Source of the DNA: Flavobacteriales bacterium
Lineage (GTDB): Bacteria; Bacteroidota; Bacteroidia; Flavobacteriales_D; Sanyastnellaceae
Length of the DNA: 64,000 nt
Assembly: GCA_018402085.1 (NCBI GenBank)
Contig: JAGYJM010000002.1
Location: 1,860,001-1,924,000, forward strand
Direction: 5' to 3'
Position 1 is the first letter of the stretch; each line of letters starts with the position of its first letter. Positions 1-64,000 of this stretch are shown one piece after another. Under the pieces are notes generated by a model. The model was not told where the DNA came from. It worked only from the letters and a program-made list of their open reading frames with translations, and did no database searches. The position numbers and the translations under genes are program-made.

Positions 1-1
1 C

Positions 2-2580
2 GAACAATGGACGGTACCAAACGATGTAACCGAAGTTCAGATTGAAGTTCACGGCGCCCAGGGCGGCGGTGGCGGCAACAACAGCCTCGCCGGTGGTCTC
101 GGTGCACGCATGAGCGGCACATTCAGTGTAACTCCCGGCGATGTATTCGATATTCTTGTCGGACAACAAGGCGGCACAGGAGCTGATACCAGCGATCCGC
201 AAGGCAACGAAAACGGCGGTGGTGGTGGTTCATTCGTGGTGCTCGCTGCGGATGACACCCCATACATCATTGCCGGCGGTGGCGGCGGTGGTCCGTCAAC
301 CCAGTACGGAACAAGTTGCGCTCGTGACCTCGAAGCAGCACATGGTCGGATCACTGAGGATGGCGCAAGTGCTGTCTGCAGCGGTACCGGAGCAAGGTGG
401 TTCAGGTGGTAACGGCGGCAGCCGAACGGGTTCATACAGCGGAGGTGCAGGAGGTGGATTCCTCACTGATGGTGCCGATGGGCAAGCCCACTGCAACACA
501 CCTCAAGGTGGACGCTCTTATCTGAATGGTGGTGCAGGTGGCGCAGGAAACACTTCTTGCTATGGCTCTACCCACTACGGTGGATTCGGTGGCGGTGGTG
601 CCGGTGAACTCGGATCGCCTGGCGGCGGCGGTGGCTACTCAGGCGGCGGTGCTGCCGGTAGCTGGAGCAGCTTCTCTACCTATGGTGGAGGCGGTGGTTC
701 GTACAACATCGGAACTGACCAAGACAATCGAAGCCGGTGTTCGCGAAGGTGACGGAATGATTGTCATCAGTTATGTGACAATACCAAATTGTGTTCCAGG
801 TTGTACTGATGCTACAGCTGATAACTACGATCCGGAAGCCAACTTCGATAACGGCACCTGTGAGTACCTTGGCTGTACGGATGAAGCGGCCTGTAACTTC
901 GACATGGAGGCAAACGTCAACGACGGTAGCTGTATCTTCTACATTGACTGCGCCGGTAACTGCGGTGGTTCATTCATCACCGATGAGTGTGGCAACTGCT
1001 TTGACCCAACAACTGAAGGTGAAACGTTCATCTTCCAGCACACCGGATTCTTGCAAACCTTCGTGGTTCCTCAAGGAGCTGCTAAACTTCGGATTCAGGC
1101 ATTTGGTGCTCAAGGTGGTAGCTGGGATGGCTCAGGCGGTGGTCTGGGCGCACACATCAGTGGTACCTTCGACGTAACTGCCGGTCAGCAGCTCACACTG
1201 CTCGTTGGTGGTGCGGGTCAAAATGGTGATCCTGAATTCCGCAACGCCGGTGGTGGCGGTGGCTCGTTTGTCACTGACATCAATGACACCCCATGGCTGG
1301 TTGCAGGTGGTGGTGGAGGTCTCTCCAGCACACCAATCAATGGCAACTCCAATGCGAGTGTAACCGAAAACGGTTATGACGGATTCAGCCCGAGCAATCC
1401 TGACTTCTTCGGTATCGGTGGTACCGCCGGAAATGGCGCGACCAATGCGGCTACTGGCGAAGCATGTGGTGGAAACGGCGCAGGTCTCCTTACTGATGGT
1501 GAAGAAACCCAGTGTACGACCATGGGTACCATGACCTCAGGTACTGCCTTTATCAATGGTGGACAAGGCGGTGTTGCTGCATGTGGCGTTCAGACTGCCG
1601 GCGGATTCGGCGGCGGTGGCGGCGGTGGCTGCCTCGGTACCGGTGGTGGCGGTGGCTACTCCGGTGGTGGTGGTAGCTACGGTATCGGCGGTAATGCCGG
1701 TGGTGGCGGTAGCTACAATGTCGGTAATGATGCCGTTGACCTGCCTGCGATTAATGAAGGTGACGGACGAATCATCATTACGATTCTTCCTGAACCTCCA
1801 TGTGTGCTTGGATGTACCGATCCGCTCGCAGACAACTTCAACCCGGATGCAACCGATGATGATGGTACATGTATCATTTCAGGCTGTACCGATGAAACAG
1901 CGGCGAACTACGATGCGGCAGCAACCAATGACGATGGCTCTTGTCAATTCCCTGGATGTACCTACGAAGGTGCTTCTAACTATGACAACACTGCTAACGT
2001 TGATGATGGCAGCTGTATCTTCGATCAGTGCCCGGCACCAGCAGGATGTACCGACGAAACAGCATGTAACTACAACTTACTGGCCGTAGAAGATGACGGT
2101 AGCTGTATTCTCCCTGACGGATGTACAGACAATGACGCATGCAACTATAACGAGAACGCGCTCTGCGATGACGGTTCTTGTGAGTATGACTCATGTGTGG
2201 GCTGTACAGATCCGGCAGCCATCAATTACGATGAAGCATACACGCAAAATGATGGTTCATGTGAATATGAAGGATGCACAGATGAAACAGCTTGCAACTA
2301 CGACCCGGAAGCCACTATTGACAATGGATCATGTGACTACAACTGCCACGGTTGTATGTATGCCGATGCCGTTAACTACGATGCTGAAGCTACCTACGAT
2401 AACGGGTCATGTGTGTTTGAACCTGCTATTCAATGTGGACCTGACACTTACTTCGATGAATTGCTCGGCATGTGTATGCCTATTGAAGACACTTGTCCGC
2501 AAGACTTAAACGAAGACGGTCTAATCAACTCTTCTGACCTTCTGAACTTCCTCGGAGCCTTTGGCACAAGCTGCGAGTAA
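2..2580 (+). CDS. Secreted glycine-rich/cysteine-repeat protein, 5'-partial and twice frameshifted
   Basis: The gene enters from the left edge, so its start is not visible. Coding runs in frame 2 up to about 392, continues in frame 3 from about 396 to 712, and then in frame 1 from about 712 to the stop at 2580; each switch equals one extra base (or two missing). Reading across the switches gives two glycine-rich domains (about 2-780 and 1030-1790), each beginning with a W/F-x-VP strand and containing an ILVG or LLVG segment, a long Gly run and a final GDG-hydrophobic strand. Between and after them are Cys repeats of the form GCTD..A.NYD..A..DDGSC and one DCAGNCGG..CGNC module. The last 28 residues form a dockerin-like EF-hand loop (DLNEDGLINSSD) ending CE-stop. 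It is a paralogue of the giant gene at 6847. Real mutation or sequencing error cannot be told apart here. Confidence 0.75.
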
Positions 2581-2600
2581 GCTCACGATAACCTGCTTTC

Positions 2601-2634
2601 AAAAGCCCCGGCCTATGGTCGGGGCTTTTGTTTT
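2601..2634 (+). terminator. Rho-independent terminator after the glycine-rich protein gene
   Basis: A strong hairpin with arms AAAAGCCCCG and CGGGGCTTTT (2601-2610 and 2620-2629) is followed by a T-rich tract. It lies 20 bases after the stop at 2580. The A-rich 5' arm could also let it work on the opposite strand. Confidence 0.85.
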
Positions 2635-3040
2635 TCAAGATGCTGCTTCACTGCCCGAAAACCGTCGCGGTTCATTGATATGCGCGCAGTGAAATCTTAT
2701 TATCAAACAGCGTTACTGCTTTTCACCGGCTTCGGTAATCAACAAAAGATCCTGACCTGCAGCCATTCATACCTGTAACCAAGAGATGATTGAAAAAGAC
2801 CGATGAGCATTTAGAACTCGCCCTATTAAAGGCTTGGCAATATGGGTTGAGTGAGCTATTGATCGCAACCCGGGGAGCCGTCTACCGGCAGCAGCAAGCA
2901 GCCGATAACTGCACAGAACACTGAAGAAGATGCATGATGAATGCGCTCTGAAAGCAAAGCCAACAATTCCAGCCTTGAAGAAGGAACAGAGAAACTTTAA
3001 ATAACGGGAAGCCGCCTAAGAAAATGGAACGACAAGTACC
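2635..3040. other. Intergenic stretch without a recognised gene
   Basis: About 400 bases between a plus-strand terminator and the 3' end of the aminotransferase. Short open stretches exist (for example around 2800-2925 and 2928-3000) but none has a convincing start, length or recognisable motif. They may be remains of a decayed gene. I see no RNA gene or repeat here. Confidence 0.4.
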
Positions 3041-4288
3041 TCAGTCTTCAGCTTGGTTACCGATCACTGAAGCTTGATCTTGCACACCTGTAGCAAGTAA
3101 ACCGGGGTATTGCTTGAGACCCTCACGAAGACATTCTACCGCATGCTTAAGGGCATCCGTATTCAAAACATAAGCCACTCGCACCTGCCGCCGACCGAAC
3201 TCAACGTTTTTGTAAAAACCAGCAGCCGGAGCCATCATTACCGTGCATCCTTCGTATTCAAATTCTTCGAGCATCCACTGACAGAAGCGCTCGGCATCAT
3301 CAACCGGCAGCTCTGCCATGCAATAAAAGGCACCTTTGGGCTTTGGGCAACGCACTCCTGTAATCGAGTTTAAGCCCTCCACCAGAATGTCACGCCGCTG
3401 CACATACTCGCTGATCACAGCGTCAAAGTACGACTGCGGTGTCTTGAGTGCCGCTTCGCCCGCAACTTGCGCAAGTGTAGGAGGTGACAGCCTCGCCTGA
3501 GCAAACTTAATGGCTGTATCACGAACTTCCTTATTCTTGGTAATCATCGCTCCGATGCGCGCGCCACACATGCTGTAGCGTTTAGATACACTGTCAATCA
3601 TGATCACGTTATCCTCCATCCCCATCAGGTTCAGCACAGAGAACGGTTTTTCACCATCATAAGTAAACTCGCGGTACACTTCATCAGCAATGAGAAAGAG
3701 GTCATGCCGCCGCACAAGATCACGAAGTTGCTCAAGTTCTTCTTGCGAATACAGGTAACCGGTTGGGTTCGCAGGATTGCAAATCATAATGGCCTTAGTG
3801 CGCTCTGTGATAAGTGGCTCAAAATCTTCAATCATTGGAAGAGCAAAACCATTCTCAATAAAAGAAGTCACACTGCGCACCTTCACCCCTGCGCTTTGCG
3901 CAAAACCATTGTAGTTGGCGTAAAAAGGCTCCGGAATAATCACCTCGTCTCCGGGGTCCATACAACTATTGATGGTAAACAACAAAGCCTCTGAACCTCC
4001 GGTGGTAATGAGAATATCATTCTCATCTACAGGAATACCGTGCTCCTGGTAGTAAGCTGCAAGTCCTTTGCGGTAACTAAGATTGCCCTCGCTTAATGAA
4101 TACTCCAGCACCTTTTCATCATACCCGCGAAGGGTATCCCACACCACCTGAGGGGTTTCAATGTCAGGCTGACCGATATTGAGGTGATAAACAACTTTAC
4201 CCTGACGCTTTGCCGATTCAGCATATGGCACCAGTTTCCGGATTGGAGAAGCTGGCATCGCCGCTCCTTTTTGTGAAATTCCAGGCAT
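3041..4288 (-). CDS. Pyridoxal-phosphate aminotransferase, class I/II (aspartate aminotransferase-like)
   Basis: A 415-residue fold-type I aminotransferase that would transfer an amino group between an amino acid and a 2-oxo acid in the cytosol. Visible signatures in order: the N-terminal SPIRKLVPYA and HLNIGQPDI segments typical of Bacteroidota aspartate aminotransferase-like proteins, NPANPTGY, the PLP-binding ADEVYREF, the Schiff-base lysine in SVSKRYSMCGARIG, and RVAY near the end with its substrate-binding Arg. The ATG at 4288 is kept because MPGISQKGAAMPASPIRK matches the family N-terminus. Length is normal. It stands alone on the minus strand. The exact amino acid substrate cannot be read from the sequence. 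Confidence 0.9.
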   Translation of the reverse strand: MPGISQKGAAMPASPIRKLVPYAESAKRQGKVVYHLNIGQPDIETPQVVWDTLRGYDEKVLEYSLSEGNLSYRKGLAAYYQEHGIPVDENDILITTGGSEALLFTINSCMDPGDEVIIPEPFYANYNGFAQSAGVKVRSVTSFIENGFALPMIEDFEPLITERTKAIMICNPANPTGYLYSQEELEQLRDLVRRHDLFLIADEVYREFTYDGEKPFSVLNLMGMEDNVIMIDSVSKRYSMCGARIGAMITKNKEVRDTAIKFAQARLSPPTLAQVAGEAALKTPQSYFDAVISEYVQRRDILVEGLNSITGVRCPKPKGAFYCMAELPVDDAERFCQWMLEEFEYEGCTVMMAPAAGFYKNVEFGRRQVRVAYVLNTDALKHAVECLREGLKQYPGLLATGVQDQASVIGNQAED

Positions 4289-4309
4289 AACACTTCCAAA
4301 TTGGGCTAA

Positions 4310-4317
4310 CGAAAGTA
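4310..4317 (-). promoter_or_regulatory. Putative -7 box (TACTTTCG) of the aminotransferase gene
   Basis: On the minus strand TACTTTCG fits the Bacteroidetes TAnnTTTG box with TTCG in place of TTTG, 21 bases before the ATG at 4288. Confidence 0.4.
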
Positions 4318-4344
4318 CGACTTATTGCCCTTCAAGCATACTTT

Positions 4345-4902
4345 TCAGCTATCAGTTATTGATGCGCGCGTCGCCTGTTGAAGGTGACGCTGGTTATGAT
4401 AGATCACAACGCGCAGTGTATCACCGAGACGCAGACGGATCACCTTACTGATGCTTATAGAGGTCCTGATCTTATTCAGGTCTTTTTGCCTCGCGATTTC
4501 AAGCAATTGAAGCAATTCTTTTTGATCGGCGAGAAATCGCCGGATGATGTCACGATCTGCAACATTCACAGTGGGATTCATAGCTTTGAAAGTTTTCATC
4601 TTGTTCAACTGCTCCGGTTCGCGGGGCATCAATGACCTTGCAAACTTTCCGCCTAGCCATCCCTCTTTGAATAGTTCAGAAGCCTCGCAACTAGAGGCCT
4701 CCATCCTTTTACGAATTTCAGGCAGGTAAAAATCACTATATCGGTTAAGATGCTCAAAGCACTCTAAGGCATTCCATGCTCTGGGATCATGACGATTTAA
4801 GAGTTCCGCATCCGATTTAGCATCCAGCGCTTTTGCGCTGTTAGTCACAGACAAAGAGCGTGCATAGAGATCATCCAGCAAGTTCTTGGCAGTCATTTTC
4901 AT
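4345..4902 (-). CDS. DinB-superfamily protein (putative metal-dependent hydrolase fold)
   Basis: About 185 residues with the pattern of the DinB/YfiT-like four-helix metal-binding fold: one His in WNALECFEHLNRY and two in the C-terminal VIYHNQRHLQQA. Those three His would be the metal ligands. Members include thiol transferases and uncharacterised enzymes; the reaction here is unknown. The frame also opens at a TTG at 4962 that overlaps the stop of the Crp gene (TGATTG), but the ATG at 4902 gives the more usual N-terminus (MKMTAKNLLDDLY). It is the last gene of a GNAT-Crp-DinB operon. A copy of the dispersed hairpin lies in frame near the N-terminus and encodes SAKALDA, between helices. Confidence 0.7.
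   Translation of the reverse strand: MKMTAKNLLDDLYARSLSVTNSAKALDAKSDAELLNRHDPRAWNALECFEHLNRYSDFYLPEIRKRMEASSCEASELFKEGWLGGKFARSLMPREPEQLNKMKTFKAMNPTVNVADRDIIRRFLADQKELLQLLEIARQKDLNKIRTSISISKVIRLRLGDTLRVVIYHNQRHLQQATRASITDS
4820..4840 (+). repeat. Dispersed hairpin element, copy 1 (in coding sequence)
   Basis: GCATC, then stem CAGCGC, loop TTTT, stem GCGCTG. All six pairs form. It lies within the DinB-like gene, antisense to it. Confidence 0.85.
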
Positions 4903-4958
4903 AGGCTTCAATTTGAAAGCAAGATGGCTGCATATCGAAAAATGAATCTTGCGTTCAA

Positions 4959-5501
4959 TCAAGAATTCTGCACACGCGAAAGGGTTTCAGGTGTCATACG
5001 AAGGTATGAAGCGATGTACTTGAGCGGTACTTCCTGAAAGAGACGCGGACTTCGCTTCAGTACTCTTTTGTAGCGTTCAAGCGGTGAGTTGATAAGTAAA
5101 TCGTATTCGCGCTCCATTTGCTGGTGCACCAATTGTTCAAGAAGCAAATTCCACAACTGCCTTCGATCTTCGCTGGCTTCCATAAAGGCCTTGTAGGTCG
5201 ATTTAGAAAGCAGCTTGACTTCAGTACGGCGCAAAGCTTGAACTTCAAGCGGCGACGCCTCCTCTGTGATAAAGCTATCAAGTGCCGCAACGAGATCACC
5301 GGCATACCCAAACCTGATGCTGTGTTCTTTTCTATCGGCACGAATAAAAAAGCGAAGGCAACCTTCTTTGACCCAATATACACGGGTATCGCTCTCCCCT
5401 GCTCGCTTGAGTAGCTGGTGACGATCAAGCACGAGGTGGTCTTCCCAGAGATCGTTCTCATCTATGGCTTCAATCAAACACTGCAGCGTGGCGTTGTTCA
5501 T
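4959..5501 (-). CDS. Crp/Fnr-family transcriptional regulator
   Basis: A 180-residue cyclic-nucleotide-binding-type regulator. The N-terminal two thirds look like the cNMP-binding beta roll (RVYWVKEGCLRFFI, HSIRFGYAGDLVAA), and the C-terminus carries the short winged-helix common in Bacteroidota members: ERYKRVLKRSPRLFQEVPLK then YIASYLRMTPETLSRV, which is the DNA-recognition helix. The ligand is unknown. Its ATG overlaps the stop of the GNAT gene (ATGA), and its stop overlaps the alternative TTG start of the DinB-like gene, so all three are probably co-transcribed. In many Bacteroidota such regulators sit beside the small stress or detoxification genes that they control; that is inference here. 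Confidence 0.85.
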   Translation of the reverse strand: MNNATLQCLIEAIDENDLWEDHLVLDRHQLLKRAGESDTRVYWVKEGCLRFFIRADRKEHSIRFGYAGDLVAALDSFITEEASPLEVQALRRTEVKLLSKSTYKAFMEASEDRRQLWNLLLEQLVHQQMEREYDLLINSPLERYKRVLKRSPRLFQEVPLKYIASYLRMTPETLSRVQNS

Positions 5502-5956
5502 GATTCCGATTGAAGCGGATGAAAGCGGTAAAACATGAGTTGGTGAGGCCCGATATTGCGCACTTCATACCAGTGATCGATGCGCTCGAAACCCATACGA
5601 TCATAAAAGCCAAGGGCAACCTTTCGGGCATCGCACCAGAGAACATCATAACCTTTCGAATTGATCAGCGCAAGTGCGTATTCAACAATGGCTACACCTG
5701 CTCCGCGACCGCGAACATCAGGATCGGTGGCCATCGCCCGCAGTCGATATTGCAGACGGTCATCCAGCTTTGGAGTAGTCATTTCGAAAAGAGAACAAAT
5801 ACCCACCAGTCGGCCATCTTGCCATGCGCCGAGGTGAATGGCATCTTCGCGTTTATCGATATCAATCACACAATTCTCAGCGCAATCGATATGCGGCCAA
5901 AGCACTTTATGGCGAAGCCGGCGTGTATCTTCTGAAGCGATTTCTGTGACCTTCAT
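5498..5956 (-). CDS. GNAT-family N-acetyltransferase
   Basis: A 152-residue GCN5-related acetyltransferase that would move an acetyl group from acetyl-CoA to an unknown amine. The core is visible: LVGICSLFEM (beta 4), LRAMATDPDVRGRGAGVAIVEYA with the acetyl-CoA pyrophosphate loop RGRGAG, and the C-terminal GFYDRMGFERID motif. The arrangement resembles the ElaA/YhbS-like branch. It is the first gene of a three-gene operon with a Crp-type regulator and a DinB-like protein, and diverges from the S4-domain gene at 6014 with 57 bases between them. A TATCTTCG box lies 18 bases before its ATG. Confidence 0.85.
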   Translation of the reverse strand: MKVTEIASEDTRRLRHKVLWPHIDCAENCVIDIDKREDAIHLGAWQDGRLVGICSLFEMTTPKLDDRLQYRLRAMATDPDVRGRGAGVAIVEYALALINSKGYDVLWCDARKVALGFYDRMGFERIDHWYEVRNIGPHQLMFYRFHPLQSES

Positions 5957-5974
5957 AGCGGTGTTTCGATAGAA

Positions 5975-5982
5975 CGAAGATA
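5975..5982 (-). promoter_or_regulatory. Putative -7 box (TATCTTCG) of the GNAT-Crp-DinB operon
   Basis: Minus-strand TATCTTCG, a TTCG variant of the Bacteroidetes TAnnTTTG box, 18 bases before the ATG at 5956. The same variant precedes ftsY, the lipoprotein gene at 28387 and the E1 gene at 47326. Confidence 0.45.
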
Positions 5983-6013
5983 GTGCCTCCTGAGAATTTA
6001 CGACCTTTGACCA

Positions 6014-6373
6014 ATGCGCGTTGATAAATACCTCTGGGCTATCCGTGTATTCAAAACACGAACGCTTGCGACTGCCGCTTGCAAAGAGGGACGCATTATC
6101 ATTGATGATGAGTCTGTCAAGCCTTCACGTGAAATAAAAGCGGGAGAAGAAATCATCATACGCAAAGGAGCAGTCTACTTTCACTGGAAAGTCATTGATC
6201 TCCCCAAAAGCAGAGTAGGTGCCAAACTTGTTGAACAGTTCGCGAAAGATATCACGCCGGAAGAAGAATTAAGTAAGCTTGAAATGATACGGCTGGGTAA
6301 TCAACAACGACCGAAAGGATTGGGTCGCCCTACCAAACGCGATCGTCGAAACTGGGATGAATATTTCAAATAG
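6014..6373 (+). CDS. S4-domain RNA-binding protein (Hsp15/HslR family)
   Basis: A 119-residue basic protein that starts directly with the S4 RNA-binding fold (MRVDKYLWAIRVFKTRTLAT ... GRIIIDDESVKPSREIKAGEEI). In Hsp15 this fold binds the free 50S subunit carrying a stalled nascent chain, to help recycle it. The C-terminus is rich in Lys/Arg with GRPTKRDRR, as in the family. Length matches Hsp15 homologues. It is monocistronic by position, divergent from the GNAT gene, and about 470 bases separate it from the next gene. Confidence 0.85.
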   Translation: MRVDKYLWAIRVFKTRTLATAACKEGRIIIDDESVKPSREIKAGEEIIIRKGAVYFHWKVIDLPKSRVGAKLVEQFAKDITPEEELSKLEMIRLGNQQRPKGLGRPTKRDRRNWDEYFK

Positions 6374-6809
6374 CTACTTGTTCTGAGGTCTGTCATTGCC
6401 CTTGCAAAAAGCTCCGGCCCATACATCTCGTTCGTTATGGCATTCCAGTCATGTCTTCGCTTCTTCACTCATGCGCCTTGGCTGATATTCATTTCTTTGA
6501 CCCGGTGCCTCTGCCCTCCTTACCATGAGTTCAATCGAAGGGACGCTGTTACAAATTCAAGAAAACCCAAAAGGTTGAAAACTGCCATGAATAGAGAACA
6601 GCTTCTATCTCTTCGCATTTAGGATGCTGACCCTCTACCATGATCATCATCTTTCAGTAGCCACGTACAAAATGGTGGTGTATTTGCTTGCTTTCCTCGC
6701 AATGCTACAGCGGAAACAACCTCGCAATTATGCTTAACCAGTGTACACACCTCTGATCATCAGGTTGATAAGTTAACCTGAATGTGAATACCTTTCAAAC
6801 GGACTTCAC
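6374..6809. other. Intergenic stretch before the giant gene
   Basis: About 440 bases with no supportable gene; a 61-codon open frame at 6437-6622 has no recognisable features. The notable element is the inverted repeat at 6760-6781 listed separately. No terminator was seen after the S4-domain gene. Confidence 0.4.
6760..6781. promoter_or_regulatory. Inverted repeat upstream of the giant gene promoter, possible operator
   Basis: TCAGGTT (6760-6766) and AACCTGA (6775-6781) form a perfect 7-bp inverted repeat with an 8-base centre, ending 28 bases before the -7 box at 6810. This is where an activator or repressor could bind. No T run follows, so it is not a typical terminator. Confidence 0.35.
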
Positions 6810-6817
6810 TATCTTTG
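6810..6817 (+). promoter_or_regulatory. -7 box (TATCTTTG) of the giant glycine-rich protein gene
   Basis: A perfect match to TAnnTTTG, 29 bases before the ATG at 6847. It lies downstream of the earlier in-frame ATG at 6784, which argues that the later start is used. Confidence 0.6.
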
Positions 6818-6846
6818 CGCCCTTACTGAACTTAACCTCAACCAAT

Positions 6847-9800
6847 ATGCTTACGCTTCGCCTTCTGGGCATCCTCGTGGGATGTCTGTTCACCTTTGTC
6901 AACAGCGCTCAGGCCCAATCCGGCTGTACCATAGAATCGGCCTGTAACTACGATCTGGCGGCCATCGAAAACGACGGTTCCTGCCTTTGGACCATCGACT
7001 GCAACGGCACCTGTGGCGGAACATTTGTTACAGATGACTGTGAAAACTGCTTCGATCCAAACGGAGTAGCCCCTGATTGCTTCCCGGGCTGCATCGACCC
7101 TGAAGCAGATAACTACGATGAAACAGCCAACTATGATGACGGTAGCTGTACGTTCGACCTCGGTTGTGTAGATGACACAGCTTGTAATTATGACCCGGTA
7201 GCTACCATCGATGATGGTACGTGTGAATTTGTGGTCGACTGCAATGGTACATGCGGGGGAGATTTCGTTGACGATGCCTGCGGCAATTGCTACGATCCGA
7301 ATGTGCAAGACGAATCCTTAACTTTTACCTACACAGGTAACCTCCAGTCATGGACGGTACCTGCAGGTGTTTCAAACATCACCATCGAAGCCTTCGGTGC
7401 TGAAGGTGGTGGACAAGGTACCCCAGGTCGCGGAGCTCACATTCAAGGCGAATTCTCTGTTACCCCGGGTGCTACCCTGCGCATACTTGTCGGCGGAGAA
7501 GGTTCTGCTGTACCCGGTTCTTCTTCAGGAGCTGGTGGTGGAGGTACTTTCATTGTGGTTGAAGATGCCGCAGGCGCTTACACCATGTTCGATGGTCAAA
7601 ATGTAACTCCTCTTCTTGTTGCAGGTGGCGGTTCTGGTGTCTATGGTGGTGGTACAGGTGATGGCGGTCGCACAACTGAATCCGGTGGCGGCGTTTCGCC
7701 GGGAACAGGATGCAACGGCGCCGGATCAGGTAATGGCGGAGGCGGTGGAGGCGGCTTCTGTTCCAGCGGCTCACCAGGTCAATACGGTGTCGGCGGACAG
7801 TCTTTCCTCAATGGTGGTGCTCCTGGTGAGTATGGTGGCTTCGGTGGTGGCGGTGGCCAGACCAACAGTGGCGGTAACATCGCCGGAGGTGGCGGTGGAT
7901 GGTCCGGTGGATCAGGTAACACTGTGGCAAGCTACAACGCAGGCGGCGGAGGCAGCTACAATGCCGGTGTCAACCAGCAAGCTGAGGCGAACGTCCGCTC
8001 AGGAAACGGGCAGGTCACCATTTTCTATGCAGGTACTCCAGGTTGCATCGAAGGATGCACGGATTCAAATGCATGTAACTATGACCCAAATGCCGGAGCA
8101 GATGACGGTTCTTGCCAACTGCCTGATGGCTGTACTGATGAAACAGCGTGTAACTACGATCCTGCCGCAACCTGTGATGACGGTACGTGTATCCTCCCTG
8201 ATGGCTGTAACGACGATACTGCTTGTAACTACGATCCTAATGCACAATGCGACAACGGCTCTTGTGCCTATGAAATTGATTGTGCAGGCGTCTGCGGAGG
8301 CACCTTCATCGAAGACGCTTGTGGCAACTGTTATGATCAGAGCCTTCAGGGTCTTGAAGATGAAGTCATTACCCTCAACTATACCGGTAACCTCCAGTCA
8401 TGGACGGTACCTGCAGGTGTTTCAAACATCACCATCGAAGCCTTCGGCGCTGAAGGTGGTGGACAAGGTACCCCAGGCCGTGGAGCTCGCATTCAAGGCG
8501 AATTCTCGGTGACCCCGGGGTCAATACTGCGCATCCTTGTCGGCGGAGAAGGTTCTGCTGTGCCCGGTTCTTCTTCAGGAGCTGGTGGTGGTGGTACCTT
8601 CATCGTGGTTGAAGATGCCGCAGGCGCTTACACCATGTTCGATGGTCAAAATGTAACTCCACTTCTCGTTGCAGGTGGCGGTTCTGGCGTCTATGGTGGT
8701 GGTGCAGGTGATGGCGGTCGCACAACTGAATCCGGTGGTGGCGTTTCTCCTGGGTCTGGATGCGACGGCGCCGGATCAGGTAATGGTGGAGGCGGCGGAG
8801 GCGGCTTCTGTTCCGGTGGCTCACCAGGTCAATACGGTGTCGGCGGACAGTCTTTCCTCAATGGTGGTGCTCCTGGTGAGTATGGTGGCTTCGGTGGTGG
8901 CGGTGGCCAGACCAACAGTGGCGGTAACATCGCCGGAGGTGGCGGTGGATGGTCCGGTGGATCAGGTAACACTGTAGCAAGCTACAATGCCGGAGGTGGA
9001 GGTAGCTTCAACGCAGGCATCAACCAGCAAGCGGAAGCCAACGTAAGAAATGGAAACGGGGAAGTTATCATCAGCTATCCGGGTGCTCCGGTATGTAACG
9101 CCGGTTGTACAAACCCTCTTGCTTGCAATTACGACGACACGGCTGATGTTGACGACGGCTCATGTCAGCTCCCGGATGGGTGCACTGATGATACAGCCTG
9201 CAACTATGACCCCTCAGCAACGTGTGATGACGGCACGTGTGTCCTCCCTGATGGATGTACCGACGATACAGCTTGTAATTACGACCCAAATGCACTTTGC
9301 GATGATGGTTCTTGTCAATTCATTATTGACTGTGCAGGTGTATGCGGAGGAGATTTCGTTGACGATGCCTGCGGCAATTGCTACGATCCGAACATCCAAG
9401 ACGAATCCCTGACATTCAATTACACAGGATCCATTCAGAGTTGGACAGTTCCGGGCGGCGTTTCAAACATCACCATTGAAGCATTCGGTGCTGAAGGTGG
9501 TGGACAAGGCACCCCTGGTCGCGGCGCGCGCATTCAAGGTGAATTCTCGGTGACTCCTGGCTCTACACTGCGCATTCTCGTAGGAGGCGAAGGCTCACAA
9601 CAACCAGGATCTTCTTCTGGCGCAGGTGGCGGTGGTACATTCATCGTCGTAGAAGACCTTGCCGGTGCCTATACCATGTTCGATGGCCAAAACGTAACCC
9701 CACTTCTCGTCGCGGGAGGTGGTTCCGGCGTTTATGGCGGAGGAACAGGTGATGGCGGACGCACCACAGAAACCGGTGGTGGAGTAGCTCCGGGAGTAGA

Positions 9801-12800
9801 CTGCAATGGCGGAGGAACAGGAAGCGGTGGAGCCGGTGGCGGTGGCTTTTGCACCAATGGATCTAATGGCCAGTATGGTACTGGAGGCCAGTCATTCCTC
9901 AATGGCGGAGCGCCTGGTGAGAACGGCGGCTACGGTGGTGGCGGTGGCCAAACCAATGGTGGCGGCAACATCGCCGGAGGTGGCGGTGGATGGTCCGGTG
10001 GATCAGGTAACACTGTAGCAAGCTACAATGCCGGTGGTGGCGGTAGCTACAATGCAGGTATCAACCAGCAAGCTGAGGCGAACGTACGCTCTGGAACCGG
10101 GCAAGCGACCATTTTCTATGCTGGTATTCCAGGTTGCATCGAAGGATGCACGGATTCAAATGCATGCAACTATGACCCAAATGCCGGAGCAGACGACGGT
10201 TCTTGCCTGCTGCCAGATGGGTGTACCGATGAAACAGCTTGTAACTACGACCCGGCTGCAACGTGTGATGACGGTACGTGTATCCTTCCTGATGGATGTA
10301 CCGACGATACAGCATGTAATTACGATCCTAATGCCCAGTGTGACAACGGTGCTTGCGCTTATGAAATCGACTGCGCAGGTGTGTGTGGTGGCTCCTTTAT
10401 CGAAGATGCCTGTGGCAACTGCTATGACATCAGCCTTCAGGGTCTTGAAGATGAAGTCATTACCCTCAACTATACCGGTAACCTCCAGTCATGGACGGTA
10501 CCTGCAGGTGTTTCAAACATCACCATTGAAGCCTTCGGCGCTGAAGGTGGTGGAGTAGGCACACCCGGACGTGGAGCTCGAATTCAGGGTGACTTCTCGG
10601 TAACACCGGGATCGACCCTGCGCATCCTCGTGGGTGGCCAAGGTGGACGTATCCCCGGCTCTAACTCAGGAGCCGGTGGCGGTGGTTCTTTCATCGTCGT
10701 TGAAGACGCCGGAGGTGCCTACACCATGTTTGACGGACAAAACGTGACTCCACTCCTCGTTGCAGGAGGAGGTTCAGCAGTGTGTAATGGTGGTGTCGGA
10801 CAGGGCGGTCAGACTACCGAAAGCGGTGGTGGTGTATCACCCGGTTCGGGATGCAACGGCGGCGGCACCGGCGGAGGCGGTGGCGGTGGCGGAGGCTTCT
10901 GCTCGGATGGTGCCAACGGTGGTAACGGTGACGGAGGACACTCCTTCTTGAGTGGAGGTGCTCCCGGCTCAAATGGCGGATACGGTGGTGGCGGTGGTCA
11001 CACCAACAACGGTTCTAACATCGCCGGTGGTGGTGGAGGCTGGTCAGGTGGATCAGGAAATACCAACCCGACAAACAATGCCGGCGGTGGCGGTAGCTAC
11101 AACACAGGTAGCAACCAGCAAGCCACGGCTGATGTCCGCTCAGGAAACGGGCAGGTCATTATCAGTTATCCGGGTGCTCCGGTATGTAACGCCGGTTGTA
11201 CAAACCCTCTTGCTTGCAATTACGACGACACGGCTGATGTTGACGACGGCTCATGTCAGCTCCCGGATGGGTGCACTGATGATACAGCCTGCAACTATGA
11301 CCCCTCAGCAACGTGTGATGACGGCACGTGTGTCCTCCCTGATGGATGTACCGACGATACAGCTTGTAACTACGATCCAAATGCACTTTGCGATGATGGT
11401 TCTTGTCAATTCATTATTGACTGTGCAGGTGTATGCGGAGGAGATTTCGTTGACGATGCCTGCGGCAATTGCTACGATCCGAATGTCCAGGACGAATCCT
11501 TAACTTTTACCTACACCGGTAACCTCCAGTCATGGACGGTACCTGCAGGCGTTTCAAACATCACCATTGAAGCCTTCGGTGCTGAAGGTGGTGGACAAGG
11601 CACCCCTGGTCGCGGCGCTCGCATTCAAGGTGAATTCTCTGTTACCCCGGGTGCTACCCTGCGCATACTTGTCGGCGGAGAAGGTTCTGCTGTACCCGGT
11701 TCTTCTTCAGGAGCTGGTGGTGGAGGTACTTTCATTGTGGTTGAAGATGCCGCAGGCGCTTACACCATGTTCGATGGTCAAAATGTAACTCCTCTTCTTG
11801 TTGCAGGTGGCGGTTCTGGTGTCTATGGTGGTGGTACAGGTGATGGCGGTCGCACAACTGAATCCGGTGGCGGCGTTTCGCCGGGAACAGGATGCAACGG
11901 CGCCGGATCAGGTAATGGCGGAGGCGGTGGAGGCGGCTTCTGTTCCAGCGGCTCACCAGGTCAATACGGTGTCGGCGGACAGTCTTTCCTCAATGGTGGT
12001 GCTCCTGGTGAGTATGGTGGCTTCGGTGGTGGCGGTGGCCAGACCAACAGTGGCGGTAACATCGCCGGAGGTGGCGGTGGATGGTCCGGTGGATCAGGTA
12101 ACACTGTGGCAAGCTACAACGCAGGCGGCGGAGGCAGCTACAATGCCGGTGTCAACCAGCAAGCTGAGGCGAACGTACGCTCTGGAACCGGGCAAGTGAC
12201 CATTTTCTATGCTGGTATTCCAGGTTGCATCGAAGGATGCACGGATTCAAATGCATGCAACTATGACCCAAATGCCGGAGCAGACGACGGTTCTTGCCAA
12301 CTGCCTGATGGCTGTACTGATGAAACAGCGTGTAACTACGATCCTGCCGCAACCTGTGATGACGGTACGTGTATCCTCCCTGATGGCTGTACCGACGATA
12401 CTGCTTGTAACTACGATCCTAATGCACAATGTGACAATGGTGCTTGCGCATACGAAATCGACTGCGCAGGCGTGTGTGGTGGCTCCTTCATCGAAGACGC
12501 TTGTGGCAACTGTTATGATCAGAGCCTTCAGGGTCTTGAAGATGAAGTCATTACCCTCAACTATACCGGTAACCTCCAGTCATGGACGGTACCTGCAGGT
12601 GTTTCAAACATCACCATTGAAGCCTTCGGCGCTGAAGGTGGTGGACAAGGTACCCCAGGCCGTGGAGCTCGCATTCAAGGAGAATTCTCGGTGACCCCGG
12701 GGTCAATACTGCGCATCCTTGTCGGCGGAGAAGGTTCTGCTGTGCCCGGTTCTTCTTCAGGAGCTGGTGGTGGTGGTACCTTCATCGTGGTTGAAGATGC

Positions 12801-15800
12801 CGCAGGAGCTTACACCATGTTCGATGGTCAAAATGTAACTCCACTTCTCGTTGCAGGTGGCGGTTCTGGTGTCTATGGTGGTGGTACAGGTGATGGCGGT
12901 CGCACAACCGAATCCGGTGGTGGCGTTTCTCCTGGGTCTGGATGCGACGGCGCCGGATCAGGTAATGGTGGAGGCGGCGGAGGCGGCTTCTGTTCCGGTG
13001 GCTCACCAGGTCAATACGGTGTCGGCGGACAGTCTTTCCTCAATGGTGGTGCTCCTGGTGAGTATGGTGGCTTCGGTGGTGGCGGTGGCCAGACCAACAG
13101 TGGCGGTAACATCGCCGGAGGTGGCGGTGGATGGTCCGGTGGATCAGGTAACACTGTAGCAAGCTACAATGCCGGTGGTGGAGGTAGCTTCAACGCAGGC
13201 ATCAACCAGCAAGCGGAAGCCAACGTAAGAAATGGAAACGGGGAAGTTATTATCAGCTATCCGGGTGCTCCGGTATGTAACGCCGGTTGTACAAACCCTC
13301 TTGCTTGCAATTACGACGACACGGCTGATGTTGACGACGGCTCATGTCAGCTCCCAGATGGGTGCACTGATGATACAGCCTGCAACTATGACCCCTCAGC
13401 AACGTGTGATGACGGCACGTGTGTCCTCCCTGATGGATGTACCGACGATACAGCTTGTAACTACGATCCAAATGCACTTTGCGATGATGGTTCTTGTCAA
13501 TTCATTATTGACTGTGCAGGTGTATGCGGAGGAGATTTCGTTGACGATGCCTGCGGCAATTGCTACGATCCGAATGTCCAGGACGAATCCTTAACTTTTA
13601 CCTACACCGGTAACCTCCAGTCATGGACGGTACCTGCAGGTGTTTCAAACATCACCATTGAAGCCTTCGGTGCTGAAGGTGGTGGACAAGGCACCCCTGG
13701 TCGCGGCGCGCGCATTCAAGGTGAATTCTCGGTGACTCCTGGCTCTACACTGCGCATTCTCGTAGGAGGCGAAGGCTCACAACAACCAGGATCTTCTTCT
13801 GGCGCAGGTGGCGGTGGTACATTCATCGTCGTAGAAGACCTTGCCGGTGCCTATACCATGTTCGATGGCCAAAACGTAACCCCACTTCTCGTCGCGGGAG
13901 GTGGTTCCGGCGTTTATGGCGGAGGAACAGGTGATGGCGGACGCACCACCGAAACCGGTGGTGGAGTAGCTCCGGGAGTAGACTGCAATGGCGGAGGAAC
14001 AGGAAGCGGTGGAGCCGGTGGCGGTGGCTTTTGCACCAATGGATCTAATGGCCAGTATGGTACAGGCGGTCAGTCTTTCCTCAATGGCGGAGCGCCTGGT
14101 GAGAACGGCGGCTACGGTGGTGGCGGTGGCCAAACCAATGGTGGCGGCAACATCGCCGGAGGTGGCGGTGGATGGTCCGGTGGATCAGGTAACACTGTAG
14201 CAAGCTACAATGCCGGAGGTGGAGGCAGCTTCAACGCAGGCATCAACCAGCAAGCGGAAGCCAACGTAAGAAATGGAAACGGCGAAGTGACCATTGTCTT
14301 CTCAAGCGTTCCCGAATGCACCCCTGGCTGTACCGATGCAACTTCTCCGAATTACAACCCCGATGCCAACTTCGACGACGGATCTTGCATCTACCCGGGT
14401 TGTACCGATGACACAGCCTGCAACTATGACATGGATGCCAACCAGGACGATGGCTCGTGTATCTATGTGATCGACTGTAACGGTGTCTGCGGCGGTCCAA
14501 GCATCACCGATGACTGTGGCAACTGCTACGATCCAACCGATGAAGGCGACAGCTTCCAGTTCAACCATTCCGGATTCCTGCAAACCTTCATCGTGCCTGA
14601 TGGCGTGTCACAAGTCTACGTGGAAGCCTACGGTGCTGCCGGTGGCAGCTACGATGGCGGTACGGGCGGACTCGGTGCCATGGTGGGCGGTGTGCTCAAC
14701 GTAACCCCCGGTCAGCAGCTCAAGCTGATGGTTGGTGGTGAAGGACAAGATGGTGACGGACAGTTCAGCTACGCCGGTGGCGGTGGCGGTACCTTCGTGA
14801 CCGACAACGCAGACAACCCACTTCTCATCGCTGGTGGTGGAGGTGGCATCAGCGGCATGCCGGTCAACGGCAACGAGCACGCCAGCGTCAACGAGACCGG
14901 AAACGACGGATACAGTCCGAACAACGCCCTCAACTACGGCGTTGGAGGTACGGCCGGAAGCGGTGCAACAAACGCCATGAGCGGAGCAGCCTGCGGCGGT
15001 AACGGAGGCGGACTCCTCACCGATGGTGAAGCCTCGCTCTGTGAAGGCGGTGCTCCTGTATCAGGCGAAGCCTTCGTGAACGGAGGTAGCGCGGGCGTAT
15101 CGGCCTGCGGTGCAAACATCGCCGGAGGTTACGGCGGTGGTGGCGGCGGCGGCTGCCACGGAGCCGGCGGCGGCGGCGGATACTCAGGTGGTGGCGGTAG
15201 CTACGGCATCGGCGGAAACGGCGGTGGCGGCGGCAGCTTCAACAGCGCCGACTCCCCTGCTGCGATGGCCCAGGCCAACAGTGGTGACGGTTACGTGATC
15301 ATCACGATTCTCAACACCCCACTCTGTCAGCCGGGCTGTACCGATGAAACAGCAGACAACTACGATCCGGCAGCCAACTTCGACGACGGCACCTGTGAAT
15401 TCTCAGGTTGCACCGACGAAAACGCTGACAACTACGATGCCAACGCGAACATCGATGACGGCTCGTGTATCTTCTCAGGCTGCACCTACGAAGACGCAAC
15501 CAACTACGACGCCAACGCAAGCGTAGACGACGGCTCATGCATCTTCGACATCGCCCAGGACATCCCGGGTTGTACCGATGAAACAGCGTGTAACTACCTG
15601 GCAGTAGCCACGGTTGATGACAATAGCTGTGAGTTTGTGAGCTGCGCGGGTTGTACAGACGAGAACGCCGTCAACTACGATGACGATGCGACCATCGAAG
15701 ACAACAGCTGCCAGTATGCAGGTTGTACCAATGAAGCGGCAACGAACTACGAGGCAACAGTGACCTATGACGACGGAAGCTGTATCATCGAAGGGTGTAC

Positions 15801-16119
15801 AGATCCAACGGCGTGCAATTACGATGATTCAGCTACTACAGATGACGGCTCATGCGCGCTTCCTGACGGTTGTACCGATCAAAACGCATGCAATTACGAC
15901 CCGGCTGCTACATGTGACGATAACTCATGTGAGTTCGACTCGTGCTCCGGCTGTACTTATGCTGATGCACTAAATTACATTGAGACGGCCAGTATCGACG
16001 ATGGTTCATGCGAATTCGACCTCGCAAACCCATGTCCTGAAGACCTCAACCAAGACGGGTTAGTGAATTCTTCTGACCTTCTTCAGTTCCTCGGTAGCTT
16101 CGGTAGCTCATGTGAGTAA
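6847..16119 (+). CDS. Giant secreted protein (3090 aa) with eight ALK/LTK-like glycine-rich domains and about 32 cysteine repeats
   Basis: The ATG at 6847 gives a clean signal peptide (MLTLRLLGILVGCLFTFV ... AQAQ) and follows a TATCTTTG box; an upstream ATG at 6784 precedes that box. Eight glycine-rich domains begin near residues 159, 510, 857, 1207, 1553, 1904, 2251 and 2570. Each has a WTVP-type first strand, an AFGAEGGG turn, a LRILVGG strand, a LLVAGGGSG strand, long Gly-rich runs and a final hydrophobic strand, the same order as the extracellular glycine-rich domain of the animal kinases ALK and LTK. Between them lie triplets of GCTD..ACNYDP.A..DDGSC repeats and a DC.GVCGG..D.CGNC module. 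Residues about 3063-3090 form a dockerin-like EF-hand loop (DLNQDGLVNSSD). No T9SS type A tail is seen. Role unknown; a cell-surface, matrix or adhesive function is inferred. Confidence 0.88.
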   Translation: MLTLRLLGILVGCLFTFVNSAQAQSGCTIESACNYDLAAIENDGSCLWTIDCNGTCGGTFVTDDCENCFDPNGVAPDCFPGCIDPEADNYDETANYDDGSCTFDLGCVDDTACNYDPVATIDDGTCEFVVDCNGTCGGDFVDDACGNCYDPNVQDESLTFTYTGNLQSWTVPAGVSNITIEAFGAEGGGQGTPGRGAHIQGEFSVTPGATLRILVGGEGSAVPGSSSGAGGGGTFIVVEDAAGAYTMFDGQNVTPLLVAGGGSGVYGGGTGDGGRTTESGGGVSPGTGCNGAGSGNGGGGGGGFCSSGSPGQYGVGGQSFLNGGAPGEYGGFGGGGGQTNSGGNIAGGGGGWSGGSGNTVASYNAGGGGSYNAGVNQQAEANVRSGNGQVTIFYAGTPGCIEGCTDSNACNYDPNAGADDGSCQLPDGCTDETACNYDPAATCDDGTCILPDGCNDDTACNYDPNAQCDNGSCAYEIDCAGVCGGTFIEDACGNCYDQSLQGLEDEVITLNYTGNLQSWTVPAGVSNITIEAFGAEGGGQGTPGRGARIQGEFSVTPGSILRILVGGEGSAVPGSSSGAGGGGTFIVVEDAAGAYTMFDGQNVTPLLVAGGGSGVYGGGAGDGGRTTESGGGVSPGSGCDGAGSGNGGGGGGGFCSGGSPGQYGVGGQSFLNGGAPGEYGGFGGGGGQTNSGGNIAGGGGGWSGGSGNTVASYNAGGGGSFNAGINQQAEANVRNGNGEVIISYPGAPVCNAGCTNPLACNYDDTADVDDGSCQLPDGCTDDTACNYDPSATCDDGTCVLPDGCTDDTACNYDPNALCDDGSCQFIIDCAGVCGGDFVDDACGNCYDPNIQDESLTFNYTGSIQSWTVPGGVSNITIEAFGAEGGGQGTPGRGARIQGEFSVTPGSTLRILVGGEGSQQPGSSSGAGGGGTFIVVEDLAGAYTMFDGQNVTPLLVAGGGSGVYGGGTGDGGRTTETGGGVAPGVDCNGGGTGSGGAGGGGFCTNGSNGQYGTGGQSFLNGGAPGENGGYGGGGGQTNGGGNIAGGGGGWSGGSGNTVASYNAGGGGSYNAGINQQAEANVRSGTGQATIFYAGIPGCIEGCTDSNACNYDPNAGADDGSCLLPDGCTDETACNYDPAATCDDGTCILPDGCTDDTACNYDPNAQCDNGACAYEIDCAGVCGGSFIEDACGNCYDISLQGLEDEVITLNYTGNLQSWTVPAGVSNITIEAFGAEGGGVGTPGRGARIQGDFSVTPGSTLRILVGGQGGRIPGSNSGAGGGGSFIVVEDAGGAYTMFDGQNVTPLLVAGGGSAVCNGGVGQGGQTTESGGGVSPGSGCNGGGTGGGGGGGGGFCSDGANGGNGDGGHSFLSGGAPGSNGGYGGGGGHTNNGSNIAGGGGGWSGGSGNTNPTNNAGGGGSYNTGSNQQATADVRSGNGQVIISYPGAPVCNAGCTNPLACNYDDTADVDDGSCQLPDGCTDDTACNYDPSATCDDGTCVLPDGCTDDTACNYDPNALCDDGSCQFIIDCAGVCGGDFVDDACGNCYDPNVQDESLTFTYTGNLQSWTVPAGVSNITIEAFGAEGGGQGTPGRGARIQGEFSVTPGATLRILVGGEGSAVPGSSSGAGGGGTFIVVEDAAGAYTMFDGQNVTPLLVAGGGSGVYGGGTGDGGRTTESGGGVSPGTGCNGAGSGNGGGGGGGFCSSGSPGQYGVGGQSFLNGGAPGEYGGFGGGGGQTNSGGNIAGGGGGWSGGSGNTVASYNAGGGGSYNAGVNQQAEANVRSGTGQVTIFYAGIPGCIEGCTDSNACNYDPNAGADDGSCQLPDGCTDETACNYDPAATCDDGTCILPDGCTDDTACNYDPNAQCDNGACAYEIDCAGVCGGSFIEDACGNCYDQSLQGLEDEVITLNYTGNLQSWTVPAGVSNITIEAFGAEGGGQGTPGRGARIQGEFSVTPGSILRILVGGEGSAVPGSSSGAGGGGTFIVVEDAAGAYTMFDGQNVTPLLVAGGGSGVYGGGTGDGGRTTESGGGVSPGSGCDGAGSGNGGGGGGGFCSGGSPGQYGVGGQSFLNGGAPGEYGGFGGGGGQTNSGGNIAGGGGGWSGGSGNTVASYNAGGGGSFNAGINQQAEANVRNGNGEVIISYPGAPVCNAGCTNPLACNYDDTADVDDGSCQLPDGCTDDTACNYDPSATCDDGTCVLPDGCTDDTACNYDPNALCDDGSCQFIIDCAGVCGGDFVDDACGNCYDPNVQDESLTFTYTGNLQSWTVPAGVSNITIEAFGAEGGGQGTPGRGARIQGEFSVTPGSTLRILVGGEGSQQPGSSSGAGGGGTFIVVEDLAGAYTMFDGQNVTPLLVAGGGSGVYGGGTGDGGRTTETGGGVAPGVDCNGGGTGSGGAGGGGFCTNGSNGQYGTGGQSFLNGGAPGENGGYGGGGGQTNGGGNIAGGGGGWSGGSGNTVASYNAGGGGSFNAGINQQAEANVRNGNGEVTIVFSSVPECTPGCTDATSPNYNPDANFDDGSCIYPGCTDDTACNYDMDANQDDGSCIYVIDCNGVCGGPSITDDCGNCYDPTDEGDSFQFNHSGFLQTFIVPDGVSQVYVEAYGAAGGSYDGGTGGLGAMVGGVLNVTPGQQLKLMVGGEGQDGDGQFSYAGGGGGTFVTDNADNPLLIAGGGGGISGMPVNGNEHASVNETGNDGYSPNNALNYGVGGTAGSGATNAMSGAACGGNGGGLLTDGEASLCEGGAPVSGEAFVNGGSAGVSACGANIAGGYGGGGGGGCHGAGGGGGYSGGGGSYGIGGNGGGGGSFNSADSPAAMAQANSGDGYVIITILNTPLCQPGCTDETADNYDPAANFDDGTCEFSGCTDENADNYDANANIDDGSCIFSGCTYEDATNYDANASVDDGSCIFDIAQDIPGCTDETACNYLAVATVDDNSCEFVSCAGCTDENAVNYDDDATIEDNSCQYAGCTNEAATNYEATVTYDDGSCIIEGCTDPTACNYDDSATTDDGSCALPDGCTDQNACNYDPAATCDDNSCEFDSCSGCTYADALNYIETASIDDGSCEFDLANPCPEDLNQDGLVNSSDLLQFLGSFGSSCE
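7261..10030 (+). repeat. Segmental duplication, copy A (within the giant gene)
   Basis: Three consecutive glycine-rich units here recur at a constant offset of 4182 bases (1394 codons) in 11443-14212, in the same order. Long stretches, such as about 7460-7980 against 11642-12162, look identical base for base. The tail of unit 1 differs from that of its partner. Confidence 0.85.
11443..14212 (+). repeat. Segmental duplication, copy B (within the giant gene)
   Basis: Partner of 7261-10030 at an offset of 4182. A fourth, more divergent unit (about 10460-11440) separates the two copies. Around 12163-12230 the sequence matches the end of unit 3 (10075-10130) better than that of unit 1, which indicates mosaic exchange between units. 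Confidence 0.85.
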
Positions 16120-16140
16120 CTATTGAAAATGTAAAACGCG

Positions 16141-16176
16141 AAAGGGAAGGCTTATCCAAGTCTTCCCTTTTTTCTT
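16141..16176 (+). terminator. Rho-independent terminator of the giant gene
   Basis: AAAGGGAAG (16141-16149) pairs with CTTCCCTTT (16162-16170), followed by more T. It starts 22 bases after the stop at 16119. Confidence 0.8.
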
Positions 16177-16178
16177 TT

Positions 16179-16199
16179 CCGCGTAAAAACGCGGGATGC
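16179..16199 (-). repeat. Dispersed hairpin element, copy 2
   Basis: Minus-strand reading: GCATC, stem CCGCGT, loop TTTT, stem ACGCGG. It sits directly behind the terminator of the giant gene. Confidence 0.85.
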
Positions 16200-16283
16200 G
16201 ACAAGCAGCTGATATGAACGAAGGTTCCGGGCTATCCCCCTAACACCTAACCTCACCAGACAACTGCTCACTGACGAGAAAAC

Positions 16284-16303
16284 CATCCAGCGCTTTTGCG
16301 CTG
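16284..16303 (+). repeat. Dispersed hairpin element, copy 3
   Basis: CATC, stem CAGCGC, loop TTTT, stem GCGCTG; the base before CATC is C instead of G. Intergenic, 85 bases from copy 2 and in the opposite orientation. Confidence 0.85.
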
Positions 16304-16381
16304 CACATTTCGCCTAAAACACGAGAACACAATTAAAAAAGGTACCCCTCCAGAACAAACCACCAACCACGAACAACCAGC

Positions 16382-16933
16382 TTACTGGTTACGTTCGTGA
16401 GCTGAAAGCACGTCGAAAATGCTTAGTGCAAGGTCGAAATTAGGGTGCCCACTCTCTTTGTGCTCGAGCATGAACTCGCGCACAATAACAAGGGCTTGTA
16501 AAAGGCTTTCTTCATCGAGCGGACCTGGTATGCTTTCGATCAACGTCATGGCCTCGACAGCCGTCATGTAATCGCCATTCAAGCCGATACGCGTAATCAG
16601 ATCAACCGAATCACCGGGGGTAAAACCTGCATTCCAGGTAAATGAGAGGATATCTGCCCGAATTGACTCGAAGGCCTCTTCTTCTAGAGCTTCCAAGTAA
16701 ATTTCCTGGGCCTGACTGAGCTTGATCGAAGAGAGCGTCGTCCGAAGTTCATCCCTCACCTGACCTTCTTCTGTGTCGCGGAATGCGATCAACAGCGGAC
16801 GAACATGCGTGGCATCGCCCAATTTCTCTGTACGCTTGAGTGCCGCCTGCACCTTCGCCATATCGCCTGATTGCAGGTCAGCCGTCAGGGCTAATTGCTT
16901 ACGGGCACGTTCTTTTTGCTCCTTTTCACTCAT
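16382..16933 (-). CDS. Conserved hypothetical protein, HEAT-repeat-like
   Basis: A 183-residue soluble acidic helical protein without a signal peptide. Paired helices such as MAKVQAALKRTEKLGDAT, VRPLLIAFRDTEEGQVRDEL and SLLQALVIVREFMLEHKES suggest an alpha-solenoid (HEAT-like) fold, usually a protein-binding scaffold. The start is set at the ATG at 16933, not the earlier TTG, because a TACCTTTG promoter box ends only six bases before it and overlaps that TTG. It follows the carboxylase gene on the same strand by 15 bases but has this box of its own. Function unknown. Confidence 0.65.
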   Translation of the reverse strand: MSEKEQKERARKQLALTADLQSGDMAKVQAALKRTEKLGDATHVRPLLIAFRDTEEGQVRDELRTTLSSIKLSQAQEIYLEALEEEAFESIRADILSFTWNAGFTPGDSVDLITRIGLNGDYMTAVEAMTLIESIPGPLDEESLLQALVIVREFMLEHKESGHPNFDLALSIFDVLSAHERNQ

Positions 16934-16939
16934 AGGGCG

Positions 16940-16947
16940 CAAAGGTA
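16940..16947 (-). promoter_or_regulatory. -7 box (TACCTTTG) placed for a near-leaderless mRNA
   Basis: Minus-strand TACCTTTG followed by six bases and then the ATG at 16933. Transcription would start almost at the start codon. It lies in the 15-base gap after the carboxylase stop. Confidence 0.55.
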
Positions 16948-16948
16948 A

Positions 16949-18598
16949 TCAGGTCTGCAATACTCCCACATTATAGGGTTTAACAGCCGGTGCTTCGTTT
17001 GCTGCTTCGATGCCCATGCTAATCCAGGTGCGGGTTTCAGCCGGGTCGATGATCGCATCCACCCACAATCGGCTGGCCGCATAGTACGGTGAAACCTGTT
17101 CGTCGTAGCGATTTTTGATCCTGTTAAACAGTTCGTCTTCTTTCTCTTTAGTGATCTCCTCTCCTTTCGCTTTCAGACGAGAGACCTCAATTTGCAGGAG
17201 TACTTTCGCTGCCTGAGCCCCCCCCATCACGGCGATTTCAGCCGTAGGCCAAGCGGCAATCAGTCGGGGATCATAGGCCTTACCACACATCGCATAGTTT
17301 CCTGCTCCGTAGCTGTTGCCTATCACAATGGTAAACTTCGGCACCTTGCTGTTGCTCATTGCATTCACCATTTTCGCGCCATCCTTGATGATACCGCCAT
17401 GTTCAGAACGTGAGCCCACCATGAATCCGGTGACATCTTGCAAGAAGACCAACGGAATGTTCTTCTGGTTACAGTTCATGATGAAGCGTGCGGCTTTGTC
17501 GGCGCTGTCACTGTAAATCACACCACCGAACTGCATTCCTTCTTTGCGCGACTTCACGAGTTCACGCTGGTTCGCAACGATTCCGACACTCCAGCCGTCA
17601 ATGCGGGAATAGCCGCAGATGATGGATTTGCCATAATCAGACTTGTACTCGGTCATTTTGCCGTCATCCACCATCGCGCGAATAACTTTCTTCATGTCGT
17701 AGGGCTTACTGCGATCAGCAGGAACAAGTCCGTACAACTCTTTCTGCTCATTCTTAGGCGCAAGCGGCTCCGTGCGATTAAATCCGGCCTTCTGATTGGT
17801 CTCTCCGATCTTGTCAAGCAAGTCTTTGATCGTATCAAGAGCGTCTTTATCGTCTTCTGCTTTGTAATCAGTCACCCCTGAGACTTCACAGTGGGTCGTG
17901 GCCCCGCCGAGGGTTTCATTATCGGTTTCTTCACCAATTGCTGCTTTCACGAGATAAGATCCGGCAAGAAAGATGGTGCCTGTCTTATTCACGATCAATG
18001 CCTCGTCACTCATGATTGGCAGGTAAGCACCACCGGCGACGCAAGAACCCATCACCGCCGCAATCTGCGGAATGCGCTCTGACGACATCACCGCATTATT
18101 GCGAAAAATTCTTCCGAAATGCTCTTTATCAGGGAAAATCTCATCCTGCATCGGCAAGAAAACCCCGGCACTATCAACGAGGTAGATGATCGGCAGGCGA
18201 TTCTCCATAGCAATTTCCTGGGCACGGAGGTTCTTCTTACCAGTCATCGGGAACCACGCGCCGGCTTTGACCGTAGCATCATTCGCTACCACAATGACCT
18301 GACGTCTGCGTACATAACCGATGACTACCACCACGCCGGCTGCCGGACAACCACCATATTCCTGGTACATGCCGTCAGCGGCCAGCGCTCCGATTTCGAT
18401 TTGAGGAGCACCTTCATCAAGCAAATAGCTCACACGCTCACGGGCGGTCATCTTCCCTTTCGAATGTTCTTTGGCAATCTTCTTGTCACCTCCACCCTTC
18501 TCAATTTTCGCGAGTTTGCGCTTGAGATCTGCGAGCTTCATGCGCATTTCGTCGTCGTTCTTATTGAAAGCGAGGTCTTGCTTTTTCTGGGTACTCAT
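16949..18598 (-). CDS. Acyl-CoA carboxylase carboxyltransferase (beta) subunit
   Basis: A 549-residue biotin-dependent carboxyltransferase that moves CO2 from carboxybiotin to an acyl-CoA. The two crotonase-like halves are visible: the N-half with KMTARERVSYLLDEG, VVVANDATVKAGAWFP, VDSAGVFLPMQ and GSCVAGGAYLP, and the C-half with FLQDVTGFMVGSRSEHGGII, KDGAKMV and GNSYGAGNYAMCGKAYDPR. The HGGIIKDGAKMV stretch resembles methylcrotonyl-CoA carboxylase more than propionyl-CoA carboxylase, so leucine catabolism is a reasonable guess; substrate is not proven. The biotin carboxylase subunit is not next to it in this window. A TACCTTTC box lies roughly 20 bases upstream of the ATG. Confidence 0.9.
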   Translation of the reverse strand: MSTQKKQDLAFNKNDDEMRMKLADLKRKLAKIEKGGGDKKIAKEHSKGKMTARERVSYLLDEGAPQIEIGALAADGMYQEYGGCPAAGVVVVIGYVRRRQVIVVANDATVKAGAWFPMTGKKNLRAQEIAMENRLPIIYLVDSAGVFLPMQDEIFPDKEHFGRIFRNNAVMSSERIPQIAAVMGSCVAGGAYLPIMSDEALIVNKTGTIFLAGSYLVKAAIGEETDNETLGGATTHCEVSGVTDYKAEDDKDALDTIKDLLDKIGETNQKAGFNRTEPLAPKNEQKELYGLVPADRSKPYDMKKVIRAMVDDGKMTEYKSDYGKSIICGYSRIDGWSVGIVANQRELVKSRKEGMQFGGVIYSDSADKAARFIMNCNQKNIPLVFLQDVTGFMVGSRSEHGGIIKDGAKMVNAMSNSKVPKFTIVIGNSYGAGNYAMCGKAYDPRLIAAWPTAEIAVMGGAQAAKVLLQIEVSRLKAKGEEITKEKEDELFNRIKNRYDEQVSPYYAASRLWVDAIIDPAETRTWISMGIEAANEAPAVKPYNVGVLQT

Positions 18599-18650
18599 AG
18601 GGTCGTGGTTTCTAGCGTCCGAAAGGTACGGAATGATCTGTGATCCGTCG

Positions 18651-18678
18651 GCGGTCTGCGGTCTGCGGTCTGCGGTCT
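18651..18678. repeat. Heptanucleotide tandem repeat, four copies of GCGGTCT
   Basis: Four exact 7-base units followed by G and a run of T, in the divergent region between the carboxylase and dihydroorotase genes. Degenerate GACGGCAGAC-like units continue to about 18780. Confidence 0.85.
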
Positions 18679-18784
18679 GTTTTTTTTGAGTCGCACCACT
18701 CGTTTGATAAGACGCCTACTAGCGGTGGCTCTGACCGAATAAAGACGGCAGACGGCTGACAGCAGACGGTTGACAGCGGTTCTG

Positions 18785-18792
18785 TAAATTTG
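18785..18792 (+). promoter_or_regulatory. -7 box (TAAATTTG) of the dihydroorotase gene
   Basis: A perfect TAnnTTTG match 48 bases before the ATG at 18841; the open frame before that ATG therefore lies in the leader. Confidence 0.55.
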
Positions 18793-18809
18793 CGATCAAA
18801 TCAAGAATA

Positions 18810-18832
18810 CCCCGATCCCCGATCCCCGATCC
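18810..18832. repeat. Heptanucleotide tandem repeat, three copies of CCCGATC
   Basis: Three exact 7-base units between the -7 box and the start codon of the dihydroorotase gene, so it would lie in the mRNA leader. Same unit length as the array at 18651. Confidence 0.8.
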
Positions 18833-18840
18833 AAGCCCCT

Positions 18841-20178
18841 ATGAATTACCTCATCACCAATGCCCGCATCATCAACGAAAACAACGGTTTCACAGGAAAT
18901 ATCCGAATCGAAAATGGCAAGTTTGCTGCCATTGGTGATGTAGAAGCACACGCCGGTGACACCGTGATTGACGCGAACGGAAAACTGGCCATGCCGGGGG
19001 TGATTGACGGACAAGTTCACTTTCGGGATCCCGGACTGACACACAAAGCCGATTTGCGCTCTGAAAGCCGCGCTGCAGTAGCCGGCGGAACGACTTCGTT
19101 CATCGATATGCCGAACACGAAGCCGAATGTACTGACGCCTGAGCTGCTCGATGAAAAGTATGCGCTCGCCGCCACCAAGTCAATTGCCAACTTTGGCTTC
19201 TTTCCCGGTGTCAATGGTGAAAATGTAGACGAAGTGATCACCTGGGACACTTCAAAATACCTGGCCGTATCTGACGACGGACTCTACTTCGCCGGTCCGG
19301 GCAACCTGCTTGCCGACAATCCGGATACCCTCGAGAAACTCTTCGCCAACTGTGACGCCATTATCGCGATTCACTCAGAGCTGGAGTCGATGATTGTGGA
19401 GAAAGAAGAGCAGTTCAGAGCGAAATACGGCGACGATGTTCCGGTTGAATTCCACCCGGTCATCCGCAGCGCAGAAGGCTGCTACCTCGCGACCAAAAGG
19501 GCCATTGAGCTTGCCCAAAAGCACGACGCCCGTCTGCATATTCTGCATTTGACCACTGCGCGTGAAACGCCGTTGTTCCGCAATGACATTCCGCTCACTG
19601 AGAAGAAAATCACCACCGAGGTTTCAGTGCACCACCTCTGGTTTACCGATGCCGATTACGCGCGGCTCGGAAAGAAAATAAAATGGAATCCCGCCATCAA
19701 GAAACAAGAGGATGCTGACGGACTGCTGCAGGCGCTGATTGATGACCGCATTGACCTCATCACCACCGACCACGCTCCGCATGCATGGGAAGAAAAAGAC
19801 AAACCCTACTTTCAATCGATGTCAGGCGCGCCAATGGTACAGCACTCGCTGAACTGCATGCTCGAGTTTCACAAGCAGGGTAAGATATCGGTCGAAAAGA
19901 TCGTCGAGAAAATGTGCCACAATCCGGCGACGCTTTACGCCATGGATCGCCGCGGCTTTATTCGTGAGGGCTACTATGCCGATCTGACGCTTGTTGACCT
20001 CGACCATGAATGGACCGTCGCCAAAGACAACCTCCACTACAAGTGTGGCTGGTCGCCACTTGAAGGCACCACTTTCTCAACCAACATCACGCAAACCTTT
20101 GTGAACGGACATCTTGCCTTTGATGAAGGTCGTTTTGATGAGACGCAGAAAGGGATGGCGTTGGAGGTGAAGCGCTGA
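18841..20178 (+). CDS. pyrC: Dihydroorotase (pyrimidine biosynthesis)
   Basis: A 445-residue amidohydrolase that closes N-carbamoyl-aspartate to dihydroorotate, the third step of UMP synthesis, in the cytosol. Recognised by PGVIDGQVHFRDPGLTHKAD, by TTSFIDMPNT, by the HILHLTTA strand with a metal-ligand His, and by LITTDHAPHAWEEKD. The first metal-site motif reads Q-V-H instead of the usual H-x-H; this Gln is known in Bacteroidota dihydroorotases, so it is a family trait and not damage. The ATG at 18841 fits MNYLITNARIINENNGF and lies behind the promoter box, unlike the earlier start in frame. Two small membrane protein genes follow on the same strand. Confidence 0.9.
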   Translation: MNYLITNARIINENNGFTGNIRIENGKFAAIGDVEAHAGDTVIDANGKLAMPGVIDGQVHFRDPGLTHKADLRSESRAAVAGGTTSFIDMPNTKPNVLTPELLDEKYALAATKSIANFGFFPGVNGENVDEVITWDTSKYLAVSDDGLYFAGPGNLLADNPDTLEKLFANCDAIIAIHSELESMIVEKEEQFRAKYGDDVPVEFHPVIRSAEGCYLATKRAIELAQKHDARLHILHLTTARETPLFRNDIPLTEKKITTEVSVHHLWFTDADYARLGKKIKWNPAIKKQEDADGLLQALIDDRIDLITTDHAPHAWEEKDKPYFQSMSGAPMVQHSLNCMLEFHKQGKISVEKIVEKMCHNPATLYAMDRRGFIREGYYADLTLVDLDHEWTVAKDNLHYKCGWSPLEGTTFSTNITQTFVNGHLAFDEGRFDETQKGMALEVKR

Positions 20179-20212
20179 AACTGACTTTGACCTTCCTCTT
20201 AATCGCGAAGAC

Positions 20213-20437
20213 ATGAGCAAGCAAAAAGCTTCACAGAACAAGGTCACCTTCTACTTCATGATTGCCATCGGAGTATTGAACATACTAATTGGCGCTTACT
20301 ACGGTCTGAAAGGAAAACCCTTCGAAGACTATTTTTATGCGCTCTTCATTGGTGTCACCCTCGCCGGAACATCGTTGATTTATCTGAAGAAGCAGGCTCA
20401 AAACACTGACGATGAGTCGAAACCTCAGGCATCATGA
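20213..20437 (+). CDS. Small two-helix membrane protein, hypothetical
   Basis: A 74-residue protein with two predicted membrane segments (VTFYFMIAIGVLNILIGAYY and YFYALFIGVTLAGTSLIYL), a basic N-terminus and a polar tail. It lies 34 bases behind the dihydroorotase gene and overlaps the next gene by four bases (ATGA), so the two are probably translated together. Function unknown. Confidence 0.65.
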   Translation: MSKQKASQNKVTFYFMIAIGVLNILIGAYYGLKGKPFEDYFYALFIGVTLAGTSLIYLKKQAQNTDDESKPQAS

Positions 20438-20832
20438 ACAGCATCGATGACAGTTTACGGCGGTGGCTGTTGCTTGACGCTCTCGGCGCTACCGTGTCGG
20501 CCGTTTCGCTCGGATTGATTCTTCCTGCGCTCGATGATTTCATAGGCATGCCGCGCGTAGCGTTGATTCCTCTTGCGCTCATTGCAGCCGTCTTCGCCCT
20601 GACTTCTATGGCCGGAGCACTCAGGTTGCTCGAACTCTCCCCCGCCAGACACCTAAAACGCATCGCCTTCGCCAACCTGCTCTACTGTCTTGTCACCATC
20701 GGGTGTCTTTTCGCCTTCAGCACTGAACTCATGCTGTTTGACTACCTCTACTTCGTAGGTGAGGTCTTATTGGTAATGCTTTTAGCTATGAAAGAATTGA
20801 ACCTTGCGAGAAATGCAAAAACCAAGCCTTGA
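20434..20832 (+). CDS. Four-helix membrane protein, hypothetical
   Basis: A 132-residue protein with about four hydrophobic segments and short loops (LLLDALGATVSAVSLGLILP, VALIPLALIAAVFALTSMA, IAFANLLYCLVTIGCLFAF, YLYFVGEVLLVMLLAM). Its ATG overlaps the stop of the preceding small membrane protein. It resembles the loosely defined inner-membrane proteins common in Bacteroidota, but I cannot name a family. Confidence 0.65.
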   Translation: MNSIDDSLRRWLLLDALGATVSAVSLGLILPALDDFIGMPRVALIPLALIAAVFALTSMAGALRLLELSPARHLKRIAFANLLYCLVTIGCLFAFSTELMLFDYLYFVGEVLLVMLLAMKELNLARNAKTKP

Positions 20833-20960
20833 ATAAACGCAAAATTGACCTTATCTACGTGGACGATGAAACTAAAAATTCACGAGCATCCTGATGTCAT
20901 TCAAAAGGTTCCAGAGCAGTCTGCCAATTCGAATTCGATGCTGTAATCCATCTGTTTTCA
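20830..20960 (+). pseudogene. Possible remnant of a response-regulator gene
   Basis: From a TTG at 20830 the frame reads NKRKIDLIYVDDETKNSRAS then stop at 20892. IDLIYVDDE is how receiver domains of Bacteroidota regulators usually begin (strand 1 and the acidic pair). In another frame the following bases read MSFKRFQSSLPIRIR, which could be the next helix after a frameshift. Coding signal ends just before a hairpin element at 20973. Only about 40 residues are readable, so this is a tentative call. Confidence 0.25.
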
Positions 20961-20972
20961 GACGTTTCTTTT

Positions 20973-20993
20973 CCGCGTGAAAACGCGGGATGC
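20973..20993 (-). repeat. Dispersed hairpin element, copy 4
   Basis: Minus-strand reading: GCATC, stem CCGCGT, loop TTTC, stem ACGCGG. Intergenic, upstream of the TonB receptor gene. Confidence 0.85.
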
Positions 20994-21038
20994 GTTGATT
21001 CCTTTCATCCGATGATTCACCCTGAGCGATCCAATCAC

Positions 21039-21046
21039 TATGTTTG
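21039..21046 (+). promoter_or_regulatory. -7 box (TATGTTTG) of the TonB-dependent receptor gene
   Basis: A perfect TAnnTTTG match 26 bases before the ATG at 21073. Confidence 0.55.
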
Positions 21047-21072
21047 CGCGCCAAATGTGAAACCTGCTCGCC

Positions 21073-22905
21073 ATGCACCTGCGACTCTTAACCGTATTTT
21101 CCATTTTTCTCGTACCATTCGTGATTGCTGCCCAATCAGACACCACATCCATAGCCATTGAAGAAGTGTCTATCATTGAAGAGCGTCTGCCTCATTCGAT
21201 CGCCGATGCGGCTCAAAGTATTTCGATCATCAGCGGGGAGATGCTCATCAAAGAAAACGTCGCCAACCTCAATGAAGTACTTGCTTATGTTTCAGGCGTA
21301 GACCTCAGGCAACGCGGCCCGCAGGGCGTGCAGGCCGATGTGGGCATCAGGGGGTCAAACTTTGAGCAGGTGCTGATCCTTCTCAACGGTATGAAGATGA
21401 ATGATCCTCAGACCGGACATCATCACCTGAACCTGCCCATCCCGATTCAATCCATCGAGCGCATCGAAGTGATTAAAGGCCCGATGGCGCATATCTATGG
21501 CCCGAATGCCTTCGCAGGTGTCATCAACATTATTACCAAAGTACCTGATGAAGCCGGTGGTAACGTGAGCGGACTCTACGGCTCTCATAACCTCCGTGAA
21601 CTGCAGGCGAGTGTCGCCCTGCCCACCGGTAAGTACCGCCAGCTCATTAGCGGATCCTGGTCTACTGCCGATTCGTGGACCCACAACACCGACTTTAACA
21701 TAGGCAACCTCTTCTATCAGGGAGTCTTCGAGCATCAGTCGCACCGGCTTGAAGTGATGGGTGCGTACAACGACAAAAAATTCGGCGCCAATGGATTCTA
21801 CGGCTCTTCTGATTTCAGGGACCAGTACGAAGAGACGAGCGGGATTTACGCCGGACTGAATTACACCTACCAACTGAGCGAACGTCAGCAAATCCGAACC
21901 ACCGTTTACCAGCGCAGGCACACCGATCGATGGGTGTTTTTCAGAGACAATCCTGAATTCTTCGAAAATCGTCACCGCAGCCGTGTAGACGCTGCTGAAT
22001 TAGTGTGGCAGCACAGTGGTGATCGTGTGCAATGGTTTTCAGGGCTGGATTTGCGTCGCGAATCTATCGCCAGCACAAACCTTGACACCCTGCATCGCGA
22101 TATTGTTTCAGGCTATGTCAACGCCCGTTACCGTGTGGGACGCCTCAGCGTCAACCCCGGATTAAACCTCAGCAAAATAGATGGGTACGACTTACAGGCA
22201 TTTCCCAGTTTATCGGTTTCGTTTCAAGCGAATGACCACTGGAATGCCTTTGCGAATGTAGGTCGCTCTTACCGAGTGCCAAGCTTTACCGATCTCTACT
22301 ACGAAGGTCCTGAGAATATTGGCAATGCTGACCTGCGTCCGGAATCTGCCTGGAGCAGTGAGGTAGGTGTGCGACGCAGCCGCAGTGCATGGCAACTGCA
22401 GGCGAGTGTGTTCGGCCGTCAGACCGGAAACGCCATTGAGTGGGTGCGCGCTCAAGACAGTACGCAATGGCAGCCTATGAATTTTCACGAAATCAGAACC
22501 GTTGGTTTCGAGGTTGAACAGCGTTGGTTGTTCTCCGTACTCGCCGGTCCGGATTTCTTTCTTGAAGACCTGCGCTTCAGTTACACCTTCCTCCACAGTG
22601 ATTTCCTGAACCGGGATGAGCTGCAGAGCAAGTATGCTTTTGAATACCTCCGTCACCAGGCTTTTGTACAACTCCGACACAAGGTCTGGGGACCGGTTAA
22701 ACACCACATCAGTCTGCGCTTTGCCGATCGGTATCATTTGTCCGAAATTTTCACGGTTGATGCCCGACTGTATTACGAAAACAAAGGTTGGCTCTTCTTC
22801 ATCGAAGCAACCAACCTCCTGGATCAACGCTACCGGGAAACCAACCTGGTTGAGCTGCCCGGCCGATGGATCCGCGGTGGGTTCAACTGGAACTTCGGGA
22901 AATGA
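21073..22905 (+). CDS. TonB-dependent outer-membrane receptor (BtuB/siderophore-receptor type)
   Basis: A 610-residue outer-membrane receptor for TonB-driven uptake. A signal peptide (LLTVFSIFLVPFVIAAQS) is followed by the plug domain (AAQSISIISGEMLIKENVAN, LAYVSGVDLRQRGP, VGIRGSNFEQVLILLNGM, IERIEVIKGPMAHIYGP, AGVINIITK) and then a beta-barrel of alternating strands to the C-terminal aromatic-rich strand (GGFNWNFGK). It lacks the N-terminal carboxypeptidase-like domain of SusC proteins, so it belongs with vitamin B12 or iron-complex receptors. The ligand is unknown and no partner transport gene is adjacent. It precedes menG/ubiE by 119 bases with a hairpin element in between. Confidence 0.88.
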   Translation: MHLRLLTVFSIFLVPFVIAAQSDTTSIAIEEVSIIEERLPHSIADAAQSISIISGEMLIKENVANLNEVLAYVSGVDLRQRGPQGVQADVGIRGSNFEQVLILLNGMKMNDPQTGHHHLNLPIPIQSIERIEVIKGPMAHIYGPNAFAGVINIITKVPDEAGGNVSGLYGSHNLRELQASVALPTGKYRQLISGSWSTADSWTHNTDFNIGNLFYQGVFEHQSHRLEVMGAYNDKKFGANGFYGSSDFRDQYEETSGIYAGLNYTYQLSERQQIRTTVYQRRHTDRWVFFRDNPEFFENRHRSRVDAAELVWQHSGDRVQWFSGLDLRRESIASTNLDTLHRDIVSGYVNARYRVGRLSVNPGLNLSKIDGYDLQAFPSLSVSFQANDHWNAFANVGRSYRVPSFTDLYYEGPENIGNADLRPESAWSSEVGVRRSRSAWQLQASVFGRQTGNAIEWVRAQDSTQWQPMNFHEIRTVGFEVEQRWLFSVLAGPDFFLEDLRFSYTFLHSDFLNRDELQSKYAFEYLRHQAFVQLRHKVWGPVKHHISLRFADRYHLSEIFTVDARLYYENKGWLFFIEATNLLDQRYRETNLVELPGRWIRGGFNWNFGK

Positions 22906-22954
22906 CCACGGGTTTCAATCAACTCCCTTTGCCGACATCTGCAACGCTGGCATC

Positions 22955-22974
22955 CATCCGCCGCTTTCGCGGCG
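22955..22974 (+). repeat. Dispersed hairpin element, copy 5
   Basis: CATC, stem CGCCGC, loop TTTC, stem GCGGCG. The CATC flank is itself doubled (CATCCATC). Intergenic, 49 bases after the TonB receptor stop and before the menG/ubiE start. Confidence 0.85.
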
Positions 22975-23024
22975 AACAAAGACCCCCGAAATTTGTCACT
23001 TTTGCAAACGAAATGCATTGAGAT

Positions 23025-23771
23025 TTGGGAACCAAAGTCACTCCATACGCCAGCGCTGAAGAACGCGCCAAGAAAGAGCAGGTAGCCGAGATGTTTGACA
23101 ACATTGCTCACAGCTATGATCAGCTGAACCATGTTTTGTCATTCGGCATCGATATTCTCTGGCGCAAAAAGGCGATCCGTATGCTTCGCAAACTTGAGCC
23201 GAAGCGCGTACTCGATGTAGCTACCGGCACGGGTGATTTTGCTATCGAAGCAGCACGTATGGGCGTGAAAGCCGAAGAAATCATCGGAGTCGATATCTCC
23301 AACGGCATGCTCGATATCGGCCGTAAGAAACTCAAACGTAAAGATCTTGATGACCGTATCCAACTCGTCTATGGCGACAGCGAAAACCTGCCCTTTGATG
23401 ATAACCATTTCGATGCCTACACTGCCGCATTTGGTGTGCGCAACTTTGAGAATCTGAACGGCGGGCTCACCGAAATGCTGCGTGTGCTGACACCCGGAGG
23501 TACGGGATTCGTACTTGAATTCTCCAAACCAAAATCGTTCCCCTTCAAGCAGCTATACTGGTTCTATTTCAAGGCCATTCTTCCGCTGGTAGGTAAACTG
23601 GTGTCAAAAGACAACCGCGCTTACAAGTACCTGCCCGAATCGGTTGCGGCATTTCCTCAGGGCGAAGAATTCTTACAAATTATGCGCGACTGCGGCTATG
23701 TTGATGTCAGACGGAAACCGCTTACCGGTGGCATCGCTACCATTTACATCGGACAGAAATCACGGTCGTGA
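23025..23771 (+). CDS. ubiE: Demethylmenaquinone / ubiquinone C-methyltransferase
   Basis: A 248-residue class I SAM methyltransferase that adds the ring methyl group in the last step of menaquinone synthesis (UbiE/MenG). Signatures: KKEQVAEMFDNIAHSYDQLNH near the start, the SAM loop VLDVATGTGDFAIEA, GVDISNGMLDIGRKK, VYGDSENLPFDDN and AAFGVRNFENL, and FLQIMRDCGYVDV. No ATG fits; the TTG at 23025 gives the family N-terminus KVTPYASAEER. It overlaps aroA by four bases (GTGA). In this phylum menaquinone is the usual respiratory quinone, so the menaquinone role is favoured. Confidence 0.9.
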   Translation: MGTKVTPYASAEERAKKEQVAEMFDNIAHSYDQLNHVLSFGIDILWRKKAIRMLRKLEPKRVLDVATGTGDFAIEAARMGVKAEEIIGVDISNGMLDIGRKKLKRKDLDDRIQLVYGDSENLPFDDNHFDAYTAAFGVRNFENLNGGLTEMLRVLTPGGTGFVLEFSKPKSFPFKQLYWFYFKAILPLVGKLVSKDNRAYKYLPESVAAFPQGEEFLQIMRDCGYVDVRRKPLTGGIATIYIGQKSRS

Positions 23772-25036
23772 AGCGCACGGTTTCTCCCTCCTACCTCGCA
23801 GGACAAGTTGAAGCGCCGGGCAGCAAGAGCCTGATGCAGCGTATCCTTGTGGCATCTCTGCTCAGTAGTGACACCAGCATCATTCATCGTCCGGCTGACA
23901 ACGCAGACAGCTTTCATGCCCTCGAATGCATCCTTCAGCTTGGAGCCGATGTGGAAGAAGACGAAAACGGATCACTGCACATTACCGGCGGGAAGCTCCC
24001 TCCTGAAGAACCATTGAATGTGGGTGAGTCCGGACTGGCGATGCGGCTTTTCGCTGCAGTCAGTGCCATGTCAGGATACCCGGTGGAACTCACAGGAAGC
24101 GGTTCGCTGCTGAATCGTCCACTGAATGCGTTTGAAAGTGTTTTCCCACAACTGGGTGCTGAAATCAAAACGACGAACGGACATCTGCCGGCTCTTATTC
24201 AGGGTCCCTTTACCGGTGGTGAGATCACCCTTGACGGCAGCGTCAGTTCGCAGTTCCTTAGCGGTTTGCTCTTTGCACTGCCACTGGCGCAGAAAGACAG
24301 TGTCATCAAAGTGACTGACCTGAAAAGCAAACCTTACGTCGATATGACACTGGAGGTGCTGGCGCATTACGGCATTCGCTACATCAATCACGATGATGAT
24401 GTGTTTACGATTCCCGGACAGCAAACTTACCGGGCAGTTACCACAACGATTGATGGAGATTGGAGTGCTGCAGCAGCGCTGCTTGTTGCAGGCGCAATCG
24501 CATCCCGAAACGGTATTCAGATCAAGGGGCTCAATGGGTCTTTTACACAGGCCGACAAAGCCATTACCGGACCTTTGCTCTTTGCAGGTGCGCGCTTGAT
24601 GAATGAGCAGGGTGACGTAGGCGTATTTGCCCCGAAACTTCGCGGGTTTGCCTTTGACGCCACTGACAGCCCCGATCTATTTCCGGTGCTGGCAGCGTTG
24701 GCCGTATTTTGCAAAAAACCTTCAACCATTGCAGGTGTGCATCGTCTTGAACACAAGGAGAGCAACCGCGGAATTGTCTTGCAGCAGGAATTTGCCAAAG
24801 CAGGGGTGAAAATTGAGATTAACGATGATGTGATGACGGTGCATCCTCAGAAAAAACTGAATGCATGCACCATTCACAGCCACAACGATCACCGTATCGC
24901 TATGGCTGGCGCCTTGCTGGGTCTCGCCGGGGCACCTGTGACCATTGATAATTGTGAAGCCGTTGACAAATCGTACCCTGATTTCTTCGATGACCTCATC
25001 GCATTGGGAGCCGACATCACTCCGGAGCGGAAATAA
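23768..25036 (+). CDS. aroA: 5-Enolpyruvylshikimate-3-phosphate synthase
   Basis: A 422-residue EPSP synthase that joins phosphoenolpyruvate to shikimate 3-phosphate in the shikimate pathway. Visible: the first motif VEAPGSKSLMQRILVASLL (PGSKS), GESGLAMRLFAAV in place of the usual GNSGT/GTAG loop, SSQFLSGLLFALPLA, the DATDSPDLFPVLAALAVF stretch, HRLEHKESNR and the HNDHRIAMA motif. The GESGLAMR loop places it in the Bacteroidota branch, which is more divergent than the enterobacterial one. It starts with GTG overlapping the ubiE stop (GTGA). Length is normal. Confidence 0.9.
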   Translation: MKRTVSPSYLAGQVEAPGSKSLMQRILVASLLSSDTSIIHRPADNADSFHALECILQLGADVEEDENGSLHITGGKLPPEEPLNVGESGLAMRLFAAVSAMSGYPVELTGSGSLLNRPLNAFESVFPQLGAEIKTTNGHLPALIQGPFTGGEITLDGSVSSQFLSGLLFALPLAQKDSVIKVTDLKSKPYVDMTLEVLAHYGIRYINHDDDVFTIPGQQTYRAVTTTIDGDWSAAAALLVAGAIASRNGIQIKGLNGSFTQADKAITGPLLFAGARLMNEQGDVGVFAPKLRGFAFDATDSPDLFPVLAALAVFCKKPSTIAGVHRLEHKESNRGIVLQQEFAKAGVKIEINDDVMTVHPQKKLNACTIHSHNDHRIAMAGALLGLAGAPVTIDNCEAVDKSYPDFFDDLIALGADITPERK

Positions 25037-25069
25037 CATTCGCTTTGCAATTCAGGTCGTTTCAGCGCC

Positions 25070-25077
25070 TATTTTCG
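25070..25077 (+). promoter_or_regulatory. Putative -7 box (TATTTTCG) of the membrane protein gene at 25095
   Basis: A TTCG variant of TAnnTTTG placed 17 bases before the TTG at 25095. It suggests the gene is not only read through from aroA. Confidence 0.4.
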
Positions 25078-25094
25078 CAATTAAACAGGCTTCA

Positions 25095-25958
25095 TTGCGT
25101 TCATTATCCTTCAGCATCCTCGCGATCTGCGTGGCATTCATCTTTCTGGGCCGCGGCTACCAGCTTTTGTTTTTTGACGCCCCGCTGCGAGCGCTCCTGT
25201 GGGATGAAAGCCTGATGAGTCCGATTTTAAAGGTATTCGGCATCTCCTGGGAGGTTTTTGTAGGTTCGGTCAAAAATGACCGGATGATTCATTCTGTCAT
25301 CCGGACGGGGGGAGTTTTGATGACGTTATCCGGAATCTTTTCGCTCGCGGCGCTTCACCGAAATATCCGCCGTTTTTACGGCGCACTTATACCAGGCACA
25401 CTGATCATGCTGCTTCTGGCAGTGCTTGAGACGAAGGAACACTTCTTCAGACTGATTCATTTTTTTGAGTTTGGAATTCAGCTAAGTGCGCCCATTGCAC
25501 TGATGATCAGCATGCGCAGAAACCTCAGCAAACCCACGATTCGGGCACTGCAGGTTATGGTTGCTCTCACCTTTGCCGCACACGGATTATATGCCCTGAA
25601 TATCTGGCCTATTCCGGGCAAGTTCATTGATATGACCATTGTTCTTCTCGGCTGCAGCCAGGGGCTTGCCGAACAGTTTCTGATGGTCGCCGGAATTCTT
25701 GACCTTGTGCTTGCCCTCATTCTCGTCTTATTTCCCGGGGGCCGTCTCGTGCAATTTACGCTGTTGTATGCGGTGCTCTGGGGACTGGCGACTGCCCTGG
25801 CGCGAGTGAGCTTTCATTACACGCTAAGTCATGATTTTTTAGCAGCAATGCATGGTGCGGGTTACCTGACCCTGTATCGTCTGGCTCATGCAGGTATTCC
25901 GTTACTTATTCTCGCATACGGAGGCTGGTTTAAATCTTCGTTAAATGCCCGAAGCTGA
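25095..25958 (+). CDS. Polytopic membrane protein, hypothetical
   Basis: About 287 residues with eight or so hydrophobic segments (for example SFSILAICVAFIFLGRGYQ, GALIPGTLIMLLLAVLE, FLMVAGILDLVLALILVLF, TLLYAVLWGLATALARV). The open frame extends back into aroA, but a TATTTTCG box at 25070 and the first plausible start after it, a TTG at 25095 (MRSLSFSILAI), suggest the shorter form; the start remains uncertain. RLAHAGIPLLILAYG near the end recalls small DoxX-like or cytochrome-associated membrane proteins, without a clear match. Confidence 0.6.
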   Translation: MRSLSFSILAICVAFIFLGRGYQLLFFDAPLRALLWDESLMSPILKVFGISWEVFVGSVKNDRMIHSVIRTGGVLMTLSGIFSLAALHRNIRRFYGALIPGTLIMLLLAVLETKEHFFRLIHFFEFGIQLSAPIALMISMRRNLSKPTIRALQVMVALTFAAHGLYALNIWPIPGKFIDMTIVLLGCSQGLAEQFLMVAGILDLVLALILVLFPGGRLVQFTLLYAVLWGLATALARVSFHYTLSHDFLAAMHGAGYLTLYRLAHAGIPLLILAYGGWFKSSLNARS

Positions 25959-25981
25959 GTCAACCAGAGGCGAAGGGACCT

Positions 25982-25989
25982 TATTTTCG
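25982..25989 (+). promoter_or_regulatory. Putative -7 box (TATTTTCG) of the phosphoesterase gene
   Basis: TATTTTCG 17 bases before the ATG at 26007. Confidence 0.4.
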
Positions 25990-26006
25990 GGTTCTCAATA
26001 ACTGCC

Positions 26007-28367
26007 ATGCGACTCATTCTAGCTCTGCTCTTCGTCATAACGTCGTTCTCTTCTTCGGCAAGCACCGAAAAATACCGCCTCATCTGGGTGAATGACCCTT
26101 CTACCACCGTAACCATCGCCTGGAATCAGGTAAGCGGTAACAATCCGATGGTACATTACGGAACCGAAGACCTTGGTGAGGATGCCGAGGCCTACCCAAT
26201 GACCCACGATGTAGATCGTCAGACCGCATTTCGCGGCATGGACAACCGTTTTGCGAGATTAGCGAACCTCGAACCTAACACCACCTACTACTTCGTGATT
26301 TCTGACAGCGAAGGCGTAAGTGAGCGGTTTTGGTTTCGCACAGCTCCGGCAGACAACAGCCGATTGAAGTTTATCAGCGGCGGTGATTCACGAAACAACC
26401 AGACCCCACGCAGAAATGCGAACCGGCTTGTTGCAAAACTGAAACCCCATGCAATCATCTTCAGCGGTGACATGACCGATGATGATACTGACGAAGAATG
26501 GGATGACTGGTTCGAAGACTGGCAGCTCACCATCAGTGAAGACGGACAGCTCTTTCCGATCATTCCGGCGCGCGGCAATCATGAGGACTCTGATGTGGTC
26601 TATAACCTTTTTGACACTACACCCGAAGAGTACTATTCAATCACCTTCGGTGATAACCTCATGCACATCATGACCCTGAATACCAATATTTCGGTATTCG
26701 GCGACCAGAGAGACTGGCTGCTCAATGAACTCGAAAACAGTCAGGATATCATATGGCGTGTGCCACAGTATCACAAACCCATGCGTCCGCATACCTCGAG
26801 TAAACCCGAAGGTATCACCATGTACTTCTCGTGGGCTGAGCTGTTCTATCAGTACCAGGTAAAGCTGGCCATTGAAGGCGATACCCACATGTCAAAGCAC
26901 ACCTATCCGATTCGTCCAACTGACGTACTCGGAGGTGATGCCGGCGATGAAGGCTTTGTGGTGGATCAAGAGAACGGCACTACCTACGTAGGTGAGGGTT
27001 GCTGGGGAGCGCCCTTGCGCGCAGCGGATGACGATAAATCGTGGACCTGTGCCTCAGGTTCATTCAACCAGTTCAAGCTATTGTACGTTGACGAAGAGAC
27101 AATAGAGATGCGCACCATACTCGTTGATAATGCAGAAGAAGTAGGCGAAGTCAGTTATGACGATTACTGGGCCCTGCCCGAAAATCTGGATGTCTGGGCA
27201 CCTGAGTGTGGCGAAGTGGTGTACATCTATCCGGCTGACCCGCTGAATCCGCTGAATATTCAGTTTACCTCCGGTACACCGGTGCTGTATGAAGATGGCA
27301 GTAACCTGAGCTTTGATATTGAGGTTCAGAGTGCCGGTGAGGGCATTACGCAGATTGATTTCAAGGTTGACGGTGCATTGATCGAAACCGACACTGAGGC
27401 TCCGTATAATTTCACCGTTTCTCTTGATCCGGGTCAGTATGTGATCGAGGCAGAAGCCTCGGATGCGTCGAATCAGTTTGAAACGGCGACACTGAATATT
27501 ACCGTCGGCAACTTCGACGGCAGCGGCACAGCGGTGATTGCACAGGGCGAAGATGACGTTGAAGAAACGGAAGCCGGACTCCTTTACATTGACAGTTCTG
27601 ACCTCGAAATGGTATTTGATGGTCACGATGAATTCAATGATGAAGAAAACGGTTTTCAGACCATTGGACTGCGTTTCGCGGAGGTCTGCATTCCTCCGGG
27701 TGCGACCGTGACTTCTGCCATCCTGCGTTTTACCGCAGATGAAAGTGATAATGAAAATGCACAGCTACGAATCAGGCTGCAAGACAGCGGTAACGCGGAA
27801 CCCTTTGAAAGCGGCGTAAATGAGGTGTCAGGACGTGACTTCGTGAGTGGAGAGGTTCTCTGGATTCCCCAGGCATGGAGCGAAGACGATAACAACAGCG
27901 ATCAGGAAAGTCCGGCGCTCGAAGTGCTTATTCAACAAGTCGTTGACCGGTTAGATTGGACAGGCTGCAACGCCATGGTTTTCGCCATTGACGGTGCAGG
28001 TGTGAGCAGTTACAACGAAGATTCGAAACGTGTGGCAGAGTCATTTGAAGGTGGTGCCCCGGCAGAACTGATCTACTCGTACAGCTTTTCTACTACAGAC
28101 GTACCGGGTGTGGAGGTAAAAGACTCGCCGGTATATATCGTTCCCAACCCGTCAACAGGTGAGGTTGTTATTCGCTATAACGTGAATGAATCCTTCACTG
28201 TTGAGGTCTTCCGAATGAATGGTGCCCTGGTAGAGCGTCGGGAAATCGAAGCCGGTGCTTCTGAAGAGCTTCTTCGCTTCAGCTTTGACCATGCGGGCAC
28301 TTACATGATTGCCCTGAGCAATGACCGGGGTCTGATCAAAGTTGAGAAAGCCATCGTTCTTCGCTAA
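26007..28367 (+). CDS. Secreted metallophosphoesterase with T9SS sorting tail
   Basis: A 786-residue exported phosphatase-like protein. In order: signal peptide; an N-terminal fibronectin-like domain as in purple acid phosphatases (ARLANLEPNTTYYFVISD); a calcineurin-like core with GGDSRNN, FSGDMTDDD, PARGNHED, PQYHKPMRPH and EGDTHMSKH; a bacterial Ig-like domain (about residues 425-505); a disaggregatase/DNRLRE-like beta domain (about 520-690); and a T9SS type A tail beginning IVPNPSTGEVV. The last metal motif reads G-D-T-H where G-H-x-H is normal, so one metal ligand differs. Substrate unknown. It would be released or anchored at the cell surface through the type IX system. Confidence 0.88.
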   Translation: MRLILALLFVITSFSSSASTEKYRLIWVNDPSTTVTIAWNQVSGNNPMVHYGTEDLGEDAEAYPMTHDVDRQTAFRGMDNRFARLANLEPNTTYYFVISDSEGVSERFWFRTAPADNSRLKFISGGDSRNNQTPRRNANRLVAKLKPHAIIFSGDMTDDDTDEEWDDWFEDWQLTISEDGQLFPIIPARGNHEDSDVVYNLFDTTPEEYYSITFGDNLMHIMTLNTNISVFGDQRDWLLNELENSQDIIWRVPQYHKPMRPHTSSKPEGITMYFSWAELFYQYQVKLAIEGDTHMSKHTYPIRPTDVLGGDAGDEGFVVDQENGTTYVGEGCWGAPLRAADDDKSWTCASGSFNQFKLLYVDEETIEMRTILVDNAEEVGEVSYDDYWALPENLDVWAPECGEVVYIYPADPLNPLNIQFTSGTPVLYEDGSNLSFDIEVQSAGEGITQIDFKVDGALIETDTEAPYNFTVSLDPGQYVIEAEASDASNQFETATLNITVGNFDGSGTAVIAQGEDDVEETEAGLLYIDSSDLEMVFDGHDEFNDEENGFQTIGLRFAEVCIPPGATVTSAILRFTADESDNENAQLRIRLQDSGNAEPFESGVNEVSGRDFVSGEVLWIPQAWSEDDNNSDQESPALEVLIQQVVDRLDWTGCNAMVFAIDGAGVSSYNEDSKRVAESFEGGAPAELIYSYSFSTTDVPGVEVKDSPVYIVPNPSTGEVVIRYNVNESFTVEVFRMNGALVERREIEAGASEELLRFSFDHAGTYMIALSNDRGLIKVEKAIVLR

Positions 28368-28374
28368 TGCGGCT

Positions 28375-28382
28375 TATCTTCG
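28375..28382 (+). promoter_or_regulatory. -7 box (TATCTTCG) placed for a leaderless mRNA
   Basis: TATCTTCG followed by CGGT and the ATG at 28387. The four-base gap puts the expected transcription start at the start codon. Confidence 0.5.
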
Positions 28383-28386
28383 CGGT

Positions 28387-28995
28387 ATGCGAATTTTATG
28401 GATACTGAGCCTGGCTGCGCTCATTGCCTGCGGCAGCAACGACACGAATGAAAAACGTTTTCACCCGGACGCTGAAGCGTTGCAGATTGAAGCCCTGAAA
28501 GTGTACCACCGCAAACCTGATAGCGCACTGGCTGTGCTCGATAAGGCCATTCAAATGGATCCTTCATTTTACCTCGCCTACAATACCAAAGCCACCGTGC
28601 TGATTACAGAGGGAAAATACCAGCGGGCTGTAGCTGAACTTATGAAGTCACTGCACTGGGAAACAGATCAACCAGAGGTTCATTTACAACTTGGCATGAT
28701 TCAGACCAAATTGAGTCTTCCGGAGCGCGCAGAAGAACATTTTATTTCAGCGCAAGCACTTTTTGACAACCGGATGGCAGAAGACAGTCGGTTCAGAGTG
28801 CAAGACGAGATCAACCGGGCCATTACGCTTGTCATGCTTGGTAAAACGAATGAGGGCAACCGTTTACTTGACAGCCTTATTTCTGCACACCCCGGTAATA
28901 AGCTTGCGGCAGACCTGCACATTCGCCGCACGGGCAAGTCTTCACCCGAACTTGACAAGGGCTTCTATATCAGTGAGCTGCTTGAAAACAAATAG
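28387..28995 (+). CDS. TPR-repeat lipoprotein
   Basis: A 202-residue protein with a lipoprotein signal (MRILWILSLAALIAC, Cys about residue 15) followed by tetratricopeptide-like helix pairs (DSALAVLDKAIQMDPSFYLA, AVLITEGKYQRAVAELMKSL, VHLQLGMIQTKLSLPERAEE). TPR repeats usually mediate protein contacts at the membrane. The frame opens earlier inside the phosphoesterase gene, but the ATG at 28387 gives the lipoprotein signal and sits four bases behind a TATCTTCG box. Function unknown. Confidence 0.75.
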   Translation: MRILWILSLAALIACGSNDTNEKRFHPDAEALQIEALKVYHRKPDSALAVLDKAIQMDPSFYLAYNTKATVLITEGKYQRAVAELMKSLHWETDQPEVHLQLGMIQTKLSLPERAEEHFISAQALFDNRMAEDSRFRVQDEINRAITLVMLGKTNEGNRLLDSLISAHPGNKLAADLHIRRTGKSSPELDKGFYISELLENK

Positions 28996-29050
28996 GTAGA
29001 GACTGAACACCGATCTTCTTCAGACCTTCGTCGTATCGCGTTCATCTTGC

Positions 29051-29072
29051 CATCCAGCGCAATGATGCGCTG
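29051..29072 (+). repeat. Dispersed hairpin element, copy 6 (variant loop)
   Basis: CATC, stem CAGCGC, loop AATGAT, stem GCGCTG. The stem and flank are as in copies 1, 3 and 15, but the loop is six bases and not TTTY. Confidence 0.75.
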
Positions 29073-29077
29073 CAACG

Positions 29078-29132
29078 GTGTGCGCGCACACTGCAGTGTG
29101 CAACTACAATAAACCGGCGGCAATAGCCGCCG
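29078..29132. repeat. Cluster of perfect palindromes
   Basis: GTGTGCGCGCACAC (29078-29091) overlaps a second perfect palindrome, GCACACTG CAGTGTGC (29086-29101), and is followed by CGGCGGC-AATA-GCCGCCG (29115-29132). With hairpin copy 6 this makes four hairpins in about 80 bases of a 195-base intergenic region. Confidence 0.75.
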
Positions 29133-29190
29133 CCACACCAACCACCAACTACCAACAGATATTCCTATCTTCAACTACCCACTCACTACT

Positions 29191-29703
29191 ATGGATGCAT
29201 CGATTACCCATATCCGTCCGCGGTTCAGCTTTGAATTACGCGAACCGCAACCACAGGTGCTAAGGCGTGTGCAGAAAGCCCTCGATCATTGTGGCGGCGA
29301 TTTCACCTGTACACTGATTGACAACCATCTAATCCTCGATATACCCATCAATGACCGTCACTACTGGTCACCACAGCTTAGTTTGCGCATTGAGGCCGAT
29401 GAGTTCGAAGAGAACCTTACTCATGTGAAAGGGCTTATTGGTCCCCGGCCAGCCGTTTGGACCCTTTTCGTCTTCTTTTACTTCGCCATCGGTACGATCG
29501 GGCTCTTTATTGCACTGTGGGGCTTTTCGATCTGGATGCTGGGCGAGTTCTCGCACTACATCTGGGCGCTTCCGATCGCTTTTGCGATCAACCTCACCGC
29601 CTACCGCGCAGGCAAAATCGGTGAACGCCTCGGACACGATCAGGTGGAGGTGCTAAAGGATTTCGTGCGTGGTGTGATTGATCCCCCCCCTCAGCACCAG
29701 TAA
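29191..29703 (+). CDS. Membrane protein with two central helices, hypothetical
   Basis: A 170-residue protein: a soluble N-terminal domain (about residues 1-85), two membrane helices (AVWTLFVFFYFAIGTIGLFI and an HYIWALPIAFAINLTAY segment), and a short soluble C-terminus. No family recognised. It is a single gene in a hairpin-rich intergenic setting and ends one base from the convergent S51 gene, with no terminator between them. Confidence 0.65.
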   Translation: MDASITHIRPRFSFELREPQPQVLRRVQKALDHCGGDFTCTLIDNHLILDIPINDRHYWSPQLSLRIEADEFEENLTHVKGLIGPRPAVWTLFVFFYFAIGTIGLFIALWGFSIWMLGEFSHYIWALPIAFAINLTAYRAGKIGERLGHDQVEVLKDFVRGVIDPPPQHQ

Positions 29704-29704
29704 C

Positions 29705-30982
29705 CTACTGCTTAACAAAGGTACCGCGAGCTCCTGCCGTCACCACTGTGTACAATCCTGTCGGCAGCGTGCTCACTTGAAGCAGGCATCGTTCGGTATT
29801 CGCTTGCGTTTGTATCACGATAGCTCCTTTCGCATCAAATACTTCTACCAGTGCACCTGGTGCACTCTTCAGCGTGACTAGGTCAACAGCAGGATTTGGG
29901 TACAGCGAAAGCTCAATCATTTCTGTCTCCTGCACATCCACGGCGCAGTCGGGTCCACTTCCTGCAGCATCGTTCAGCATACCCGCCTCCACGCTCCAGT
30001 CAAACCACTCGCCGCCCATGTGGGTTTCCCAATCATTTAGGTCGAGGTACTGGCTGCCATCCATCGTAGCGTTGATGCGAAGCGCTTTCAGGGCCTGACC
30101 ACCTTCGTTCCAGGTCAGCGGCTGACCTTCGGCAACTACTTGCGGACCCACATCCCCTTCACAATCGGGACGTACAAAGTACACGTAGTCATTAAATTCA
30201 GGCGCTTCGCCAAAACAGTAGGCAAATCCACCCTCGCTGATGCATACAGCCGCATACTCATCGCAGGCAATCCCTTTTGGATAGGCTCCGGTATCCGCCC
30301 ATATGCGCGCCAAAAACCCTACATGGCGTCCTCGGCGATCGGGATCATCGTAATGGGTATCGGTAACGACATTCTCCATGAAGGGTGCATTCAAGAAATC
30401 CCCATGTCCGAGCTCTGCATACTGATTGAACGGATCGCTGAGCATTTCATCGCTGTAGACCGTTCCGTTCTGCGCGTTAAAGTAGCTACCGCCAAGCACG
30501 GCCATTCCGGCGCTGATGCCGCCCACAACACCGGTGCGCACATTGAGCAGGTTGTTGATCGCATCCTCAATGGCGTTGTCTTTCCAGTAGTCAACGTAGT
30601 TCCACTGGTCGCCTCCGGCCATCCAAATCGCCTCAGCATTTTGAACTTGCTCGATGACATACGCATCCGCCGCTGCTGCGGCGTCATTAAAAACAATGGT
30701 TTCAACTGAATTGACGGTGACACCGAGGTCAGTGAACATGTAATCATTGTAGCCATCTGTACCGGAGGCACGCAGCACAACGACATCCCCGCCATTGGCG
30801 CGCTCGAGGAACCATTGCATGGCCGCATCGTTTTCGCCGGCACCGCCCATGAGCACCACGCCGAATTCGGGATCGACATCAACATCGGCTGAGTCGCCGG
30901 TGAAGTACGAAGTGTAGCTGTCTTGCGACTGCGCAAAAGCGCAGGATGCGAAAAATATCAAGAAGAGTAAAGTCTTTTTCAT
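29705..30982 (-). CDS. Cyanophycinase-like S51 family protein with T9SS sorting tail
   Basis: A 425-residue exported protein related to cyanophycinase and dipeptidase E (peptidase family S51). Signature blocks: VVLMGGAGENDAAMQWFLER, AIWMAGGDQWNYV, the nucleophile elbow GISAGMAVLGG with the likely catalytic Ser, and TDTHYDDPDRRGRHVGFLAR. A signal peptide precedes the enzyme domain and a T9SS type A tail (LSLYPNPAVDLVTL ... to the C-terminus) follows, so it should act at the cell surface. It is the last gene of a SusC-SusD-S51-S51 operon, four bases after the other S51 gene. Two hairpin elements lie in its coding sequence, one encoding the end of the signal peptide (ASCAFAQ). Confidence 0.85.
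   Translation of the reverse strand: MKKTLLFLIFFASCAFAQSQDSYTSYFTGDSADVDVDPEFGVVLMGGAGENDAAMQWFLERANGGDVVVLRASGTDGYNDYMFTDLGVTVNSVETIVFNDAAAAADAYVIEQVQNAEAIWMAGGDQWNYVDYWKDNAIEDAINNLLNVRTGVVGGISAGMAVLGGSYFNAQNGTVYSDEMLSDPFNQYAELGHGDFLNAPFMENVVTDTHYDDPDRRGRHVGFLARIWADTGAYPKGIACDEYAAVCISEGGFAYCFGEAPEFNDYVYFVRPDCEGDVGPQVVAEGQPLTWNEGGQALKALRINATMDGSQYLDLNDWETHMGGEWFDWSVEAGMLNDAAGSGPDCAVDVQETEMIELSLYPNPAVDLVTLKSAPGALVEVFDAKGAIVIQTQANTERCLLQVSTLPTGLYTVVTAGARGTFVKQ
30663..30683 (+). repeat. Dispersed hairpin element, copy 7 (in coding sequence)
   Basis: GCATC, stem CGCCGC, loop TGCT, stem GCGGCG; antisense to the S51 gene, where it encodes AAAAADA. Confidence 0.8.
30929..30949 (-). repeat. Dispersed hairpin element, copy 8 (in coding sequence)
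   Basis: Minus-strand reading: GCATC, stem CTGCGC, loop TTTT, stem GCGCAG. Same strand as the S51 gene, encoding ASCAFAQ at the signal peptide cleavage region. Confidence 0.85.
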
Positions 30983-30985
30983 AAT

Positions 30986-31879
30986 TCACTTTTTATCAGT
31001 TGAATGCCCCGGTAACCATACATCGAGGCGAATGTTTTCCATACCTATTAAGCCCGAAGAAACTGCTTGAGCTGGTCCTCCGGAAAATACAACAACTTGT
31101 CCTTCACCGGCCACACGGTACCCGGATGAACTGACAATCAAAGCCGTAGACTCACCGATACCGAACACGGGTACCTGGTGATCGTGCAATGCCGTCAATG
31201 CACGATTGTAGCGGCTGCGCTCCACGAAATGCTGATCGATGATCGCATTCGGGAAAAGACCAAGTCCTTCACTGTAAACCCCATTCTCAGCCATCAATCG
31301 GCTGTAGGTTGATTCATATTCCTGCGCTCGTTGTTGGTCGCCCGTAATCATCACACTGCTCATCACTGCCGCACCTGCGCTGGTTCCGGCAATCACACAG
31401 CCCCTGCGGTAGCATTCTGATAGCTCCTGCCTTACCTCATCACTAAGCGCTTTCATGAGCCGGTTCTGATCGCCACCGGTGAAATAGATCAAACCGGCAG
31501 CTCGCAGGCTGTCAAGCAGTCCCTGTGTGGGCTCTTCGGTCTCCGGTGTCAGCCAGTGCACATTCGGACAACCGAGTTCTGTGAACTGTCGCATAGCGTA
31601 GTAAGCTGAGGTATCCGGCTCACTGCTTGCCATAGGCAAGACCAGAATGAGTTCGCCGTTCGAGGGCATGAGATCAACCAGTGATTTGACGAGCGCGGGC
31701 GGACGTTTCCCTCCTCCGATGATAAACAGCGCACCTTCACCGGCAGGAGGCTCCGGCAATACCTGCTCAGCTTCTGCTTCATCAGGTATTCTTCCCGAAA
31801 TTTCCGCCACCGGCTCCGTGCAGCTCCATAAAAGAACTGCGGCTATTGGTCCTGCCCACCGCTTTGCGAATCTTTTCAT
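30986..31879 (-). CDS. Cyanophycinase-like S51 peptidase, lipoprotein
   Basis: A 297-residue S51 family protein. Lipoprotein signal MKRFAKRWAGPIAAVLLWSC is followed by ALFIIGGGKRPPALVKSLVD, IYFTGGDQNRLMKAL, the nucleophile motif AGTSAGAAVMS, IDQHFVERSRYNRAL and FGIGESTALIV, which together are the standard cyanophycinase pattern (Gln and His near the active site, catalytic Ser in GTSAG). Cyanophycinases release beta-Asp-Arg dipeptides from the cyanobacterial storage polymer cyanophycin; related S51 enzymes cut other Asp-containing peptides. It follows the SusD gene by four bases and precedes the T9SS-tailed S51 gene by three, so all are one operon. Confidence 0.88.
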   Translation of the reverse strand: MKRFAKRWAGPIAAVLLWSCTEPVAEISGRIPDEAEAEQVLPEPPAGEGALFIIGGGKRPPALVKSLVDLMPSNGELILVLPMASSEPDTSAYYAMRQFTELGCPNVHWLTPETEEPTQGLLDSLRAAGLIYFTGGDQNRLMKALSDEVRQELSECYRRGCVIAGTSAGAAVMSSVMITGDQQRAQEYESTYSRLMAENGVYSEGLGLFPNAIIDQHFVERSRYNRALTALHDHQVPVFGIGESTALIVSSSGYRVAGEGQVVVFSGGPAQAVSSGLIGMENIRLDVWLPGHSTDKK

Positions 31880-31883
31880 CTTA

Positions 31884-33239
31884 TCACGGATTCATCCACC
31901 ACATCGCCGTCTGCATGTTTGGCAATGGTGTGGGTACGTTTGGGTTCAAGAGTCGCTCATTCTGAGGGTACATTAATCGCAATGGAATCTCGCCATTTGG
32001 ATTCGATGCACTCACGGCTCCTTCATTCGGTTCAAGCTGCGGGTAACCGGTACGGCGGTAATCCACCCAGGGTTCCTGCGTAGTGAACAGTGCTACATAC
32101 TTCTGTTCGATCAGTACTTCAAGGTCACTCTCAAAATCCCCGCTAAGTGCAAACTCTCCAACGAACTCGTCAATTTCCTCGGTGGTTAGCGTTCCGAAGG
32201 TGTTGTCCTCCACGCTCGTTCGGATGGCCTCCTGAAGTGCTTCTTCTGCCTGGGGCAATTGTCCGGTTCTCAGGTAACACTCAGCCTCAATAAACTTCTG
32301 TTCGACATACGATATGAACTTGATAGGTGAGTCAGGGGAAGCAAGCGCCTCTCCTACTTTGCTCTCTCCTCCGGTGAACGGAATAATATCAACGAAGAAG
32401 TCAAACCGCGGATCCTGAATGCCGATAATCCCCACAAACTGCTGATCAATGATCGCATTGGGCGTAATCTCGTAGTACTGAAAGATCGGATTCGCATCTA
32501 CATCCGTACCCAGATAACTGTATTGAAAGTCTTCAAATGAATTGCTGAAGGCACCCTGAGCCGCCGTCAGCGCCTGCGAGGCTGCGTTTGGGTCTACATT
32601 CACCTGATGCAACAGGTAACGGGCTTTAAGCGCATTTGCTGCTTTGATCCATGCCATGAGATCTCCCTGGTAAACGAGGTCGTCATTCCCCGGCGAGAAC
32701 ACGCTTTCCGGTGCCTGAAGGTCTTCAACGGCATCATCGAGCAACTGAATGATCTGCGCATACACCTCCGGCTGGCTGTCATAACCCGGCTGCACATTCG
32801 ATGCGCTGAGAGCCTCAGAATAGGGCACAGCACCCCAGAAGTCTGTCACCACTCCGAGCGCAGAAGCCATCAAGATTTTTCCTACTCCTTCGTAATGAGG
32901 TGCTTCCTGAGCTTCTGCCTTATCAATTAGAAAGCGCAGCTTGATCATCGAGCCCGCGTAAAAGTCATCCCAGAGGTAGCCCACGAAAAGCTCGTCAGGA
33001 CTGTAGTTTTCGGTGTTCAGTTCCTGGTTATTGGTTCCCTGAAGATGTTGTGAGAAGATGTTGCTGTATCGAAACGCACGGCCGCCAATAGCCTCAGCAA
33101 GATCAAACTGTGCCGGTGGCAACAGTGTCTCCAATGGCACGTCATCTGGTACATTTGGGTTCTCATTTACCTCTGCCAACTGGCAACCTGCGAATAAGAA
33201 CATACTTGTAATCAGGTATATCAATTTTTTCATGGTCAT
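31884..33239 (-). CDS. SusD/RagB-family nutrient-binding lipoprotein
   Basis: A 451-residue surface lipoprotein. A signal with lipobox (LITSMFLFAGCQ) is followed by the TPR-like SusD fold: NENPNVPDDVPLETLLPPAQ, RYSNIFSQHLQGTNNQ, SALGVVTDFWGAVPYSEAL, AYLLHQ-type helices and, near the end, VALFTTQEPWVDYRRTGYP then PLRLMYPQNERLLNPNVP. This is the branch of SusD-like proteins that often pairs with peptide-targeting SusC. Its ATG shares the final A of the SusC stop (TGATG), so translation is coupled; a second ATG two codons later is also possible. Confidence 0.9.
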   Translation of the reverse strand: MTMKKLIYLITSMFLFAGCQLAEVNENPNVPDDVPLETLLPPAQFDLAEAIGGRAFRYSNIFSQHLQGTNNQELNTENYSPDELFVGYLWDDFYAGSMIKLRFLIDKAEAQEAPHYEGVGKILMASALGVVTDFWGAVPYSEALSASNVQPGYDSQPEVYAQIIQLLDDAVEDLQAPESVFSPGNDDLVYQGDLMAWIKAANALKARYLLHQVNVDPNAASQALTAAQGAFSNSFEDFQYSYLGTDVDANPIFQYYEITPNAIIDQQFVGIIGIQDPRFDFFVDIIPFTGGESKVGEALASPDSPIKFISYVEQKFIEAECYLRTGQLPQAEEALQEAIRTSVEDNTFGTLTTEEIDEFVGEFALSGDFESDLEVLIEQKYVALFTTQEPWVDYRRTGYPQLEPNEGAVSASNPNGEIPLRLMYPQNERLLNPNVPTPLPNMQTAMWWMNP

Positions 33240-36200
33240 CAGAATTGAAGGTTCAGCTGAAGTCCGACACTGCGGGTATTGGGTGAATTGAAATAATCAC
33301 GACCGAAGCTATTCGCTGCTCCGGAGAGTGAGGTTTCAGGGTCAATGCCTGAGTAGTTGGTAAACAGCAATAGATTTCGGGTGATGAGACCAATGCTTGC
33401 ACCCTTAATCTTAAGTCGGTCTGACATTTCACGCGGCATTGTCCAGGTGATGCTAAGGTCTCGCAAGCGCAGCCAATTTACCGTTTCAATACCCGTTTCG
33501 CTGACTCCGACAAGCCCATATCGGGTATAAAATGATTGATCAAGCGGAATGGCCACATCGTTCGCTTCGCCGGTGTTCACGTTGACACCTTCCCACACCA
33601 TCGTTTCTTCACGGTTCTCAGTGTCGATGTGCGTTCCGTGAAAGCGCATCACATTCGCCGTGCCATTGAAGAGGTCACCACCTATCCGGACGTCTATCAG
33701 AAAGCTCAAGGCAAACTGACGCCAGGTCAGGGTGTTTCGCCAACCCATGGTAAAGTCTGGGTTCGGATCCCCCACGATCTGGCGCTCGCTATCCACGATC
33801 GGGTAGCCCTCATCGTTCACGAGAATATTTCCTGCGTCATCGCGCGCCCAGGCTGTTCCCATGAGAACGCCGTATGGCTGTCCGCTGACAACGGTTGATT
33901 GGGTACTCGCCAGACCAAAACTTGGCAGAGGCAGCTCATCCAGGCCATCAAGAATGCTCACCACCTCGTTACGCAGGCGGTTAAAATTCAAACTGCTCTC
34001 CCACCCGAGCTGTCGATTCGACTCCGCTTCGAGAATCGTTGCATCCAGCAGGATCTCCAATCCGGTATTGCGAATCGGACCTGTGCCATTCAACACCGCT
34101 GTTGTGTAACCTGAACTTGACGGAATAAACGAAATGATAATTGGATCTGTGGTTTCTGAACGGTACCAGGTAACGTCGAGTCCGAATCGATTCTCAAAAA
34201 ACCGCATATCTGTTCCAAACTCAATGGTGCTGGTTGTTTCCGGACGAAGGTTTGGGTTGCCGATTTCTCCGTTCGGTTCAAAGCTGAGCTGACCTTGCAC
34301 CGGTGCTGCCGCATTGAAGAAGTTCGAGGTGAGGTAAGGACTTGGTGCACCGTTACCCACGTTGGCGAAGCTCGCACGCAGCTTTCCGTATGAGAGTACT
34401 TTTGAATCCATCTGCGCAGCCTCTGTGAAAATGAAGCCAAGATTCATAGACGGATAAAAGAAACTGTTGTTGTTCTCCGGTAGGTTTGACAGCCAGTCGT
34501 TCCTTGCAGTCACGCCTAGAAACAGATAGTCGCGAAAACCGATATTGGCATCAACATAAGCGCCAACGCCTCTTTCACGGGTGAGAAAATCATCTGCAAT
34601 GACATTGATGATATCTACGTTCGATATGTCGTAGAAATCAGGAATAATGAACCCTACCCCATCGAGTTCTGTGTCTGTCGTCTCGTAGTTAAAGTAGTTA
34701 TGGCCGAGCGTAGCACTCAACTCCCAGTCTTCTCCAAATGACTGATTATAAAGAAAGAAGAGGTCATTATTCAGGTTTTGCTGCACCGTTGTCGCATTGA
34801 AAATCCGCCCCCCCAGATCACGGTACTCCGCAGAGCGTCCGTCCCAGTGGCTCTTACTTTGCTGGTTGTAGTAATCGCTGCTGATTCGGTTTATAACGCT
34901 GAGATGCTCCGTCAGGTCAAGTCGAGTCTCCAAGCTTGCAATCACACGATGGATGTCTTCGCGTGAACGGTTTCTATTCACCGACCAGTAAGGGTTATCA
35001 TATACCGCATGATAGGTACGTTGAGATCCGTCCGGATTTTCGTAGGCCATTGGTTCATCTACCGGATTGTCAAAACCATTTGCCAGATCGAAATCGGCCG
35101 GTGCCCGCATGAGTCCCAGCATAACCCCACTCAAATTTGAACCGCGTTGACCCCTGTCGGCCCCTGAGTTCACAAAGTTGACATTCGTTTGGATGTGAAG
35201 GCGGTCTTTCCAGCTTGTTCGGCCGGTCAGACGAAGGTTGGTTCTGCGGAAGCTTGTCAGCGGCACAATTCCTTGTTGAGAGGTATTGCCGAGCGATACC
35301 AGAAAGTTTGTGGTCTTATTTCCGCCTTCAAAGCTGAGGTAGTTATTCGTCGTCACTCCGGTCTGAAAAAAGCGATCTGCATGATCATACGAGTCGCCCG
35401 AGATTGACGGCCCCCAGGAAAAGCGCGACCCTTCTACGAATTCGTCATTCTCTCCCTGCCCATACAACAGTTGCGTGTGAGGCAGCTTGTTCACCTGATC
35501 AAAGTTTACCGATGAACGGAAATTTATGCGCGTTTCACCACTCCCCGATTTTGTCGTAATGATGACCGCGCCATTTCCGGCTCGCACCCCGTAAAGAGCA
35601 GATGCCGGACCGCCCTTTAAAACGGTGATACGCTCAATGTCATCAGGGTTGATGTCGATAGCTCGATTGGCCTGATCAGTGAAGTTTGAGCCGCGGTAGC
35701 TGTCGTCTACAGGCACACCGTCAATAACGTAGAGCGGGGCATTACTTCCCGAAATCGACTTGTTGCCTCGAATCCGCACTGACGTGCTAGCCCCCGGCGT
35801 GCCGGATGACGATGTGACCTGCACCCCCGCCACCTTTGCGTTCAGTGCATTCATCAGGTTCATCTCTCCCGAACGTTCGAGTTCATCTTCTCCTACTTCA
35901 GTGACCGCGTATCCAATCTTCCGCTTATCCTTTTTGATGCCGATTGCTGTGACCACGGCTTCTTCAAGCATCACCTGATCAGGCAACAGTTTCACATTGA
36001 TCTCACTTCTCCCGTCGATAGCGACCTCCTGCTTTTTATAACCGATGAATGAGAAGATCAGCGTTCCGGTCTTAAAAGCATCATCACCCACTTCGAGTGA
36101 ATAATCTCCATCGAGTCCGCTGAACGCTCCGGTGTTTTTTCCTTTCAGCACCACTGTAACGCCAAGCAAGTTCTCACCGGTTTCAGCGTCTGTTACCACA

Positions 36201-36289
36201 CCACTCACAGATTGCTGACTGAATGTCGGTATCGCTGCCGACACGCATAGCAACAACAGCAGCATTTTCCAATGCGTATTGAATTTCAT
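33239..36289 (-). CDS. SusC/RagA-family TonB-linked outer-membrane transporter
   Basis: A 1016-residue TonB-dependent transporter of the SusC type. Signal peptide, then a carboxypeptidase-like regulatory domain (VSGVVTDAETGENLLGVTVV ... GLDGDYSLEV), the plug (LMNALNAKVAGVQVTSSSG, SVRIRGNKSISGSNAPLYVI, DGVPVDDSYRG, IERITVLKGGPASALYG) and a long beta-barrel ending GLQLNLQF. With the SusD lipoprotein it would form the lid-and-barrel complex that imports oligomers across the outer membrane. First gene of the operon with two S51 peptidases, which suggests that peptides rather than glycans are the cargo. No sigma/anti-sigma pair or hybrid sensor is seen beside it. Confidence 0.92.
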   Translation of the reverse strand: MKFNTHWKMLLLLLCVSAAIPTFSQQSVSGVVTDAETGENLLGVTVVLKGKNTGAFSGLDGDYSLEVGDDAFKTGTLIFSFIGYKKQEVAIDGRSEINVKLLPDQVMLEEAVVTAIGIKKDKRKIGYAVTEVGEDELERSGEMNLMNALNAKVAGVQVTSSSGTPGASTSVRIRGNKSISGSNAPLYVIDGVPVDDSYRGSNFTDQANRAIDINPDDIERITVLKGGPASALYGVRAGNGAVIITTKSGSGETRINFRSSVNFDQVNKLPHTQLLYGQGENDEFVEGSRFSWGPSISGDSYDHADRFFQTGVTTNNYLSFEGGNKTTNFLVSLGNTSQQGIVPLTSFRRTNLRLTGRTSWKDRLHIQTNVNFVNSGADRGQRGSNLSGVMLGLMRAPADFDLANGFDNPVDEPMAYENPDGSQRTYHAVYDNPYWSVNRNRSREDIHRVIASLETRLDLTEHLSVINRISSDYYNQQSKSHWDGRSAEYRDLGGRIFNATTVQQNLNNDLFFLYNQSFGEDWELSATLGHNYFNYETTDTELDGVGFIIPDFYDISNVDIINVIADDFLTRERGVGAYVDANIGFRDYLFLGVTARNDWLSNLPENNNSFFYPSMNLGFIFTEAAQMDSKVLSYGKLRASFANVGNGAPSPYLTSNFFNAAAPVQGQLSFEPNGEIGNPNLRPETTSTIEFGTDMRFFENRFGLDVTWYRSETTDPIIISFIPSSSGYTTAVLNGTGPIRNTGLEILLDATILEAESNRQLGWESSLNFNRLRNEVVSILDGLDELPLPSFGLASTQSTVVSGQPYGVLMGTAWARDDAGNILVNDEGYPIVDSERQIVGDPNPDFTMGWRNTLTWRQFALSFLIDVRIGGDLFNGTANVMRFHGTHIDTENREETMVWEGVNVNTGEANDVAIPLDQSFYTRYGLVGVSETGIETVNWLRLRDLSITWTMPREMSDRLKIKGASIGLITRNLLLFTNYSGIDPETSLSGAANSFGRDYFNSPNTRSVGLQLNLQF

Positions 36290-36324
36290 AAAGGTTGAAT
36301 AAGTAAGAGATTGATTGTTCTTTT

Positions 36325-36345
36325 CGGCGCAAAAGCGCCGGATGC
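36325..36345 (-). repeat. Dispersed hairpin element, copy 9
   Basis: Minus-strand reading: GCATC, stem CGGCGC, loop TTTT, stem GCGCCG. It lies 36 bases upstream of the SusC start codon, on the same strand, so it may be in the leader. Confidence 0.85.
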
Positions 36346-36374
36346 TGAATGCATCTCAACAATCGAAGATCGGC

Positions 36375-36403
36375 TGTAAGCCCACCAGATGTGCAGGCTT
36401 ACA
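36375..36403. promoter_or_regulatory. Inverted repeat upstream of SusC, possible operator
   Basis: TGTAAGCC (36375-36382) and GGCTTACA (36396-36403) form a perfect 8-bp inverted repeat with a 13-base centre, about 85 bases upstream of the SusC start. No T run follows on either strand. Confidence 0.35.
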
Positions 36404-36570
36404 TGGAGCTATGAATGGAATGGTGATCATCGTATGACCAATATTACGCTAAAACGCGGAATAACGCAACATGGAGCAAAATGTCGCCGAGTGGCTGCAA
36501 CCCTTAGCGGTTTCACTCATTCAAGTGCCCGTGACCTGCGAGGGGAAATAAACAGCAATGTATGCAGGTG

Positions 36571-36999
36571 TTAATCCCGGTCTCTGGTCATTTTCACATC
36601 CATCAGCGCGCCCGGTGAAGGAGCAAATTCAAACCAGAGGTCATTTCGCGTGAGCCGGTTAATCTGAATCTCGAATACTTCTCCTGAATCGAAAGTGAGT
36701 TGAACGGCTTCTTTATCCTGCACGAACTCCCAAACCCCGGTGAGTCTGCCACCTTCAAGGCCTTCCTCTGTTAAAAATAAACTGGCGTTTCGCTCTTCAA
36801 AGAATCCATCTCGCATGAATTCGAGTTCGTACGGGAATTCAATCGGACCCAAAAAGCTTTCTTCCATGCCGCCCCAGACTGTACAAAGCCGGTGTTTCTT
36901 AGACAGCAATGAGAACATAGGCCCGTCTTCATACTTGCCGCATGATGAGATACCAAGAATACTAATACCCAAAAGGAGGAAGATCAAGTTGCGTGTCAT
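36571..36999 (-). CDS. Small lipoprotein, lipocalin-like
   Basis: A 142-residue lipoprotein. Signal MTRNLIFLLLGISILGISSC is followed by GKYEDGPMFSLLSKKHRLCT, a start pattern found in many Bacteroidota lipocalin-like lipoproteins (KYEDGP..SL.SK..RL), then a run of short beta strands (YELEFMRDGFFEERN, GVWEFVQDKEAVQLTF). It would sit in the periplasm or outer membrane. It precedes the SusC operon on the same strand but 280 bases away, so co-regulation is uncertain. Function unknown. Confidence 0.7.
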   Translation of the reverse strand: MTRNLIFLLLGISILGISSCGKYEDGPMFSLLSKKHRLCTVWGGMEESFLGPIEFPYELEFMRDGFFEERNASLFLTEEGLEGGRLTGVWEFVQDKEAVQLTFDSGEVFEIQINRLTRNDLWFEFAPSPGALMDVKMTRDRD

Positions 37000-37135
37000 A
37001 GTAAAGCGTTCATAATGACTAAAAGGTAAAACAATTCATCGAAAGACCATCAGAGCCTGTTACCAATCATTCATCGAATAGCGAACAATTTGATGCTCCG
37101 GCGGTACTATTTTTACCGAATGAAATTGTGAAAAG

Positions 37136-37930
37136 ATGGATCAAATCGAAAAAATCGAGAAAAATATCGCTCCCTCACGCGAAGCGCTTCGCAAGCACCG
37201 CGTTTACAGTGAGCTCAAGGATATACATGACGTGCGCCTCTTTATGGAGCAGCACGTTTTTGCCGTTTGGGATTTCATGTCGCTGCTGAAAGCCCTTCAG
37301 CAAGAACTGACCTGCACCACGGTGCCATGGATGCCTAAAGCTGATGCAAAGGTGGCGCACTTCATCAACGAAATCGTGCTGGGCGAAGAGAGTGATGTGA
37401 ATGAGATTGGCGAATACCGCAGCCACTTTGAAATGTACCTCGATGCCATGGGCGAGATGGGTGCTGACAAAGCCTTTATCAACGCATTCATTAGCAATCT
37501 TCGTACCGGTACATCCGTTCAAGATGCCCTTATGAAACTCAATCTACCCGAAACAACCCGGAAGTTTGTCGAATTCACATTCAAACTCATCGATCGTAAG
37601 CGTCCACACGAAATTGCATCTGCTTTCACCTTCGGACGAGAAGACCTGATTCCGGATATGTTTCTGGCGATCATCGACCGATCTGGTCAAGAGGGGGTCA
37701 CCGCCTACCCGAAATTGAAATATTACCTCGAACGCCATATCGAGGTTGACGGCGATGACCATGGACCCCTTGCACTGAAAATGATCGAACAGCTTTGTGG
37801 CGCTGACGAGCAAAAATGGAAAGAAGCGGAAATGGTCGCAATCGAAGCATTGCACCATCGCATTGCCTTGTGGAATGGCGTGGCAGACCTTATACTTACC
37901 CGAGAGGCAAAGACCAGACTTCACCACTGA
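37136..37930 (+). CDS. DUF3050 family protein (heme-oxygenase-like fold)
   Basis: A 264-residue soluble helical protein matching DUF3050 in pattern: LRKHRVYSELKDIHDVRLFM, EQHVFAVWDFMSLLKALQQE, VPWMPKADAKVAHFINEIVL, GEYRSHFEMYLDAMGEMGAD, FGREDLIPDMF and YYLERHIEVDGDDHGPLAL. The repeated H-x-x-E/D arrangement fits the heme-oxygenase-like di-metal or thiaminase fold, so an oxygen- or metal-dependent enzyme is possible, but no reaction is known to me. It ends immediately beside the convergent gene at 37931. Confidence 0.75.
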   Translation: MDQIEKIEKNIAPSREALRKHRVYSELKDIHDVRLFMEQHVFAVWDFMSLLKALQQELTCTTVPWMPKADAKVAHFINEIVLGEESDVNEIGEYRSHFEMYLDAMGEMGADKAFINAFISNLRTGTSVQDALMKLNLPETTRKFVEFTFKLIDRKRPHEIASAFTFGREDLIPDMFLAIIDRSGQEGVTAYPKLKYYLERHIEVDGDDHGPLALKMIEQLCGADEQKWKEAEMVAIEALHHRIALWNGVADLILTREAKTRLHH

Positions 37931-39115
37931 TCAGGCGATCCAATAGCCGCGCAGGTAGAAGAAGCACACAAAAAAAGTACTCAAGAGGATCAATAGAACG
38001 CTTGCCAGCGTTCGGGTATTCGAGTTGGTAAGGGCCGAGAAGATAAGCGCGATGAAGGCCCCGGTTACGAGGCATGCCACAAATGCCCTGACGTGGAGAA
38101 AACTTCCTATAAACAGGGAAAACAAAAGCCATCCGCCAATGAAACCATATAAGTCTATCCGATAGACCTTCAGGCGGCGCCAACCGTCAAGCGCCAAAGG
38201 AAAGAACGCTGTTGCAAAGATGAAGCGATTCAGGGAGAAGATGCCACCTCCCCGACTGAACAGAATCAACAAGGCGGTGACCGCTAAAGCGGTCATACCA
38301 AAAATATGTTCCGTGCGTAATTCCCGCCTGCCGTAGGCCTGTCGCAGCGCCGTGATGCCGGCCGCAAGACCCGTGAAAAGTGCGGCGCCATCAAACAGCA
38401 TGATAATGTCGCCTCCATAGGTGCTTAATGGCAACTCGGGTAAACCAAAGCCGTTGCCCCATTCACGCTGAGCGCTGAGAAAAGAGAACCACTCTCCGGT
38501 AGCACGCCAGTGCACGAGAAAAACCAGACCCAAACCCAAAAGAGCTGAAAATGCCTCAGGTAAGGTGGCTATAAATGCGCGCTGAACATTGCGCTCTCGG
38601 TAACAGCGCGCTGCAAACAATGCCGGTACTAACACAGCCGCTGTCGGCCGTACCATCGAGGCCAGAAGAGTGCCGAGAATGGAGAGTGTGTATTTCCTCC
38701 GCTGCAAACCAACCGCCACAGGAACACATGCAAAAAGGAAAAGACTTTCTGAATAGGGAAGAAAAAAAAAGATAACCGATGGCACCATCGCCGCCAGCCA
38801 TAGCGAAACCCCTTGCACCAGTCCACTCCACCGCAAAAAAAGGAAAGAAACAGCCCAGAGCAAACCATTCACAAGTGCCATACCCGCAGTACCAACGCCC
38901 AGGGCTCTCCAGAAAAACGGAAAAGCCGGAAAAAATGCCGTGCGCCATTGCTCAGTGTAACCAGCTTCTTTAAGATGCAAGTATTGGCCAGAATCAAACC
39001 AATCGTCGCGCAACTCAAGGGGTAAATCGAATACCTTGCCGGCGACTGCCGAGAGCAAGAGGATGAGCACCGGTGGCAAAATGAACGCCCACGATTGCAT
39101 CGGGTTCTTTCTCAT
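37931..39115 (-). CDS. Polytopic membrane glycosyltransferase-like protein (PIG-V/mannosyltransferase type)
   Basis: A 394-residue protein with about ten membrane segments. The order of motifs resembles lipid-sugar-dependent mannosyltransferases of the PIG-V type: a first loop with DSGQYLHLKEAGY (a D..QY/D..WYL pattern), TAFFPAFPFFWRAL, LPYSESLFLFACVPVAVGLQ, SMVRPTAAVLVPALF and FSRGGGIFSLNRFIFAT. It would use a polyprenyl-phosphate sugar on the periplasmic side; donor and acceptor are unknown. Its ATG overlaps the stop of the gene at 39112, the last of a nine-gene overlapping chain. Confidence 0.7.
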   Translation of the reverse strand: MRKNPMQSWAFILPPVLILLLSAVAGKVFDLPLELRDDWFDSGQYLHLKEAGYTEQWRTAFFPAFPFFWRALGVGTAGMALVNGLLWAVSFLFLRWSGLVQGVSLWLAAMVPSVIFFFLPYSESLFLFACVPVAVGLQRRKYTLSILGTLLASMVRPTAAVLVPALFAARCYRERNVQRAFIATLPEAFSALLGLGLVFLVHWRATGEWFSFLSAQREWGNGFGLPELPLSTYGGDIIMLFDGAALFTGLAAGITALRQAYGRRELRTEHIFGMTALAVTALLILFSRGGGIFSLNRFIFATAFFPLALDGWRRLKVYRIDLYGFIGGWLLFSLFIGSFLHVRAFVACLVTGAFIALIFSALTNSNTRTLASVLLILLSTFFVCFFYLRGYWIA

Positions 39116-40533
39116 TGCTTAACAATTCGCTGGTGCAACCAGTTTCCGCGGTATTTCCACCGTAGAATATAGATTCCTGCGGGTTGCGATGCGACATTGA
39201 CATTCCTGCTGAAACCTTCAGCCAGCAACTGACCACCAGCAGACCAAAGTTGCCATTCAGCCAGTGCGGGTAAGTATACCATCTCGGTTGCCGGGTTAGG
39301 CCCAACAAGGGGTTGCAGCTCTCTTTTTTCTTCAACGCCTACAAAGACTCCTCCAGTGCTGAAGTCTGCAAACTCAATTACGTACTCGTTACTGATTTGC
39401 GCATCCGGAATCCGAACAAGGTAAACGTCGTCATTGCCGTTGCTGAAACTGTCTGAACGCCCTACAATGACCACTCGCCCTTCACTATCTTTCAACATCC
39501 TGAAGGGCTCTTCATCCGCTTCTCCACCAAAAACTGTTGCGCCGGCAAAGAAACCACCGGCATCGTTGCGCAATACCTTAGCCCCATCTCCTCCCGAACC
39601 ATAGATACCGGATAAGGCCGTCGTCAGAATGGTGTTTGAATCGTACCAGAGAATATCGCGACATATTTCTACTCCAGCGTCCGGAGGATTATCCCATCGA
39701 CTCCAGACCTCGTCACCGTTAAAATTGAAGCCTGTCAGTAAAAGATCCCAGTTGCCTTCTTCGGTCTGGTCTGCAAAAGTATAGCCTGCCGCAATCCCGA
39801 ATGCTGAAACATGCACGGCATTGCCAAGAAAAGCGACTGAATCTCTGACCTGTTCCCATACAACGGCTCCCGAAGGCAGCAGCTTACGGATCACCGCCTG
39901 AGAGCTCTGCCCTTCATACGTGCGCGTTCCTGCGAGGTAGTTATACCCCTCGTAGAAGAACAAGTCATGCGCCTCCGCTTCGGGCAATATATCGTATGTG
40001 CTTTCATCGAGTACTTCGCCATCCTGATCCAGCCGGAGTATCATCATTCTGCTGTCTCCAGGAGTACTGCCATAAGTCGTGGCCGAAATGAAGACCGTAT
40101 TGTTTCCGAACACTACGCGGTTGGCAAGGTCCCAATCAGCACTTCCATACTCTTTTCTCCAAAGTACTTCTCCTGCATTGTTCACCCTGAAGAGCAACAG
40201 GTCATACCCCCCGTGTACACCATTGGCAGTTTGTCCGTAAACCAGTACATCTCCTCCCGGCAGGGCAACAACCGATCTCCCTTGTTCTGAATTGACGTTG
40301 CCCAGTGTTCTTGTCCATGCAATGCTTAAATCATCATGCAGCTTCATTAGCAGCACATCACTGTTATCATCGTCAACGCTGGCCGTAGTGCCTACCATGG
40401 CGTATCCACCGTCCCACTGGCAGATATCACGGCCCTCATCAAAATAGAGACCACCATAGGTGCGCACCTCAGCGGTTTGGGCATACCCCCAGGCAGCGCA
40501 GCAACAGGCAATGATCAAAAAGACAGATCTCAT
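39112..40533 (-). CDS. Secreted beta-propeller-like protein with T9SS sorting tail
   Basis: A 473-residue protein: signal peptide (SVFLIIACCCAAWGYAQ), then repeated strands such as DVLLMKLHDDLSIAWTRTLG, YDLLLFRVNNAGEVLWRKEY and DSRMMILRLDQDGEVLDEST, each ending in a Trp/Asp-rich turn, the kind of repeat seen in beta-propeller domains of Bacteroidota surface proteins. The C-terminus is a T9SS type A tail (VGPNPATEMVYLP ... RGNWLHQRIVKQ). Its ATG overlaps the stop of kdsA. No specific function can be assigned. Confidence 0.75.
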   Translation of the reverse strand: MRSVFLIIACCCAAWGYAQTAEVRTYGGLYFDEGRDICQWDGGYAMVGTTASVDDDNSDVLLMKLHDDLSIAWTRTLGNVNSEQGRSVVALPGGDVLVYGQTANGVHGGYDLLLFRVNNAGEVLWRKEYGSADWDLANRVVFGNNTVFISATTYGSTPGDSRMMILRLDQDGEVLDESTYDILPEAEAHDLFFYEGYNYLAGTRTYEGQSSQAVIRKLLPSGAVVWEQVRDSVAFLGNAVHVSAFGIAAGYTFADQTEEGNWDLLLTGFNFNGDEVWSRWDNPPDAGVEICRDILWYDSNTILTTALSGIYGSGGDGAKVLRNDAGGFFAGATVFGGEADEEPFRMLKDSEGRVVIVGRSDSFSNGNDDVYLVRIPDAQISNEYVIEFADFSTGGVFVGVEEKRELQPLVGPNPATEMVYLPALAEWQLWSAGGQLLAEGFSRNVNVASQPAGIYILRWKYRGNWLHQRIVKQ

Positions 40534-41354
40534 AATCGGTTCACGGTTTCTTTCAGCGCTTTGAGTTGCTCAAGCAATCTGCGCAGATCAGCGAGCGGCA
40601 ACATATTGGCGCCATCGCTTTTTGCTTCCGATGGCTTTGGATGGGTTTCAATAAAAATGGCATTCGCACCCACGGCGATAGCGGCACGTCCTATGGTTGA
40701 AATGAGGGCCGGACGTCCTCCTGTGACACCACTGCTTTGATTTGGTTGCTGCAAGCTATGGGTGATATCAACCACCACGGGGGCGTATTGCTGCATTTGC
40801 GGTACTCCCCGGAAATCAACTACGAGATCAGTATACCCGAAGGTTGTGCCCCTTTCGGTGAGCCAAACCCGGTTATTGCCAGATTGTTTGACCTTCTCCA
40901 CTGCGAAATGCATCGCCTCCGGGGCAACGAACTGACCTTTTTTAATGTTGACCACTTTTCCGGTATTTGCTGCCGCAACGAGCAAATCGGTTTGCCGGCA
41001 GAGAAAGGCCGGAATTTGAAGTACGTCTACCACATCCGCCGCTTTTGCGGCGTCATCAGCGGTATGAATATCGGTAGTTACCGGAAGGTCAAAATGCCCC
41101 CCCACCCGCTTGAGGATATCAAGCGCGATGTCATCTCCAATGCCGGTGAAGCTATCAAGGCGAGAACGATTGGCTTTCTTGAAAGAGCCCTTGAATACGA
41201 AAGGAAGGGCCAGCTCTCGGCAAAGTTCACTGACCTGGCCGGCAATATCAAAGGCCATTTGCTCACCTTCAATGGCGCAAGGCCCGGCGATCAGCACAAA
41301 CTGCTCTGCATCGGCAGAGGCATCAAATTTCAGGTCATTCCACATGTCGGTCAA
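40530..41354 (-). CDS. kdsA: 3-Deoxy-8-phosphooctulonate (KDO-8-P) synthase
   Basis: A 274-residue aldolase that condenses phosphoenolpyruvate with arabinose 5-phosphate to make KDO-8-phosphate for lipopolysaccharide. Signatures: FVLIAGPCAIEGEQMAFDIA, FKGSFKKANRSRLDSFTG, VTTDIHTADDAAKAADVVDV, LQIPAFLCRQTDLL, NIKKGQFVAPEAM, WLTERGTTFGYTDLVVDFRG, DITHSLQQPN and FIETHPKPSEAKSDGANMLP. The start overlaps the preceding gene by 20 bases; an ATG three codons later is also possible. A hairpin element is built into the coding sequence at DAAKAADV, in the loop before LQIPAFL. Confidence 0.93.
   Translation of the reverse strand: MTDMWNDLKFDASADAEQFVLIAGPCAIEGEQMAFDIAGQVSELCRELALPFVFKGSFKKANRSRLDSFTGIGDDIALDILKRVGGHFDLPVTTDIHTADDAAKAADVVDVLQIPAFLCRQTDLLVAAANTGKVVNIKKGQFVAPEAMHFAVEKVKQSGNNRVWLTERGTTFGYTDLVVDFRGVPQMQQYAPVVVDITHSLQQPNQSSGVTGGRPALISTIGRAAIAVGANAIFIETHPKPSEAKSDGANMLPLADLRRLLEQLKALKETVNRL
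41033..41052 (+). repeat. Dispersed hairpin element, copy 10 (in kdsA)
   Basis: CATC, stem CGCCGC, loop TTTT, stem GCGGCG, antisense to kdsA and encoding AAKAADV. The base before CATC is A. Confidence 0.8.
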
Positions 41355-42612
41355 GCATATAGGTTATACGTACGGCTGCTGCTGCACCCAATCCGCGTTC
41401 ACTGAGAGGGCCATAGACATCTTCAATCTGCAAGGCAGCAAACCAGTGACGTCCGATCCATTTTTCAGCACTGACCCCAACGCGTACCCCTCCGTATCCG
41501 CCATAATGTACCATAGCGCCGAGAATCGTTCGCGACGGCCAGGTACGAAAATAGCCCACACGTAGCTCGGGCAAGAAAGCCGGCACGGTGCGGAAGGTCA
41601 TCGCCACCTCAAAAAACTGACGTTCACCGAGGGTATGCAACAGGCTCGCCGTTGCCCACCCCGGGAGCCAACGGGTCATTTCACCCCGTGTTGATACGTA
41701 GTAAAGGCTGTCTTCAAATGAGGGGAGCCCATCACCGTCTTCATCAATCAGCTCATTCACCTGAACCCCGGTAAAGCTGAAAAGCGAATCGGCACGTTGG
41801 TCAATCGAGGCTTCATTCCAACGCACAAAACCAATGTTGTGCAAAGATAAACTCACGAAGCCTTTATCTTCTTTGAGCGGTATGTTGAGACGGCCATCAA
41901 GTGCCGCACCAATGCCGCTGCCGCTGCCCATGCCGCGGGCAGCAGTATCGGAGCGCATCCAATGGCCGTGGTACATCAATGCAAGGCTGTCGCCGCTTTC
42001 AGAAGTAAAGAGATCGCCTTCGATCACTTCAAAACGCTCAAAATCTTGTCCGTTCACCACACTCATGGTAAATCCTGACAAAGTAGGTTTATGAAATACC
42101 CCTACGCCTACTTTCTGGTAGCTCATGTAGTCGATCCAGGTGTTACTCAGGTCTGCGGAGCTGCCCAGGTATTCCGGAGAGTTACCTTCAAATACAAGAT
42201 TAAACAAATCTCTCGGAGCGGCGATTTCAGCGTGTCCGTGAAAAGAAACATTCCCCTGCCAGCCCCAATCTCCGTTGTGAAAGACACTATCTCCCATCAA
42301 GATAAAACGCACACCTGACTGGTAGCCGGCTCCCATGCGAAGCTGATCTCCCATTCGGTCTTGTTGCCTGTTTCGAAGGGTCGGGTCAATGAAGCCGCCG
42401 AAAAGCATCTTATTCAGAAAGCCATTATCGAGTGCATTCGAGCGGTAAAATCCTTCGCCATAAACGTCGATCAGTGCCTGATGATCCCTGAAAGCTGAAT
42501 CTGGTGCCATCAGCCAGGCGCGCTGCGCATGAAGCGTTGCAGACCCGGTCGTAAGCAAGGTTACCAAGGCGAAAACCAACACAAAACCAGCATTTAACTT
42601 TATCCCACTCAT
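41335..42612 (-). CDS. Outer-membrane beta-barrel protein (DUF5723-like)
   Basis: A 425-residue exported protein. Signal peptide (FVLVFALVTLLTTGSATLHAQ), then many amphipathic strands with aromatic ends (WGWQGNVSFHGHAEIA, FEVAMTFRTVPAFLPELRVG, ILGAMVHYGGYGGVRVGVSA) and a final strand RITYMLDRHVE. The pattern fits outer-membrane barrels annotated as DUF5723 in Bacteroidota. It overlaps the lipoprotein gene at 42609 by four bases, as if the two work together at the outer membrane. Role unknown. Confidence 0.65.
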   Translation of the reverse strand: MSGIKLNAGFVLVFALVTLLTTGSATLHAQRAWLMAPDSAFRDHQALIDVYGEGFYRSNALDNGFLNKMLFGGFIDPTLRNRQQDRMGDQLRMGAGYQSGVRFILMGDSVFHNGDWGWQGNVSFHGHAEIAAPRDLFNLVFEGNSPEYLGSSADLSNTWIDYMSYQKVGVGVFHKPTLSGFTMSVVNGQDFERFEVIEGDLFTSESGDSLALMYHGHWMRSDTAARGMGSGSGIGAALDGRLNIPLKEDKGFVSLSLHNIGFVRWNEASIDQRADSLFSFTGVQVNELIDEDGDGLPSFEDSLYYVSTRGEMTRWLPGWATASLLHTLGERQFFEVAMTFRTVPAFLPELRVGYFRTWPSRTILGAMVHYGGYGGVRVGVSAEKWIGRHWFAALQIEDVYGPLSERGLGAAAAVRITYMLDRHVE

Positions 42613-44183
42613 TCGATTTCTGCGCGGATGATACCGTCGCCAATGATTTCCAGATCAATGTATTCGTTGCCGTTCATTTGTACCTGCTGACCGTCAGCGG
42701 TTGCAAACTGTATTTCCAGCTCCAGTACCCCACCCTCACGCAAGGCAGCAAAATGCGCTGCAGATAGCACTTGTTCATGTACCTGCTCAACAGATTGCCA
42801 CTGGTTTTCAGCTAAAGTAGCGGCAGGCAAGCTCAGATCGTTTAGAAATGCGTAACTGGCACCGTCTGCGGTCATGAAGTTGAGCTGCACGGCATTCACT
42901 TCAAGCGGGAATCCATTTTTCAGGCGAAACAACAGCTTACCGGAGCCTTCAACTTCTTGTTGTAGGGGGTCTATTTCAATGGTGTCGCGCAATAGCACAC
43001 CCTCGCTGCTAAACGCCAGCGGCATCAGCAGACTGTACGCGGCTTCTGCGGGTTGATCCGCATAGAGAAAGTCATTGCCCCCGCTCACATCGCCAAGTGG
43101 ATTCAGTTCAAAAGCGCGATCCACGATCAACGCTTCCGGCAGAATGCTGAACAGCTCGGTGACATTCGAATTGTTCTGGTTGATGCTCCAGCTGTAGCCA
43201 TTCGCATTGACCGTACCGTCGCCATTGTCTGTAGCCCGTGTCAGGTTGATCGCTTGCCCGATCACTTCGTGGTTCAGTTGCACACTTTCATTGCCCCGCA
43301 CGGCCTTGATATCTTGCAATTCTATGCGCGCATCGGCACCGGCGCGGTTAGTGATCTCGAGAAAGAAATCAAGCTCGTCAAGGTTGAGGTATCCTTCTGA
43401 GTGGGTAAAAGGTGACAGGTCAAGCGTATCAACCGAGCTGTCGTCAATTTGTCCGAAGTACCCCCTTCCGTATGCAATCCGAACACCTTGAAACGAAAGC
43501 TCAATCCGCACCGAATCGTCGCCAAACACGGGCACCGCATCCGCCGCTTCTGCGGCGATATTGACATCGAGGATACTCGCCAGGCGATTTACGCCACCAC
43601 CGTCACTGCCCTGAAGATCAACCTGAACACCGTTCAGATCACGGTACCCTTGTTCTACCCAGGGCACATCTCCTGAAGCGGGTTGTGTAGTTGCGTTCAG
43701 CACCAACGATGAGCCATCAGGCATGGTCACGCCGGGTAATTCATAACTAAGATTGAGGGCCCCTTGAACGTAGCTCTCGAGTCGGTAATTCAGACGACCT
43801 GCTTCGATATGGACTTCTCGAATTTCAGCCGTTGACACACCAAAAGCCATGTCTTCAGAAAGGCTCAGCACGCTGGTGCCCGGAGGTATCTCGATGGGGC
43901 CGCCGCTAAATCCGGGCGTGTAGGCGTTGAGCAAGACCGTATCTTCAATGGCCGTCAGTGTATCAAGATCAAAGTCAATCAATGAGGCCTCGTAAACCAG
44001 GTTCAAAATGCCTTGCTGATTGACCTGCAGCAAGGTATCAGCTACAAGATCGCCCCAGTGCAGACGTCCCTCAGCAAGGGGCACCCTCGCCTGGACATCC
44101 CAGGATGTGGGCCCTTCGCGCCTGCAAGACTGCAAGCTTGTAAGCACTAAAAGTACCGCTGTGATCGGGAGAAATAGCTTCAA
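42609..44183 (-). CDS. Large lipoprotein of beta-strand type, hypothetical
   Basis: About 524 residues with a lipoprotein signal ending LTSLQSC. Two TTG starts are possible: 44210 gives an unusual uncharged leader (YHIIYTVSL), whereas 44183 gives MKLFLPITAVLLVLTSLQSC, a typical lipoprotein signal; the latter is chosen. The mature part is acidic and rich in beta strands (WDVQARVPLAEGRLHWGDLV, YLNLDELDFFLEITNRAG). It overlaps the barrel gene at 41335 and is probably its partner. An in-frame hairpin element encodes AAEAADA. No known domain recognised. Confidence 0.65.
   Translation of the reverse strand: MKLFLPITAVLLVLTSLQSCRREGPTSWDVQARVPLAEGRLHWGDLVADTLLQVNQQGILNLVYEASLIDFDLDTLTAIEDTVLLNAYTPGFSGGPIEIPPGTSVLSLSEDMAFGVSTAEIREVHIEAGRLNYRLESYVQGALNLSYELPGVTMPDGSSLVLNATTQPASGDVPWVEQGYRDLNGVQVDLQGSDGGGVNRLASILDVNIAAEAADAVPVFGDDSVRIELSFQGVRIAYGRGYFGQIDDSSVDTLDLSPFTHSEGYLNLDELDFFLEITNRAGADARIELQDIKAVRGNESVQLNHEVIGQAINLTRATDNGDGTVNANGYSWSINQNNSNVTELFSILPEALIVDRAFELNPLGDVSGGNDFLYADQPAEAAYSLLMPLAFSSEGVLLRDTIEIDPLQQEVEGSGKLLFRLKNGFPLEVNAVQLNFMTADGASYAFLNDLSLPAATLAENQWQSVEQVHEQVLSAAHFAALREGGVLELEIQFATADGQQVQMNGNEYIDLEIIGDGIIRAEIE
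43537..43557 (+). repeat. Dispersed hairpin element, copy 11 (in coding sequence)
   Basis: GCATC, stem CGCCGC, loop TTCT, stem GCGGCG; antisense to the lipoprotein gene, encoding AAEAADA. Confidence 0.8.
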
Positions 44184-44212
44184 TGAGACAGTGTATATAA
44201 TGTGATACAAGG

Positions 44213-45367
44213 TTATTCGTTTTTTCCCGATGCATCAAAGCCCAGCCTCAGGCAAATAGCAAGTGTTGCAACTGAGAGTTCGTACGCAGCATTATGAAAC
44301 TCCTGCGGCCAGAAGGTTCCTGTGAGCAGAAAGATCAGGTTTATGAGGGCGAAGGTACGAAAGTAACCCCTCCTCCATTTGCTCTCTTTGTGAACGATGA
44401 AGACCCAGATCAGGTGAAGAGGGAATGCCCAGAGGATGTTGAAATTCAGTTTTGTGGTGCTGTGGTCGGTGAAAAACCAGAGCAGAAAAACCACTACACC
44501 GAGCAACCCGGTCACACCAAGAATCAGTCGCGGCACTACATAACCTGCCTTTCCTGAAATGCGGTACTTCAGCGTGTGCCCGATAGCAAGCAAGGTAAGT
44601 AGTCCGCAAAGCACGGCAGGCCAGTCTGCTGCAGGCATTTCGGCCTCCACCTCGCGCGGCAGCAGCTCACGACTTTCTTTCACCAGCGGTTTACCCTTTA
44701 GGGTGGCTGTTGCGAGCTCACTATGCACGAAATCGGGAAGAAACATGTTCTCCTGTGCTTGCAGCTTGTCATCACACGGCAGCCCGAGTACCATATCAAT
44801 ACCGAAATCACTCCAGACCATGGGCTCGAGGTACGCATCAATCATCATCCTGAAGGTCGCAGAGTCTTCAGCGAAAGAACTGTGGTAAACGAGTTCGTCA
44901 CCCAGCGTTTCATTCAGCACATCGCGGATTCGCGTGGCGCAATTGTCATAGAAAAAATCATAGAGATAAAACCGGTTCTCAGGCAGGTGGTTTTCTTCGA
45001 GAAAATCGAATATTCGTTGCCGTTGCTCAAGTGTCAGGTCAAGTACCTGCTCATCAATTGAACGGCCGGTGACGATGTACTCGTACTGAAAATCACTGTA
45101 AGACGAACGCGAGAGCCGATAGTTGAGCTTGCCACGAGCAAATTTCACGTAAAAATCATCACTGAATTCGAAGGTGCCGTAATTGAACACCACATCAAAA
45201 CGACCGGGATCCGTAACCCGTAAAGCGCTGTGTCCGAAAACCGAATACAATTCAGTTCCGGGAGAGCAGGTGAGTACGGTGACTGTGGCTCTCGGACTCA
45301 ACTGAATGGCGGCACCTGACGAGAGAAAAGACAGTAAAAGCAGAGGAAGGAGCAAAAGTCGTGTCAT
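44213..45367 (-). CDS. DUF4105 membrane protein, candidate lipoprotein N-acyltransferase (Lnb-like)
   Basis: A 384-residue protein: signal or first helix, a soluble DUF4105 domain (about residues 25-230), and several membrane helices in the C-terminal part. The two most telling residues are His46 in LYSVFGHSALRV and Cys143 in FFYDNCATRIRDV, an NlpC/P60-like His-Cys arrangement. To my knowledge DUF4105 includes Lnb, described in Bacteroides as the enzyme that adds the third acyl chain to lipoproteins, a role filled by Lnt elsewhere. That function is inferred from family likeness. It lies in the dapF-to-kdsA chain of overlapping genes, among other envelope genes. Confidence 0.75.
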   Translation of the reverse strand: MTRLLLLPLLLLSFLSSGAAIQLSPRATVTVLTCSPGTELYSVFGHSALRVTDPGRFDVVFNYGTFEFSDDFYVKFARGKLNYRLSRSSYSDFQYEYIVTGRSIDEQVLDLTLEQRQRIFDFLEENHLPENRFYLYDFFYDNCATRIRDVLNETLGDELVYHSSFAEDSATFRMMIDAYLEPMVWSDFGIDMVLGLPCDDKLQAQENMFLPDFVHSELATATLKGKPLVKESRELLPREVEAEMPAADWPAVLCGLLTLLAIGHTLKYRISGKAGYVVPRLILGVTGLLGVVVFLLWFFTDHSTTKLNFNILWAFPLHLIWVFIVHKESKWRRGYFRTFALINLIFLLTGTFWPQEFHNAAYELSVATLAICLRLGFDASGKNE

Positions 45368-46206
45368 TGTTCAAGGTGATATAGGGTCAGTGCAGCGATG
45401 GGCGACTGCAAGAATTGTCCGGTAATCAGCCCATGTTCATCGGCGATTGACTGCAAGAAAGGCTGAAAAAAGTAGGCTATGCTACCGCAAAAATGAATGG
45501 GGTAGTCTGCCACTTGTGGGTAGCGTAGCAGGTAATGCTTGAAGAGTGCTTCGAAACTTTGGCGCAACATATCAGCCACAAAGGGGTCATCCCGGTGATC
45601 TTTCAGAAAAGGCACCACACTGGCAAGAAATCGATTTGGTTGTTCTTTCCGGTACACTCGTTCGAGTATCTCATCATGAGTGTGCGGAAAAAAGCGGCGA
45701 AACGCATGGTCAAGATGCTCCGGCAGGCGTCCGTTCAAAAAGGCAGACACCCATCGCTTGCCGAGCTCTGCGCCACTGCCTTCGTCACCAAGCAGGTAGC
45801 CAAGGCTTTTCACTTGTTGCACAATGTGCTCACCATCGTACACAGCGCTATTGGCACCGGTACCGAGAATGACACCTACGCCGGGTTGTCTTCCGCACAA
45901 GGCGCGGCACGCTCCGAGCAGATCGTGCTCAATGTGAATGCGCGCTGCATGGTAACGCTTACCAATAATGCTTTCAATCCGAATTCGGTTAGAGACGGCT
46001 CCTAAGCCGCTTCCATAGAAAAAGACCTCTTTTACCAGCTCCGGACTAAACAAGCGCAGCGCCCCTGTGCGCAGGGTCTCCGCAACGCGTTCATCACTGA
46101 TGAAGTAAGGGTTCAAGCCAATGGTTTGGGCCTGATGAATGTTGCCATCATCGTCAATGAGGCGCCAATCTGTCTTGGTGGATCCGCTATCTGCAATGAG
46201 TATCAT
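45364..46206 (-). CDS. N-acetylglucosamine kinase-like protein (BadF/BadG/BcrA/BcrD ATPase family)
   Basis: A 280-residue sugar-kinase-fold protein. The phosphate-1 motif is MILIADSGSTKTDWRLID; further blocks are GLNPYFIS, VFFYGSGLG, IEHDLLGACRALCG, VILGTGANSAVYDG (phosphate-2), LGYLLGDEGSGAELGKR and FCGSIAYFF (adenosine motif). This set is typical of Bacteroidota N-acetylglucosamine/glucosamine kinases that feed cell-wall sugar recycling. Overlaps dapF and the DUF4105 gene by four bases each, so it is co-transcribed with peptidoglycan and lipopolysaccharide genes, which fits that role. Confidence 0.85.
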   Translation of the reverse strand: MILIADSGSTKTDWRLIDDDGNIHQAQTIGLNPYFISDERVAETLRTGALRLFSPELVKEVFFYGSGLGAVSNRIRIESIIGKRYHAARIHIEHDLLGACRALCGRQPGVGVILGTGANSAVYDGEHIVQQVKSLGYLLGDEGSGAELGKRWVSAFLNGRLPEHLDHAFRRFFPHTHDEILERVYRKEQPNRFLASVVPFLKDHRDDPFVADMLRQSFEALFKHYLLRYPQVADYPIHFCGSIAYFFQPFLQSIADEHGLITGQFLQSPIAALTLYHLEQ

Positions 46207-46973
46207 TGCCCTAAATCTACAACACCGGTGAATACCTTCTGAGCAGGACCTGCCAATTCGATATCTGTGTAACCCTTACTGTCCACTTTCCATCTAACCG
46301 TGAGCATGCCACCCGGCGTGAAAATGCGCCTTTCGTTGCCACCGTGTTGCCAGCCATCAATCAGTGCAACCGCAGTGACTCCGGTGCCACAACTCAATGT
46401 TTCATGCTCTACGCCTCGTTCGTACGTGCGTACATATAGCACGTCTTCTTTACGGGTCACAAAATTGACGTTCGTGCCCTCCGCCCGCCATCGTTTACCG
46501 TTTCGAATGCGTCGTCCCTCTGCTTCAACATTCACGGCTTCAGCATCTTCAACATACACCACCACATGTGGAGATCCGGTATGCAAATAATGGCCCTCAT
46601 CCAGTTCTTGCGGCCAGCCACAATTGCGCATAGCAATGCGGTGGTTGTCGCCTTCACTTATCGCATAGTGCCTGCCATCAATGGCCTCAAACTGCAATGT
46701 TCCAACGGCTCCGGTAAGCTCACGGAAAAAGGAAACAGCACATCTGCTGCCATTTCCACAAAACGATTGGCTTCCGTCACGGTTGAAGTAATTCATGAGA
46801 AAATCAGCGTCTGAATGAGACTCAATCAGGATCAGTCCGTCGGCACCAATCCCAAATCTCCGGTCACACAATGCCTGAACGATTTCAGATGAAGGCTTGA
46901 AGCTGCCAGAGCGGTTGTCAGCAATGATGAAGTCATTGCCCGTACCGTGGTATTTTGAAAACGAAATATGCAC
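46203..46973 (-). CDS. dapF: Diaminopimelate epimerase
   Basis: A 256-residue enzyme that converts LL- to meso-diaminopimelate for lysine and peptidoglycan synthesis. Signatures: FSKYHGTGNDFIIADNR, RRFGIGADGLILIE, the first catalytic Cys in FCGNGSRCAV, and the second in HETLSCGTGVTAVAL. The start is GTG at 46973, giving HISFSKYHGTGNDF; a TATCTTTA box ends four bases before it, so the mRNA is probably leaderless. First gene of a run of nine minus-strand genes, nearly all overlapping, down to 37931. Confidence 0.93.
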   Translation of the reverse strand: MHISFSKYHGTGNDFIIADNRSGSFKPSSEIVQALCDRRFGIGADGLILIESHSDADFLMNYFNRDGSQSFCGNGSRCAVSFFRELTGAVGTLQFEAIDGRHYAISEGDNHRIAMRNCGWPQELDEGHYLHTGSPHVVVYVEDAEAVNVEAEGRRIRNGKRWRAEGTNVNFVTRKEDVLYVRTYERGVEHETLSCGTGVTAVALIDGWQHGGNERRIFTPGGMLTVRWKVDSKGYTDIELAGPAQKVFTGVVDLGQ

Positions 46974-46977
46974 AGCG

Positions 46978-46985
46978 TAAAGATA
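46978..46985 (-). promoter_or_regulatory. -7 box (TATCTTTA) of dapF, leaderless spacing
   Basis: Minus-strand TATCTTTA followed by CGCT and the GTG start at 46973. Confidence 0.5.
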
Positions 46986-47012
46986 TCTATCTGTACTGTT
47001 TCACCGGAAGTT

Positions 47013-47045
47013 AAAAAAAGAGAGCAGCCATAGATAGACTGCTCT
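47013..47045 (-). terminator. Minus-strand terminator-like hairpin without a known upstream gene
   Basis: AGAGCAG (47021-47027) and CTGCTCT (47039-47045) pair; on the minus strand the hairpin runs into a T7 tract (47013-47019). It lies upstream of the dapF promoter, where no minus-strand gene is known. Confidence 0.5.
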
Positions 47046-47189
47046 GCTTAACCAAATTGTTACGTAAATCTTACTAACTACTTGTGAAATGTTGACTCAC
47101 AACAAAGTGAAGGTAGAGAAAAAAATTTAATTAGCAACTTGTCAGTGAGACTTTGCAGAACATTTTCGGGTCTGACCTCCGCGCTTTTA
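47046..47189. other. AT-rich intergenic stretch, possible small RNA
   Basis: Part of the 352-base gap between dapF and the E1 gene. No protein gene is visible. Because a minus-strand terminator follows at 47013-47045, an untranslated transcript could start here; no clear promoter for it was found. Confidence 0.25.
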
Positions 47190-47300
47190 CGGCGTGAAAA
47201 CGCCGGATGGCAGCAGTCGGTCTCTAACTATTAACGGCGTAAAAACGCCGGATGGCAGCAGCAAGCCTTTATGCTTATACGGCGTGAAAACGCCGGATGT
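47190..47300 (-). repeat. Triple tandem array of the dispersed hairpin (copies 12-14), 45-bp period
   Basis: Hairpins at 47190-47210, 47235-47255 and 47280-47300 are exactly 45 bases apart. Minus-strand reading of each: CATC, stem CGGCGT, loop TTTC or TTTT, stem ACGCCG. The bases between also resemble one another (GATGGCAGCAG follows the first two, GATGTCAGCAG the third). On the plus strand one frame reads a 15-residue repeat GVKTPDGSS..., open into the E1 gene, but the E1 start lies after the array. Confidence 0.9.
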
Positions 47301-47313
47301 CAGCAGCAGGCAT

Positions 47314-47321
47314 TATCTTCG
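47314..47321 (+). promoter_or_regulatory. -7 box (TATCTTCG) of the E1 gene, leaderless spacing
   Basis: TATCTTCG followed by CAAC and the ATG at 47326. It begins 13 bases after the hairpin array. Confidence 0.5.
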
Positions 47322-47325
47322 CAAC

Positions 47326-49407
47326 ATGGACCCCAAACAAGTAATCGACACCCCTGATAGAGAAGGCCTCAGTGCAAACACCCTGCTGGATGCATGGAAC
47401 CTTATGGCTACAGCCCGCGCGCTGTCAGATATTTACGAAGCCAACGCCAAGATGACCGCGAAGTATGTGCATGCTACCTCACGCGGACATGAAGCGATAC
47501 AGCTCGCTGCCGGGATGCAGCTCACGGAACGCGACTACCTCAGTGCATATTATCGTGACGATAGCATTTTGCTCGGCATGGGTATGACCCCGTACGAGCT
47601 CATGCTTCAGCTCATGGCTAAGCGCGACGACCCCTTTTCAGGAGGACGAACATATTACGCACACCCCAGCCTGAACAGAAAAGGTTTTCCGAAAATTCCG
47701 CACCAGTCTTCTGCAACCGGCATGCAGGCCATACCCGCTACAGGCGTTGCCATGGGCATTCAGTTTTTGGAGCAACAAAAACTAAGCCAACCGGCAAGGG
47801 GTGAAGGGCCTGTGATGCTGTGCTCTATCGGAGATGCCGCAATGACAGAAGGCGAAGTAGCCGAAGCCTTTCACATGGCTTCGCTCAAGCAGTTTCCTAT
47901 TGTTTATCTGGTGCAGGATAACGAATGGGACATCAGCGCAAATGCAGATGAAATCCGTTTTGGCGACGCAATGGATTTTGTCAAGGCTTTTCCCAACATT
48001 GAAGCGCATAGCATTGATGGTGCTGACTTTTTAACGGCCTACAAAACACTAAATGAAGTCTTACACCTCGCCCGAACAGAACGTCGCCCATTCATGGTGC
48101 ACGCGAAAGTACCTCTGCTCGGACACCACACCAGCGGGGTTCGGCGCGAGTGGTACCGAGATGATCTCGAAGAACACCAGACACGCGATCCATACCCACG
48201 GTTTAGAAAAGAACTGGTTGAACTCGGCTTTGAAGCCGAAGAATTAGACCGCATTGAAAAAGGTGCAATTAACCATGTGGCAGAGGCATTTGAACAAGCC
48301 AAGGGTGCTGAAGACCCTCGTCCAGATGACCTCTACAAGCACCTCATGGCTCCTACTCCAATTACGAAAGAACAGGGAGAACGCGCTCCGAAGGGTGCTG
48401 AGCTGACCCTGATGGTTGACTGCGCCCTCTTCGCGGTGCAAGAAATCATGGAAGACCATCCTGAAAGTCTTTTATATGGACAGGATGTGGGAGGACGACT
48501 TGGTGGGGTATTTCGAGAGGCCGCAACCCTTGCGCAGAAATTTGGTGATGACCGTGTGTTCAACACTCCCATTCAAGAAGCTTTCATCATCGGAAGCACC
48601 GTAGGTATGAGTGCTTCCGGTGCACGCCCCATCGTGGAGGTTCAGTTTGCAGATTATATCTGGCCCGGTCTGAACCAACTCTTCACTGAAGCGAGCCGCA
48701 GCTATTATTTATCAAACGGACAATGGCCGGTGCACTCAGTCATCCGTGTTCCCATTGGTGCGTATGGCAGCGGCGGGCCGTACCATAGCTCGAGCGTTGA
48801 GTCGGTTCTGACCAACATTCGAGGCATCAAGGTCTGTTACCCGAGTACAGGTGCAGATCTGAAAGGACTGCTAAAAGCAGCCTATCACGATCCGAATCCG
48901 GTCGTGATGCTTGAACACAAAGGCCTCTACTGGTCAAAAATTCCGGGAACGGAAGACGCCAGATCGCCGATGCCCTCACGTGACTACATCGTGCCTATTG
49001 GCAAAGCACGCACTGTATTAAAAGCTGAACATCCTGATACAAGAGTCGCCATCATCACCTACGGAATGGGCGTTTACTGGTCGCAAACGGCCGCTAAAGC
49101 ATTTGACAAGCAAGTGACACTCATCGACCTCCGAAGCCTCGCTCCGCTCGATGAAGCAGCTATATTAGAAGCTGTGAAGCATTGCAATCGTTGCCTGGTA
49201 GTCACAGAAGAACCGGTGAACAATAGTTTCGCTCAAGCACTCGCCGGCAGGATTTCAGAGCTTTGTTTTGAACACCTCGATGCCCCGGTGACGACCATTG
49301 GTGCCGTTGAGACGCCAGCCATACCTCTCAATAGTACGCTCGAAGCTGCGATGCTTCCGAACGCAGAAAAAGTCGGAAATGCCTTACGCAATCTTCTGAT
49401 CTGGTAG
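47326..49407 (+). CDS. 2-Oxoacid dehydrogenase E1, alpha and beta subunits fused
   Basis: A 693-residue thiamine-diphosphate enzyme that joins the E1-alpha (about residues 20-340) and E1-beta (about 370-690) parts of a branched-chain 2-oxoacid or pyruvate dehydrogenase. In the alpha part CSIGDAAMTEGEVAEAF ... VQDNEWDIS is the ThDP-binding motif in the GDA form seen in fused Bacteroidota E1 proteins. The beta part has LYGQDVGGRLGGVFREA, FNTPIQEAFIIGSTVGMS, EVQFADYIWPGLNQL, SVIRVPIGAYGSGGPYHS and YGMGVYWSQTAAK. No E2 or E3 gene is adjacent. The ATG at 47326 is chosen although the frame extends upstream through the hairpin array, because the array-encoded repeat is not part of the family and a promoter box precedes this ATG. 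Confidence 0.88.
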   Translation: MDPKQVIDTPDREGLSANTLLDAWNLMATARALSDIYEANAKMTAKYVHATSRGHEAIQLAAGMQLTERDYLSAYYRDDSILLGMGMTPYELMLQLMAKRDDPFSGGRTYYAHPSLNRKGFPKIPHQSSATGMQAIPATGVAMGIQFLEQQKLSQPARGEGPVMLCSIGDAAMTEGEVAEAFHMASLKQFPIVYLVQDNEWDISANADEIRFGDAMDFVKAFPNIEAHSIDGADFLTAYKTLNEVLHLARTERRPFMVHAKVPLLGHHTSGVRREWYRDDLEEHQTRDPYPRFRKELVELGFEAEELDRIEKGAINHVAEAFEQAKGAEDPRPDDLYKHLMAPTPITKEQGERAPKGAELTLMVDCALFAVQEIMEDHPESLLYGQDVGGRLGGVFREAATLAQKFGDDRVFNTPIQEAFIIGSTVGMSASGARPIVEVQFADYIWPGLNQLFTEASRSYYLSNGQWPVHSVIRVPIGAYGSGGPYHSSSVESVLTNIRGIKVCYPSTGADLKGLLKAAYHDPNPVVMLEHKGLYWSKIPGTEDARSPMPSRDYIVPIGKARTVLKAEHPDTRVAIITYGMGVYWSQTAAKAFDKQVTLIDLRSLAPLDEAAILEAVKHCNRCLVVTEEPVNNSFAQALAGRISELCFEHLDAPVTTIGAVETPAIPLNSTLEAAMLPNAEKVGNALRNLLIW

Positions 49408-49430
49408 GCGAGAAGTAAGCATCTATTCGT

Positions 49431-49438
49431 TAATTTCG
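49431..49438 (+). promoter_or_regulatory. -7 box (TAATTTCG) with leaderless spacing
   Basis: TAATTTCG, then five bases, then the ATG at 49444. Confidence 0.5.
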
Positions 49439-49443
49439 CACCC

Positions 49444-50070
49444 ATGATGCGACTGGCTTTACTTTTGTTTATTACTGCACTGACATGGCAAAACGAAAAG
49501 CTGTCAGCTCAAACTCCTTTCATTGGTGAAGTGACCTGGGCGATCGACCACGAACTTAGTGATGCTTCTGCCGTGCAGCGCGCCGCTGAACGCATCCAAT
49601 TGCAGAGTGATGGTTCGCGCACGCGCTGGACAGAGCACCTTGCTTTGGGCAGCAGAACCGTCATAACTGATTTAAGCAAGAGAGAAGAATACGTACTGAT
49701 TGAGTTTCTAGGTGAAAAACTAGCCATCATCACCCCGCGTGACAAAGTGATCGCCAGTCCTGAATTAACCGGAAGCACCCGGGAGCATAAAGAAAAGCAA
49801 TTCGGGTACCAGTGCGCTGAGCTGCTTAACGGTGACAACACTTACCTCTACATCCCGAAACTTCAAGTCAACCACAGTATTCTGCCTGCGCCCGGAGGTC
49901 TTCCTGTGCTTTTTGCCATGAAACTGCCCACCGGTACAGTGTACTACCGGGCCACGTCATTGGAAGAGAAGAACGTCGCATCCAGCGCTTTTGCGCTGCC
50001 CGAAGAATACCGGAAAATCACCACTCGTGAATTGCAACTGCTCTTCAGCAACGTGAACAGCGAAGAATGA
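49444..50070 (+). CDS. Exported protein, hypothetical (GLPGLI/DUF4412-like)
   Basis: A 208-residue protein with a signal peptide (LALLLFITALTWQNEKLSAQ) followed by a beta-rich domain. FIGEVTWAIDHELSD, REEYVLIEFLGEKLAIITPR, KEKQFGYQCAELLNGDNTYL and a Pro-rich PAPGGLPVLFAMKLPTG segment resemble the secreted proteins of the GLPGLI or DUF4412 type found in Bacteroidota. A hairpin element lies in frame near the C-terminus and encodes ASSAFAL. Its stop overlaps the thioredoxin gene by four bases. Role unknown. Confidence 0.65.
   Translation: MMRLALLLFITALTWQNEKLSAQTPFIGEVTWAIDHELSDASAVQRAAERIQLQSDGSRTRWTEHLALGSRTVITDLSKREEYVLIEFLGEKLAIITPRDKVIASPELTGSTREHKEKQFGYQCAELLNGDNTYLYIPKLQVNHSILPAPGGLPVLFAMKLPTGTVYYRATSLEEKNVASSAFALPEEYRKITTRELQLLFSNVNSEE
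49978..49998 (+). repeat. Dispersed hairpin element, copy 15 (in coding sequence)
   Basis: GCATC, stem CAGCGC, loop TTTT, stem GCGCTG, in the sense direction of the gene, encoding ASSAFAL. Confidence 0.85.
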
Positions 50071-50543
50071 AAAAGTGGGGGCCTTACCTTTTAATCGGAC
50101 TAGCCGCGCTGGCTTTCTATGTCTGGCGATATCGTATTCCGCCTTCTTTTGATGCCGGTCAGATTCAAGTTTATGCAGACGGAAGTCTTCAGCCACTTTC
50201 TTCGGTCACTAGCGGACCCGTTCTGATAAATTTTTATGCTTCCTGGTGCGGACCATGCATGCGTGAAATGCCGGCTCTGAACAGCGCTCATCAATCGGGT
50301 TTATTCACCGTAGTGGGCGTTACAGACGACCCCCAAGAGAAGCTGGACCAGGTGCAAGAGCACTTCAATCTTGATTTTCCACTGCACAAATTGGAGAACT
50401 CTCTAAAAGACTATGACGTGTACAGCATCCCAACTTCGTACTTGCTGGATGCAAATGGACGTGTGGTCGCGAGTTTTTCAGGTACCGAAAAGTGGGATTC
50501 TGAAGAATTCATGAACAAAGCGAAGAACTGGTTGTCTAAGTAG
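50067..50543 (+). CDS. Membrane-anchored thioredoxin-like protein (TlpA/DsbE type)
   Basis: A 158-residue protein with one N-terminal membrane anchor (YLLIGLAALAFYVW) and a thioredoxin fold facing the periplasm. The active site is FYASWCGPCMREMPAL, followed by VVGVTDDPQEKLDQV and the cis-Pro loop YSIPTSYLLDANGRVVA. Such proteins reduce disulfides, for example in cytochrome c maturation. The ATG overlaps the stop of the exported protein gene, which itself has a Cys in FGYQCAELL, so the two may be linked in the envelope; that link is inference. Confidence 0.85.
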   Translation: MKKWGPYLLIGLAALAFYVWRYRIPPSFDAGQIQVYADGSLQPLSSVTSGPVLINFYASWCGPCMREMPALNSAHQSGLFTVVGVTDDPQEKLDQVQEHFNLDFPLHKLENSLKDYDVYSIPTSYLLDANGRVVASFSGTEKWDSEEFMNKAKNWLSK

Positions 50544-50580
50544 CAACCTTGCGCTAACGGACAAAACCTCAAGCTCCAAC

Positions 50581-51660
50581 ATGAAGTTTTATCAAATTCC
50601 CCTGAAACGTGTCGAGCGCGTTACGGCTGATTCCGTGATGCTTACCCTTGATGTGTCTGGTCATAGAGAAGCCTTTCGCTATGCTCCGGGTCAGTATATC
50701 ACCTTTTGCTACCCGGTAAAAGACGCAGAACTAAACCGCTCTTACAGCGTATGCAGCGCACCGCATGAAGAAGAGTTTCGCGTGGCAGTGAAAGAAGTAG
50801 AGGGTGGTCGTGTTTCTTCGCACGCCAACCGAAAGCTGGAAGCCGGCACCATCATGAACGTGCATCCACCAGAAGGCAATTTCAAAATTGAAACCAACGC
50901 TGATTTAGAGAGACACATCGTGCTGTTCGGTGCAGGCTCCGGAATCACGCCGCTTCTCTCTATTGCCAAAGCTGTTTTGCACGATGAACCGAAGAGTAAA
51001 GTAACCCTGTTTTATGGGAATCGTAACAAGGCATCAATCATGTTTTACGACGAAATTGACCGCCTGGCCGTAGATGAGCGAATGACTGTTTACCATGTAT
51101 TGACGGACGGCAGCACCGGCGTGCCTCTTTTTACAGGACGGATCAATTTCGGAAAGACACTTGAATTGCTCTATAATTTCGTCAAAGATGACTTACCGAA
51201 AGATTACTTTATCTGCGGTCCGTCAGGCATGATGTCAAGCGTGCAAAATGCCCTGCTCGACAATGGTATTCCGAAAGAACATATCAACCTTGAGTTTTTC
51301 GAGAATCCGGGACAAGACTTTGCCACATCGATCTCCAAAGAGGAGGTGCCTATTGAGGATAACACTGAAGACTTTGAAGGAGACGTTGAAGTAATTGTTG
51401 TTCTTGACGATGAGACCTTTGAGTTTGAACTTTCGACGCAAGGCTCCTGCGTGCTTGACGCTGCGCTTGAAGCCGGTGCAGATGCACCATTTTCTTGTCA
51501 GGGTGGCGTATGCACAACCTGCAAGGCCAAGCTCATAGAAGGCACGGTAAGGATGGACAGCAACTTTGCGTTGACAGATCAGGAGCTGAAAGAAGGGTAC
51601 ATACTGACATGTCAGGCACACCCAACCAGCAAGAAAATTAAACTTTCATACGACGATTGA
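50581..51660 (+). CDS. Ferredoxin reductase with C-terminal 2Fe-2S domain (PaaE/Hmp-like)
   Basis: A 359-residue flavoprotein that passes electrons between NAD(P)H and a 2Fe-2S centre. FAD domain: LNRSYSVCSAPHE (R-x-Y-S); NAD(P) domain: VLFGAGSGITPLLSIAKAVL, VTLFYGNRNKASIMF, FICGPSGMMSSV; plant-type ferredoxin domain: APFSCQGGVCTTCKAKLIEG with the fourth Cys in GYILTCQAHP. The arrangement is that of PaaE, the reductase of phenylacetyl-CoA epoxidase, and related reductases; the other paa genes are not in this window, so the partner oxygenase is unknown. It starts 37 bases after the thioredoxin gene. Confidence 0.88.
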   Translation: MKFYQIPLKRVERVTADSVMLTLDVSGHREAFRYAPGQYITFCYPVKDAELNRSYSVCSAPHEEEFRVAVKEVEGGRVSSHANRKLEAGTIMNVHPPEGNFKIETNADLERHIVLFGAGSGITPLLSIAKAVLHDEPKSKVTLFYGNRNKASIMFYDEIDRLAVDERMTVYHVLTDGSTGVPLFTGRINFGKTLELLYNFVKDDLPKDYFICGPSGMMSSVQNALLDNGIPKEHINLEFFENPGQDFATSISKEEVPIEDNTEDFEGDVEVIVVLDDETFEFELSTQGSCVLDAALEAGADAPFSCQGGVCTTCKAKLIEGTVRMDSNFALTDQELKEGYILTCQAHPTSKKIKLSYDD

Positions 51661-51672
51661 TTACGCTGCAGC

Positions 51673-52284
51673 TCAGGGTACCCCAATGAACTTGTGGGTC
51701 TGTAGACTGATGCGCCAGTCGGGATGTTCACGAATGTAGTTCAAAATCAGCGGAACGCTCGTATCGCGTTGATCCCATTCGGGCTGAAAAAAACATGCGG
51801 CTTCCGTTTTCAGACGGTCTGCGTGCTCTTGTCCCCATATCAGGTCATGCTTGTTGAACACAATCACTTTCAACTCGTGGGCTTTCTCGTAGAATTCATC
51901 GCGGGCAGGTTTGAACTTTTTAGGCGATAAGGTGATCCAATCCCACTCCCCTGTCAAGGGGTGTGCACCGGAGGTTTCAAGATGTGTGCGCAGTCTGGCG
52001 GCCCGCAGCGCTGAAGTCAATGTTCCGAGGTTGTGCATGCAAGGTTCTCCACCTGTGATCACCACAACTCTCGCGCCACTATCGGCTGCAGCCTTTACAA
52101 TGCTTTCAATGCTGAATTTGGGGTGGACTTCAGGATCCCAGCTTTCTTTAACATCGCACCAGAAACATCCTACATCACAACCACCCAGGCGAATAAACCA
52201 TGCAGGTACACCAGCGTGAAAGCCTTCACCTTGAATGGTGTAGAAACTTTCCATAACAGGAAGCATTTGAATGGAAGTGCTCAT
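51673..52284 (-). CDS. queE: 7-Carboxy-7-deazaguanine synthase
   Basis: A 203-residue radical SAM enzyme that makes 7-carboxy-7-deazaguanine in the queuosine/7-deazaguanine pathway. The N-terminus reads FYTIQGEGFHAGVPAWFIRL and continues into the cluster motif GGCDVGCFWCDVKESWD (Cys-x3-Cys-x2-Cys). VVVITGGEPCMHNLGTL binds SAM, and LETSGAHPLTGEWDWITLSP and KFIGVP follow. The Bacteroidota form is normal in length. A TATCTTTG box ends five bases before the ATG, which implies a nearly leaderless mRNA. It converges with the reductase gene, 12 bases away. Confidence 0.92.
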   Translation of the reverse strand: MSTSIQMLPVMESFYTIQGEGFHAGVPAWFIRLGGCDVGCFWCDVKESWDPEVHPKFSIESIVKAAADSGARVVVITGGEPCMHNLGTLTSALRAARLRTHLETSGAHPLTGEWDWITLSPKKFKPARDEFYEKAHELKVIVFNKHDLIWGQEHADRLKTEAACFFQPEWDQRDTSVPLILNYIREHPDWRISLQTHKFIGVP

Positions 52285-52289
52285 CGCTG

Positions 52290-52297
52290 CAAAGATA
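52290..52297 (-). promoter_or_regulatory. -7 box (TATCTTTG) of queE, leaderless spacing
   Basis: Minus-strand TATCTTTG, five bases, then the ATG at 52284. Perfect match to TAnnTTTG. Confidence 0.6.
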
Positions 52298-52766
52298 CAC
52301 AGTTCAGCAGGGTGAGTCGAGGTTCATCGCAGACAAGCGAGAAAAGTAAAGCGCCGGTTTAGGGAAGAACAACGTGGACATAGATGGAAAAGCAGTGACC
52401 GTATCCTTTCTTCGAAGCGCTCGGGCATCTGTTATGCAACGTCTGCCTTTGCTTTTAACCTCCGCCGGATTGACTCTCGTCTCCTCCGGAAGACACGGCA
52501 GATTTCCTATTTGTTCAACCTTCTGCCGGCGCTTTTGAATTGTTGTTAAACAACCCAACTGTGCGTTGGATGTGTTGAAGTTGGCATGAATATCTTTGCA
52601 GACCAAATTTTGACTCAGTACCTTATTCACAATGAATCAACTACGGTTTTCAACAATTGTGCATAACGTATTTGAATGAACCATCGCCGTTGGCTCAAGA
52701 TGCACTCTCAAACCTCGCAATCTGCATTGTGTACTGTGCATTCGGCATCGCGCATTTTGCATTTGA
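52298..52766. other. Intergenic stretch without a recognised gene
   Basis: About 470 bases between queE and the gene at 52767. A 108-codon minus-strand frame (52304-52630) covers most of it but has no recognisable features and runs over the queE promoter. A plus-strand promoter-like box lies at 52591. Around 52720-52765 GCAT recurs several times (GCATTGTG, GCATTCG, GCATCGCG, GCATTTTG), with no hairpin. Confidence 0.4.
52591..52598 (+). promoter_or_regulatory. Orphan -7 box (TATCTTTG), possible small RNA promoter
   Basis: A perfect TAnnTTTG with a TTG about 20 bases upstream (tgTTGaag). Downstream on the plus strand only a 15-codon frame (ATG at 52632) is present, so any transcript would be non-coding or antisense to the 3' end of the gene at 52767. 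Confidence 0.3.
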
Positions 52767-53288
52767 CTACTTTCCTGCTCCTTTGAAGTGGTCGTTCTTT
52801 GAAGCAAACAAGACGTTGAAAGTTGTGAGGCTGCCATATGCGCGGCTGATGTATTGCTGCAAGTGGAGCCGGTCTTCGTCGTCAAGCTTCTCGTGATTAT
52901 TGATGTTCTGTTCAAGCACGCGCAAGCGCTCACGCACCATCACAATTTTATGGAAGAAGGTCTCGACGGGCACTTCTTTAGACTGCGTTTCGGCATTACC
53001 CGGCATCAACACCATTTTACCTCCTTCCCATCGTCCCCCCAGCTCGACGTAAGTGGTGTCTTCATAGTATTGCTCAAACACATTGCTCACGGCATCCACT
53101 ACATCTTCGAGGGTCACCGATCGGATATCAGCTTCCGACACCTCCAAAATTTTAAGTCCGTCAAAGGCCTTGGCAATCTCTTGTTCTCCTTCATTCTTGA
53201 AGTAGATACGCCAGGTTTTTTCATGCTCTCCGAACACGACCCCTTCGCCAAATGAAGGATGCTCTACTTTTGCACCGATACTGATCAT
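52767..53288 (-). CDS. Conserved hypothetical protein with SH3-like N-terminus
   Basis: A 173-residue soluble protein. The first 50 residues (IGAKVEHPSFGEGVVFGEHE, then WRIYFKNEGEQEIAKAF) have the H-P-x-F-G-x-G-x-V pattern of small SH3/Tudor-like barrels such as those at the end of UvrD-type helicases or in CarD-like proteins. The rest is helical (KIVMVRERLRVLEQNINNHE, LHLQQYISRAYGSLTTFN). Nucleic acid binding is possible but not shown. It is flanked by divergent and convergent genes and probably transcribed alone. Confidence 0.7.
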   Translation of the reverse strand: MISIGAKVEHPSFGEGVVFGEHEKTWRIYFKNEGEQEIAKAFDGLKILEVSEADIRSVTLEDVVDAVSNVFEQYYEDTTYVELGGRWEGGKMVLMPGNAETQSKEVPVETFFHKIVMVRERLRVLEQNINNHEKLDDEDRLHLQQYISRAYGSLTTFNVLFASKNDHFKGAGK

Positions 53289-53424
53289 TTCAGGAAGAAT
53301 TATTTCGTGCGGAAAGATCGCGAAAAACCTTCAACTGTCAGCGGCTCGCTGCCTACCGTTCTGCCCGATGGCACACTCGCCCAAAAAGACCAACTTTTCA
53401 CCCTGATACTAAGCAGGTTGCCCA

Positions 53425-53440
53425 TATTTTTGTATCTTTC
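53425..53440 (+). promoter_or_regulatory. Twin -7 boxes (TATTTTTG and TATCTTTC) before a T9SS cargo gene
   Basis: Two adjacent boxes, TATTTTTG at 53425-53432 (perfect) and TATCTTTC at 53433-53440, lie 43 and 35 bases before the GTG at 53476. Confidence 0.45.
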
Positions 53441-53475
53441 GCCTCAACCAAAAGCGTATTGTCTTGACTAACTGC

Positions 53476-54783
53476 GTGAAACTACTACGAATCATTGCCA
53501 TGTCAGTGATGTTTGTCTGGCTCCTAGTCGGCACAAATCATATGCTGCTTGCGCAGAGTCCGTTCACCGGTATCGTGATTGAAGAAGAGCCCATTCCTCC
53601 GGCCATCGCGGCTACTATACAGGCGCAGGCCGGCTTCAACAGCCTTCCAAGAACGTGGCGGGTTTATGTATGTGTTGACTCTCCGCTCTGGGAGTTGCAA
53701 GCGGTAACCGGTACCTTCGAGGGGGGCATCTCTTATCCTTTTATCGTTGATTGCCCTGCCTGCACGGGAACCGACAAGTTCTATCAGCACTACGATGATG
53801 TCATCATGACTTCCTTCAGCCAATTTGTCGGCAATAACATCAACCCTGCTTTTTTTGCAATATCAAATACCCTTGAATACGATTCTTGGTTTAACATTGG
53901 CCAGCCATACCTTCAGGTCAGTGGTTTGCAATGGGTGCCTGATCCGAATCTGAATCCGGCAATTGCCTTTGAGAACGGGGGGGCTCTGGTCGAAAATGCC
54001 ACGCTCGTAGGTTCAACAGTAGCAGGCTTCTGGTCACCTCCAAACCCGCAAGGAATCATGGATGCTGACGGACGAATTCTAATTGCGCAACTGACAACCG
54101 ATGGCGTCTTCACCGGTATTTGTACTTTTCAATTCAGAAGGCTCAACGCGGATCTTTCCGTCTTCCTTCCCGTAACGGTTGAAAAAAATTACAACGTCAC
54201 CTTTACCAATCAGCCGGGTCAATTCGTTGAAACGTGCGAGCAGCTTTTTCTACCGGTAGATTTAATGGAGTTCAACGTTGCGGCTTCTCAAGACCGTGTG
54301 AATATTCTCTGGAAAACAGCCAGTGAAGAACACGCCGATGAATTCATCGTTGAGCGCAGCACAGACCTTCAAGAGTGGAAAGAAATCGGACGTGTACCTG
54401 CCAAAGGTTATTCAGAAACGGTGCAGGAATATTTCCTTCCTGATCTAGACCCGTACAGAGGAATCAACTACTATCGCTTGCGTCAGGTTGATTTTGACGG
54501 AGAGTTCGAGCTTAGCGACGTTCGTTCAGCTGTGTTTAGGTCATACGATATTTCGCTCTATCCAAATCCTGCTACCCAGCATGTCTGGTTCAAAGGTGAC
54601 CTTGAAGGTGTAGAGCGCATCCGCTTTATCAGCATGCGCGGACAGGTGGTACTTGAGCAATGGGGCAAAGGTGAACCCATACGTGAAATGGATGTTCACT
54701 CGCTGGCAGCGGGCACCTACGTGGTGGAAATCATTTACCCTGATGGCATGTCATTCCGCAACACGCTTCAGGTCACTAAATAA
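53476..54783 (+). CDS. Secreted protein with T9SS sorting tail, hypothetical
   Basis: About 435 residues. Starts possible in this frame are TTG 53464, GTG 53476 and ATG 53503; GTG 53476 gives KLLRIIAMSVMFVWLLVG as a good signal peptide. The first part (about residues 35-260) is a beta-rich domain with a Cys pair (CPACTG) and no recognised family. It is followed by a fibronectin-like module with the Bacteroidota pattern NILWKTASEEHADEFIVERS and YYRLRQVDFDGEFELS, and the T9SS type A tail (SLYPNPATQHVWFKGDLEG ... FRNTLQVTK). It should be exported and anchored or released by the type IX system. Function unknown. Confidence 0.8.
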   Translation: MKLLRIIAMSVMFVWLLVGTNHMLLAQSPFTGIVIEEEPIPPAIAATIQAQAGFNSLPRTWRVYVCVDSPLWELQAVTGTFEGGISYPFIVDCPACTGTDKFYQHYDDVIMTSFSQFVGNNINPAFFAISNTLEYDSWFNIGQPYLQVSGLQWVPDPNLNPAIAFENGGALVENATLVGSTVAGFWSPPNPQGIMDADGRILIAQLTTDGVFTGICTFQFRRLNADLSVFLPVTVEKNYNVTFTNQPGQFVETCEQLFLPVDLMEFNVAASQDRVNILWKTASEEHADEFIVERSTDLQEWKEIGRVPAKGYSETVQEYFLPDLDPYRGINYYRLRQVDFDGEFELSDVRSAVFRSYDISLYPNPATQHVWFKGDLEGVERIRFISMRGQVVLEQWGKGEPIREMDVHSLAAGTYVVEIIYPDGMSFRNTLQVTK

Positions 54784-54802
54784 TCTGTAAAGGATTTAGT
54801 CG

Positions 54803-56119
54803 TTAGTCGGCAACCTCACCGTAGAGATCGTAGAAGTCTGCATTTGTGATGTGCACCTTCGCGAAGTCACCTAATCGAAGGTGCGTGTGGTCTTCCTGTT
54901 TCACCAATACTTCGTTGTCAACCTCCGGAGAATCATAACAGGTGCGACCGATGAAATAGCCTCCTTCAACCCGATCAAACAACACCTTGAATGTCTTACC
55001 GATCTTAGCCTGATTGAGTTCGTAGGAAACCTGGCTTTGAATTTCCATGATCTTTCCTGTGCGCGCCTTTTTCACTTCAGCCGGAACATCGTCTTCAAAG
55101 TTGAAAGCGTGGGTATTCTCCTCATGTGAATACTCAAATACTCCGAGACGCTCAAAGCGCATCTCCTGCACCCATTCACACATTTCATTGAAGTCTTCTT
55201 CCGTCTCGCCGGGATAACCACAGATCAGCGTGGTTCGTATGGCTACGTCAGGCACTTTCACTCGAATTTTTTCAATCAGTGCCGTAGTCTTTTCGCGCGT
55301 GGTTCCCCGACGCATGGCCTTGAGCATGCGCGTGCTGGCGTGCTGCAGCGGCATATCAATGTAACTGCAGATTTTCTCTTCGCGCGCCATCACTTCGAGA
55401 ATATCTTCCGGAAACCCGGTAGGAAAAGCATAGTGCAGTTTAATCCACTCGATACCTTCAACCCTGCACAAAGCTTCCATCAAGTCTGCAAGCCGACGCT
55501 TCTTGTACAGATCGAGACCGTAGTACGTGCTGTCTTGTGCAATGAGTAAAAGTTCTTTCACACCTTTTGCCGCGAGGCTTCGTGCCTGCTCCACAAGCTC
55601 TTCGATCGGTGTGCTGCGGTGTTTGCCGCGCATAAGCGGAATGGCGCAGAACGAGCATGGTCGGTCGCAACCTTCTGAAATTTTGAAGTACGCATAGTGA
55701 GAAGGCGTCGTGAGCAAGCGCTCACCTACCAGTTCTTTCTTGTAGTCTGCCTTGAGCGTTTTGAGCAGCCTCGGCAATTCGCGGGTGCCGAAGTAGCCGT
55801 CTACTTCGGGGATCTCTTCTTCGAGTTCATCTCGGTAACGCTCGCTGAGGCATCCGGTGACGTACACCTTATCGACCTCTCCTGTTTTGCGCGCTTCAGC
55901 AAATCTCAAAATGGTATTGATCGACTCTTCTTTGGCGTTATCGATAAACCCGCAGGTATTAATAATCACAATCGATGAATCGTCGTCGGGAGATTCGTGG
56001 TGCACATCGTACTTATTCGCGCGCAGTTGAGCCATGAGCACCTCACTGTCGAAGATGTTCTTGGCGCACCCAAGGGTCACCACATTTACTTTGTTCTTGC
56101 GAAGTGTTTTTGTTTTCAC
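54803..56119 (-). CDS. rimO: Ribosomal protein S12 methylthiotransferase
   Basis: A 438-residue radical SAM enzyme that adds a methylthio group to the conserved Asp of ribosomal protein S12. Domain order: UPF0004 N-terminal domain with its cluster Cys (VVTLGCAKNIFDSEVLMAQL, INTCGFIDNAKEESI, VTGCLSERY), the radical SAM motif SEGCDRPCSFCAIPLMRG (Cys-x3-Cys-x2-Cys), LIAQDSTYYGLDLY, ICGYPGETEEDF and a C-terminal TRAM domain (VLFDRVEGGYFIGRTCYDSP). It begins with GTG overlapping the ftsY stop (GTGA), so it is translated with ftsY. Confidence 0.93.
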   Translation of the reverse strand: MKTKTLRKNKVNVVTLGCAKNIFDSEVLMAQLRANKYDVHHESPDDDSSIVIINTCGFIDNAKEESINTILRFAEARKTGEVDKVYVTGCLSERYRDELEEEIPEVDGYFGTRELPRLLKTLKADYKKELVGERLLTTPSHYAYFKISEGCDRPCSFCAIPLMRGKHRSTPIEELVEQARSLAAKGVKELLLIAQDSTYYGLDLYKKRRLADLMEALCRVEGIEWIKLHYAFPTGFPEDILEVMAREEKICSYIDMPLQHASTRMLKAMRRGTTREKTTALIEKIRVKVPDVAIRTTLICGYPGETEEDFNEMCEWVQEMRFERLGVFEYSHEENTHAFNFEDDVPAEVKKARTGKIMEIQSQVSYELNQAKIGKTFKVLFDRVEGGYFIGRTCYDSPEVDNEVLVKQEDHTHLRLGDFAKVHITNADFYDLYGEVAD

Positions 56120-57081
56120 GCGTCTTCTGCAAATAAGCTGTCTACAAACTCGAATTTATTAAACACCTGAAGGTCTTCCATGCCTTCACCCACGCCGATG
56201 TACTTGACCGGGATTTTGAACTCGTCGCTGATACCGATCACAACGCCACCTTTGGCGGTACCGTCAATCTTGGTCAGTGCCAGCGCCGTCACTTCGGTTG
56301 CCTTCGTAAACTGGCGAGCCTGTTCGATGGCATTCTGTCCGGTAGAACCGTCAAGCACCAGCAGCACTTCGTGGGGAGCACCTGGCACTACTTTTTCCAT
56401 CACCCGTCTGATCTTTGCCAGCTCATTCATCAGATTCACCTTGTTGTGCAAACGCCCGGCCGTATCGATCAGCACTACATCTGCATCTTGTGACACCGCA
56501 CTTTGCAGGGTGTCAAAGGCCACTGACGCAGGATCTGCGTTCATTCCCTGAGAGACAATCGGCACACCGGCGCGTTCACTCCATATGGTCAGCTGATCCA
56601 CTGCGGCAGCACGAAAGGTATCGGCGGCACCCAGCACAACCTTTTTTCCAATGCTTTTAAACTGATAGGCGAGCTTGCCGATGGTTGTGGTTTTTCCAAC
56701 GCCATTGACCCCGACTACCATGATCACATATGGCTTGTGCTGAACCTGAGGAACTTCAACCTCACTTGCCTCTCCCGAATTGCTTTCAGAGAGGAGTTCG
56801 GCAATTTCCTCTTTGAGAATACGGTTGAGTTCTTCAGTGCCCATGTATTTATCACGGGCCACCCGCTCTTCAATTCGCTCGATGATCTTCACCGTCGTGT
56901 TTACTCCCACATCACTGGTGATCAATACCTCTTCGAGGTTATCAAGCACCTCGTCATCTACCCTGCTCTTACCGGCAATGGCTTTGGTGAGCTTAGAGAA
57001 GACACTGGTTTTTGTTTTCTCAAGTCCTTTATCAAGGGTTTCTTTCTTCTCTTTATTGAAGAAGCGTTTGAAGAGGCTCAT
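56116..57081 (-). CDS. ftsY: Signal recognition particle receptor FtsY
   Basis: A 321-residue SRP-type GTPase that docks ribosome-SRP complexes at the inner membrane. Visible: the short N domain (SLFKRFFNKEKKETLDKGLE ... SKLTKAIAG), the P-loop GVNGVGKTTTIGKLAY, DTFRAAAVDQLTIW, the G3 motif VLIDTAGRLHNKVNLM, TKIDGTAKGG (G4) and the closing GVGEGMEDLQVFNKFEFVDS. The frame extends further upstream, but the ATG at 57081 gives the family N-terminus and lies 20 bases after a TATCTTCG box. There is no acidic A domain, as is usual in this phylum. Confidence 0.93.
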   Translation of the reverse strand: MSLFKRFFNKEKKETLDKGLEKTKTSVFSKLTKAIAGKSRVDDEVLDNLEEVLITSDVGVNTTVKIIERIEERVARDKYMGTEELNRILKEEIAELLSESNSGEASEVEVPQVQHKPYVIMVVGVNGVGKTTTIGKLAYQFKSIGKKVVLGAADTFRAAAVDQLTIWSERAGVPIVSQGMNADPASVAFDTLQSAVSQDADVVLIDTAGRLHNKVNLMNELAKIRRVMEKVVPGAPHEVLLVLDGSTGQNAIEQARQFTKATEVTALALTKIDGTAKGGVVIGISDEFKIPVKYIGVGEGMEDLQVFNKFEFVDSLFAEDA

Positions 57082-57101
57082 TAGCGTGTAATTGCGGTGT
57101 A

Positions 57102-57109
57102 CGAAGATA
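57102..57109 (-). promoter_or_regulatory. Putative -7 box (TATCTTCG) of ftsY-rimO
   Basis: Minus-strand TATCTTCG, 20 bases before the ATG at 57081. It lies after the terminator of the rpmG operon, so ftsY would be transcribed separately. Confidence 0.5.
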
Positions 57110-57146
57110 CGAAGCTTGCGCAAGAAGCAACGCCCCGCGTGTAAGC

Positions 57147-57175
57147 ACAAAAAAACCGGCTGCAGGCAGCCGGTT
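57147..57175 (-). terminator. Rho-independent terminator of rpmG-DUF4295
   Basis: Arms AACCGGCTGC (57154-57163) and GCAGCCGGTT (57166-57175) pair perfectly; on the minus strand a T run (57149-57155) follows. It lies 21 bases after the DUF4295 stop. Confidence 0.85.
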
Positions 57176-57196
57176 CATTATCGTTAGTGTATTCGA

Positions 57197-57352
57197 TCAT
57201 GACTGACCAAACCAATCGTTCACTTTATCATTGTGTACGATCTCCTCTTTGAACATGTAGGCACCGGTTTTGGGTGAGCGCATTACTTTGATGCACTTGG
57301 TGTGTTCTTTACCACCACCTGTCTGGAGAGATGCTACCGTCTTCTTAGCCAT
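57197..57352 (-). CDS. DUF4295 small protein (ribosome-associated by context)
   Basis: A 51-residue basic protein (MAKKTVASLQTGGGKEHTKC ... SPKTGAYMFKEEIVHNDKV ...), the DUF4295 family that in Bacteroidota lies between rpmG and ftsY. Three bases separate it from rpmG, so the two are translated from one mRNA and end at the terminator at 57147. Its size, charge and constant place behind L33 suggest a ribosomal or ribosome-associated protein of the phylum. Too short for many gene finders, but start, stop and family pattern are clear. Confidence 0.85.
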   Translation of the reverse strand: MAKKTVASLQTGGGKEHTKCIKVMRSPKTGAYMFKEEIVHNDKVNDWFGQS

Positions 57353-57355
57353 GAC

Positions 57356-57538
57356 TTACTTAATTTCTTTGTGAACAGTATATTTACGCAGTACCGGGTT
57401 GTATTTCTTCAACTCCATACGATCCGGTGTGTTCTTGCGGTTTTTCGTAGTGACGTAGCGCGATGTACCGGGCATACCAGAGTTTTTGTGCTCCGTGCAC
57501 TCGAGAATTACCTGAACGCGATTTCCTTTTTTCGCCAT
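57356..57538 (-). CDS. rpmG: 50S ribosomal protein L33
   Basis: A 60-residue protein: [20 protein letters not shown], then [20 protein letters not shown] and [20 protein letters not shown]. It has only one of the four Cys of the zinc-binding L33 type, so it is the zinc-free form. The ATG at 57538 is preferred to an earlier one in the same frame because a TATCTTTG box lies 25 bases upstream of it. The usual neighbour rpmB (L28) is not next to it here. Followed directly by DUF4295. Confidence 0.93.
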
Positions 57539-57563
57539 TTTTTCTTTGACTTTTGCGGGACGG

Positions 57564-57571
57564 CAAAGATA
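57564..57571 (-). promoter_or_regulatory. -7 box (TATCTTTG) of rpmG-DUF4295
   Basis: Minus-strand TATCTTTG, 25 bases before the rpmG ATG, with a TTTTG about 16 bases upstream as a possible -33 element. Confidence 0.6.
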
Positions 57572-57613
57572 GTCAATCTTTTTCAAAATACCACAGCTTT
57601 AGCACAGCTTCCC

Positions 57614-57634
57614 GCATCCGCCGCTTTCGCGGCG
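57614..57634 (+). repeat. Dispersed hairpin element, copy 16
   Basis: GCATC, stem CGCCGC, loop TTTC, stem GCGGCG, in the divergent region between rpmG and ftsK, upstream of both promoter boxes. Confidence 0.85.
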
Positions 57635-57721
57635 ATAAGAACAGCAAAAACTCGCTGATTCATTCACGAAGCTACGTTGAAAAGATGACAGGAAAGTCCA
57701 ATATGGCAAGGCTTACCGCGT

Positions 57722-57729
57722 TATTTTTG
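57722..57729 (+). promoter_or_regulatory. -7 box (TATTTTTG) of ftsK
   Basis: A perfect TAnnTTTG match 18 bases before the ATG at 57748; it overlaps the region of the earlier in-frame starts and argues against them. Confidence 0.5.
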
Positions 57730-57747
57730 ATGTTCGGTAATCACCAT

Positions 57748-60381
57748 ATGGCGAAGAATTCAATTAAAAGCAAGGCGGCATCGGGCGAGGCAACGAAGCA
57801 GAAGCAGCGCAGCTCACCCAAGGGCAAGTCTGGCAAAACCACGCGAGGCCTGCGTTTGCCCTCCATGCCGGAGTGGTTGACAGATGAGCGATTTCGCAAG
57901 ATTTTCGGCGTTTTCCTGATCATCTTGGCCGTCTTTCTCCTTCTGTCAGGTGTTTCTTTTCTAATGACGGCTAAAAATGACCTGGTGCTCATTCTGAATG
58001 ACCCTGAACTGGCCTCCGACGGCACGGTTGAGACCTACCGCAATCTGCTTGGGCGCATGGGGGCACATGCCGGATACCTTATGATGTATCGGGGCTTCGG
58101 TATAGCCGGGCTCTTCATTCCGTTTCTGCTTTTCCTCATCGGCACACGGATCGCATTCCGCAAAAAGCTGCTGCCTTTTGGTAAGTCGATTCGCCTTTCG
58201 TTACTGGCCATGCTGATCATTCCCTTGCTGATTGGCTTTCTGTTTCATGACAAGCAAGAGGTGCAGCAGCAAATTGAGATTACCTGCAATGACAATCTCG
58301 TAGGACTTATGGGGCAGTACCTCACGCGCTGGTCGGTCTTCACCCTGGGCGGAGTTGGTACTTTCTTGCTGCTCTTGCTTGTGATCGGCTCTACCGTGAT
58401 CTTTAATTTCAATCCGCCCCTTGATAATCTGAACCTCCCTCCTGCCTTGCGCAATCTGCTTTCACGCCCTGTTGCCTCCGCAGCAGATCAGACCGAGGCT
58501 CCTGAAGAAGAAGCGTCTCCGCGCAATCGTCAAAAGCATGAAGAAACTACGCTCACTGCACCATCGATTGAAGAGGACACCGAAGAACACCGCACCAATA
58601 GTGCACTTGACGAACTGATTGGCTCTGCAACGGCTGATCTCACTGACACAGCTGACAATGAAGAAGGCCCTCAACCTGAACTTGAAGAGGATCCGGTGAC
58701 CGCACTTGAGCTGGATCCCGAAGTGGTTGATGACACTTTAGATGATTACGCCGCAGAAGCGGCGGATGCGAACACGCCGGGTAAAAACGAAGAGGAAGAC
58801 GATCTCGAAATTGAAGTGAGCGCTGAAGAAACAGAGCTCACTGAAGATGAAATCGACGAGCGGGTGCAGGAATTCGGAGCGTACGACCCTAAACTCGACC
58901 TTGCACGTTACGAATTACCCAACATTGACCTCCTGGAAGCGCATGGTTCAGGACAGGTGAAAGTTGACAAGCAGGAGCTCGAAGAAAACAAGAACCGAAT
59001 CGTTGAGACCCTGCAGAACTACAAGATCGACATCTCAAAGATCAAGGCCACCGTTGGACCAACGATCACGCTGTATGAGATTATTCCGGCTCCCGGCGTT
59101 CGAATTTCCAAAATCAAAAACCTCGAAGACGATATCGCTCTGAGTCTTGCCGCTCTCGGAATCAGGATCATTGCTCCAATTCCGGGCAAAGGAACCATCG
59201 GTATTGAGGTTCCGAACTCTGACCCAAGCGTGGTCTCGATGCGCTCACTTATTGCCAGCGACAAGTTTCAGGGTTCTGACATGCAACTCCCTATCGCAAT
59301 TGGGAAGACCATATCGAACGAGACCTTTATGTTTGACCTCGCCAAAATGCCTCACTTGCTGATGGCAGGTGCTACCGGGCAAGGTAAGTCGGTTGGACTC
59401 AACGCAATGCTGGTCTCTTTGCTTTACAAGAAGCACCCGTCACAGCTCAAATTTGTACTTGTTGACCCCAAAAAGGTTGAGCTCACCCTTTTCAATAAAA
59501 TTGAACGCCACTACCTTGCGAAACTGCCGGGTGAAGAAGAAGCCATCATCACAGACACCCAGAAGGTGGTCACCACTCTTAATTCATTATGTGTTGAGAT
59601 GGATCAGCGCTATGAACTGCTGAAAATCGCCCAGTGCCGCAACATTAAAGAATACAATGGGAAATTTGTCAAGCGAAAGCTGAATCCGGAGAACGGACAC
59701 CGTTACCTGCCTTACATCGTGCTCGTGGTGGATGAGTTCGCAGACCTCATCATGACAGCAGGTAAAGAAGTGGAGACACCGATCGCGCGTCTGGCTCAAC
59801 TCGCTCGTGCGATAGGTATTCATTTGATCATTGCAACCCAACGTCCGTCTGTCAACATCATCACCGGAGTGATCAAGGCAAACTTTCCTGCGCGCATTGC
59901 CTTCAGAGTGACCAGTAAAATTGATAGCCGCACGATCCTTGACGCCGGAGGTGCAGACCAGTTGATCGGGCGGGGCGATATGCTTTTCTCCACAGGTAGC
60001 GATCTGATCCGCATTCAATGTGGATTTGTGGATACCCCCGAAGTTGAACAAATCACTGAGTTTATAGGGAACCAACAGGGCTATCCTGACGCAATGCTCC
60101 TCCCGGAGTATGTTGACGAGAATGCCTCAGAGGCCGGCGGTCTCGATGCCGAAGACCGCGATGAACTCTTCGAAGAAGCAGCACGTGTAATCGTTATGCA
60201 CCAGCAAGGATCAACCTCACTCTTACAGCGTAAACTGAAATTAGGCTATAATCGCGCCGGAAGACTGATTGATCAGCTTGAAGCCGCAGGTGTCATTGGT
60301 CCATTTAAAGGAAGCAAAGCCCGCGAAGTGCTGATAGCTGACGAAATGAGTTTGGAACAGTTATTGCGTAGTGAAGGCTAA
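57748..60381 (+). CDS. ftsK: DNA translocase FtsK
   Basis: An 877-residue septal DNA pump that clears the chromosome termini during division. The N-terminus has four membrane helices (IFGVFLIILAVFLLLSGVSF; MYRGFGIAGLFIPFLLFL; LLAMLIIPLLIGFLF; GVGTFLLLLLVIGSTVIF), then an acidic linker (about residues 245-375), then the motor: DNA-pumping alpha domain, Walker A GATGQGKSVGLNAM, Walker B LVVDEFADLIMTAG, RPSVNIITGVIKANFPARIA and SKIDSRTILDAGGADQLIG. The C-terminal gamma winged helix is SLLQRKLKLGYNRAGRLIDQ. The start at 57748 (MAKNSIKSKAASGE) follows a TATTTTTG box; the frame is open further upstream. A hairpin element lies in the linker and encodes AAEAADA. Confidence 0.93.
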   Translation: MAKNSIKSKAASGEATKQKQRSSPKGKSGKTTRGLRLPSMPEWLTDERFRKIFGVFLIILAVFLLLSGVSFLMTAKNDLVLILNDPELASDGTVETYRNLLGRMGAHAGYLMMYRGFGIAGLFIPFLLFLIGTRIAFRKKLLPFGKSIRLSLLAMLIIPLLIGFLFHDKQEVQQQIEITCNDNLVGLMGQYLTRWSVFTLGGVGTFLLLLLVIGSTVIFNFNPPLDNLNLPPALRNLLSRPVASAADQTEAPEEEASPRNRQKHEETTLTAPSIEEDTEEHRTNSALDELIGSATADLTDTADNEEGPQPELEEDPVTALELDPEVVDDTLDDYAAEAADANTPGKNEEEDDLEIEVSAEETELTEDEIDERVQEFGAYDPKLDLARYELPNIDLLEAHGSGQVKVDKQELEENKNRIVETLQNYKIDISKIKATVGPTITLYEIIPAPGVRISKIKNLEDDIALSLAALGIRIIAPIPGKGTIGIEVPNSDPSVVSMRSLIASDKFQGSDMQLPIAIGKTISNETFMFDLAKMPHLLMAGATGQGKSVGLNAMLVSLLYKKHPSQLKFVLVDPKKVELTLFNKIERHYLAKLPGEEEAIITDTQKVVTTLNSLCVEMDQRYELLKIAQCRNIKEYNGKFVKRKLNPENGHRYLPYIVLVVDEFADLIMTAGKEVETPIARLAQLARAIGIHLIIATQRPSVNIITGVIKANFPARIAFRVTSKIDSRTILDAGGADQLIGRGDMLFSTGSDLIRIQCGFVDTPEVEQITEFIGNQQGYPDAMLLPEYVDENASEAGGLDAEDRDELFEEAARVIVMHQQGSTSLLQRKLKLGYNRAGRLIDQLEAAGVIGPFKGSKAREVLIADEMSLEQLLRSEG
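58749..58769 (-). repeat. Dispersed hairpin element, copy 17 (in ftsK)
   Basis: Minus-strand reading: GCATC, stem CGCCGC, loop TTCT, stem GCGGCG. Antisense to ftsK, where it encodes AAEAADA in the flexible linker. Confidence 0.8.
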
Positions 60382-60397
60382 ATAAAGAAACAAGACC

Positions 60398-61042
60398 ATG
60401 ATTCGATTTTTGACAAGTATGCTCTTTCTCGCTGTGATGCTCCCGTCACAGGCGCAGAACAGCCAGGCCATTTTAGATGAACTTAGCAAGAAAGCGAAAG
60501 ATTACCAAAACGTATTCGCTACGTATTCTTCGCGGCTGATCGATAAAGCAAACGACATTGACCTGAAACAAGCGGGTGAGGTATACGTAGAGGGCGAAAA
60601 GTACCACCTTGAACTCGGCGACTACGTGATGATCACAGACGGTGAAACACTATGGACCTACGAGAAAGCCACTAACGATTGCTACGTTGACTACCTTGAA
60701 GATGTGAGCGGTGATGAAGCCATTACGCCTTCCAAAATGTTTACCGTTTGGGAACAAGACTTCAAGAACGAATACAAGCAAACCGTTCAGGAAAATGGAA
60801 AAGCGCTTTATTGGATCAACCTGTATCCGCTAGATCCGGAAGAGAAGCCCTACCATACAATTCAGCTATATATTGACAAAGCTAAAATGGAGGTGGTACG
60901 CATTGTGGTGAAAGGACGCGACGGCAATGATGTGATCTACACATTAGACACATTCAAGCCTAACACATCGATGCCGGAGGGTGTATTTCGCTTTAATCCG
61001 AAAAAACACCCTGGCGTAAACCTCATTGACAATCGCATCTGA
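60398..61042 (+). CDS. lolA: Outer-membrane lipoprotein carrier protein LolA-like
   Basis: A 214-residue periplasmic protein: signal peptide (FLTSMLFLAVMLPSQAQ), then the LolA-like half-barrel pattern, with TYSSRLIDKANDIDLKQAGE, VYVEGEKYHLELGDYVMITD, GETLWTYEKATNDCYVDYL and a late KNEYKQTVQENGKALYWINL strand. LolA carries lipoproteins from the inner to the outer membrane. It follows ftsK by 16 bases, an order common in many bacteria, and ends at a strong terminator. The start MIRFLTSMLF fits a short basic n-region. Confidence 0.88.
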   Translation: MIRFLTSMLFLAVMLPSQAQNSQAILDELSKKAKDYQNVFATYSSRLIDKANDIDLKQAGEVYVEGEKYHLELGDYVMITDGETLWTYEKATNDCYVDYLEDVSGDEAITPSKMFTVWEQDFKNEYKQTVQENGKALYWINLYPLDPEEKPYHTIQLYIDKAKMEVVRIVVKGRDGNDVIYTLDTFKPNTSMPEGVFRFNPKKHPGVNLIDNRI

Positions 61043-61072
61043 TAAACTACCCAAAGAAACACGCAATTGGAT

Positions 61073-61100
61073 AAAGGCTGCCACCAGGCAGCCTTTTTTT
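61073..61100 (+). terminator. Rho-independent terminator of ftsK-lolA
   Basis: GGCTGCC (61076-61082), loop ACCA, GGCAGCC (61087-61093), then seven T. It begins 31 bases after the lolA stop. A second inverted repeat (TTGTGCAC ... GTGCACAA) starts in its T run. Confidence 0.9.
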
Positions 61101-61199
61101 GTGCACACCGGTGCACAATGTGTGTGTTTATACCCGTTGCAAAGCGTCTGTTCTGCTGGAAGGGTGATCATTCGGTTTGCGAAACTAATTAATTTTCAG

Positions 61200-61207
61200 T
61201 ATATTAT
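61200..61207 (+). promoter_or_regulatory. Possible -7 box (TATATTAT) before a small membrane peptide gene
   Basis: TATATTAT lies six bases before the ATG at 61214, with GGTTTGCG about 20-25 bases upstream as a possible -33 element. The match to TAnnTTTG is partial. Confidence 0.3.
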
Positions 61208-61213
61208 AGTAGT

Positions 61214-61354
61214 ATGAAACAACAAAACAATAATAACAGACGCCCCCCACAGCGGGTCAGAAAATTCGTAAGACGTTTAATGATAACCCTGGTAGCAGTC
61301 AGCCTTGTATGTGCTGCCGCTCTATACATGATAGAAGTGGTTCATATTAACTGA
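61214..61354 (+). CDS. 46-residue single-span membrane peptide, hypothetical
   Basis: ATG at 61214 to TGA at 61352-61354. The peptide has a polar, Gln/Asn-rich start (MKQQNNNN), a strongly basic stretch (RRPPQRVRKFVRR) and one membrane helix (MITLVAVSLVCAAALYMIEV), so the N-terminus should stay in the cytosol. It lies between a terminator and the tRNA gene, in AT-rich sequence. The clear charge-then-helix layout and the promoter-like box in front make it plausible, but there is no family match. It could be mistaken for non-coding sequence. Confidence 0.5.
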   Translation: MKQQNNNNRRPPQRVRKFVRRLMITLVAVSLVCAAALYMIEVVHIN

Positions 61355-61446
61355 GGGTCATCAGATAAAGGTTGTGGTGTCGCATCCCGGGTCGAAGTTT
61401 ATGTGTGACCTTTCAGCGAAAATGTGTTTTTTTGCACTTCGTTGAG

Positions 61447-61523
61447 GGTCCCATAGCTCAACAGGATAGAGCATCTGCCTTCTAAGCAGACGGTTCGGGG
61501 TTCGAGTCCCTGTGGGATCACCA
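61447..61523 (+). tRNA. tRNA-Arg (anticodon TCT)
   Basis: Acceptor arm GGTCCCA pairs with TGGGATC near the 3' end (one G-T pair). D-arm AGCTCAACAGGATAGAGC is followed by an anticodon stem TCTGC/GCAGA with loop CTTCTAA, hence anticodon TCT (reads AGA). The T-arm is CGGGGTTCGAGTCCCTG. The CCA end (61521-61523) is encoded. A terminator follows at once. Confidence 0.95.
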
Positions 61524-61526
61524 AAT

Positions 61527-61556
61527 AAAACCTCATCATCTATGGTGAGGTTTTTT
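61527..61556 (+). terminator. Terminator after tRNA-Arg
   Basis: AAAACCTCA and TGAGGTTTT form the stem (61527-61535 and 61545-61553), followed by T; it starts four bases after the CCA end. Confidence 0.75.
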
Positions 61557-61565
61557 ACGTGTATA

Positions 61566-61594
61566 AAAAAAGCCATCTGCATAGATGGCTTTTT
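61566..61594 (-). terminator. Bidirectional-type terminator after the ParB-like gene
   Basis: AGCCATCT (61571-61578) and AGATGGCT (61583-61590) with loop GCAT, flanked by A run on one side and T run on the other. It lies 20 bases after the stop of the minus-strand gene at 61614 and can also stop plus-strand reading. Confidence 0.75.
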
Positions 61595-61613
61595 GGCTTT
61601 GCTGTGATGGAGC

Positions 61614-62195
61614 TTACTTCCTTCCGGAGGTTTGCTCAGTAATGTTATCAAACTGACTCAATACGTCTTGTTTCTTGCCCCCTTCTATGGCGAGTGCAAT
61701 CACTTCTTCAACGCGTTGCTGAACGACGTTCTTTTTGTCAACTGACTGAAGATGCTCAGACATCCATGAGAGACTCTTGTAAGTACGTTTCAAGTCTGCC
61801 TCTTTCAGGTTTTCTTTTTTACGACCACGACCTCCTTTAGCGTCTTTCAGCTTCTCTTTGTCTTCAATCACCTTTTTGATATCGGTCAGCGCCTTCTGAT
61901 ATTTCTTCGGGTCATAAGCATCGTAACTGGTCACGATGTTGATTGCCTCAACCATACCGATCTGTTTGGTCTTGATCATTTCTTTGATCGAAAGCGGGAA
62001 CCAGTACAATTTGCTGTACTGTCCGATAAAGAGTGCAGACTTACCCGAAGCTTCAGAAGCCTCTTGAATGGTGAGGTATTGCAGTGCTTCATGAATAATC
62101 TCTGATCTGCGAATGACATCCGCTCCTTCTACTGTTTTGAGGTTCTTTTTAACCTCTTTAAGCTTCTCTGGTGATGCTTCTTTCTTCGTTCTCAT
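61614..62195 (-). CDS. ParB/KorB-like helix-turn-helix protein without nuclease domain
   Basis: A 193-residue basic protein. Residues about 40-90 (EALQYLTIQEASEASGKSAL, FIGQYSKLYWFPLSIKEMIK, TKQIGMVEAINIVTSY) resemble the HTH of ParB-type proteins, where a lookup helix pair is followed by LP..I..MI..G.I...A. The N-terminal CTPase/nuclease domain of true ParB is absent. The middle carries a Lys-rich stretch (GGRGRKKENLKEADLKRTY) that could bind nucleic acid. A 16-base palindrome lies just before its start and may be its own operator. DNA binding is inferred; function unknown. Confidence 0.6.
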   Translation of the reverse strand: MRTKKEASPEKLKEVKKNLKTVEGADVIRRSEIIHEALQYLTIQEASEASGKSALFIGQYSKLYWFPLSIKEMIKTKQIGMVEAINIVTSYDAYDPKKYQKALTDIKKVIEDKEKLKDAKGGRGRKKENLKEADLKRTYKSLSWMSEHLQSVDKKNVVQQRVEEVIALAIEGGKKQDVLSQFDNITEQTSGRK

Positions 62196-62227
62196 AAATA
62201 TTTGTTTTTGATCCTACCACAAAGGAA

Positions 62228-62243
62228 AGTAAATTTATTTACT
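62228..62243. promoter_or_regulatory. Palindrome before the ParB-like gene, candidate operator
   Basis: AGTAAAT-TT-ATTTACT, 32 bases before the start codon at 62195 (minus). On the minus strand it runs directly into TTTACTTTCC, where a promoter could lie, so a bound protein would block transcription. Confidence 0.4.
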
Positions 62244-62328
62244 CTCAAAAAAATATTTTCAGCCGCTATATTCACAATTATTAACAACGAAATTAACAGT
62301 GGAATTCGAAGAAGGGATGAAAAATCAA

Positions 62329-62703
62329 TCAGTTGATATTCAAAGCATTCTTAAGCGCCGCGTGTTCAATGGGTTTTATCAGATAACCCGATATCTGTTT
62401 ATGTGCCTTTGCTCTTGCACTGTCTCGATCGTCGATAGAAGAAGTCAGGATAAAAATGGACGACTTTTTGTCGATGTGTTTTTCTACTTCATCTAGAAAC
62501 TGCCAGCCATTCATCGCAGGCATATTGAGATCAAGAAAGATATAGTCAGGTTGTCTTCTTTCAGTGCAGATCAGACGAATGACCTCTTCCGGGTTTGAGA
62601 ATACTTCTATGGTAAGATTCGGCTGAATACGGCTCAACATGCGCTGCGTGATCATGGATGCGATTTGATCATCATCCACAACGTAGACTAATTCGTTTCC
62701 CAT
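62329..62703 (-). CDS. Single-domain response regulator
   Basis: A 124-residue receiver domain with no output domain. YVVDDDQIASMITQRML holds the acidic pocket, YIFLDLNMPAMNGWQFLDEV the phospho-acceptor Asp, ILTSSIDDRD the conserved Thr/Ser and GYLIKPI the conserved Lys. It overlaps the kinase gene by 16 bases, so it is most likely its partner and would act by protein contact, in the manner of CheY-like or Rcp1-like regulators. Many Bacteroidota kinases have such a small regulator next to them. Confidence 0.9.
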   Translation of the reverse strand: MGNELVYVVDDDQIASMITQRMLSRIQPNLTIEVFSNPEEVIRLICTERRQPDYIFLDLNMPAMNGWQFLDEVEKHIDKKSSIFILTSSIDDRDSARAKAHKQISGYLIKPIEHAALKNALNIN

Positions 62704-64000
62704 CTCTTCAACGTAACATAAAAAGTTGTTCCTCTGTTTATTTCACTTTCTGCGCGAATACTTCCTCCCATAGCTTCAATCTGCATCTTAGTGAGATAAA
62801 GGCCAAGCCCGCTTGACTCGGGATGGTTGTGAAAGGTCTTATACATCCCAAACAACTCACGTCCGTATTGGTCAAGATCGATACCTGAACCGTTATCGCT
62901 GAAAACAAGTTCTACGTACTCCCCTTTTGCCTGGTGGCATTCGACTTTAATCAGAAGGTCTCTTGATGGTGACCTGTACTTGATCGCATTGGTTAGTAAG
63001 TTCAGGATAATGCTATCGAGGTATGCGGGAAAAACGGCAACCTGGTCTTCAGTGCGCAGACCGTTCTCTAGGCGAACCTCCAGCCGCCTCATTTCGTTAT
63101 TCACAGCAATAAGTGCGTCCTCAAAGGCTTCTTTCAAAGATACTTTACTTAGGTTCAGCTCTTTCGTAATATTCTTTGACACGATCTCATTCAATCCGTT
63201 AATGGTGCTGACCAATTTAGTTGCACTTTCATTCAGTAGTGAGAAATACAAATCGCGTTCCTCCTGAGTTGACTCATTTGCGTGCAGCTTTAGCAACCCC
63301 TGAATATTTCCGGCATGTGACCGAATGTTGTGCGAAGTGATATACGCAAAATTGAGCAACCTTTCATTCTGACTCGCGGTCACATTCATAAGCCTGCCGA
63401 GGTCTTTATTCTGCTGCTCCAGTACCCGTTCATTTTGCTGCCTCCGAATGGCATTACCCATGCTGTTGCAAAAAGAGTGTAAGACAGAACGCTCATCATC
63501 AGACCAGCTCCGCTCTTCTTCGCAGTCATCAAAACCGACGAAACCGTAATAATTATCAACATCTACAAAAACGGGAAGCAATAAAATGCTCTTGATTTTC
63601 TGACTTGAAAGGATTTCCCTGGCCTCTGTACTTTCAATTTGGCGCACAATGCGCTCCCATGATTCACCTTGAATAAGCACCTGGTGAGCATCGCCCATAC
63701 TGTCTGTGGGGATCCCCTGAAGCTCGGGGTTGTCAATCTGAGGTTCACTGTGTCCGGAGTTCCATTCCACAACCTGACTGTATGAGCCTACGTCAGTTCC
63801 TGACTTATTGGCTTTAAAAAGATATACCCTGTCTACACCGGTTGCCTTTCCTAGTGCAGAAAAGCTTGCAGACAGTGTTTTTCGAAAATCTTTCTCCTGG
63901 AGCAGTCTTTCTATACTATGCGAAAGGGCGGAGAGAATGGATTGCTTCCGTAAATTTTCAGATTCCAGGCGTTTCATTCGATCCACATCTTGCACGATAC
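62688..64000 (-). CDS. Sensor histidine kinase with GAF domain, 5'-partial
   Basis: The frame is open to the right edge, so the start is outside the window; the visible first residues (IVQDVDRMKRLESENLRKQS) look like the end of a PAS/PAC domain. Then follow a GAF domain (about 25-180 of the visible part: TGVDRVYLFKANKSG ... YYGFVGFDDCEEERSWSDDE), the phospho-acceptor region FAYITSHNIRSHAGNIQGLL with the His in SHNIRS, and a HATPase domain with LNLLTNAIKYRSP (N box), FSDNGSGIDLDQYG (G1), SSGLGLYLTKMQIEAMGG (G2) and GTTFYVTL. No membrane helix is visible in this part, so a cytosolic sensor is likely. It overlaps the response regulator gene by 16 bases. Confidence 0.9.
   Translation of the reverse strand, partial: IVQDVDRMKRLESENLRKQSILSALSHSIERLLQEKDFRKTLSASFSALGKATGVDRVYLFKANKSGTDVGSYSQVVEWNSGHSEPQIDNPELQGIPTDSMGDAHQVLIQGESWERIVRQIESTEAREILSSQKIKSILLLPVFVDVDNYYGFVGFDDCEEERSWSDDERSVLHSFCNSMGNAIRRQQNERVLEQQNKDLGRLMNVTASQNERLLNFAYITSHNIRSHAGNIQGLLKLHANESTQEERDLYFSLLNESATKLVSTINGLNEIVSKNITKELNLSKVSLKEAFEDALIAVNNEMRRLEVRLENGLRTEDQVAVFPAYLDSIILNLLTNAIKYRSPSRDLLIKVECHQAKGEYVELVFSDNGSGIDLDQYGRELFGMYKTFHNHPESSGLGLYLTKMQIEAMGGSIRAESEINRGTTFYVTLKRWETN

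Follow-up and report, generated by a model that had tools for sequence, protein, structure and literature searches.

A 64,000-nucleotide stretch of a Flavobacteriales genome (hereafter the window) carries a four-gene locus, encoding a SusC/SusD importer and two S51-family enzymes, that serves, with a probability that we put at about 78%, for the scavenging of cyanophycin at the cell surface and for its import. The locus is conserved, and it is probably functional in this role. Residue conservation, phylogeny, fold and gene neighborhoods make this a well-supported functional assignment at the level of sequence and model, and we infer the substrate, the enzyme activity, the surface exposure, the direction of transport and the regulation. 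Cyanophycin is a nitrogen-rich storage polymer of cyanobacteria that can be released when these organisms die. Nitrogen makes up approximately a quarter of its mass (PMC10206079).

Organization of the locus

The genes lie in the order SusC-SusD-S51A-S51B, co-directional on the minus strand (Table 1), with intergenic gaps of -1 base (SusC to SusD), +4 bases (SusD to S51A) and +3 bases (S51A to S51B), and the matches of all four proteins in Pfam and NCBIfam scans are above cut-off. The first-pass annotation, which had described a SusC/SusD pair followed at gaps of four bases or fewer by a lipid-anchored S51 enzyme and a T9SS-tailed S51 enzyme, was therefore correct in its gene calls, every open reading frame being present at the coordinates in Table 1.

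Table 1. Genes of the candidate cyanophycin-scavenging locus, with positions counted from the first letter of the window
Gene	Position	Strand	Description
SusC	33239..36289	minus	1016 aa; TonB-dependent SusC/RagA outer-membrane transporter; TIGR04056 610.9 bits
SusD-like_2 lipoprotein	31884..33239	minus	451 aa; signal ends FAGC; PF12771 203 bits
S51A	30986..31879	minus	297 aa; lipid-anchored CphB-like cyanophycinase by sequence; signal ends LLWSC
S51B	29705..30982	minus	425 aa; CphE-like S51 enzyme; carries a T9SS sorting domain at its C-terminus

The gene downstream of S51B (29191-29703) is convergent. Directly upstream of SusC lies a gene (36571-36999) for which no match is seen in loci L063 and L064, and which was excluded from the locus definition. 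Promoter and terminator scans at the locus gave signals at or below chance level, and neither a tRNA nor an Rfam match is present near it. A purple acid phosphatase-like protein with a T9SS tail is encoded nearby on the opposite strand (26007-28367), and nothing ties it to the locus. The host genome is near-complete at 3.78 Mb. The four-gene arrangement is not due to chance, because genomes of three families contain SusC-SusD-S51 of this type.

The lipid-anchored enzyme S51A

Judged by its sequence, S51A is a CphB-like cyanophycinase. The protein matches PF03575 with 76 bits in the Pfam scan, and passes the cut-off of the cyanophycinase equivalog TIGR02069 by a narrow margin (130.2 bits versus 126.6 bits), below which its L224 orthologue falls (116.6 bits). 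In the alignment with Synechocystis CphB (3EN0), the numbering of which is used here for all S51 residues, the catalytic serine is found in GTSAGA and the histidine in DQHF, and Gln101, Ser132, Asp172, Gln173, His174, Arg178, Arg180, Arg183 and Glu201 are all kept; the residues compared are those listed as critical in PMC3235067. The AlphaFold2 model of S51A (pLDDT 87.9) matches the cyanophycinases with Z 30 over 232-237 residues (236-237 residues for 3EN0 and 7UQW), compared to Z 18-23 for other S51 peptidases. One of its top structural matches, 7UQV, bears the title 'pseudo-CphB', and structural likeness by itself is therefore no proof of S51A activity. Although S51A and CphB (3EN0/7UQW) are alike in fold and in all catalytic and pocket residues, they share only 27% identity, and S51A is lipid-anchored and exported. 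A lipoprotein-type signal is likewise present at the N-terminus of most orthologues in its family.

Plasmid matches of S51A are mostly annotated cyanophycinases, and all three of the annotated plasmid matches that were inspected lie within CphA-asparaginase-cyanophycinase operons. In the tree, S51A occupies a clade separate from that of the cyanophycinases adjoining CphA1 in same-family relatives, and two genomes (G016 and G045) carry both kinds. It is extremely improbable that the two S51 enzymes turn over the cell's own cyanophycin, as might be expected given that the cyanophycinase gene is usually found clustered with cphA1, in 81% of the genomes that have the two (PMC10206079). No CphA1 over cut-off is found in the window genome, on which ground this explanation was rejected; moreover, S51A and S51B both bear export signals, and CphA1-bearing relatives possess a separate adjoining cyanophycinase that belongs to the other clade and has no evident signal.

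The T9SS-tailed enzyme S51B

S51B matches PF03575 with 27.7 bits, and its T9SS tail matches TIGR04183 with 32.6 bits against a cut-off of 23. Its TIGR02069 score is below cut-off (46.6 bits versus 126.6 bits), as is that of the Priestia cyanophycinase (75.6 bits). The catalytic domain of the AlphaFold2 model (pLDDT 87.9) matches cyanophycinases with Z 26.6-26.9, the highest value being to 7UQW, and other S51 peptidases with Z 14.7-19.5. S51B is 34.7% identical over 98% of the domain (E 1e-39) to a Priestia megaterium plasmid cyanophycinase, the name of these Priestia plasmid proteins being an automatic annotation. A phylogeny of both S51 proteins, which the first-pass annotation had put forward as a check, sets S51A apart from the CphA1-linked clade, as described above, and groups S51B with the Priestia plasmid enzyme, long branches making the exact order unsure. 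We infer that this plasmid gene is related to the extracellular cyanophycinase that PMC3235067 names for Bacillus megaterium BAC19.

The Ser-His-Glu triad, Gln101, Asp172, Arg180 and Arg183 are kept in S51B, and the motif DTHYDDPDRRGR aligns with D-T-H of CphE, followed by R228, R230 and R233. Threonine stands at the Gln173 position, as it also does in characterized CphE (PMC3235067). The R178 position (CphE R228), which is reported to be critical in CphB (PMC3235067), is occupied by proline. The same is true of all 24 aligned family members and of 92 of the 102 distinct S51B rows; the other 10 have arginine, as do the related cyanophycinases of Priestia and Pseudoalteromonas. S51B therefore resembles the CphE enzymes of Pseudomonas alcaligenes DIP1, P. 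anguilliseptica BI and Bacillus megaterium BAC19 (PMC3235067) in its triad, in Thr173 and in being of the secreted type, but differs from them in its T9SS sorting tail and in this proline, because of which we call it CphE-like and not CphE.

This substitution raises a variant of the main reading in which S51A is the sole cyanophycinase, S51B having lost or changed its activity so that it binds substrate at the surface or cuts a different bond. Besides the predominance of proline at position 178, the additional replacement of Asp172 by Glu in the S51B proteins of L224 and L226 argues for this variant, which we nevertheless consider rather unlikely given that Ser, His, Glu, Gln101, Arg180 and Arg183 are conserved in the window S51B. 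Moreover, Arg or Lys is present at position 181 in 88 of 92 proline rows but in only 2 of 10 arginine rows, and may compensate for R178P; these counts suggest a coupled change at positions 178 and 181, the sign test being not significant (5 independent pairs, median p 0.25). Both S51B proteins of L174, the locus with the richest cyanophycin context, are also proline forms. The cyanophycin utilization proposed in the first-pass annotation thus agrees with residue conservation, phylogeny, fold and neighborhoods, except in the S51B pocket: where active-site residues incompatible with beta-Asp cleavage would have spoken against it, S51A keeps all catalytic and pocket residues, but S51B has lost R178 while keeping the others apart from Gln173.

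The SusC/SusD importer

In the window, a RagA/SusC-type receptor adjoins a SusD-family lipoprotein. When compared with the peptide importers BT2263-2264 and RagAB, the SusC is nearest to BT2264, which is its closest solved structure (PDB 5fq6_B; 347 bits, versus 191 bits for RagA); the BT2263/64 SusCD is known in complex with peptide (PMC7782687). When a profile of this SusD was run against 399 genomes of the order, ten proteins scored 650-828 bits, after which the score drops to 323 bits. Nine of these ten directly adjoin S51 genes, only S51B being present in G082, and the tenth (G125) ends near a contig edge, another contig of the same genome ending within S51A. No S51 gene occurs in the fetched surroundings of the five next-nearest SusDs inspected. 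This SusD subfamily therefore goes with S51 enzymes. The converse fails, however, as numerous S51A and S51B genes lack an adjoining SusCD.

Recurrence in other genomes

The SusCD type of the window is found in ten genomes of three families, and the SusC-SusD-S51A-S51B order is repeated in other families. In genomes belonging to two further families, the fifth operon gene encodes a DcuC/YfcC-type carrier in L224 and L226 (Pfam), with a DcuC homologue in the same place in L225, and IaaA is divergently upstream of the SusC operon in L222, L224 and L267. A conserved T9SS-tailed protein of approximately 300 aa and of no known family is encoded next to IaaA, divergent from the SusC operon (L222:6154-7053, L224:15481-16383, L225:15450-16373 and L267:5664-6575); it is absent from the window.

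In a second locus type, found in Flavobacteriaceae and Saprospiraceae, both S51 types accompany an unrelated SusCD; Winogradskyella, Aequorivita and Polaribacter are among the genera that have it (L131, L140, L145, L152, L161, L164, L175 and L190). The SusD of this type is barely like that of the window (BLASTP E 0.003), and the locus comprises SusCD, two PKD/beta-propeller proteins, S51A, an M20 peptidase (not present in L190) and S51B. CphZ was considered as the identity of the M20 peptidase, for which the nearest solved structures are carboxypeptidase G2; this M20 peptidase could provide the dipeptidase step. Flavobacterium sp. KJJ (L174:200-12939) has the order S51B-SusC-SusD-IaaA-YfcC-like antiporter-S51B-arginine deiminase-like-CtlX, seemingly a near-complete cyanophycin catabolic locus with the citrulline hydrolase CtlX. 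The association of the same two S51 types with unrelated importers, together with these recurring Asp/Arg-handling genes, is the strongest evidence for the substrate.

These neighborhoods also bear on whether the locus scavenges isoaspartyl- or aspartate-rich peptides generally (for example, from aged protein), cyanophycin being at most one substrate. The window SusC is nearest to general peptide-type SusCD, PepE-type aspartyl dipeptidases are also S51 members that match the models at Z 15-22, and the M20 peptidase of one locus type is nearest to carboxypeptidase G2, which is not among the known cyanophycin enzymes. Such a broad role is nonetheless improbable. The cyanophycinase pocket residues are kept in S51A, cyanophycinases rank above PepE-type structures by approximately 8 or more Z units, and the neighboring IaaA, basic amino acid antiporter, arginine deiminase-like and CtlX genes point to an Asp-Arg product.

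Predicted pathway in the window genome

If the locus does act on cyanophycin, S51B, exported by the T9SS, and the lipoprotein S51A would cut the polymer along its poly-Asp backbone, either extracellularly or at the outer membrane, into beta-Asp-Arg dipeptides or short oligomers. These products would be captured by the SusD lid and SusC barrel, and TonB energy would drive their import. S51A may act either before uptake, at the surface, or after it, in the periplasm. A YfcC/DcuC-type carrier encoded elsewhere in the genome would provide inner-membrane transport for the basic product or substrate, and an IaaA-type peptidase, also encoded elsewhere, would split beta-Asp-Arg into Asp and Arg. T9SS export of S51B is uncertain in this strain because sprA, which encodes the T9SS translocon (G000:C2:2716693-2723858, L229), is split in the assembly, where a frameshift lies near C2:2719530. 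That site has no homopolymer run of at least six, and the frameshift may be either real or an assembly error.

No dipeptidase, IadA or IaaA, is among the genes of the window's own cluster. The first-pass annotation had suggested looking for an isoaspartyl dipeptidase elsewhere in the genome. An IaaA-type peptidase is encoded at C2:2435105, approximately 545 kb from the locus, with 50% identity to operon-linked IaaA; IadA, however, has no match over cut-off in the window genome and was rejected as its dipeptidase. DcuC is encoded at C2:2552342 (56-59%), and the genome also has a single PTR2 carrier and three genes of the arginase family. The pathway is therefore completable, but from dispersed genes. 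Putative cyanophycinase genes occur together with a transporter and in the absence of CphA1, as in a cyanophycin utilization locus; a clustered isoaspartyl dipeptidase is lacking in the window but present in the orthologous loci L222, L224 and L267. Our claim is therefore that the locus works like such a locus and is related by descent to complete ones, and does not extend to its having all of the defining parts.

Relation to known systems

Ben Hania and co-workers are said to liken, in their abstract, the transport complex of such a locus to polysaccharide utilization loci. Their 2017 'cyanophycin utilization locus', as presented in PMC10206079, contains cyanophycinases, iadA and a transporter in Salinivirga cyanobacteriivorans L21-Spi-D4, and two S51 proteins are reported from Salinivirga, one of them plain and the other Por-tailed (PMC6243061). 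Insofar as these sources describe it, that locus is like the one in the window in belonging to Bacteroidota, in serving external cyanophycin scavenging, in joining a transporter to cyanophycinases and in pairing a plain with a Por-tailed S51; it differs in having iadA inside the locus, whereas the window cluster has no dipeptidase, with IaaA elsewhere and IadA not found. Cyanophycin has also been predicted as a substrate of TonB-dependent transporters (PMC3400609). In Citromicrobium sp. JLT1363 a TonB-dependent receptor is likewise linked to a cyanophycinase gene, but this organism is alphaproteobacterial and no SusD is reported (PMC3400609). A gammaproteobacterial parallel is seen on a Pseudoalteromonas xiamenensis plasmid (L240:1-4849), where a TonB-dependent receptor is divergent from two tandem S51 genes. 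The first-pass annotation knew of no standard description for a locus of this kind, a view contradicted by the Ben Hania locus, by the Salinivirga S51 pair and by the prediction in PMC3400609, to the extent that these sources present them. The concept of a cyanophycin utilization locus in Bacteroidota is thus not new, the kind being known but little tested. A locus of this kind had previously been published for one bacterium, and the present comparison shows that it is a recurrent, conserved gene set.

We advance a wider proposal only tentatively, with somewhat more doubt than confidence. The SusCD would represent a subfamily dedicated to a beta-linked peptide polymer, and the T9SS-secreted proline-form S51 enzymes would be a distinct subclass of cyanophycinases whose arginine pocket has been rebuilt, and which two or more unrelated SusCD lineages across Bacteroidota have recruited independently of each other in a widespread recycling of cyanobacterial nitrogen. 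If the loci work as proposed, many Bacteroidota would recycle cyanophycin with PUL-like machinery, and the SusCD paradigm, known for glycans and protein peptides, would come to include a non-ribosomal peptide polymer. The SusD subfamily and the S51 pair would then provide a genomic marker for cyanophycin scavengers.
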